Positions 1-35,082 of a stretch of DNA of 35,082 nt are shown here, in pieces. The notes beneath the pieces are model-generated. The model was not told the DNA's origin, did no database searches, and worked only from the letters and a program-made list of their open reading frames with translations. The position numbers and the translations under genes were made by a program. Origin of the DNA: a virus; the IMG/VR virus record IMGVR_UViG_3300017751_000082, positions 1 through 35,082 of that record. One strand, written 5' to 3'. Each line of letters begins with the position of its first letter. Within the stretch, counting starts at the first letter, position 1.

Positions 1-2
1 AA

Positions 3-1553
3 GTATGTTCTGGAGGTTTAACTGATGCACAGTTAGCACTAAAACTTGCTAGTTCAACTTTACAAGCACACGAAACAAATATTATAGCACGTAAAGGTGG
101 ACATAGCATTGTATTGGATGATGGTAATCAAACCAACGAAGACAATCTAGTACGCTTTAGAACCAGTGCTGGACATCAGATTATGATGAATGATACTCCA
201 GATGGAAAAACAATTCATATCATGCATGCTAATGGACAATCTTGGATTGAACTTGGTGAAGAAGGCACCATTGACATGTATGCATCAAATAGTGTAAACA
301 TAAGAAGTGCCGGCGAACTTAATCTACATGCTGACAGAAATGTTAACATCAATAGCGAAAATGGAAGCATTAACATGCATGCCAAACGGGCAATGAGTTT
401 AGAAAGTTCTAGTTTAAACCTAACAGGAACAAACAGTTTATTAGCATATAGTAAAAGCATGATAGGATTAAAAAGTGATTCATCATTGATGCTAAAAAGC
501 AACACAGGTTCGTGGGGAGCTGGAAGCGGTCTTACTTTAGAAGCAGGATGTATCAAATTAAATTCAGGTGCAGCTAGTGATGTTCCTAAAGCACAAGAAA
601 TTCCAAAAAAACGTTTACCTGATACTAAGTTTGAATCAGATGTTGGATGGGTTCCAGAACCAGCAGCAATTGAAACAATTGTTACCAGAGCACCAACACA
701 CGAACCTTTTGCTGAAAGAGGCAGAGGTGTTAATGTATCAACAAGTTTAGTTAGTACGAGTGCAGAAGTTCCATTGGACTCCAAGACCGAAGAAGCAGTT
801 AAAAAAGCAGAAACAACAGAAATTGACAAAATTAACAAAGGTGATTATGAAAAACAAACTGACGCTACCACGAATGTTGGAAAAATAGCACCTGAAAAAG
901 TTACAGGTATGGTAGCACAGTCAAGTAAGTTAGTCAAACAAAATTCAAATGAAATATCAAATACTCTCGGCGTAGGCAAGTTTGGATTCAGTGCTGGTGA
1001 ACTTGAAACGGCTGGTTTTCTAAAACCAGGAACTGCAGACTTCTTTCTCAAAGATTCAACTGCTGATTTAAATACTGTATTAGGCAGTTCCAGTGTGTGG
1101 AGTGGAAATCAAGGTATATCTGGAGTAAGTGACTTTTTGAATAATGAATCTATACAAGATGTAACAAAAAACGATTTGTTTAACAAAGGATTGAGCTCTC
1201 TGCAAAATGCAGGCATTGTAACCGGATTAGAAGATGAAGCTTCTCTCGCAGGATTAGTTAGTGGCGCAAGTAAATATGGAGTTGATGCAGTAAAAAAATG
1301 GACAGAAGGCAGTGCTATACTTGGCGAAACTTTAGCAGGTTCATTTAGTGCAAAAATCACAAGCGGTGATATGGATGCACTAGTGAGAGGCGGGCAATAT
1401 GCAGTTAGTTTGACACAAGAAAAAATCAGTGATGCAGTACAAGGGTTTTCAACAGGTACAGTTGGTGTAACTAATACAAATATTAGAACTACAATTGATA
1501 GTGCAGTACAGTCTGGTATAGCAAATAAAAAAGTTAATGGAATTAGTACCTAG
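3..1553 (+). CDS. gp5-like baseplate hub protein, 3' part (5' end outside window)
   Basis: The frame is open from the first bases of the window, so this is the C-terminal 516 residues of a longer protein. The TTG at 114 is an internal codon, not a convincing start. Residues about 35-145 have the short alternating-strand repeat of the gp5/VgrG triple-stranded beta-helix spike (segments such as SAGHQIMMND, GQSWIELGEEG and RNVNINSENG). In T4, gp5 is the hub subunit and tail lysozyme at the tip of the tail tube; no lysozyme domain is visible here because the N-terminus is missing. After the helix comes about 350 residues of Ser/Thr/Ala-rich sequence with a charged stretch and a segment (GVGKFGFSAGELETAGFLKPG) that loosely recalls lytic-enzyme motifs. 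T4 gp5 has no such tail. The gene is followed 20 nt later by gp25, which supports a baseplate assignment. Family call good; function of the extension unknown. Confidence 0.8.
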   Translation, partial: VCSGGLTDAQLALKLASSTLQAHETNIIARKGGHSIVLDDGNQTNEDNLVRFRTSAGHQIMMNDTPDGKTIHIMHANGQSWIELGEEGTIDMYASNSVNIRSAGELNLHADRNVNINSENGSINMHAKRAMSLESSSLNLTGTNSLLAYSKSMIGLKSDSSLMLKSNTGSWGAGSGLTLEAGCIKLNSGAASDVPKAQEIPKKRLPDTKFESDVGWVPEPAAIETIVTRAPTHEPFAERGRGVNVSTSLVSTSAEVPLDSKTEEAVKKAETTEIDKINKGDYEKQTDATTNVGKIAPEKVTGMVAQSSKLVKQNSNEISNTLGVGKFGFSAGELETAGFLKPGTADFFLKDSTADLNTVLGSSSVWSGNQGISGVSDFLNNESIQDVTKNDLFNKGLSSLQNAGIVTGLEDEASLAGLVSGASKYGVDAVKKWTEGSAILGETLAGSFSAKITSGDMDALVRGGQYAVSLTQEKISDAVQGFSTGTVGVTNTNIRTTIDSAVQSGIANKKVNGIST

Positions 1554-1561
1554 ACTAGGAC

Positions 1562-1569
1562 TATAAATA
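1562..1569 (+). promoter_or_regulatory. T4-type late promoter box TATAAATA before gp25
   Basis: The octamer is an exact match to the T4 late promoter -10 element; cyanophage late promoters are described as NATAAATA. The last base is only 4 nt before the gp25 ATG at 1574. With normal late-promoter geometry, transcription would start at about 1575, inside the start codon. It may therefore drive gp6 and downstream genes, or produce a leaderless gp25 message. Confidence 0.55.
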
Positions 1570-1573
1570 CAGT

Positions 1574-1954
1574 ATGGCAGAGATAATCGGATATAGCACA
1601 ATAGACAGGTATAAAACATACACTGTAACAGATTTTGAAATAATAAAGCAAGATCTATCCAATGCTTTAAACATACGTCAAGGTGAAATGCCTGGGCGAC
1701 CTGATGTTGGTACTATCATGTGGAGTTTTATATACGAACCACAAAATGCACAAACCTCACAAGCAGTAATAAACGAGATACAGAGAGTTGTTGCACAAGA
1801 CCCAAGAATTGAAGTAGCAGATATAAATGTGTTTTCGCAAGAAAATGGAATACTAGTTGAATTAGAGATACAAACCATACAAGGACAAGATGCCCGGTTA
1901 CTGTCAGTATTCTTTGATAATCAAACTCAACGAGCCTCTCTGTCAGACGTGTAG
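1574..1954 (+). CDS. 25: Baseplate wedge subunit gp25
   Basis: This 126-residue protein matches the T4 gp25 family in length (T4 gp25 is 132 residues) and pattern. An N-terminal region (DFEIIKQDLSNALNIRQGEM) leads into the conserved core around residues 46-57, GTIMWSFIYEPQ, where many family members have an EPR triad. The C-terminus is a beta-rich segment (VELEIQTIQGQD). gp25 is part of the wedge core that joins gp6 and the sheath and helps start sheath assembly; it is homologous to TssE of type VI secretion. It sits between the hub and gp6 genes, the expected context. A weak AGGA at 1557-1560 lies well upstream of the ATG. The Gln in place of Arg in the EPR triad is a small departure. Confidence 0.88.
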   Translation: MAEIIGYSTIDRYKTYTVTDFEIIKQDLSNALNIRQGEMPGRPDVGTIMWSFIYEPQNAQTSQAVINEIQRVVAQDPRIEVADINVFSQENGILVELEIQTIQGQDARLLSVFFDNQTQRASLSDV

Positions 1955-1974
1955 TATAAACTACCCAGTTTATA
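1955..1974 (+). other. AT-rich perfect hairpin after the gp25 stop
   Basis: TATAAACT, loop ACCC, AGTTTATA form a perfect 8-bp stem that begins at the first base after the TAG stop. No T-run follows, so it is not a standard intrinsic terminator. It could protect or process the mRNA 3' end between gp25 and gp6. Confidence 0.5.
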
Positions 1975-1979
1975 ATGTT

Positions 1980-1987
1980 CATAAATA
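1980..1987 (+). promoter_or_regulatory. Late promoter box CATAAATA before gp6
   Basis: This fits the NATAAATA late-promoter pattern of T4-like cyanophages. The predicted start near 1993 leaves a leader of about 15 nt holding a Shine-Dalgarno-like TAAGGA (1993-1998) before the gp6 ATG at 2008. Confidence 0.6.
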
Positions 1988-2007
1988 CTAGGTAAGGATA
2001 GATACAC

Positions 2008-5000
2008 ATGGCTAAAACTACAAGACAAACCAGTATATTTGGCGTTGAGGATTGGAAGAGAATTTACCAAACTTACCGTGAAGCGGACTTTCAAAGTTAT
2101 GACTTTGAAACCCTACGTAAGAGCTTTATAGATTACATACGTCTATACTATCCAGAGAGTTTTAATGACTACATTGAGTCAAGTGAGTTTATTGCTCTAC
2201 TTGATGTTATGGCGTTTATGGGACAAGCAGGTAGTTTTAGAAATGACCTGAACACCAGAGAGAACTTTATTGATACTGCTGAACGAAGAGACAGCGTAGT
2301 ACGTCTTGCTGAATTAGTAAGTTACACTCCAAAACGTAACACGGCAGCATCTGGTTTTTTAAAAGTACAAAGCATCAGCACCACAGAAGGTGTAATTGAT
2401 TTTACTGGTGTAAATCTTTCAAATATCACAGTTAACTGGAACGATACCACTAATGCAAACTGGTTAGAACAATTTACAGTTATTGTTAATTCCTGTTTAG
2501 ATAACACACAAAGATTTGGACGTCCAGGAAACTCACAGACAATACTTGGTGTGCAAACAGAAGAGTATGGTATCAATCTTATACAAGGGTTTCTTCCTGT
2601 AATACCATTCACTAATACGGTCAATGGTACTACTATGTCATTCGAAGCAGTATGTGCCACATCGCAAGATCAAAAATATTTGTACGAGCCAGCACCTGCT
2701 CCAAACGGTGCATTTAACATACTTTACAGAAACGACAAACAAGGTTATGCGAGTGCTGACACAGGTTTCTTTTTCTTATTCAAGCAAGGCAGTTTACAAG
2801 ACCTAGATTTTAATCTTGGAGAACGTATTTCAAATAGAGTTGTAAATGTTAATATTGAAGGTATTAATAACGAAGATACATGGTTGTATCAGCTAGATTC
2901 AGAGGGCAATATTCAAAACCAGTGGACTCTTGTAGAAAACATTTATAGCGGAGCAGTTGAAGAGTTAACCCCAGAACAACGTAGATATTTTACTACCACA
3001 TCAAGAACTAACGACCAAATTAATTTAAACTTTGGCGATGGTGTGTTCAGTAGTATACCAGTTGGATCCTTTAGAACTTATGTAAGAGCATCAAATGGTT
3101 TAAGTTATATTATAAATCAAGATGAGATGCAAAACGTAACTATCTCAATCGGCTATGTGTCAAGGACTGGGCGTAATGAAACACTTACATTGACTTGTGC
3201 ATTAACTCAACCAGTTAGCAATGCTGCCAATAGAGAAAACATTGACGACATTAAACAAAGAGCTCCTGCAAGATTCTATACACAAAACAGAATGGTTAAC
3301 GGAGAAGACTACAACAATTTTCCATATACACTTTATTCAACTATAATCAAGTCCAAGGCAGTTAATCGTAGCTCAATTGGTACTAGTAGGTACTTGGATT
3401 TAGTTGATATCACTGGAAAATACTCAAGTACCAATATTTTTGCCAGTGATGGTATGATATACGAAAATACTGCTGTTCCAAGTTTTACTTTTACATTTGT
3501 TGATCAAAACGATATTACAGATGTAATTGTAAATGAAGTTGAACCTGTACTAGCAAGCCGCGGTATGCAAGAGTTTTATTATGAAAACTTTATTCGACCA
3601 AGTCTAACAAGTTTAAATTTAAACTGGAGTCAGAGTACAACTGCAAACAATGAAACAACAGGTTATTTCAAATTTGTTTCAAGCGGTGCACCAGCACCAG
3701 TTGGACCGCAAGCAAGTGACAACAAACAATATATTGCATTAGGCGGTTTAATTAAGTTTGTACCACCAGCAGGACAATACTTCAATAAGTTTAACAGGTT
3801 AATTGCAGGATCTCCTACTCTTCCAGGCGATAAAATGGTATTATGGGCAACTGTAACTGCATTAGAACTTGATGGAACAAATCAAGGAGTTGGTAATAAT
3901 GCAGATGGCACTGGACCTGTAACACTTAACAATTTTATTCCTACTAATGCAGTACCAACTGAAGTTATTCCAAACTTTATTACAGACTTACCAACTGCAA
4001 TCGAAACCACAATTCGTGAAAACATCGAGTTATATAGAAATTTTGGTTTAGGATATGATAATCTAACAGGCACTTGGTACGTAATTACAACAACTAATTT
4101 AAATCCAGCAACTACGTTCAGTCTTGCAAACGCACAAAGTACAACAGGAACTGGACAAGACAATTCCTGGTTAGTAGCATTTGAAACAGATGGAGTAACG
4201 TATACTGTCAGTTCAAGAAGTTTGCAACGTTTTTGGGCCAGTGTGCTTGAAACAAGATTCTTCTATGATGGCACACAAAAAGTTTACGATCCTAAAACAG
4301 GAACAGTGATCAATGACTTTATCAACGTTTTAAAAACAAATAGCTTACCAGATTCAAGTGCAACACTTAACAGTGATGAAGTACTTGATATTGTTGATCA
4401 ACCTGTGGAAACAGATGGCTTTATTGATGATTTCCGTGTTAGAATATCATACAAAGATTCTGACAATGACGGTGTACCAGATAATCCAGATTATTTTCAA
4501 ACTCTAGTTGATCCAACTGTGAATCCAAATAATAAAAGAATTTACCTACAACAAACAGTTGACTTTGATAATCTTGAACGATATCTGCCACTTGCAGACG
4601 GTGTTGTAAATGGTACACTTGCAACTGAAGCAGCCATTGAATTAGTTAAAAGTGAATACCCAGATGCACAAATATTTTATGCTTATACTGATAAGAAATT
4701 TTACAAGTTAACAGTCGCTTATGATGGTCTTAGAACTATTGCACAGGTTACTGGTTATATAACATATGTTGGTCGACAAGGATTGAGCTTTCAATATAGA
4801 CACAATGCGCCATTGAGTAGACGAATTGATCCAGGCACCACTAATATTATTGACATTTATCTTGTGACACAAGCATACTACATTGCATATCAAAATTATG
4901 TTACTGATTCAACAGGAACTGTACCAGAACCTGCACAACCAACAATTGATGAACTTACCACAAGTTATTCAACATTAGATCAATACAAAATGATCTCAGA

Positions 5001-5415
5001 TAATATTATTTTAAACAGTGCAACCTTTAAACCATTATTTGGAACCAAAGCTGCAGTTGAACTTAGAGCAACACTCAAGTGTGTCAAGAATCCTTTGAGT
5101 ACTGCAAGTGTTAGTGAAATTAAAAGTCAGGTTGTATCAGCTATGAATACATACTTTACTATTGACAATTGGGATTTTGGAGACACATTCTTCTTCTCAG
5201 AACTAAGTGCATACTTGCACGACCAATTAGGAAGTATTATTTCAACAGTAGTTCTTGTTCCAGTAGATCCATTGAAGTCATTTGGTGATTTATATGAGAT
5301 ACGCAGCCAAGCAAATGAAATATTTGTAAATTCTGCCACAGTCAACGACGTTGAAGTAATTGACGCATTAACCAGTAGCCAACTGCGTACTGCATCAAAC
5401 AGCGGAGTAGTATAA
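2008..5415 (+). CDS. 6: Baseplate wedge subunit gp6 (long form)
   Basis: The N-terminal 120 residues carry the gp6 signature: a region rich in YREADFQSYDFETLRKSFIDY, then EFIALLDVMAFMGQ, then FRNDLNTRENFIDTAERRDS. gp6 (related to gpJ/TssF) forms the iris-like ring of the baseplate wedge together with gp25 and gp53. At 1135 residues it is much longer than T4 gp6 (660); marine T4-like phages often have longer gp6 proteins. The middle and C-terminal parts are beta-rich, with inserted segments such as DNDGVPDNPDYF (a calcium-binding-like Asp/Asn pattern, near residues 820-830). The C-terminus has the helical segment expected of gp6 (VSEIKSQVVSAMNTYF). The ATG is 10 nt after TAAGGA. The next gene starts 3 nt after its stop, so the two are probably co-translated. 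Confidence 0.85.
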   Translation: MAKTTRQTSIFGVEDWKRIYQTYREADFQSYDFETLRKSFIDYIRLYYPESFNDYIESSEFIALLDVMAFMGQAGSFRNDLNTRENFIDTAERRDSVVRLAELVSYTPKRNTAASGFLKVQSISTTEGVIDFTGVNLSNITVNWNDTTNANWLEQFTVIVNSCLDNTQRFGRPGNSQTILGVQTEEYGINLIQGFLPVIPFTNTVNGTTMSFEAVCATSQDQKYLYEPAPAPNGAFNILYRNDKQGYASADTGFFFLFKQGSLQDLDFNLGERISNRVVNVNIEGINNEDTWLYQLDSEGNIQNQWTLVENIYSGAVEELTPEQRRYFTTTSRTNDQINLNFGDGVFSSIPVGSFRTYVRASNGLSYIINQDEMQNVTISIGYVSRTGRNETLTLTCALTQPVSNAANRENIDDIKQRAPARFYTQNRMVNGEDYNNFPYTLYSTIIKSKAVNRSSIGTSRYLDLVDITGKYSSTNIFASDGMIYENTAVPSFTFTFVDQNDITDVIVNEVEPVLASRGMQEFYYENFIRPSLTSLNLNWSQSTTANNETTGYFKFVSSGAPAPVGPQASDNKQYIALGGLIKFVPPAGQYFNKFNRLIAGSPTLPGDKMVLWATVTALELDGTNQGVGNNADGTGPVTLNNFIPTNAVPTEVIPNFITDLPTAIETTIRENIELYRNFGLGYDNLTGTWYVITTTNLNPATTFSLANAQSTTGTGQDNSWLVAFETDGVTYTVSSRSLQRFWASVLETRFFYDGTQKVYDPKTGTVINDFINVLKTNSLPDSSATLNSDEVLDIVDQPVETDGFIDDFRVRISYKDSDNDGVPDNPDYFQTLVDPTVNPNNKRIYLQQTVDFDNLERYLPLADGVVNGTLATEAAIELVKSEYPDAQIFYAYTDKKFYKLTVAYDGLRTIAQVTGYITYVGRQGLSFQYRHNAPLSRRIDPGTTNIIDIYLVTQAYYIAYQNYVTDSTGTVPEPAQPTIDELTTSYSTLDQYKMISDNIILNSATFKPLFGTKAAVELRATLKCVKNPLSTASVSEIKSQVVSAMNTYFTIDNWDFGDTFFFSELSAYLHDQLGSIISTVVLVPVDPLKSFGDLYEIRSQANEIFVNSATVNDVEVIDALTSSQLRTASNSGVV

Positions 5416-5418
5416 GCT

Positions 5419-8400
5419 ATGGCTAAAAGAATTCGCTCAGAAGACTTTCTACCAGAAATATTTCAAACTCCTGCTAACAAGCAATTGCTTCGTAGTACTC
5501 TTGACCAACTTACACAAAACCCAAAGTTAAAGCCAACCGAAGGTTATATTGGACGTAAGATTGGCCCTGGTGTTACTGCATCTGACAGTTATGTATTAGA
5601 ACCAACTGCTAATAGAACCGATTACCAACTTGAACCTGGAGTGGTACAACTTACACCAAATACCAACACTGTTGCAAATGCAATAACCTATCCAGGAATA
5701 ATTGATAGTCTTCAGTTACAAGGTGCAGACGTTACACGTGATGATAGACTTTTTGATAGTGAGCATTATAGTTTTGATCCTTTTGTTGATTTTGACAAAT
5801 ATGTAAATTTTAGTCAGTATTACTGGGTGCCAGAAGGCCCAAATAGCGTTGATGTATTTGGAAATACTATTCCAATTAGAGATACATTTGATGTTGCATA
5901 TACCCAAGATGGTTATACTTTTTCAGGAGAATCAGGAGCATTACCTACATTAACATTTGTTCGTCAAGGCGAATATACGTTTAACGTCAATGCAAGCGGT
6001 CATCCATTTTTCATACAAAGTGTACCAGGAACGTCAGGGGTACTTCCACAACAACCAAACCAAAGTTCGCGTGATGTACTAGGAGTAACAAACAATGGTG
6101 ATGATGTTGGAACAGTTGTTTTCACTGTGCCAGAGAAAACTGCACAAAACTTTTATTTTACACTAGCAGATATTGGATCAACAGATTTAGTCGAAGACAC
6201 ATTACAGTTCAATCAAATTAACAATGTGTTTGTTGATGTATTTTTAGAAGAGCATGGTGGCATTGACGGCATCACTGATTTGCAAAACAGAACACTTATT
6301 ATTACCACTGATACCAACACTGGTTGGGAAACACTTACTCCTTTTGATGAAACACTGTTTGATCAAGACAATCCGGGAATACCAAACGCTGGATTTGATA
6401 ATAGTGTGGCATTGGCAACAAATCCAGAGAGATATGTGCAGTGGAGAATAAACTTTAACTATGCAGATCCTTTACGTCCTTTTATGGAACTTACAAAAGT
6501 ACAAAATGTTGCAAACCTAAGCAAAACTCTAATAGAATACGGAACTGAATATGCTGGTGCAACTATGTACAAGGATGCAGAAGGTGAATTTGTAAGACAA
6601 CCATTGATCACTGCAAATCTTGATATACTTTATTACCAAGATGGAAACGCTGAAGGAAATTTTGGTGTTATTCGTCTTGTTGAACAAGCAAATTCATCAG
6701 ACCTTTTAATCGAAGACATTATTGGTAAAACAGTTTATACATCACCAAACGGTGTTGTTTTTACAAACGGACTTAAAGTACAATTTATCGGAAGTGTTGT
6801 TCCGACAAGTTATGAGAATAAAGAATACTATATCGAAGGAGTTGGTACTTCTATCGAACTTCTTCCAGTAACAAATTTTATTACTCCAGAAACATATACA
6901 ATTTCAACCACTGTACCTTTTGATAGCACAGCGTTTGACGACGGAAACTTTGACGCAACAAATAATGCTCCAACTGCACAAGATTATATGATAATAAACA
7001 GAGCCAGTATAGATCAAAATGCTTGGAGCAGAGGTAATAGATGGTTTCATATTGGTGTGCTCGAAGCAACTGCTATCTATAATAATATTCCCCTAGTAAT
7101 CAACAATGATAATCGTGCTAAACGTCCAATACTTGAATTCAGAAAAAGTCTAAAACTTTTTAATTATGGAACACTTGCAACACCTGCAGTAGATATCATT
7201 GACTTCACAGAAACAGATGCATTTTCGAACATTAACGGCACAATTGGTTACAGTGTGGATGGTTATGATTTTGTTGCTGGATCAAGAGTAATTTTTGCAA
7301 ACGATCTTGATGCAGAAGTGCGTAATAAGATTTACACAGTGAGTTTTGTAGATTTTGGCGATAGTAGTGTTGATGTTATAGACTTGCAACCAGCAAGTTT
7401 GACAACACCTGATATTCCAACCAATACAAATGTTATAGTAACATCAGGTATTACACTTCAAGGAAAATCTTATTGGTTCAACGGAACAACTTGGATATTA
7501 GGACAGCAAAAAACTGGTGTGAATCAAGCACCACTATTTGATATATTTGATAGCAGTGGTTATAGTTTTAGCAATACAACAGTTTATCCAAGTACAACTT
7601 TTGCTGGAACTAAACTTTTTAGTTATGCAGTTGGGACAGGCACCACTGATAGCATAATTGACCAGCCTTTAAAATATCTAACTATTGCCAATGTTGGTGA
7701 TATTGTTTTTGACAACAATTTATATGTCGACACATTTGTATATGTCAACGGAACAGTTAGCGTTACAAAAAACATTGACACAGGAACAGTTAGACAGTAT
7801 AATACTATAAGCACATTTGATAAGTTACTTGGATGGCAAACATCATTTGAAACAAACACACAACGACAGAGTTTCAATTTTGATTATAATGGAGCTCCCT
7901 TGGTATTGGATATTGAAGTACTAAGTGATACATCAAAAATTCCAGTTAAGGTATTTGTCGAAGGACAGTTTGTTCTTCCAAACACTTACACATATGCAAC
8001 CAATAGTGATAATGTAACAGTAATTACTTTCAACCCTAATGTATTAGGACAACCTGATACAGTACCGGTTACTGGTGCTATAGTTGAAGCTCAAGTGCTC
8101 AGCAACAGTCCGAGCAGCATTGCATTTTATACTATTCCATCAAACCTAGAATCAAATGCTATGAATGAAAATAGCAAGGACTTTACACTAGGTACAGTGC
8201 GTACACATTATGAAAGTATTTGTCAAAATTTAGAAAACTTCGAAGGTAAAATACACGGTAACAATAACGTAAGAGATTTAGGTAATGTTGTTCCTTATGG
8301 AGATCTAATACTACAACAAAGTGCGCCAGTTACTATGATGACAAATTTCATTAATGGCAGAGACTACGAATTTTTCCGTGCTATAGAATTTAATAGTTCA

Positions 8401-11400
8401 GAATATAACAAGACTAAAAACAAGATTTTAGATTATGTTGCAAACAATGATTGGTCAGGAAAAACTACTGCACAGATACTTGATGCTACGCTATTGGGAA
8501 TTAATGCAGGAAAAACCGAATCTAGTCCTTTTTATTGGACAGATGCAATTCCAAGTGGTAACACCTTTGAAACTACAACATACACAATAACACCAATTAC
8601 AACCTATGTATTTGATACTCTTAACAGTTATGACTTAACCTCTGCAAACTACAAAGGTATATTAGTATATTATACTCCTAAGAGCACTGGTATACAAACT
8701 ATACTTGTTGGAGACGGACACGAATACACTGTAGCAACCGATGGTCCAAGAATTACAATCAATAGTACAAAGATAACACTTAGCATTGGTGACATAATTA
8801 CCATTAACGAATATTCTACAACTTACGGAAGTTATGTACCAGCAACTCCTAGTATGATGGGATTATATAGCATATATCGTCCGCAAGAATTCTTAGACAA
8901 TACCTATGTAACACCAACAAATGTCATACAAGGACATGATGGTAGTTTAACTGTAGCATTTGAAAACGGTGATTTTAGAAATGATGTTTTATTAGAATTT
9001 GAAAAAAGAATTTTCAATAACATCAAAATAAATGAAGTTGAAAGATACGATCCACCCCTTCAAGCAGTTGATGTTATCCCAGGACAGTTCAGAACAACTG
9101 ATTACACTCTTACTGAAGTTAACAATATATTAAATGTTAGTTTCTTATCGTGGGTTGGTGAGAATCGTGTTCCTTATAAAAATCAAACTTATATTAAAGA
9201 CAACGCATTTACTTGGAATTATAGTCAAAGTGAAAACAGATTATCTGATGTTCCTCTATTAGGTTTCTGGAGAGGTATATATTTTGATCTTTATGATACT
9301 GATTCCCCTCACACTCGTCCATGGGAAATGGTAGGACTCAGTGTAGAGCCAACTTGGTGGCAAACAACTTACGGACCAGCTCCATACACATCAGGTAATA
9401 CTGTTCTATGGAATGACATGGCACAAGGTATTGTTGCTTACCCAACTGGAAATGTGATAAGAAAACAGTATATTCGTCCTGAGTTATTACAATGTATCCC
9501 AACTGATTCACAAGGAAATCTAGTACCGCCAATTGATAGTATTGTTGGCAGTTACGATGTAGACAGCTTTGAAAAATCGTGGGTAGCAGGAGACATGGGA
9601 CCTACTGAGGATGCCTGGAGACGAAGTAGTTACTACCCTTTCGCAATACAACGATTACTAGCATTAACAAAACCTGCACAATATTTCTCACTATTTGCTG
9701 ACAGAGATCTATGGAAATACAATACAGAGTTCAACCAATACTTGTATAATGATAGATTCCGTATTGATCCAAGTGTGATAAGCGTGTATGGTAATGGAAC
9801 AATCAAAAACAGTTATATTAACTTTATTGTTGATTACAATAGAATCACAGGTTTAGATAGTACCACTGCACTAACGGCTACTCTAGCAAATATGGATATT
9901 CGATTGTGTTATCGAATGGCTGCATTTAGTGATCAAGGATACTTAAAAATATTTTCTGAAAAGTCGTCACCAAACAGTTTAAACAGTAGTTTGTTGTTAC
10001 CAGACGAAAGTTATCAACTATTTCTCTATCAGAATCCAAGTTTTGCTGAAGTACAATATTCAAGTGTTACAGTTCAAAGAACCAGTGGTGGATGGTCAGT
10101 GTCGGGTTATTCAACAGTAAAACCTTACTTTGAAATATTACAAAGTACCATTGCTGGAACTTTTAGTACCGTAACAGTAAATGGAAATACAGTTCGTATT
10201 GCCGAAAGTTTTACAAAAAATGTAATTCAAGTTCCTTATGGTTATGTGTTTGCAACTGCAAATGCAGTGGTTGATTTTTTAGTTAGTTACGGTCAATTAT
10301 TAACACAACAAGGACTAACCTTTGATACCACAGAGAATCAAGTTATTCTTAACTGGACACAAATGGCAAAGGAATTTCTATACTGGGTAGGACAGGATTG
10401 GATTGTAGGAAGTATTATCAATCTTAACCCTGCTGCAAATGTTTTAAAATTAGAAAAGCCAAACAGTGTTGTTGAAAGCCTGGCTAATGAAAATATCAAC
10501 GATGTAATGTTAAACCAAAACTTTGGTCCGTTGCTTGGCAAAGATTATGCAGTTGAAAGACTTGGTAACGAACTGAAACTAATTGGAGTTAACAATCAAA
10601 CATTTAGTTTGTTGTCAGCAAGGTTTACTTCATATGAACATATTATAGTATTTGATAACGTTAGTATCTTCAACGATTTGATATATCAACCAATAACTGG
10701 TGCAAGACAAAATAGATTATTATTAAATGGTAATACAGTTTTTGATTGGAATGGCACACTTGATGCACAAGGTTTTATTCTCAATGAAGATAATATAGAA
10801 GAATGGGTAGCAAATACTTCTTATACTAAAGGACAAATTGTACTTTATAAAAATGCATATTGGAGTGCAACAAGATTACTATCACCAAGTGAAACATTTG
10901 TTTTTACTGATTGGATCAAGAGTGATTATGCACAAATACAAACTGGATTGTTGCCTAACCTTGCAACCAAAGCAGATAGCCTACGTGAAAATTATGATAT
11001 ACACACTGCCAATCTTGAGAAGGATTCAACACTACTAGGATTAGGACTTATTGGATTCCGTCCAAGACAATACATGCAAAACTTGAACCTAGATGATATT
11101 TCACAAGCTGGCTTGTACTCGCAGTTCTTAGGAACAAAAGGAACAATCACTGCTGCAGAAAATTTTACTAGTGCGAATCTTGGCAAAGAAGAAGCAGAGT
11201 ATGAGATTTTTGAAAACTGGGCAATACAACGTGGTATCTATGGTGCAAATGCAAACAGAAGTTATTTTGAATTACGCACAGACGAAAGTAAATTATTAAG
11301 TAATCCAAGTACTATTGCAGTTATTGATCCGCAAGAGGTATCAACTGCTAATCAGACAGTATTAGTTGAAGATATTTGGAAACAAAGTTATCCTATTACA

Positions 11401-14400
11401 AATAAAAATATTTTACCAACAGTTACAACAATTCCAGAAGATGTTAGCCTGCCGTCAGCTGGTTATGTAAACTATGACGATGTTGATATCAAAGTTTTTG
11501 ATTATAACGATTTAACAAACATACTTGCTAATTTAGATACCATATCACTTGGGACAAATATTTGGGTAGCCAAAGCAAACTCATACGATTGGAATATATT
11601 TAGAACCAATTTGGTACCAGCTAGTGTGATATCAGTTACTGACAATCTAAATGAAACAAGTACTATAACATTTGATGTCAATCACGGCTTATCTGTTAAT
11701 GATAGAATAATAATCAAATACTTTAGTGCGTCAGTTGATGGTGCTTATATTGTTGGTACTGTTCCGGGGTTAAAAACTATAACACTAACACTTAGTCTTG
11801 CTGGTGAAACAGTGTCGGTAACAGGTGATGGTCGTGCATTTATTCTTGAAAGTGTACGTGTTGCACAAGCAAGTGATGTTGCTAATTTAAGTTTTGCAAA
11901 TAATATTGTGCCAGGAAATCAAGCCTGGGTAGACAACAATGGCGATGACAAATGGACAGTTTTACAAAAAATCAATCCATTTTCTACACCAACTGACCTC
12001 GAAGCAACTACTCCGCTTGAGAACGACTTGTATGGTACAACAGTTTCACAAGGATTAAGAAATCAAGGTTTACTAATTGGGGCACCTGGACATAATTCTA
12101 GTAAAGGTGGATTATATGCACTAGGCAAGGATATCTCTGGTTCATATATACAAGTTGCACTTATAGCACCGACCACAACAGGATTTGCAGGATTTGGCTC
12201 AAGTCTCAGTGTTGGAAAATATGATTACGCAGTAGCAGGTGCTCCTGCTAGTGATAGCAACAAAGGTTATGCACTAACAGTCAACAGAAACAGTGCAGAT
12301 GGCACATATACTCAGCAACAATTGTTTAACACCGGTACCAATGATGCAGACAAATTTGGAACAAGTGTAGCAATCAGTGCAGATGAACGTTGGATGTACA
12401 TCAGTGCACCAGCAGACAATAAAGTATACGCCTACAGTAAAGTTGAAGTACAATCACAAAAGATAGAATACACTGGAGATGGTTCGACTACTGCTTTTAA
12501 TATTCAACCAACTATTGTTGTTAATGCTAGTGATGCAACGGCAACAACACAAATTGGTGTAACAGTTAACAATATACCACAAGCAGGCGGAGGAGTTGAC
12601 TGGACTTTAAGCACTGTTAGTGGAGTACAGAGAATAACATTTAATACTGCACTCAATCAAGGAGATGAGTTACGGATTATTAGACTACAGAGTGCTACGT
12701 ATTTTCCATCAGTTTCAACTACAGACTTTAGTTTTAGTACATTGTTTACTGCTAGTGACATTTATTCATTTTCAGTGTATCATGACAATGTCCTATTACG
12801 TCCATTCTTTGATTATACTATTGTAGGCACAGACGTTGTACTTGGTAGTGGAGTTACAGGAACAGTTCTTATATCAGCAAAAACACATTGGGATTTTGTA
12901 AACACTTTTACTGCAACAGGACTTGATGCAAGTGACCAATTTGGTTACGATATTTCAACTACTACAGATGGTAGACAAATAATAGTTGGTACACCTGATG
13001 CAACCATTGGAACAAATACGCTTGCTGGTGAAAGTTATATAATTGATAGAAGTGTTGAAAGATTTCAAGTTACCACTGCTTCTACCACAACACAAAACTT
13101 TACGGTAACAGAAACTCCAACTGCACCAATAGCAGTTACACTTAATGGAACGTTCCTGACTCCAACTGGGAATGCAAATGACGCACAGTTTAGTGTTGCA
13201 GGTAGTGTAGTTACCATAGGAACAACTGCGAATCCAGTAACATTACAAATTGGTGACATCATCGAAGTTGAAACAAACATTTTTAAAACCATACAACAAT
13301 TTAATTCGACACTAAACGGTGCTAGTTATTACTTTGGTCAAACTGTAGATATATGTTCAACAAATTGTAGTGCATACATTGCTATGCCAAATGACAGTGC
13401 AGTTGTTCCGGAAGGCGGGAGTGTCGAGCGTTGGATAAATCAAAATAGATTATTTGGAACTATTACTGGAACTGTTGCAAACCCAGTGTTGACTGCAACT
13501 GACTCAATAAGAATCAACAACTATTACGTAACACTCACAGGCACAACTGTTGCTAGTTTAGTTACAGATATTGCCACTGCTAATCTTCCAAACATAACTG
13601 CACAAAGCGTTGACGGTTCATTGCAGATTACATTGGAAAATGTTATTGCTGGTGAACAGTTTATTAAATTACAAGTAGCTCCTGGAGAAGGAACAGCATT
13701 TGCAGATCTTGGATTAACACCATGGGTATATGCACAAACAATTACAGCGCCAATTGCACAAGTATATGGACATTTTGGTACTAGTTTAAAGATTGATGAC
13801 AGTGCAACTACATTGGTAGTTGGTGCTCCTGATGCTACTGCAAGTTTACCAACAACATTTGATACAGACACAACATATTTTGATTCAAGAAGCACAACAG
13901 TTATTGATCCATTGGATCAATCAGGAGTGGCTTACACCTATAATTACTTGAATTCAGCAAATAGCAGTGCTACAAATCCAGGTAAGTTTGTATTTGGTCA
14001 ACAGATTTATGATACAACTATGACAAGTCTAGATAAATTTGGTTCAGCAGTTGACTATTATGATGGCATACTATTAGTTGGTGCACCAAATGACGATCTA
14101 AACGATAGCTCTGGTGATTTTGGCAGAGTAACTCAATTAACAAACGCTAATAAAGAATCAGCATGGAAAGCAATTTATACACAACAACCAATAGTTAATG
14201 CCTCATTGCTTAACAGTGTGTTTACATATAACAAAGGCAACAACGAAGTTACCAGCTACTTAGATTTCATTGATCCTCTGCAAGGTAAAATATTAGGAGC
14301 AGCACAAGCAAATATTGATTACACAGGTGGTATTGATCCAGCTGCCTACAACACAGGCACTGTAAACAACTATGGTTCGCAGTGGACCACTACTCATCTA

Positions 14401-17400
14401 GGTGAAATGTGGTGGGACCTATCAACTGTGCGTTTTATCGATTATCATCAGGATACCATTGAATACAAAGCACGTCGTTGGGGACAGTTGTTTGACGGTT
14501 CATCGGTAGACGTTTATCAATGGACTAAAAATACAGTAGCACCAGCAGATTACACAGGCGAAGGCGAAGTTTACACTACTGAAAGTTACGTAATAACCAG
14601 CGAACTTGATAGTGCAGGCACATTTATTACCTATTATTACTATTGGGTTAAAGGGCTATTAGCAGTAAGTCCAAACAAAACCTTAAGCTCAGTCGGCATT
14701 GCACAATATATTTCTAATCCACGATCAAGTGGAATATCATATACCGCTGCTATTAGTCCAAGTACAATAAGTTTGTACAATTGTAGAAATTTATTTTCAG
14801 CAAAAGATACAATACTACATGTAGAATTTGACAAGATCGAAAACAACGATAACGTTCACAGTGAATATGATTTAATTACCGTTGGTAATTCAAAAAGTTT
14901 CTTAGGTGGTAACCTTTATAGAAAATTCTTAGATAGTTACTGTGGTGAAGACACCCTTGGTAATCTTGTACCAGATGCTACATTAAGCGTTGCAGACAAG
15001 TATGGTGTTAGTTTTCGTCCAAGACAGAGTTTCTTTATTAACAGATTTCTTGCACTTGAAAACTATATGGATCGTGCAAATAGGATAATGAAACTGTATC
15101 CTATATCTGACAGCAAGAGTTTTAAATTGCTCAACAGTGAAGAACCAGAACCAACTTCAGCAAGTGGAGAATGGGACAAACGTTTATTAACCTACGCTGA
15201 ACTTACATATCAAGACCTACGTCAAGTAGCAGTGGGTTACAAATATCTTATAGCAAGTGATAGTACACAAGAGGGATTGTGGACAATTTATACGGTACAA
15301 GCAGAACAAACACTGCTACTGTCAAGAGTACAAAACTACGATACAAAACTATACTGGAGTTATGTAGATTGGAATGGCATAAACGCAGATTTTACAACCT
15401 ATAGTAGTGCAAATGCCAGCACTTATGATGTAAAATTGTACAGTGATTTATTAGCATTAACTGATGTAGCAGATGGAGTTTGGGCAACAGTAGAAGCAAA
15501 CAGTTTTGGAAAGAAAGAAGTATATCAGTATAGCACAACAACCAGTGAATGGACAAGAGTTTTCTTAGAAGATGGTACTGTTGCAATTGATAGTACTGTT
15601 TGGGATTATAGTGTAGGCAACTTTGGTTTTGATGTTGAAGTTTTTGATGCACAACGTTTTTCTCAAGCACCAAATATTGAAACAAGACAAATACTGAAAG
15701 CTCTAAACGAAGAAATATTTACTACTGATCTACAAAAATTTAGAAATGAACTGCTCATACTTACATTTGAATTTATAATGAGTGAGCAACCAGCTCCAGA
15801 TTGGTTATTCAAAACAAGTTTAATTGATGTTAATCATAAAATACGTGACCTAATTGAATATCCAATTTACAGACGTGATAACCAAGACTTTGTTAGTGAG
15901 TATATTAACGAAGTGAAGCCTTATCATGTTCAAGTAAGAGAATTTAACTTGCGTTACGAAGGCGAAGATACGTACAACGGTAGCATAACAGACTTTGACT
16001 TACCAGCTTACTACGATAGTCTCAGAGGACAGTTTGTATCACCTATACTAGATGATAGCGAAAATCCAAAATCATTAAGTGCAGTACCAAGCACTAGTGC
16101 AGTTTGGCAAACATTTCCATGGAGTCAATGGTATGACAACTATAAATTAGTAGTGAAGAGTGTAACAGTTCTTACACCAGGATCAGGTTATACAGTTGCA
16201 CCACAGGTGGTTGTAACTGGTGATGCAACAACACAAGCAACCATGACTGCAACTGTTAATACTGCTGGCGAAGTAATAAGAATAAACTTAGTAACTGCTG
16301 GCAGTGGTTATTTAACAACACCAACACTGACAATATCAGGTGGTAATGGCACAGGTGCTACTGCGATAACAGTGTTGGAACCACAACAAGTACGTGATTT
16401 TACAACCACTATAGCATATGACAGAATAACATACACAAGTCAGGTTGTTGATTGGACTGCAAATACTGCATATACTGCAAATCAATTGGTACGTTTTCCT
16501 GTGCCAACTGTTGGAGTAATTAATGCTTCTTTACCTCAAGTATACAAAGTAACAGCTAACTTTACAAGCGGAACTGCATTTGATCCAGACAACTATACCG
16601 TGGTTGATCCATCTACATTAGATGGTGCAGACAGAACAATCGGATTGTATACACCCGAGCCAAACGAACCAGGACGTGAATTAGCACAAGTGATGTCTGG
16701 AATTGACTATCCGGGAGTACAAGTCGAAGGACCAAATTTTAATCAAAACACAGGTTTTGATGTTGGAAATTTTGATATTAATCCATATGACAACATAGAT
16801 ATTGGTCCAGAAGGATTACCAACATACGATCCAGGAATACTTGATGTTATATACGAAAGTCAATTCAGTGATACATACCTAGGTACAAGATCTACTGATA
16901 TTAATATCGAAGGTGGCGGATTTATTGACACATATAGTTCACATGCTCCAGAAGAATTAATTCCTGGTAGTGAATTTGACACCCTTGATTTGAAGGTTTA
17001 CACTCGTCCAGGCAGTGATTGGAGCAGTGACGGACACGGCTTTGACATTGCTACAATAAACGTAGTGTACAACGGTGCAGGAACCACATTAGACTTTACC
17101 AGTGCAATGTTACATCCAGTTGGTATACAGGTGCTAGATATTACCACTGGCATTGTTACACCTCCTACTGCATATACTATTGACTGGGTAAACAAAGTTG
17201 TAACACTTGGTGCAACCATGCCAAGTTCAGTAGGCAACAGTATTGCAGTAAAAGTTTATGGTATAGGCGGTGGTTCGCAAATATACAAAGAAAGTATTGT
17301 TGGCACAGATGTTGTTAGCAATGTAGCAAGTATTCCTGTTGTGTTTACACAAATACATGAAATGGTAATTTTTGTAAATGGTGCAGTAATTACAGATTAC

Positions 17401-18996
17401 ACCTTTGCCGCAAGTGGTAGTTTTGCAACTGCAATAACATTTGACAGCACATATGGTGCAAGTGATTGGATTACGTTTGTTGCACTAGGTGCAACTACAC
17501 CAACACAATATTCATGGAGCACGCCGTTAGTACAGTATATCACAGGTTACGATGGGTCAAGTTTCTTAGATCCATTAACCAACAGTCTTGGTGGTACAAA
17601 TCAAGCCAATATGGTTGTGACTCGTGAAGGACAAAGACTTCGTCCACCAGAAGGTATTGAATACACAGGCGATGGTTCCAGTGCTGGTCCATATTATATA
17701 AGCACAACCGGTATTAGCAACCAAGGATTGGTGTCTGACAATGATACGTTAGTATATGTGGATAATGTAAAACAAACTCTTGCAGTTGATTATAATCTAA
17801 GTGCATGGGATGGATCAAGCGATAGATACATCGAATTTACTGTAGGTAGTATGCCTCCTGCTAATAGTGATATTAAGATTTTCACAACAACTGAAGCAGA
17901 TTATATTTTACTTGGCGATCAGTTAGATTTACGAGTGAGTGCAGCTGCCAATGCACAGTTTGGAGTTTACACTTACAATGATACTGCTCAACAAAATATA
18001 CTTACAAAAGTATTTGTTGGACCAACAACTGAAGGTGTTACAACTGGCGACGCTTTTGATGAGGTGCCTTTTGATAGTGCAGAGTTTGATAAAACAATTG
18101 GAACAACTATACAAACCAATAACTTTGCACTTGGTAGACTAGTAACAAGTCCTGAAAGACTTGTGGTTACACTCAATGGTTTCTATATTGAACAAACTGA
18201 ATACAGTTTATCTACTGACGCAAATGATAAAACAACTTTAATTTTGGATAGAAGTATTTTAAACGCCGCTGATGTGTTAGCAGTAACAATGACAACAAAC
18301 ACAGTTGTCCCTAACAGTTTAAATTTTAGAATTTTCCAGGACATGCTAGGAAATCAAAAGTTGTTGAGAATGAACACTAAAAACACAACTCAACTTACAC
18401 AAGATGTAACTGCTAGTGCAGATGTTATATATTTCCAAAATGTAAGCAAACTCAGTGAACCAAATCTAGGATCAAATATATTTGGTCAGGTAATGATTGG
18501 TGCAGAAAGAATTACATATAGAACAAGAGATACAGGCAACAACACAATTAGTGGATTGCGTAGAGGAGTAGCTGGCACAAGTGCAATGTCTCACAGTACA
18601 GGCTCTATTGCAAGTGATGTTGGTCCCGGAGAACAACTTCCTGCAACATATCAACAAAAAACAACAACTGATAAAACAAACGTTGGTGATGGTACAACCA
18701 CTAGATTTACAACAAGCATAACAGTACCAACTGGTTTAGACAGTACAGAACTTGCGGAATCGATCACAGTAACAGTTGCTGGAGCAGTGTTAGTTCCAGA
18801 AACTGATTACACAGTAACAAGCGTAGATACAACACTTACAGAAATAACATTAACTGTTGCTCCAGATCCTAACGTAGAAGTATGGTTTAGCCAGGTAACT
18901 GCAAAGGTAATGTACGCACAAGGTACTAATACTGCAAGTAATGGAATTCCACTGCAAGATCAGACCACTGCAGCAGTATTATTTCTTAAGAGTTAA
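5419..18996 (+). CDS. Giant 4525-residue baseplate/tail structural protein, in gp7 position
   Basis: This one gene fills 13.6 kb, over a third of the window. It sits directly after gp6, where T4-like phages encode the wedge initiator gp7, but T4 gp7 is 1032 residues and I see no decisive gp7 motif. The role is inferred from position. Visible modules: residues about 165-255, a cupredoxin-like beta unit (YTFNVNASGHPFF ... GTVVFTVPE); about 2215-2900, FG-GAP/beta-propeller-like repeats (LLIGAPGHNS, YAVAGAPASDS, IIVGTPDA, LVVGAPDA, LLVGAPNDD); about 3585-3650, two tandem GSGY units (VLTPGSGYTVAPQVVVTG, AGSGYLTTPTLTISGG); and three scattered GDGST-type beta units near 2350, 4080 and 4422. The last 250 residues include FRIFQDMLGNQKLLRMN and ITYRTRDTGNNTISGLRRG. 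No signal peptide or membrane segment is seen. A GGAG at 5404-5407 precedes the ATG. The modular surface domains suggest adhesion or a fibre-like extension of the baseplate. Structural role likely; exact identity moderate. Confidence 0.7.
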   Translation: MAKRIRSEDFLPEIFQTPANKQLLRSTLDQLTQNPKLKPTEGYIGRKIGPGVTASDSYVLEPTANRTDYQLEPGVVQLTPNTNTVANAITYPGIIDSLQLQGADVTRDDRLFDSEHYSFDPFVDFDKYVNFSQYYWVPEGPNSVDVFGNTIPIRDTFDVAYTQDGYTFSGESGALPTLTFVRQGEYTFNVNASGHPFFIQSVPGTSGVLPQQPNQSSRDVLGVTNNGDDVGTVVFTVPEKTAQNFYFTLADIGSTDLVEDTLQFNQINNVFVDVFLEEHGGIDGITDLQNRTLIITTDTNTGWETLTPFDETLFDQDNPGIPNAGFDNSVALATNPERYVQWRINFNYADPLRPFMELTKVQNVANLSKTLIEYGTEYAGATMYKDAEGEFVRQPLITANLDILYYQDGNAEGNFGVIRLVEQANSSDLLIEDIIGKTVYTSPNGVVFTNGLKVQFIGSVVPTSYENKEYYIEGVGTSIELLPVTNFITPETYTISTTVPFDSTAFDDGNFDATNNAPTAQDYMIINRASIDQNAWSRGNRWFHIGVLEATAIYNNIPLVINNDNRAKRPILEFRKSLKLFNYGTLATPAVDIIDFTETDAFSNINGTIGYSVDGYDFVAGSRVIFANDLDAEVRNKIYTVSFVDFGDSSVDVIDLQPASLTTPDIPTNTNVIVTSGITLQGKSYWFNGTTWILGQQKTGVNQAPLFDIFDSSGYSFSNTTVYPSTTFAGTKLFSYAVGTGTTDSIIDQPLKYLTIANVGDIVFDNNLYVDTFVYVNGTVSVTKNIDTGTVRQYNTISTFDKLLGWQTSFETNTQRQSFNFDYNGAPLVLDIEVLSDTSKIPVKVFVEGQFVLPNTYTYATNSDNVTVITFNPNVLGQPDTVPVTGAIVEAQVLSNSPSSIAFYTIPSNLESNAMNENSKDFTLGTVRTHYESICQNLENFEGKIHGNNNVRDLGNVVPYGDLILQQSAPVTMMTNFINGRDYEFFRAIEFNSSEYNKTKNKILDYVANNDWSGKTTAQILDATLLGINAGKTESSPFYWTDAIPSGNTFETTTYTITPITTYVFDTLNSYDLTSANYKGILVYYTPKSTGIQTILVGDGHEYTVATDGPRITINSTKITLSIGDIITINEYSTTYGSYVPATPSMMGLYSIYRPQEFLDNTYVTPTNVIQGHDGSLTVAFENGDFRNDVLLEFEKRIFNNIKINEVERYDPPLQAVDVIPGQFRTTDYTLTEVNNILNVSFLSWVGENRVPYKNQTYIKDNAFTWNYSQSENRLSDVPLLGFWRGIYFDLYDTDSPHTRPWEMVGLSVEPTWWQTTYGPAPYTSGNTVLWNDMAQGIVAYPTGNVIRKQYIRPELLQCIPTDSQGNLVPPIDSIVGSYDVDSFEKSWVAGDMGPTEDAWRRSSYYPFAIQRLLALTKPAQYFSLFADRDLWKYNTEFNQYLYNDRFRIDPSVISVYGNGTIKNSYINFIVDYNRITGLDSTTALTATLANMDIRLCYRMAAFSDQGYLKIFSEKSSPNSLNSSLLLPDESYQLFLYQNPSFAEVQYSSVTVQRTSGGWSVSGYSTVKPYFEILQSTIAGTFSTVTVNGNTVRIAESFTKNVIQVPYGYVFATANAVVDFLVSYGQLLTQQGLTFDTTENQVILNWTQMAKEFLYWVGQDWIVGSIINLNPAANVLKLEKPNSVVESLANENINDVMLNQNFGPLLGKDYAVERLGNELKLIGVNNQTFSLLSARFTSYEHIIVFDNVSIFNDLIYQPITGARQNRLLLNGNTVFDWNGTLDAQGFILNEDNIEEWVANTSYTKGQIVLYKNAYWSATRLLSPSETFVFTDWIKSDYAQIQTGLLPNLATKADSLRENYDIHTANLEKDSTLLGLGLIGFRPRQYMQNLNLDDISQAGLYSQFLGTKGTITAAENFTSANLGKEEAEYEIFENWAIQRGIYGANANRSYFELRTDESKLLSNPSTIAVIDPQEVSTANQTVLVEDIWKQSYPITNKNILPTVTTIPEDVSLPSAGYVNYDDVDIKVFDYNDLTNILANLDTISLGTNIWVAKANSYDWNIFRTNLVPASVISVTDNLNETSTITFDVNHGLSVNDRIIIKYFSASVDGAYIVGTVPGLKTITLTLSLAGETVSVTGDGRAFILESVRVAQASDVANLSFANNIVPGNQAWVDNNGDDKWTVLQKINPFSTPTDLEATTPLENDLYGTTVSQGLRNQGLLIGAPGHNSSKGGLYALGKDISGSYIQVALIAPTTTGFAGFGSSLSVGKYDYAVAGAPASDSNKGYALTVNRNSADGTYTQQQLFNTGTNDADKFGTSVAISADERWMYISAPADNKVYAYSKVEVQSQKIEYTGDGSTTAFNIQPTIVVNASDATATTQIGVTVNNIPQAGGGVDWTLSTVSGVQRITFNTALNQGDELRIIRLQSATYFPSVSTTDFSFSTLFTASDIYSFSVYHDNVLLRPFFDYTIVGTDVVLGSGVTGTVLISAKTHWDFVNTFTATGLDASDQFGYDISTTTDGRQIIVGTPDATIGTNTLAGESYIIDRSVERFQVTTASTTTQNFTVTETPTAPIAVTLNGTFLTPTGNANDAQFSVAGSVVTIGTTANPVTLQIGDIIEVETNIFKTIQQFNSTLNGASYYFGQTVDICSTNCSAYIAMPNDSAVVPEGGSVERWINQNRLFGTITGTVANPVLTATDSIRINNYYVTLTGTTVASLVTDIATANLPNITAQSVDGSLQITLENVIAGEQFIKLQVAPGEGTAFADLGLTPWVYAQTITAPIAQVYGHFGTSLKIDDSATTLVVGAPDATASLPTTFDTDTTYFDSRSTTVIDPLDQSGVAYTYNYLNSANSSATNPGKFVFGQQIYDTTMTSLDKFGSAVDYYDGILLVGAPNDDLNDSSGDFGRVTQLTNANKESAWKAIYTQQPIVNASLLNSVFTYNKGNNEVTSYLDFIDPLQGKILGAAQANIDYTGGIDPAAYNTGTVNNYGSQWTTTHLGEMWWDLSTVRFIDYHQDTIEYKARRWGQLFDGSSVDVYQWTKNTVAPADYTGEGEVYTTESYVITSELDSAGTFITYYYYWVKGLLAVSPNKTLSSVGIAQYISNPRSSGISYTAAISPSTISLYNCRNLFSAKDTILHVEFDKIENNDNVHSEYDLITVGNSKSFLGGNLYRKFLDSYCGEDTLGNLVPDATLSVADKYGVSFRPRQSFFINRFLALENYMDRANRIMKLYPISDSKSFKLLNSEEPEPTSASGEWDKRLLTYAELTYQDLRQVAVGYKYLIASDSTQEGLWTIYTVQAEQTLLLSRVQNYDTKLYWSYVDWNGINADFTTYSSANASTYDVKLYSDLLALTDVADGVWATVEANSFGKKEVYQYSTTTSEWTRVFLEDGTVAIDSTVWDYSVGNFGFDVEVFDAQRFSQAPNIETRQILKALNEEIFTTDLQKFRNELLILTFEFIMSEQPAPDWLFKTSLIDVNHKIRDLIEYPIYRRDNQDFVSEYINEVKPYHVQVREFNLRYEGEDTYNGSITDFDLPAYYDSLRGQFVSPILDDSENPKSLSAVPSTSAVWQTFPWSQWYDNYKLVVKSVTVLTPGSGYTVAPQVVVTGDATTQATMTATVNTAGEVIRINLVTAGSGYLTTPTLTISGGNGTGATAITVLEPQQVRDFTTTIAYDRITYTSQVVDWTANTAYTANQLVRFPVPTVGVINASLPQVYKVTANFTSGTAFDPDNYTVVDPSTLDGADRTIGLYTPEPNEPGRELAQVMSGIDYPGVQVEGPNFNQNTGFDVGNFDINPYDNIDIGPEGLPTYDPGILDVIYESQFSDTYLGTRSTDINIEGGGFIDTYSSHAPEELIPGSEFDTLDLKVYTRPGSDWSSDGHGFDIATINVVYNGAGTTLDFTSAMLHPVGIQVLDITTGIVTPPTAYTIDWVNKVVTLGATMPSSVGNSIAVKVYGIGGGSQIYKESIVGTDVVSNVASIPVVFTQIHEMVIFVNGAVITDYTFAASGSFATAITFDSTYGASDWITFVALGATTPTQYSWSTPLVQYITGYDGSSFLDPLTNSLGGTNQANMVVTREGQRLRPPEGIEYTGDGSSAGPYYISTTGISNQGLVSDNDTLVYVDNVKQTLAVDYNLSAWDGSSDRYIEFTVGSMPPANSDIKIFTTTEADYILLGDQLDLRVSAAANAQFGVYTYNDTAQQNILTKVFVGPTTEGVTTGDAFDEVPFDSAEFDKTIGTTIQTNNFALGRLVTSPERLVVTLNGFYIEQTEYSLSTDANDKTTLILDRSILNAADVLAVTMTTNTVVPNSLNFRIFQDMLGNQKLLRMNTKNTTQLTQDVTASADVIYFQNVSKLSEPNLGSNIFGQVMIGAERITYRTRDTGNNTISGLRRGVAGTSAMSHSTGSIASDVGPGEQLPATYQQKTTTDKTNVGDGTTTRFTTSITVPTGLDSTELAESITVTVAGAVLVPETDYTVTSVDTTLTEITLTVAPDPNVEVWFSQVTAKVMYAQGTNTASNGIPLQDQTTAAVLFLKS

Positions 18997-19015
18997 AACC
19001 CAGGTTAAGTAGTAA

Positions 19016-19023
19016 GGTAAATA
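19016..19023 (+). promoter_or_regulatory. Weak late promoter-like box GGTAAATA
   Basis: The TAAATA core matches late boxes, but the first two bases do not. The 14 bases TAAATACAGTATGG at 19018-19031, including the start codon, exactly repeat 1564-1577 at the gp25 start. The box again ends only 4 nt before the ATG. Confidence 0.35.
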
Positions 19024-19027
19024 CAGT

Positions 19028-19687
19028 ATGGAACAAGAAACAAACAATGAGGCCATAGTGGATCAAGAAGACGAAAAACGTCCAAATGAAGCAGGACAAC
19101 TTGCTATAAGCGGGCATATCAAAATCTTTGACCCTAATAGCGGCGAAGTTATTGTTGACAAAAGAAATGCCATTCACTATGAAAATATTAGTGAAGCATT
19201 GGCAAATAGTTTGGCTAACAAAACAATTGGACAAATTTACAGTATGGCTTTTGGTAATGGCGGTAGCAGTGTTGACCCAACTGGTGTTATAACATACTTG
19301 CCACCTAACACAACAGGGCAAAACGCAAACCTGTATAATCCAACCTACTCAAAAGTAGTAGATGATAACAGTGCAAGTAACACTGATGCTAGTAGTAATA
19401 ATTTAACTGTTACTCATACCACTGGTAAGGTATATACAGATATACTAGTAAGTTGTTTGTTAGACTATGGTGAACCATCAGGGCAACAGGCCTTTGATAA
19501 TTCTACTGATTTTAACGGAGACTATGTATTTGATGAACTAGGCTTAAAAACCTGGAACGGAAGTGCAACAGAACTTAGATTGATAACACATGTTATCTTT
19601 CATCCTGTTCAAAAATCGTTGAACAGACAGATACAAATTGATTATACAGTTCGTATACAAACATTAACTAACTTGAGTGCAACATAA
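19028..19687 (+). CDS. Putative virion structural protein (219 aa)
   Basis: I do not recognise a named family. The protein starts with an acidic, Gln/Asn/Glu-rich segment (residues 1-20). A compact domain follows with HIKIFDPNSGEVIVDKRNAIHYENIS and IYSMAFGNGGSSVDPTG, and the C-terminus is beta-rich (ELRLITHVIFHP, IQIDYTVRIQT). No signal peptide or membrane helix is seen. It lies between the giant baseplate gene (31 nt upstream) and a fibre gene (28 nt downstream), so a baseplate or fibre-attachment role is likely from context. It does not resemble T4 gp8, gp9 or gp10 in any motif I can see. Its stop codon overlaps the next late promoter box. Confidence 0.6.
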   Translation: MEQETNNEAIVDQEDEKRPNEAGQLAISGHIKIFDPNSGEVIVDKRNAIHYENISEALANSLANKTIGQIYSMAFGNGGSSVDPTGVITYLPPNTTGQNANLYNPTYSKVVDDNSASNTDASSNNLTVTHTTGKVYTDILVSCLLDYGEPSGQQAFDNSTDFNGDYVFDELGLKTWNGSATELRLITHVIFHPVQKSLNRQIQIDYTVRIQTLTNLSAT

Positions 19688-19690
19688 ATA
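19683..19690 (+). promoter_or_regulatory. Late promoter box CATAAATA before the first fibre gene
   Basis: It matches NATAAATA and contains the TAA stop of the preceding gene. The predicted start near 19696 gives a leader of about 20 nt with GGAG (19703-19706), 9 nt before the ATG at 19716. Confidence 0.6.
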
Positions 19691-19715
19691 CACTTAGGAA
19701 ACGGAGTAAAATAAG

Positions 19716-21107
19716 ATGTCATATACCATTAATTTAACCGATGGTACAATTTTTGCAGTTGTTGCGGATGGTACTATCAATACCGACTCAAGCCAAACGC
19801 TTGTCGGAAAAAACTACGCTGGATACGGTGAGTTCGTAAATGAGAACTATATCCGGTTGCTAGAAAATGCCTCAAATACATCAGCACCAGGAGCACCTTT
19901 AACAGGACAACTTTGGTGGGATAAAACCAATAGCGTAATGAAAGTTTACAATGGAACAACTTTTAAAGTTATTTCAGCCGCAACTGCAAGTGGCAGTGCA
20001 CCAACTTCAAACGTTACAGGCGATTTATGGTTTGACACAACAAACGATCAATTAAAAGCATATAATGGAAGTTCATTTATAACCATTGGTCCTGCATCAA
20101 CAAGTGGTGAAGGAACATCAGGTGCTATTGTTACAACAATTACAGATAGTGCACCAGGTAGTGATCATGTTATTGTACAGATGTATGTAAACAATGTTAT
20201 TGTTGCAATATTTTCAAAAGATCCAACGTTTACTCCGGCGGCTGCTATCTCAGGATTTGCTACAATTGGTCCAGGTTTGAACATGAGTACAACAGTAGCA
20301 AACGCAGTATTCAACGGAACCGCAACAAATGCTGATACATTAGACACATTAAATTCGACATCTTTTATGAGATCTGATGCAGCCACAAGCAACAATACAA
20401 GTATTAGTATTACAAGTGATACAGGATTGTATGTTGGCGGAGACAGTGATGCAAGAATATTCGTTAGTGGAACAGATGTATACCATAACAATCAAACACA
20501 AGACGGTGATATAATTTTTCAAGTCAACGATGGTGGTGTTACAACAACTGCATTAACAATTGACGGTGCAACCGCAGCCTTGACTGCTCCTAAGACATTA
20601 ACTTTGAACGCAGGTGATGCGGTCACTGCCCTAATAAATGGTGGCACAGCCGGCGTTGGAAATATTGGTACTGCTAGTTTTCCATTCAACACAGTTCATG
20701 CTAAAGCAACATCAGCAGAATATGCTGATATGGCTGAGCGTTTTCATGCAGATGCAGAATATGCTCCAGGAACAATTGTGGAACTAGGCGGTGTAAACGA
20801 AGTCACACTTTGCGTTGAGGAATTAAGTAATAATGTATTTGGTGTAATTTCAACAAAGGCAGCATATTTGATGAACGGTGGCGCCGGAACAGACAAAACA
20901 CATCCACCAATTGCAATGACAGGAAGAGTACCTGTAAACGTAATGGGATTTGTTACCAAAGGTGACAGACTTGTAAGTGCCGGAAACGGAACTGCAAGAG
21001 CAGCAAACTTGGATGAGATTACAAGTTTTAACGTAATTGGCCGTGCTCTACAGAGCAAAACAGACGAAGGAATTGGTAGTATAGAAGCGATTGTGAAGAT
21101 CGTCTAA
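19716..21107 (+). CDS. Tail fibre-like protein (463 aa)
   Basis: The N-terminus (MSYTINLTDGTIFAVVADGT ... LVGKNYAGYGEFVNEN) is of a type common in marine T4-like phage fibre proteins. Two repeats follow around residues 60-125, each with G(Q/D)LW(W/F)D and a (K/L)xxYNG(T/S)(T/S)F motif (GQLWWDKTNSVMKVYNGTTF; GDLWFDTTNDQLKAYNGSSF), as in trimeric beta fibres. The middle is Ser/Thr/Asn-rich. The C-terminal 135 residues begin with SAEYADMAERFHADAEYAPG (about residue 333); this pattern recalls C-terminal domains of phage fibres, including intramolecular-chaperone or self-cleaving ones, but I cannot assign catalytic residues. The protein probably forms part of a receptor-binding or baseplate-proximal fibre. 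The GGAG Shine-Dalgarno supports the chosen start. Confidence 0.75.
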   Translation: MSYTINLTDGTIFAVVADGTINTDSSQTLVGKNYAGYGEFVNENYIRLLENASNTSAPGAPLTGQLWWDKTNSVMKVYNGTTFKVISAATASGSAPTSNVTGDLWFDTTNDQLKAYNGSSFITIGPASTSGEGTSGAIVTTITDSAPGSDHVIVQMYVNNVIVAIFSKDPTFTPAAAISGFATIGPGLNMSTTVANAVFNGTATNADTLDTLNSTSFMRSDAATSNNTSISITSDTGLYVGGDSDARIFVSGTDVYHNNQTQDGDIIFQVNDGGVTTTALTIDGATAALTAPKTLTLNAGDAVTALINGGTAGVGNIGTASFPFNTVHAKATSAEYADMAERFHADAEYAPGTIVELGGVNEVTLCVEELSNNVFGVISTKAAYLMNGGAGTDKTHPPIAMTGRVPVNVMGFVTKGDRLVSAGNGTARAANLDEITSFNVIGRALQSKTDEGIGSIEAIVKIV

Positions 21108-21111
21108 GTCA

Positions 21112-21119
21112 AATAAATA
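21112..21119 (+). promoter_or_regulatory. Late promoter box AATAAATA before the structured leader
   Basis: It fits NATAAATA and lies just after the stop of the first fibre gene. Late-promoter geometry puts transcription start near 21125, about 12 nt before the first stem of the predicted RNA fold. The leader before the ATG at 21248 would then be about 123 nt, far longer than the 15-20 nt leaders elsewhere in this module. Confidence 0.5.
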
Positions 21120-21124
21120 TGATT

Positions 21125-21247
21125 ATAAGATAACCAGCTATGGTGGAATCAACGACGTGGTGAAAACTAAGGTATAAACTGACTCGCAAGAGGACGCCGT
21201 AAACTATAGCGTATATTACATACTAATACAAAGGAAAGAAATAAGAA
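21125..21247 (+). promoter_or_regulatory. Structured 5' leader RNA (unassigned class)
   Basis: This stretch between two fibre genes has no ORF but folds on paper. P1 is 21137-21144 with 21203-21210, 8 bp including one G-U pair. Inside it, P2 is 21152-21157 with 21195-21200, five pairs and one A-C mismatch. P2 encloses P3 (21158-21169: UGGU, GAAA loop, ACUA) and P4 (21183-21192: CUC, GCAA loop, GAG). Both hairpins have GNRA tetraloops, P3 stacks directly on P2, and the whole P1-closed element is 74 nt. An alternative 4-bp hairpin (21133-21144) competes with P1; its GCUA loop could pair with UAGC at 21207-21210. An AAGGA-type ribosome site (21231-21235) follows about 20 nt after P1. I could not match it to glutamine riboswitches, hammerhead ribozymes or tRNA. 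A regulatory leader, ribozyme or stability element are all possible. Confidence 0.5.
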
Positions 21248-22207
21248 ATGACATATTCAGCAGGAAACACCATTGTAGATGATGACTACAATATATTTGC
21301 AACGGGTAACGCCGCAGGAACAGGTGATCAATCAGTAGCCAATATTAACTCAATAATTGGAGTTGGTGGAAATGAATTTGGATACGGACAAGGAACTGAG
21401 TTAACTCCAGTAGCAGCTGGTGATAACGTACAAGCAACAGACTGGTCCAGCTTGTTAACAAGAAATACCACACTTGCTAACCACCAAGGAACAACAATTA
21501 CAGGAATTTCAAATCCATCAGCTGGTGATACGATTGCAGCATATGCGGCATTGAGTGCAAACATCACTGCAACATTTAACGGAAAATTAAATGCGGCAGG
21601 CTCAGGATCAGATATAACACGTACTACAACAACAACTTCTGGTTGGAACACAAGTGCAGTACTCACACAAACAGTTACCTTTCCAAGTAGAAATCAACTA
21701 AGATATTTTTTCAATGCAGGCGGAATGATTCGTTGTAGTTGGTCAAGGTCAGGTGGTACAACAAGTGATCAAAACACTTCATGGACTAACACACTTACTG
21801 CTGCTGGAACAATTGTTCTTACAAGTGATGGAGCATCAAAAACTATTGCAGGTACAGCCTACACAGGAATAACCAAACTTGGTGGATCAGGTACAAACCA
21901 AATATTATTAACATCCAATGGAATATATGATATATCTGCTACACCAACAATACAATTTAAACAAATTCCACCTACAGGATATGGCGATAACGAAATTGAA
22001 TATTATATGTCAATTCCATCAAACGGAACAGTGCTTACAATAAAAACAGACTTGTCAGATGATTATACTCCACCAGATCCTGGATCACCAGATTTAGTAG
22101 ACGGTACACTAACGCAGACTTTAGTAGTACGACCACCAAGTACAACTTATTTGTCAGATTCATGGGGAACTCCAGTAATAAGTTCTAACAGTTGGGTACA
22201 GTCATAA
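21248..22207 (+). CDS. Virion structural/fibre-like protein (319 aa)
   Basis: The N-terminal domain (AGNTIVDDDYNIFATGNAAG, then YGQGTELTPVAAGDNVQATDWSSLL) is a pattern I associate with marine T4-like virion proteins of unknown exact location. The following 200 residues are Thr/Ser/Gly-rich and beta-like (IVLTSDGASKTIAG, KLGGSGTNQILLTSNG), as expected for a trimeric fibre or a tail decoration protein. No enzyme motif, signal peptide or membrane helix is visible. It is the last gene before a strong terminator and the only one here with a long structured leader, so its expression may be controlled separately from the other late genes. The ATG is 12 nt after an AAGGA ribosome site. Confidence 0.65.
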   Translation: MTYSAGNTIVDDDYNIFATGNAAGTGDQSVANINSIIGVGGNEFGYGQGTELTPVAAGDNVQATDWSSLLTRNTTLANHQGTTITGISNPSAGDTIAAYAALSANITATFNGKLNAAGSGSDITRTTTTTSGWNTSAVLTQTVTFPSRNQLRYFFNAGGMIRCSWSRSGGTTSDQNTSWTNTLTAAGTIVLTSDGASKTIAGTAYTGITKLGGSGTNQILLTSNGIYDISATPTIQFKQIPPTGYGDNEIEYYMSIPSNGTVLTIKTDLSDDYTPPDPGSPDLVDGTLTQTLVVRPPSTTYLSDSWGTPVISSNSWVQS

Positions 22208-22229
22208 TAATTGACTAACAAATACTAGA

Positions 22230-22260
22230 AACCCTAGTTTTTATTAACTAGGGTTTTTTT
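22230..22260 (+). terminator. Strong intrinsic terminator closing the structural module
   Basis: AACCCTAGTT (22230-22239) and AACTAGGGTT (22246-22255) form a perfect 10-bp stem with a 6-nt loop. The T-run spans 22254-22260. It lies 22 nt after the fibre gene stop, between the structural genes and the accessory island. Confidence 0.92.
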
Positions 22261-22276
22261 GTGACTAAGTAAAAAT

Positions 22277-22579
22277 ATGAACACAGAAAAACTCATTAAA
22301 AAAATAAGAACCAGATTTGATCACCAACAGGCAAGAATTGTACTGCGTGAAACATATCAAGCCAAAATGCTTTTTGCACATAATGGAGGTATGTGGCGAG
22401 CCGGTCCAGAATTAATAATGTTGTGCAGTGCATGCTCGGGAGAAGTGGTATTAGAAGATCACTACAATACTCCAGTCAGTGTAGACATTGACGAACTCAA
22501 ACAACTAGCAATGCAACTTTGGCAAGAACAAATGAACGCATGGCAATCAGAATACAACGAAATTTCCAAATTCAGATGA
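22277..22579 (+). CDS. Conserved-looking phage protein of unknown function (100 aa)
   Basis: I do not recognise a functional family, although the pattern (KMLFAHNGGMWRAGPELIML, VVLEDHYNTPVSVDIDELK, WQEQMNAWQSEYNEI) resembles small uncharacterised proteins of T4-like cyanophages. The N-terminus is basic and probably helical, the middle is compact with two cysteines (CSAC), and the C-terminal third is helical and acidic. It is the first gene after the terminator. No clear Shine-Dalgarno precedes the ATG. Its TGA overlaps the ATG of the next gene (ATGA at 22576-22579), which suggests translational coupling. Confidence 0.7.
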   Translation: MNTEKLIKKIRTRFDHQQARIVLRETYQAKMLFAHNGGMWRAGPELIMLCSACSGEVVLEDHYNTPVSVDIDELKQLAMQLWQEQMNAWQSEYNEISKFR

Positions 22580-23349
22580 CTGTAGGTGCTTTACTTTTTG
22601 CATTTGATAGTGAGATTAAGTATACCAAACTTGCTATTGAATGTGCAAAACGCATACAACAATATTTAGATATACCAGTGAGTCTGGTAACAGATATTAA
22701 TCTAGAAACTGATATATTTGATCAACAAATTATTGTAGACAAACCCAGTGATAAAAACAAAAAATATCATTTTGATCTAGGAGGATCAGCAGTGTGGTAT
22801 AACTTTGGAAGAAACTGTGCAATAGATCACACACCGTATGATAGAACACTACTAGTTGACACAGACTACATGGTAAACAGTGCAGACTTATCAACTATGC
22901 TAGAGTGTTCACAACCATTTCTTGCTCATAGATCAGTTCAAGAGGTGTTTAAAAATAAAAAACGCATAGAAAAATTTGGCACTAAAAATACTCAGATGTG
23001 GTGGGCCACTGTGATTATATTTGATAAAAGCACGTTCTCGCAAGATGTATTTGAAGTATGGAAGATGGTAGAAAAAAACTATTATCACTATGCAAACATC
23101 TTTGGTTTTGATTCAAGAAAATTTCGCAATGATTTTGCACTAAGCGTTTCATTGTTGCTCTGCAATGGAAATACCATTCCAACACAGTGTGATATTCCCT
23201 GGCCTTTGTTTAATGTAGACCCAGATATCAAAGTAGAACTATTAGATAATAAATGGTGGATAGAACACACAACAAGACGTATATGTATGGAACATCACGA
23301 TCTACACGTTATGGGAAAAACCTATTTGGAGAACTTGTATGCAGTATGA
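22576..23349 (+). CDS. Putative glycosyltransferase, DTD type (257 aa)
   Basis: The likely start is the ATG at 22576, which overlaps the upstream stop as ATGA. A longer frame starting at 22519 would add 19 residues that read through the upstream gene. The start MTVGALLFAFDSEIKYTKLA, then VSLVTD and RTLLVDTDYMV (D95-T-D97), fits a GT-A-fold glycosyltransferase that binds a nucleotide sugar through a metal held by DxD. Further motifs are FLAHRSVQEVF and a C-terminal His-rich segment (MEHHDLHVMG). No membrane anchor is seen, so it would act in the host cytoplasm. It is adjacent to a second putative transferase of similar size, overlapping it by 11 nt. Acceptor and donor cannot be read from the sequence. 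Confidence 0.65.
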   Translation: MTVGALLFAFDSEIKYTKLAIECAKRIQQYLDIPVSLVTDINLETDIFDQQIIVDKPSDKNKKYHFDLGGSAVWYNFGRNCAIDHTPYDRTLLVDTDYMVNSADLSTMLECSQPFLAHRSVQEVFKNKKRIEKFGTKNTQMWWATVIIFDKSTFSQDVFEVWKMVEKNYYHYANIFGFDSRKFRNDFALSVSLLLCNGNTIPTQCDIPWPLFNVDPDIKVELLDNKWWIEHTTRRICMEHHDLHVMGKTYLENLYAV

Positions 23350-24109
23350 AGCAGACAGAGGATATCTCATAGTAGGTAGTGAAGATTATATTGCATGTGC
23401 AGAAACCCTTGCAAAGAGTTTGAGGCACTGGCATCCTGATGTGAACATTTGTTTGCTCACTGATGTTGAATATAGTAATCCACTGTTTGATTATGTAAAA
23501 CAGTTTCCTTATGGTAATACTGGTGGCTGGACCACTGATTGGCAAGTGTTTGATGCTAGTCCTTTTCATGAAACAGTAAAATTGGAAGCAGACATGGTAG
23601 TAAGCGGACCAGTTGATCATTGGTGGAACTTATATCGCACCAAGCCAGTTTGGATATCAACGGGTTGTAGAAACTATCATAACACCACATCAAATAATCG
23701 TCGTTATAGAAAAATATTTGATAGAAACAACTTACCTGATGTATACAATGCAATCACTTACTGGCGAATGAGTCGTGAAGCTAAGGAATTTTTTACTACT
23801 GTAAGGCACTTGTTTGAGTCTTGGAATGAAATTAAAGTAAACATACAAGGTGCTCAAAATGAAAACCCAAACACTGATTTGATCTATGCATTGTGTGCAG
23901 ATGAATTTGTTACTCCAGGTGTAGGTCCACAGATTGTACACATGAAACCAGATATATTAGGAACCAGTGCATCTGATTGGAACAAAGAATTAATATGGGA
24001 AATTGTAGATGGTGTAATACGTATCAACGGGCATAACCAACATGGGTTTGTGCATTATCATCAAAAGTATCTAGCCAAGAAACTAGGAGAGTGTTATGAT
24101 AAATCCTGA
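23339..24109 (+). CDS. Second putative glycosyltransferase (256 aa)
   Basis: The layout is that of a GT-A-like protein: YLIVGSEDYIACAETLAKSL at the start, INICLLTDVE-like strand end (NICLLTDVEYSN), then HETVKLEADMVVSGPVDHWW, where E83-A-D85 takes the place of the DxD motif. The C-terminus has PQIVHMKPDILG, recalling the conserved late His/Lys region of GT8-like enzymes. A good ribosome site (GGAGA, 23328-23332) lies 6 nt before the ATG. An alternative ATGA overlap at 23346 is out of frame. It overlaps the upstream gene by 11 nt and the next by 14 nt, so all three are probably made together. The relationship to the preceding protein is by general layout rather than clear identity. Confidence 0.62.
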   Translation: MQYEADRGYLIVGSEDYIACAETLAKSLRHWHPDVNICLLTDVEYSNPLFDYVKQFPYGNTGGWTTDWQVFDASPFHETVKLEADMVVSGPVDHWWNLYRTKPVWISTGCRNYHNTTSNNRRYRKIFDRNNLPDVYNAITYWRMSREAKEFFTTVRHLFESWNEIKVNIQGAQNENPNTDLIYALCADEFVTPGVGPQIVHMKPDILGTSASDWNKELIWEIVDGVIRINGHNQHGFVHYHQKYLAKKLGECYDKS

Positions 24110-24443
24110 TGAATTTAATCAACTGTTTACAAATATAATAAAACCAAAAAAACCAGTTGACATCAACTACAGACTATACTATAATAAAGAAACTGGTAAA
24201 CCTTTACAGTATACAATCGATGAGCAAGATGGTGATTATATTGTTATAACAAAACAACAGTATGCTGAGAGTCGTTATGACAGTGTGGTTATTAATGGTA
24301 AATTAACCACAGTAAACAATGCAGTACGTTGGTCTAAATTGGTTCCAAGCAATGAAGGAGTAGCCTGTGCAGTCGACAATGTAATGATTGTTGATCGTGA
24401 TAGTTCAACAAAGTGGAAAATAAAAACTCACGACGCTGAGTAA
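24096..24443 (+). CDS. Protein of unknown function (115 aa)
   Basis: I do not recognise this small soluble protein. It has MINPDEFNQLFTNIIKP at the start, a central segment with charged and aromatic residues (YYNKETGKPLQYTIDEQDGD, YIVITKQQYAESRYD) and a C-terminal beta-like part (CAVDNVMIVDRDSSTKWKIK). No signal peptide or membrane segment is seen. AGGAGA at 24085-24090 lies 5 nt before the ATG, and the start overlaps the preceding transferase gene by 14 nt. Its place in the transferase run suggests a linked role, but nothing in the sequence shows one. Confidence 0.7.
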   Translation: MINPDEFNQLFTNIIKPKKPVDINYRLYYNKETGKPLQYTIDEQDGDYIVITKQQYAESRYDSVVINGKLTTVNNAVRWSKLVPSNEGVACAVDNVMIVDRDSSTKWKIKTHDAE

Positions 24444-24446
24444 ATA
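24439..24446 (+). promoter_or_regulatory. Weak late promoter-like box AGTAAATA
   Basis: It contains the TAA stop of the preceding gene and the TAAATA core. A start near 24452 would give a short leader with AGAGGA (24454-24459) before the ATG at 24467. Confidence 0.3.
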
Positions 24447-24466
24447 TAGTTTTAGAGGAAACTATC

Positions 24467-24844
24467 ATGGTAAAATTTCTTATCCCTATATTTGTAATAC
24501 TTTTTGCATACAACGCACAAGCACAAACACCGCCACCCAAAGATGGTTCTAAAACACAACTATTATTAAACATGCAGGTACCATGTAGCGAACAAGGTAT
24601 TGACTACCTTTCAGATATAGTAAACGAACACGGCGAACAAGAGTTTGCAAGTGGCGTAGTAAAAATTAAACCATTGATGCAACCAGATATGGTCACTGTT
24701 GATTTGCTTATGTATGTGAATCCTAAAACCAGTACATTTACAATTTTCAGTTATCAAAAAGTTGGTGAATATAATGTTGCATGTGTGATTGCTGGAGGTA
24801 CAGATTTCACACCATTTTCAGGAGAGTATAGAAAGAATGATTGA
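24467..24844 (+). CDS. Small secreted/periplasmic protein of unknown function (125 aa)
   Basis: A clear Sec signal peptide starts the protein: basic residue at 3, hydrophobic core LIPIFVILFAY, and an AQA cleavage site at residues 17-19 followed by Q20. The mature part of about 106 residues has only two cysteines (in VPCSEQG and NVACVIAG), which could form one disulphide. It also has SDIVNEHGEQEF, a beta segment (VTVDLLMYVNPKTSTFTIFSY) and ends with FSGEYRKND. A secreted product is unusual in a glycosyl/radical SAM island; roles such as envelope interaction or superinfection exclusion are possible but unsupported. AGAGGA lies 7 nt before the ATG. Confidence 0.78.
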   Translation: MVKFLIPIFVILFAYNAQAQTPPPKDGSKTQLLLNMQVPCSEQGIDYLSDIVNEHGEQEFASGVVKIKPLMQPDMVTVDLLMYVNPKTSTFTIFSYQKVGEYNVACVIAGGTDFTPFSGEYRKND

Positions 24845-25757
24845 CGTTGCTGACTTGGATTGCATATACTTGAGCTATGACGAACCACAAAAAGAAGAAT
24901 TTTGGATTAAAATACGCAACATGGTGCCATGGGCAAAACGTGTTGACGGAGTACATGGGAGTGATGCGGCACATAAAGCAGCCGCTGATGCCAGTGACAC
25001 TGAACGGTTCATTCTCATTGACGGTGATAACTTACCTCAAGAATCATTTTTTAACGAAACATTAGAATACAAAGATGATCAATACGAACATGCAGTGTAC
25101 AGATGGCGTGCAAGAAACAATGTCAATGGGCTGATGTACGGCAATGGAGGAATCAGTAGTTGGACTAAAACATTTGTACAGAATATGCGTACACACGAAG
25201 CAAGTGCAGGTGCTGATGACACTGATGTAGAGTTTTGCTTTGATGATCTGTACTGGCCAATGTACAACTGCTATTCAACAACATACCCAGATGGCAGTGA
25301 GAAGCATGCGTTCCGTGCTGGTTTTAGAGAAGGCGTAAAAATGTGCCTTAATAGAGGAACTAAACCTAGTGCAAGTGACTTTAGAGAAAGTGTACACAAT
25401 AGAAACTTGGATCACTTGACCATATGGCACAATGTAGGTAGTGATACAGAACACGGATTGTGGGCTATTGCAGGTGCAAGGCTAGGCACATGGAAAACAA
25501 TGATGAGTAGTTGGGATTATAAAGAAGTACAAGACTTTAACAAACTAGATGCTATATGGGAAGATGTAAAGCATTTAGCACCTGGTGAGCTAACAAATTT
25601 AAAAGCAAATGACCTTGCTCGATCATTAGCACTGCCAATGAATATCTACACACCTGTACAAAGTAAGTTTTTTAAACATCATTATCGCAGTAACTGGCAC
25701 AACAAAAGCATTATGACCCGTGAAATTGACATAATTAAGATGCAGGAGGGATGGTAA
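24837..25757 (+). CDS. Putative glycosyltransferase, DGDN type (306 aa)
   Basis: The likely start is the ATG at 24837, 12 nt after GGAG and overlapping the upstream stop by 8 nt. A longer frame from 24789 adds 16 residues that read through the signal-peptide gene. The N-terminal half has CIYLSYDEPQKEEFW, VPWAKRVDGVHGSDAAHKAA and ERFILIDGDNLP. The D62-G-D64-N motif after a hydrophobic strand fits a GT-A metal and nucleotide-sugar site, and I associate this combination with phage and marine glycosyltransferase-like proteins. The second half has tryptophan- and histidine-rich segments (HLTIWHNVGSDTEHGLWAIAGA). The C-terminus overlaps a strong AGGAGGG (25744-25750) that serves the next gene. Substrates unknown. 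Confidence 0.65.
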   Translation: MIDVADLDCIYLSYDEPQKEEFWIKIRNMVPWAKRVDGVHGSDAAHKAAADASDTERFILIDGDNLPQESFFNETLEYKDDQYEHAVYRWRARNNVNGLMYGNGGISSWTKTFVQNMRTHEASAGADDTDVEFCFDDLYWPMYNCYSTTYPDGSEKHAFRAGFREGVKMCLNRGTKPSASDFRESVHNRNLDHLTIWHNVGSDTEHGLWAIAGARLGTWKTMMSSWDYKEVQDFNKLDAIWEDVKHLAPGELTNLKANDLARSLALPMNIYTPVQSKFFKHHYRSNWHNKSIMTREIDIIKMQEGW

Positions 25758-25763
25758 ATTGTA

Positions 25764-26258
25764 ATGAATATGTTTTGTACTGGAAATCCATCTCGCAAAA
25801 CTATAGCATATGCACTTAAACCTGATCAATGTGCAAGTTTTAGTTTAGGTTGGGATTTTACTAAAGAAGAATCAATTACAAAATTTAGTAATGAGATCCA
25901 AAAATATAATGTATTTGTGAATAGTGCATACGTTGCATCTGGAGTACAAGAATCTCTTATGAATGTGTGTCATGCCAAGTGGATGCAATCAAACATGAAA
26001 GGTCATATTATTAATATCGGAACTACACTTGAAAATACCAATGATACAAGTGATTATACCCGAAGTAAACAAGAACTAAAACGTCAGAGTCTTATACTCA
26101 GTGAAGAAACTGGAATATCGGGTATTAAAACAACATATATTGTGTTAGGTGGTGTTGGGACTGATATGTGCGAGCTTGACCACATTCAGCAAACTATTAA
26201 TTGGATAATAGATCAACCTTTCCGTATTCCAATTATTCAATTAGAGTCAGTAAAATAA
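25764..26258 (+). CDS. Compact short-chain dehydrogenase/reductase-like protein (164 aa)
   Basis: Recognisable SDR elements appear in order: an altered N-terminal nucleotide loop CTGNPSRKTIA in place of TGxxxGxG, VNSAY (52-56) in place of NNAG, the strand GHIINIGTT (80-88) with Thr where the catalytic Ser normally sits, and the YxxxK pair Y98-TRS-K102. A typical SDR is about 250 residues, so this one lacks one or two secondary-structure units between the nucleotide loop and VNSAY. It probably reduces or oxidises a sugar or other small carbonyl with NAD(P), but the altered glycine loop makes activity uncertain. The start is the ATG 13 nt after AGGAGGG; an in-frame ATG two codons later is also possible. 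Confidence 0.65.
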   Translation: MNMFCTGNPSRKTIAYALKPDQCASFSLGWDFTKEESITKFSNEIQKYNVFVNSAYVASGVQESLMNVCHAKWMQSNMKGHIINIGTTLENTNDTSDYTRSKQELKRQSLILSEETGISGIKTTYIVLGGVGTDMCELDHIQQTINWIIDQPFRIPIIQLESVK

Positions 26259-26274
26259 TTAGAAGAATGGTAAA

Positions 26275-26823
26275 ATGATTGAAGCAATTAAACTAGATTA
26301 CGATTTAGATATATTTACAAGTGCAGATTATACTGTGCATAGTGGAAGTTGTATTTCACATCAAGTACACGAGCTAACGGATATACATGAACGGTTTGGC
26401 GGATTTCCTGACAGTTATGACATGGGTAACACACTCATAAGACAACTATGGTGGACTAGAGAACAAATAGACTTCCAAGCTCTAGGAGATCAACTAGGCA
26501 TAGAAGTTGTTACTGTAAGCACTATACTCCAGCCTCCGGGAAACATGATTCCAGTACACAGAGATACGTTCTTTCAAATTAAAAAAGCATGTCCAGATGA
26601 TACTAGATTAAAAGTAAGAGCCAACATATATTTAGAAGATTGGCATGTAGGAGAATACTTACAATATGAAAATGATAATGAATGGCATAACAGTACTCAT
26701 TGGAGTGCTGGCGACGGATGGCTATGGGATAGCAATCATTTACACTTGAGTGCTAATGCAGGTATGAAAAACAAGTATACACTACAAATAAGTGGATTTT
26801 TAAGGAATCAAGAACGTTGGTAA
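26275..26823 (+). CDS. 2-oxoglutarate/Fe(II) oxygenase-like, Asp/Asn hydroxylase type (182 aa)
   Basis: The second half has the iron-site layout of the aspartyl/asparaginyl hydroxylase branch: PPGNMIPVHRDTFF gives H95-x-D97, RANIYLEDWHVGEYLQYEN forms the middle strands, and DSNHLHLSANAGMKNKYTLQ gives a distal His (H155 or H157) and a basic residue (K165 or K167) for 2-oxoglutarate. Members hydroxylate amino-acid side chains or small molecules, and T4-like cyanophages often carry 2OG oxygenases. Here it sits among glycan and radical SAM genes, so a peptide, lipid or sugar substrate is possible. The stop overlaps the next start by 7 nt. Confidence 0.7.
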   Translation: MIEAIKLDYDLDIFTSADYTVHSGSCISHQVHELTDIHERFGGFPDSYDMGNTLIRQLWWTREQIDFQALGDQLGIEVVTVSTILQPPGNMIPVHRDTFFQIKKACPDDTRLKVRANIYLEDWHVGEYLQYENDNEWHNSTHWSAGDGWLWDSNHLHLSANAGMKNKYTLQISGFLRNQERW

Positions 26824-27809
26824 CTGCACTTGTACTTACTAGAGACGGTTATGTATGGAATCTTCCTGAAGTTGTGTCAAAGATTGAACTTGCTAAGTTT
26901 CAAAATGAAGATCTTATACTGGACCTAAACAACGAAGGACCAGACTTTGAAACTCTAGACTTAACAAGATACATTGGCAATTGGGATCATCGCACGATTG
27001 TTATTACGCGAAACGCAGTACAATCTTTGGTAAAAGCTATTACATTTAAAAACAAATACCCACATTGGCATGACACTACAAAAAATTCATTAAAAGAAGT
27101 TATAGTTGAGAAAAATATTCACAAAACAGTTGGTGTATTTGTGGGACGAAGCAATGAACATCGCTTATATTTAAGTAGTTACATATATAATAATTGTTCA
27201 GCACACCAAACTTTTAGATATGAGCCTCAACTGGATGTTCATAAAAACAATCTCGGCCTTGAAAAATTAATCGAAAATTACGGATTAACAAATCTTGTTA
27301 GTATTGCGGATTTTTTATCAAAATCTCCACTTACAGTCAATGACGATCCTGATGTAAATACCTTAATAAAAAAAATTGGTGGTCCATCAGAATCTGGAGG
27401 CGAAGCAATATCAGTTTACGGTTTACATAAAGAATACAAACATTTCTTTGTTGAGCTAGTATGCGAAACCTATTATAGTGGAAGAACATTTTTCCCCACA
27501 GAAAAAACTTGGCGGCCTATAATGTTGTTAACGCCATTTATAGTACAAGGATCTCAATGGTTCTTACATCGTTTACGTGATATGGGTTTTCAAACATTTG
27601 ATCGTTGGTGGGATGAAGGTTATAGTGAAGATCCAGCCAACCATCAACCACATGAAATTATCAAAGTCATTGACTATCTAGCACACAAGAGTACCAAAGA
27701 ACTAAACATAATGTATAAGGAGATGCAACCCATACTCCAGCACAATAAAAAACGTTTTATGGAACTTACCAGTAAGGATTTTGAAATATTCGAAAATGAC
27801 AGATACTAA
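26817..27809 (+). CDS. TEKxW-motif protein, putative GT-B-like transferase, copy 1 (330 aa)
   Basis: The start is a TTG at 26817 overlapping the upstream stop by 7 nt; no ATG or GTG gives a better N-terminus. The strongest motif is FFPTEKTWRPIMLLTPFIVQGS (shown by parts: FFPTEKTW near residue 226, then PFIVQG), followed by LRDMGFQTFDRWWDEGYSED. The TEK-W-P layout followed by a hydrophobic strand recalls the nucleotide-sugar site of fucosyltransferase-type GT-B enzymes, but I cannot confirm the fold. The C-terminal 45 residues are helical (IIKVIDYLAHKS, ELNIMYKEMQPILQHNKKRF). The same two blocks recur in the gene at 30069, so the pair are paralogs. The first 200 residues have diverged. Confidence 0.55.
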   Translation: MVTALVLTRDGYVWNLPEVVSKIELAKFQNEDLILDLNNEGPDFETLDLTRYIGNWDHRTIVITRNAVQSLVKAITFKNKYPHWHDTTKNSLKEVIVEKNIHKTVGVFVGRSNEHRLYLSSYIYNNCSAHQTFRYEPQLDVHKNNLGLEKLIENYGLTNLVSIADFLSKSPLTVNDDPDVNTLIKKIGGPSESGGEAISVYGLHKEYKHFFVELVCETYYSGRTFFPTEKTWRPIMLLTPFIVQGSQWFLHRLRDMGFQTFDRWWDEGYSEDPANHQPHEIIKVIDYLAHKSTKELNIMYKEMQPILQHNKKRFMELTSKDFEIFENDRY

Positions 27810-29235
27810 ACAAAACAAAGGCGATGGTGTTGATGAGAACTTTAAAAGCGACTTCTTATCTGACGCAGAACGTGCCCAACAAAAGTTAGACACAGTAAGC
27901 CCAAGTTTCTGTTTGGCTAAATGGAAGCAACTGAGTTTGCATTTAACAACAGGCATGAACAACAGTTGTTATCATCCACCACTTCATAGTGCAGATGCAG
28001 AAGCAATCAAAATCAATCCTAGTGCATTACACAACACTGAACACAAAAAGCAACAACGTAAAATGATGCTAGAAGGCACACGCCCGCCAGAGTGTAGTTA
28101 TTGTTGGGCTATGGAGGATAATGGCAAACTTAGTGACAGACACTACCGTTCAGGCGAGCCTTGGGCAATCAAGGACTTTGAAACTATTCGTAATGCTCCT
28201 TGGGATCAAGACATTACTCCGAGCTATGTTGAAGTAGATTTCAACAGTGCATGTAACCTTAGTTGTAGTTACTGTTCACCGCAGTATAGTTCAACATGGA
28301 TGGCTGAAACAGAAAAACATGGTGCATGGCCAACAGAAATACCACACAATGATCCAGCACACTTTACAGGCAAAAGACGTCCTATACCAGCAAGAGAACA
28401 CAATCCTTATGTAGAAGCATTTTGGAAATGGTGGCCAACACTTTATCCTGAGCTTGAACATTTTAGAATGACTGGTGGTGAACCAATGATGGATAAGAAT
28501 ACATACCGTGTATTTGATTATGTATTAATGAATCCAAGTTCAAAACTACACCTAAGCACAACTTCAAACTTCAGCGTTGAAGAAAAACTTTGGCAACGAT
28601 ACAAAGGTTATGTTACTATGCTATGTGAAGTTCCTGATCGTGTTGAACACTTCATGCAGTATGTAAGCCTGGACGGTATGTTTGAACCAGCAGAATACAT
28701 GCGTCATGGATTGGACTTCAATTTACTTTGGGATAGGGTAAACCAGTTTTTAAACGACATACCGGAACGTAATAGTATAACTTTTATTATAACAATGAAT
28801 AACCTAAGCATTACCAGTGTGCAACAGTTATTTGTGGCTATACTTGGACTAAGACAAATATACAGTAACACCTATCAAAGAGTTTGGTTTGATACACCTG
28901 TACTGCGTACACCTACTTGGCAGAGTCTACAACTGTTACCAGAAAGTTATGTACACGAACTTGAAGTAATAAAAGACTGGATGCAAGAAAATTTAGAATC
29001 TGAACAAACACGTTTTAAAGGATTTAAAGACTACGAAGTAGCAAGACTAGACAGAGACATTGCATGGATGCGTGATGGACAAAAACTAGATCCTGAATAT
29101 ATTAAACGTAATAAAGCAGACTTCTACAGGTTCTTTAACGAACACGATAGACGTAGAGGCACAGACTTCTTAAAGACATTTCCTAAAATGAGCACATGGT
29201 GGGAGGAGTGTAAATATTTGTCCACTAACCTATAA
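27796..29235 (+). CDS. Radical SAM protein with N-terminal twitch/SPASM-like region, copy 1 (479 aa)
   Basis: The start is taken at the ATG at 27796, overlapping the upstream gene by 14 nt; a TTG 15 nt earlier is less likely. The core has C153-NLS-C157-SY-C160, the CxxxCxxC that holds the SAM-binding 4Fe-4S cluster, and GGEP at 227-230 for the SAM methionine. Before it lies a cysteine region with C39 (PSFC), C58 (NNSCYH), and C100/C103 (ECSYCWAMED), arranged like a SPASM or twitch auxiliary-cluster domain but upstream of the barrel rather than downstream. I believe this corresponds to the N-terminal twitch radical SAM family described from phages and marine bacteria. Such enzymes often modify peptides or sugars; the substrate is unknown. 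The gene is followed 9 nt later by the sugar epimerase gene. Confidence 0.82.
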   Translation: MTDTKQNKGDGVDENFKSDFLSDAERAQQKLDTVSPSFCLAKWKQLSLHLTTGMNNSCYHPPLHSADAEAIKINPSALHNTEHKKQQRKMMLEGTRPPECSYCWAMEDNGKLSDRHYRSGEPWAIKDFETIRNAPWDQDITPSYVEVDFNSACNLSCSYCSPQYSSTWMAETEKHGAWPTEIPHNDPAHFTGKRRPIPAREHNPYVEAFWKWWPTLYPELEHFRMTGGEPMMDKNTYRVFDYVLMNPSSKLHLSTTSNFSVEEKLWQRYKGYVTMLCEVPDRVEHFMQYVSLDGMFEPAEYMRHGLDFNLLWDRVNQFLNDIPERNSITFIITMNNLSITSVQQLFVAILGLRQIYSNTYQRVWFDTPVLRTPTWQSLQLLPESYVHELEVIKDWMQENLESEQTRFKGFKDYEVARLDRDIAWMRDGQKLDPEYIKRNKADFYRFFNEHDRRRGTDFLKTFPKMSTWWEECKYLSTNL

Positions 29236-29244
29236 GCGATACAT

Positions 29245-30084
29245 ATGTGTATGAAAGTATTAATTACAGGCGCAGATGGATTTCTTGGTAGTAATACTGC
29301 AAGGTATCTTAAAGAAAAAGGACATGATGTTACGGCATTTACACAAGATGTAAGACGTAACCTGCCTTACGAACGTTTTGATTGTTTATATCATTTTGCA
29401 GCCTTTGTGGGAGGACGCAAAGGAATAGACAATAACAAATGGCTCATTACTGAAAATATAGAAATAGACAGAATAACATTTAAGTGGGCAGATGAGTTTT
29501 GTAAAAAAATTATTTACCCTAGCAGTTGTGCGGCATATCCAACATACTTGCAGGAAGCACCTAATACTCCAATGCACGAAGAACAGTTTGGAAGTAGTAA
29601 AACTTTTGATTTGTATGGACTTGCTAAACTGGTAGCAGAAAGCATGCTAAGAACACTTGATATTCCTGTACACGTGATGAGACCCTTTAGCATCTACGGT
29701 CCAGGACAAGACATGGACTATCCTTTGCCAGCAATTATACAAAGAGCAAAACAAGGTGAGTGCAGTGTATGGGGAAGTGGTACACAAACAAGAGACTGGG
29801 TATATATAGATGATGCACTTAAAATATTTGAATACCTGTTACATAAACAAGAATCTACCACAGTAAATATTGCAACAGGGAAAGCAATTACATTTAAACA
29901 AGTGGCAGAGACAGTTTACAAACTAGTACACGGTATAACAGCACCAGTCAAAACACAAACCAACGAACCAGAAGGGGCTGGACATAGGGTTGGTAGCACT
30001 GAAAGAATGGAAAGTTTAGGTTTACACTGTAATACTACACTTGAATATGGAATACGAAAAATGATACAATGGTCACAAGATTAG
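29245..30084 (+). CDS. NAD-dependent sugar epimerase/dehydratase, extended SDR (279 aa)
   Basis: The Rossmann loop is VLITGADGFLGSN (G9, G12, G15), followed by FAAFVGGRKG and YPSSCAAYP for the substrate site. The catalytic pair is Y124-GLA-K128. PFSIYGPGQDMDYPLPAIIQ and TRDWVYIDDAL are the family's usual nucleotide-sugar contacts. Relatives include GDP-fucose synthase and UDP-glucose/GDP-mannose-type epimerases; the GGRKG stretch resembles the GDP-fucose synthase branch, but I cannot fix the reaction. At 279 residues it is slightly short for the family. The start is ATG 29245; ATG 29251 also leaves the Rossmann loop intact. It probably makes the activated sugar used by the neighbouring transferases. 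Confidence 0.85.
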   Translation: MCMKVLITGADGFLGSNTARYLKEKGHDVTAFTQDVRRNLPYERFDCLYHFAAFVGGRKGIDNNKWLITENIEIDRITFKWADEFCKKIIYPSSCAAYPTYLQEAPNTPMHEEQFGSSKTFDLYGLAKLVAESMLRTLDIPVHVMRPFSIYGPGQDMDYPLPAIIQRAKQGECSVWGSGTQTRDWVYIDDALKIFEYLLHKQESTTVNIATGKAITFKQVAETVYKLVHGITAPVKTQTNEPEGAGHRVGSTERMESLGLHCNTTLEYGIRKMIQWSQD

Positions 30085-31106
30085 GGTACTCTTTGCCACT
30101 GTTGTGGCCATATGGAAAAACCGATCTCAGAATATTTGATAGTACAGAAAAACAAATTGACCAACATTTTCCAAACAAGAAAAATCTATTAATTAATACA
30201 CTATGGTTTGGTAGCCAATTTGACGGCTGCGATTGGGAAATTGCAATGTCGTTAGAAGGTACCTATGATAATTTGTTTTTGTTAAATTCAATTGATCCAT
30301 TGTATTTGTTTCCAGAAGACGAACAAAAAATAATAGAACGTTACAAAATAAAGAATATATATCGCATTGGAATGTTTGAAACAAGCAAGCATGAATGGAA
30401 CTTTCATGCCATCATTGGCAATACACTCATGCCTGATTACAAAGAAGAGCAAGTGTTAATGCTAAGTGCAGACTTTGCTTATATGCTGTATCAAAGAAAA
30501 CCGAGACTGCACAGAGTTGAAATTACCAACATACTCAGAGGACAACCACATCTATTAGAACGTGGAATTGTAACACTAGGAGATGTAGCAAAAGATGGCA
30601 CAGATTGGCAACAAGGTTTAGAAGTAGTTCCAATGACAATTGATGACCTTCCTTCGGCTTACAATCAAACACATGATCAAGATGACTATGGAGGAGTTCC
30701 AGACGATCTTATGACAGTTGGACGCCTTGATTTATGGCAAAATCATTTTTTAAACGTAGTAAGTGAAACAGAGTTTGACGAATGGAAGCCAGTGTTTATG
30801 ACAGAAAAAATTTGGAAACCAATGATAGGACTACGTCCTTTTCATGTGCATGGCAATCCAAGATCATATCAATGGTTAAGAGACAGAGGCTTTCGTACAT
30901 TTAACCACTATTGGAATCATTTGCCTGTTGAAACTGTAGGTCAACATAATGCATTGATGGATGTAATCAATCATCTAGTGGATATGCCAAAAAAAGACAT
31001 CGAAGACATGTATCAAGATATGTTACCTGATCTACGTTACAACAAACTGCGGTTTCATGAATTCAGCAATGAACAAAAATACAAAATGGAAAACATATTC
31101 AATTAA
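30069..31106 (+). CDS. TEKxW-motif protein, putative GT-B-like transferase, copy 2 (345 aa)
   Basis: It overlaps the epimerase gene by 16 nt. The motif block VFMTEKIWKPMIGLRPFHVHG starts near residue 242 (MTEKIW, then PFHVHG), followed by LRDRGFRTFNHYWNH and a C-terminal helical tail (DVINHLVDMPKK, EDMYQDMLPDLRYNKLRF). Both blocks align with the gene at 26817, so these are paralogs. The N-terminal 200 residues differ and include aromatic segments (FHAIIGNTLMPDYKEEQVLM). The likeness of TEK-W-P to fucosyltransferase-type enzymes suggests transfer of a sugar, fitting its overlap with a nucleotide-sugar epimerase. No membrane segment is seen. The fold and reaction remain unproven. Confidence 0.55.
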   Translation: MVTRLGYSLPLLWPYGKTDLRIFDSTEKQIDQHFPNKKNLLINTLWFGSQFDGCDWEIAMSLEGTYDNLFLLNSIDPLYLFPEDEQKIIERYKIKNIYRIGMFETSKHEWNFHAIIGNTLMPDYKEEQVLMLSADFAYMLYQRKPRLHRVEITNILRGQPHLLERGIVTLGDVAKDGTDWQQGLEVVPMTIDDLPSAYNQTHDQDDYGGVPDDLMTVGRLDLWQNHFLNVVSETEFDEWKPVFMTEKIWKPMIGLRPFHVHGNPRSYQWLRDRGFRTFNHYWNHLPVETVGQHNALMDVINHLVDMPKKDIEDMYQDMLPDLRYNKLRFHEFSNEQKYKMENIFN

Positions 31107-31109
31107 ATA
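31102..31109 (+). promoter_or_regulatory. Weak late promoter-like box ATTAAATA
   Basis: It overlaps the stop of the preceding gene and lies 33 nt before the ATG of the cobalamin-type radical SAM gene, in one of the two longest gaps of the island. Only the TAAATA core matches. Confidence 0.3.
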
Positions 31110-31142
31110 CGTGTTGTAATAATCCTTACGTAGAAAGTTATA

Positions 31143-33050
31143 ATGAAAAAAGTTAGTTTTGTACAACCTAATTTTAATTGGGGACCAGTTAATCTAGACA
31201 TTTATTTCATACCATACAGTGCTGGACTTTTGTGGGCATATGCTAACCAGTTTGAAGAAATCCAACAAAACTATAATTTTGGCGAATTTGTATGGCGTAG
31301 AGATAAAATATCTGATGTAGTCGAAAGCCTCAAAGATTGTAGTGTGGTGGGATTCAGTACCTATATATGGAATCGCAAATACAACTACGCACTTGCTGAA
31401 GAATTAAAAAAAGCAAACCCTGATTGTTTACTTGTGTTTGGCGGTCCAGAAGTGCCGGTATCTAAGGATAATATTTTTGAATTGCACCCTTACATAGATG
31501 TTGTTATTTTGCAAGAAGGTGAACACAGTTTTTATGAAGTTCTAAAAGGTAACCTTGAATCCCCTGGGATGATAGTAAACAAAAATGGTGTACGGGTTGA
31601 TACTGGCGTTAGTAAGAGATTTAATGATTTAAGTACAATACCTAGTCCGTATCTTGCTGGAGTGTTTGACCACTTGATAGAACAGCATCCAGATGTTCTT
31701 TTCAACGGAACACTTGAATCAAATAGAGGTTGTCCATATCAATGTACATTTTGTGACTGGGGTAGTTTAACCTACAGTAAAGTGAAAAAGTACAACCTTG
31801 AACAAGTGTTTGCAGAAATAGAATGGTTTGCAGATAATAAGATAGATCACATTACACTAACAGATGCTAACTATGGAATATTCCCTGACAGGGATATGTT
31901 GATTGCAGAAAAATTAGCTGAACAACGCAGACTAAAAGGCTACCCTAGACTGTTCAATACTAACTGGGCTAAAAATCAAAAACAAAGTGTTGTGGATATT
32001 ATTAGTACACTAATTGATGGCGGCTTTAATGCAGGACTGACTCTTAGTCTACAAAGTTCAACACAAGAAGTTCTCAAGGCTATAAAAAGAACAAATTTAG
32101 AAATAAACAAAGTAAAAGAAGTGTTTGCACTATGCGACAAGAGAAATATACCTTGCTACACAGAACTTATCTTAGGTTTGCCTGGCGAAACACTAGACAC
32201 TTGGACAGACAATTTTTATGATCTCTACGAAGCCGGCAATCACACTGGTATAAACGTTTATCAATGTCAATTAATTGAAAATGCTGAAATGAATATAATT
32301 CAGCGTAAAGAATACAATATGCAAAGTATGCAAGTAAAGGATTACTTTGAAGGCGGCAGTAACGACTACTTTGATGAAATTCAAGAAGATAATGCAATCG
32401 TTGTAAGTACACGAGATTTGCCACCCGAGGATATGATAAAAGCCTACATGGTAGCATGGTTTCATAAAACTTTTCATATAGGCGGCTTTACAAATTATAT
32501 TGCAAGATTCATGCACAAGTTTGCCGATGAAAACTACAAAAGTTTTTACAGTAAGTTTCAAACATACATAATGCAAGATCAGTATATGATTGATGAATAC
32601 AAACGAGTAGCCAAGAGTGTCAGACAATGGTATACCACTGGAGATATCGACGAACAACTTGTAGGCGGTATACCAGTGATGGGCGAAAACATGGTAATAA
32701 GCACAATTTGGAAATTGCACATTGATAACAAGATAGATTACATCTATGAAAAAATAGCAGATTTCATGAATCAAGAATACGATCTACTGTTTTCTGATCA
32801 ATTGGTTGATTTCCAAAAAAATTGTGTGCTAGTGCATGAAAAGTTAGAGCAGTATCCTATTCAATATCAGCATGACTATAACTTTTATGGTTACATTGTT
32901 AATAACGATCCACTAGACCAACCAAACATAACTATATATGAAAATAGAGATGAGAATATAGTTACAAAAGATATTTTTGTACAACAGATTTACTATCAAC
33001 GAAGAAGTGATTATGGAAAGGCAAAAGTTAAAGTTGAAACTTTACAATAA
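31143..33050 (+). CDS. B12-binding-domain-type radical SAM protein (635 aa)
   Basis: Residues 1-135 form a Rossmann-like region typical of the cobalamin-binding class: KVSFVQPNFNWGP, DCSVVGFSTYIWNR, LLVFGGPEVPVS, DVVILQEGEHSF. The usual DxHxxG cobalamin motif is not visible, so B12 may bind base-off or not at all. The radical SAM core has RG-C197-PYQ-C201-TF-C204, then a TIM-barrel pattern (HITLTDANYGIFPDRDM, TELILGLPGETLDTW). This class includes methyltransferases and ring-contraction or cyclase enzymes. The C-terminal 230 residues have helical and aromatic segments of unknown role. The gene has its own short gaps on both sides (36 and 47 nt) rather than overlaps, so it may have separate expression. 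Confidence 0.85.
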   Translation: MKKVSFVQPNFNWGPVNLDIYFIPYSAGLLWAYANQFEEIQQNYNFGEFVWRRDKISDVVESLKDCSVVGFSTYIWNRKYNYALAEELKKANPDCLLVFGGPEVPVSKDNIFELHPYIDVVILQEGEHSFYEVLKGNLESPGMIVNKNGVRVDTGVSKRFNDLSTIPSPYLAGVFDHLIEQHPDVLFNGTLESNRGCPYQCTFCDWGSLTYSKVKKYNLEQVFAEIEWFADNKIDHITLTDANYGIFPDRDMLIAEKLAEQRRLKGYPRLFNTNWAKNQKQSVVDIISTLIDGGFNAGLTLSLQSSTQEVLKAIKRTNLEINKVKEVFALCDKRNIPCYTELILGLPGETLDTWTDNFYDLYEAGNHTGINVYQCQLIENAEMNIIQRKEYNMQSMQVKDYFEGGSNDYFDEIQEDNAIVVSTRDLPPEDMIKAYMVAWFHKTFHIGGFTNYIARFMHKFADENYKSFYSKFQTYIMQDQYMIDEYKRVAKSVRQWYTTGDIDEQLVGGIPVMGENMVISTIWKLHIDNKIDYIYEKIADFMNQEYDLLFSDQLVDFQKNCVLVHEKLEQYPIQYQHDYNFYGYIVNNDPLDQPNITIYENRDENIVTKDIFVQQIYYQRRSDYGKAKVKVETLQ

Positions 33051-33097
33051 TATGTTACAATATAAACTATTACTACACAAGATAGAAAATATTCTTA

Positions 33098-34456
33098 ATG
33101 CCTAAACTTAAAAATGAAACTGACTTGCAATATAAACAACGTGTGCTTGATCCTCTAAGTTCAAGCATGTGTGGAGCCAAATGGTATAACGCTACTATCT
33201 GGTTGGGCTCAGGGATGACCACAAGTTGTCATCATCCTCTACCACACAAAGTAAGCGTAGAAGATGTAATTGCCAATCCAAAAGCACTTCACAATACACC
33301 ACAGAAAAAAGAAGAACGTAGACAAATGCAGTGTGGTGAGCGACCTAAAGGTTGCGAATACTGTTGGAAAGTGGAAGACATAGGCAGAGATAATATCAGC
33401 GACAGGGTTTACAAGAGTGTAATTTACGATGACAAGGCACTAGCAGTTGCACATGAACGCGATCATCAAATGGATGTCAATTTAAAGACACTTGAAATTG
33501 CTTTTGATAGAACTTGTCAACTTGCGTGTAGTTATTGCAATCCAGCATTTAGTACCACGTGGGTAAAAGATATTAAGAAAAATGGATCATATGATGACTT
33601 GATTAGCGACGGTAGAAATCACTTTACGCATCCGCATGATAGCTCGCAACTGTATACATTTAACGAAACTAATCCGTACATAGAAGCATTTTTTAAATGG
33701 TGGGAATCGGACTTGCATTATACATTAGACGAGTTACGCATTACAGGTGGAGAGCCAATGATGAGCGGGCACCTATGGAAACTACTTGATTGGTTTAAAG
33801 AAAACAAAGGTGCAAGCAAAACACGTATTGCAATTAATAGTAATTTGCAATGTAACTCAGAACAAATTTATAAATTGCTTGATAGAGCTGATAGTGCTCC
33901 ACTTGACATTTATACTTCAAATGAAAGTTTAGTACATCAAGCAGAATACATACGTGATGGATTGGAATGGAGCACATGGGCAACTAACATGCACCTGTTA
34001 GCAGGAAGCGGAAAGTTGCGTGGTTTGCACAACATGTGTACAATTAATGCACTGTGTTTAGAAACATTACCAGAGTTTTTAAGTTACCTCCTAAAATTTA
34101 AAGAAATGTATGGAAGAGACTATCCAAGTTTTACACTTAACATATTGCGGTTCCCTAGTTTCCAATCTGCACTAACACTTCCAGATCACATTAGGACTTT
34201 GCACAAGGACAGACTGCAAGAATGGTATGATGACAATGCTAATAATCCGTTATTGCATGAACACGAGCTTAACCAAACTCAAAGGCTCTTAGATTATCTC
34301 GATGTGGTTAAGACTCCGCATAGTGAAGCCTTTGAAATCCCTAAGTTACACAACGACTTTGCAAAATTTTATACACAATATGATATCAGACGTAATAAAA
34401 ATTTTAGCAAAGCATTTCCAAGCATGAAAGAATGGTTTAATGAGTTACAACTATAA
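33098..34456 (+). CDS. Radical SAM protein with N-terminal twitch/SPASM-like region, copy 2 (452 aa)
   Basis: The layout matches the gene at 27796. An N-terminal cysteine region (C25, C44 in TTSCHHPLPH, C86/C89 in KGCEYCWKVED) precedes the core with C140-QLA-C144-SY-C147 and GGEP at 217-220. Shared signatures with copy 1 are LHNT, YCW.ED, SYC.P..S.TW, NPY.EAF.KWW and RITGGEPMM. The likely role is radical chemistry on a peptide or sugar with an auxiliary iron-sulphur cluster. The next gene overlaps its 3' end by 17 nt, and a possible gene start (the ATG at 33098) follows a 47-nt gap with no clear Shine-Dalgarno. Copies 1 and 2 are diverged paralogs, not recent duplicates. Confidence 0.82.
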   Translation: MPKLKNETDLQYKQRVLDPLSSSMCGAKWYNATIWLGSGMTTSCHHPLPHKVSVEDVIANPKALHNTPQKKEERRQMQCGERPKGCEYCWKVEDIGRDNISDRVYKSVIYDDKALAVAHERDHQMDVNLKTLEIAFDRTCQLACSYCNPAFSTTWVKDIKKNGSYDDLISDGRNHFTHPHDSSQLYTFNETNPYIEAFFKWWESDLHYTLDELRITGGEPMMSGHLWKLLDWFKENKGASKTRIAINSNLQCNSEQIYKLLDRADSAPLDIYTSNESLVHQAEYIRDGLEWSTWATNMHLLAGSGKLRGLHNMCTINALCLETLPEFLSYLLKFKEMYGRDYPSFTLNILRFPSFQSALTLPDHIRTLHKDRLQEWYDDNANNPLLHEHELNQTQRLLDYLDVVKTPHSEAFEIPKLHNDFAKFYTQYDIRRNKNFSKAFPSMKEWFNELQL

Positions 34457-35082
34457 TAGCAGTGAACCAATAAAAATCAAGTTAGCTGATCTCGAAGAAC
34501 AGGAACGTAACCTATTGAGTGAAAGCAAAACGTTTTGCATGTATCCTTGGATACATCTACATGCCTATCCGACTGGCGAAGCATATCCTTGTTGTCATGC
34601 CGAAATGGGAGTAGGACAAGTTGGCAACTGTAAAACAAATACAATGACAGAGATATGGAACTCCCCAGAGCAAAAGAAACTTCGCAGAGACATGCTCACC
34701 GAAACATAAAATGGAGCATGTGGGCGTTGTTACGAACAGGAAGAAAGTGGATTCTTCAGCGGTAGACAAAGTGCGAACAAGCATCATGGACACCACATAC
34801 ACAGAACACAAGACACCGCAGAAGATGGCGAATACAAAGACTTTGAAATGACCTATTGGGACATACGTTTTTCAAACTTGTGTAATCTCAGTTGTAGAAG
34901 TTGTGGACATATATTTTCCAGCAGTTGGTACAAAGACCAAACTGCACTAGCAGGTCCTGAATGGGCAAAGAACAATAATGTGTTAAACTATGCCGGACGT
35001 TTCAAAACTGATATGATGGAACAGTTGATGGAGCATCTTGACTATGTAGAGCAAATTTACTTTGCTGGCGGCGAGCCGTGTA
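34440..35082 (+). pseudogene. Third N-terminal-twitch radical SAM gene, interrupted by an in-frame stop; 3' end outside window
   Basis: The start is ATG 34440, overlapping the upstream gene by 17 nt. The first 89 codons give a near-textbook SPASM-like start: FCMYPWIHLHAYPTGEAYPCC (C33, C51, C52), VGN, TEIWNSPEQKKLRRDML. TAA follows at 34707-34709 (codon 90). The same frame then continues without another stop to the window end: ACGRCYEQEESG (C94, C97), then C148-NLS-C152-RS-C155, the radical SAM triad, and FAGGEP near the end. The frame does not change at the stop, so a single-base change such as AAA to TAA explains it. A truncated product would lose two cluster cysteines and the whole core. 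A sequencing error or stop-codon readthrough are the other explanations. Confidence 0.8.

Follow-up and report, generated by a model that had tools for sequence, protein, structure and literature searches.

The leader of a tail gene in the genome of an uncultured phage is a real, evolutionarily conserved folded RNA. It lies within a 35,082-nt stretch of viral DNA (IMG/VR record IMGVR_UViG_3300017751_000082, hereafter the window), and its helices covary across homologous leaders. The fold comprises two three-way junctions, the outer of which encloses the Shine-Dalgarno (SD) element of the downstream gene; on balance we favor a role for the RNA as a cis-acting structured leader through which translation of the tail gene is controlled at initiation, via this SD.

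A structured leader precedes a tail gene

In the window, 140 nt separate the stop codon of the upstream gene (21107) from the ATG at 21248, and transcription from the predicted start of a late-promoter-type box within this gap would give a leader of about 123 nt. Leaders from the other NNTAAATA boxes in the window measure about 0 nt (1562 and 19016), 15 nt (1980 and 24439) or 20 nt (19683), making the present one exceptional in length, as a preliminary description of this DNA had pointed out. That description had also assigned the leader to a late promoter. The box is present in the window, and marine tail-gene leaders begin just 3' of the promoter, but the promoter-proximal position is not general: freshwater members are intercistronic, filling the gap from the stop codon of the preceding gene to the ATG, without a late box. 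If late transcription indeed takes place, 5' ends should fall at the G of GCAACGCC, with starts of the 21125 type in marine members.

The outer frame of the RNA runs from P0, a helix between CC(C) and the SD sequence GG(G), through a single A to P1, P5 and the linker UAAUACAAA, so that the junction of P0, P1 and P5 encloses the SD (Table 1). The inner junction (P2, P3 and P4) is optional and is inserted in P1 of full members; its P2 has the form NNN-GACG/CGCC-NNN with a conserved A.C mismatch. Compact members carry a short loop in place of all P1 contents, and about half of the members have the outer part only. The nested P1 and P2 helices with two GNRA-capped hairpins first proposed for the window are backed by comparison (its loops are GAAA and GCAA), but GNRA loops do not define the family, occurring at P3 in 8 of 21 full members and at P4 in 5 of 21; beyond the clade of the window, few have them. 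P0 and the P5 hairpin were absent from that first fold. Its suggestion of two alternative states is not supported: the competing hairpin (ACCA-GCUA-UGGU) is present only in the window's own clade, and no conserved structure competing with the leader fold was found among the members.

Table 1. Features of the leader and its surroundings (positions in the window; p values are tree-aware)
Feature	Position	Strand	Observation
Late-promoter-type box AATAAATA	21112..21119	+	Predicted +1 near 21125; kept only in marine relatives
Whole structured leader RNA, P0 to SD	21133..21235	+	Homologues in about 50 distinct leaders
P0 5' strand CC, pairs with 21233-21234	21134..21135	+	RNAalifold; third pair C-G to U-A, p 0.004-0.012
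P1 5' strand GCUAUGGU, pairs with 21203-21210	21137..21144	+	Pairs 3-7 covary, p 0.001 each
P2 5' strand ACGACGU, conserved GACG (A.C mismatch)	21152..21158	+	P2-1 p 0.004, P2-2 p 0.001
P3 hairpin UGGU-GAAA-ACUA	21158..21169	+	Paired in 21/21; each of three pairs has four or five pair types (p 0.001)
P4 hairpin CUC-GCAA-GAG	21183..21192	+	P4-3 p 0.001; P4-2 UA to CG in 12 homologous uptake-gene leaders
P2 3' strand GACGCCGU, conserved RRCGCC	21193..21200 (pairing part 21194-21200)	+	CGCC invariant, 21/21 full members
P1 3' strand ACUAUAGC	21203..21210	+	Covariation with 5' strand
P5 hairpin GUAU-AUUAC-AUAC	21211..21223	+	Variants GUAGG/CCUAC, GUUG/CAAC, GUAU/AUAC; pairs 3-4 p 0.001
Linker UAAUACAAA	21224..21232	+	Near-invariant, all members
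GG of presumed Shine-Dalgarno (P0 3' strand)	21233..21234	+	9-13 nt 5' of ATG, most members
Putatively controlled gene, 319-aa virion/tail protein	21248..22207	+	Distant PA5oct homologue annotated as MS-detected; AlphaFold pLDDT 88
Intrinsic-terminator-like hairpin and T run, 3' of tail gene	22229..22260	+	Read from sequence

Across homologous leaders, many compensatory changes were found in P1 and P2, bearing out the helices first proposed. Against a null in which one column evolved along the protein tree, 12 pairs reached a tree-aware p of 0.001 (P1-3 to P1-7, P5-3, P5-4, P2-2, P3-1 to P3-3 and P4-3), and low values were also obtained for P2-1 and the third P0 pair (Table 1). None of the 28 outer-frame controls (register or unrelated pairs) reached p<=0.01, and the lowest p among 12 inner-junction controls was 0.053. 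Pair 3 of P1 occurs as UA, AU, GU, GC and CG and is paired in 51/51 sequences, as is pair 3 of P5 (UA or AU). RNAalifold independently recovered the outer structure including P0, with double changes in 7 of 13 pairs, and found P1, P2 and P5 in the full-member set; slid and shuffled controls scored far below the real alignments. In variable pairs G.U outnumbers A.C (34 versus 10), indicating that it is the plus-strand transcript that is under selection.

Energy alone would not single out the window leader, whose minimum free energy (MFE) is -16.0, compared to -15.6 +/- 2.9 for dinucleotide shuffles (z -0.12). An MFE that is not unusual and a compact conserved core would suit a chance structure or a small self-processing RNA or ribozyme, but the covariation rules out a chance fold and no Rfam ribozyme matches; we consider this explanation very improbable.

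Distribution of the leader and its relation to known RNAs

Searching IMG/VR with the 319-aa product of the downstream gene gave 41 loci, and searching with a profile gave 80. Homologous leaders were read upstream of these loci, and scanning for patterns of the 3' part brought the collection to about 50 distinct RNAs. All verified leaders of the tail-gene form precede the same virion/tail gene family, and among the family loci from both protein searches (n = 104), 28 have the full RNA, 12 the compact form and 64 none. The covariance model R1, made from compact leaders, found one convincing copy per record of roughly 300 kb, in contigs of up to 340 kb; the carriers are uncultured giant T4-like phages. 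The leader DNA had no match in cultured phages. In genome contigs, a first pattern had no match and a second had 14 (GC 47-70%), which lack the inner module and were taken as chance. Nearly all matches to the first core pattern were GC-rich coding sequence, and inner-module matches in L363 and 40 similar sequences were prophage coding sequence; these too were set aside as chance.

The GG element lies at a similar distance 5' of the ATG in the members. Several freshwater members keep an AAGGATT-like former SD 5' of the RNA, as RNA-less relatives do, which suggests that the leader arrived by insertion 5' of the start codon, behind an SD that was already there. In one such comparison (L303 versus L246), the two loci have in common the stop codon and AAGGATTGAAAT, located 5' of the RNA or, in the RNA-less case, of the ATG.

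At gathering thresholds, Rfam 15 gave no match in the window, in keeping with the earlier impression that the leader falls in no known class; searched up to E 10, the leader gave two chance snoRNA matches outside its structured part. Leaders at ten related loci likewise had no family match. The window leader matches none of the Rfam 15 models, which include the glutamine, SAM, preQ1 and cobalamin riboswitches, ribozymes and the S15 leader; a cobalamin-like core noticed by eye therefore came to nothing. No paper describing the leader RNA was found in the literature, and its absence from Rfam means that annotation pipelines miss it. Overall, the leader belongs to no described family tested, and in its proposed working it resembles known SD-masking leaders.

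In translational riboswitches of the SAM-II and preQ1-II type, the SD is held in a closing pairing. The tail-gene leader is likewise small, closes with a pairing that includes the SD and lies directly before one gene, but it differs in its lack of an Rfam match, its nested three-way junction, its exchangeable inner junction and the phage virion gene that it precedes. To our knowledge, phages have few known regulatory RNAs, and among those we found, none acts on a tail gene or on a group of uptake genes. The glutamine riboswitch (glnA type) is a structured regulatory RNA that also occurs in marine T4-like phages (Melnitz, PMC9004378), but the window leader does not match it even at E<=10. S15-type leader RNAs form a structure over the ribosome-binding site (PMC5100602), as proposed here, whereas the present leader has no Rfam match and no ribosomal-protein gene.

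An inner junction shared with uptake-gene leaders

A scan with the inner module alone returned matches in many unrelated phage contigs that carry a larger leader, composed of P1 (GC/GC), hairpin A (AACGCC..GACGU), P2 (CGG/CCG), the same inner junction and P5. In an alignment of 35 of these uptake-gene leaders, 94.3% of cells pair, the covariation score is 0.444 (0.187 shuffled and <=0.106 slid), and 11 pairs reach a tree p of 0.001. A scan for the late box and hairpin A, with the inner junction left out of the pattern, gave at least 106 distinct leaders; among the matches listed, 91 of 106 contain the inner junction. Pair 2 of P4 is UA in 64 leaders and CG in 12, a compensatory replacement masked by the earlier scan pattern. 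Among the matches listed, the inner module occurs in well over 100 uncultured phage contigs; L364, L370, L378, L399, L447 and about 100 further contigs have an uptake-gene leader with the same inner junction, and the genes behind it serve mostly in solute uptake.

The covariance model of these leaders (R2), built without any tail-gene leader, finds tail-gene leaders in G018 (E 1.2e-8), G019 (E 1.7e-8) and G001 (E 0.005). The window leader itself has no R2 match at E<=0.05, and its class of inner junction (GACGUGG..) is tied to the R2 family via intermediate tail-gene leaders with the same frame. Hairpin A and a start at the late-promoter +1 are both absent as features of tail-gene leaders. Three marine tail-leader records (G001, G002 and G004) also have a related leader, here followed by a TctA-type gene; Pfam confirms this gene in G004 and G002, whereas in G001, with its weak R2 match (E 0.0145), it was assigned by eye; the tail gene of G004 is about 66% identical to that of the window. 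Co-occurrence of the two leaders is not strict, as three large uptake-leader records have no clear tail-gene leader.

By clustering, the ORFs downstream of uptake-gene leaders (n = 104) include 26 grouped with DctP solute-binding proteins, 25 with TctC-type proteins, 10 with putative PP-loop enzymes (recognized by eye and without a Pfam match), 6 with porins and 6 with radical SAM proteins, with smaller groups of hexapeptide transferases, DUF2061, TauD, desaturases, SBP_bac and TctA. The initial view of an RNA dedicated to one fiber gene is thus correct for the tail-gene form, which precedes one virion family in one copy per record, but not for the inner junction, which heads many other genes. 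One covarying junction module links a virion gene with nutrient-uptake genes and offers a defined RNA with which to approach the question of late-infection sensing of host metabolism by lytic phages.

The inner junction could be the aptamer of a riboswitch, placed before uptake genes and the tail gene, whose ligand would be a metabolite reflecting the nutrient state of the host. Its junction nucleotides are invariant while the helices vary freely, the same junction stands before DctP, TctC, other solute-binding, porin, TctA, TauD and desaturase genes, and R2 reaches two tail-gene leaders at the E values of order 1e-8 given above. However, the downstream genes are chemically diverse, with PP-loop, radical SAM, hexapeptide transferase and virion genes also among them, no terminator or anti-SD platform was seen in uptake-gene leaders, and compact members are without the inner module. 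The association with metabolism and transport genes holds for the inner module, not the tail gene. We regard such an aptamer as unlikely. Tentatively, the leaders may belong to a modular phage-specific RNA superfamily, in which an exchangeable three-way-junction sensor, its transcription beginning at the first base of late promoters, would tune uptake genes and the tail protein to a common intracellular signal in giant T4-like phages of lakes and seas.

In 44 of 47 uptake-gene leaders, the TAAATA box lies 5 or 6 nt from the first G, placing the start of the RNA at the expected late +1, with its 5' end in helix P1. Together with the marine tail leaders that begin right after the promoter, this is what would be seen if the structure passively protected late mRNA from decay, or insulated it from the upstream gene, with no switching. 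The freshwater members, intercistronic and lacking a late box, do not conform to this, the sequence conservation of junction and linker far exceeds what a stabilizer needs, and just one or two genes per genome carry the RNA; we find a purely passive role quite improbable.

Ten records (L513, L520, L539, L555, L557, L562, L563, L568, L570 and L590) keep hairpin A and P5 but have another sequence, GACCUCU..UUAA..GUGGGCC, as inner domain; the genes that follow encode radical SAM and other proteins, and inner domains look exchangeable. The three-way-junction module is present in tandem duplicate within a single leader in L390, L393 and L473/L488. A Sigma70-like TTGACA..TATAAT lies between the leader RNA and the gene in nine records (L378, L391, L417, L432, L450, L452, L456, L469 and L476), and in these the late-promoter RNA may also exist as a transcript of its own. 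The L390, L433, L447 and L396 contigs have phage tmRNA genes (permuted-model matches) alongside the related leader, and L396 also has an AdoCbl-II riboswitch.

Proposed control of translation initiation and the downstream gene

The recurrence of CC(C) opposite GG(G) before the start codon, where GG(G) is the tail gene's only SD-like element, makes translational control the best-supported reading. The outer junction would serve as expression platform: when it is stabilized, P0 would mask the ribosome-binding site, and when P0 opens the site would be free. The inner junction, stacked on P1, may act as a sensor or effector-binding module that stabilizes or destabilizes the outer one. A lowering of translation by masking, the sense in which control runs and the binding of a trans factor by the inner module are inferred. 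Although a conserved helix, P0 comprises only 2-3 pairs, with A.A at the third pair in five members including the window, and is weak in the window itself (pairing probability 0.02; mean 0.38 and range 0-0.99 across members); such marginal mean stability fits the need of a switch. The SD-like GG lies 9-13 nt from the ATG, above the usual distance. Since compact members are without the inner module and 64/104 loci have no RNA, the control appears to be dispensable. A pseudoknot of the P5 loop with AUCA before CCC suits many freshwater members but not marine ones and was dropped.

The tail protein, or another phage protein, might instead bind the outer junction and repress its own translation. 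T4 offers precedents in its gp32 and RegA translational operators (PMC3014915, PMC535899), phage leaders that control initiation of one gene and whose protein partners are known, and the outer frame is found solely before the tail gene, in one copy per record. Here, however, there are two junctions, the inner module is common to unrelated genes, a poor fit for a gene-specific repressor, and homologous tail genes often have no RNA. Autogenous control by such an operator seems doubtful to us, and we retain SD masking by the outer junction as the preferred reading.

The 319-aa product had no Pfam, PHROG or PDB-fold match, and a fold search in BFVD returned uncharacterized phage proteins only; its designation as a fiber protein is only probable. 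A short leader peptide (MVESTTW*, ATG at 21140) was rejected, as its frame is lost in relatives. Elsewhere in the window, a single 4525-aa ORF occupies positions 5419-18996, between a gp6-like baseplate gene and the tail-fiber region.
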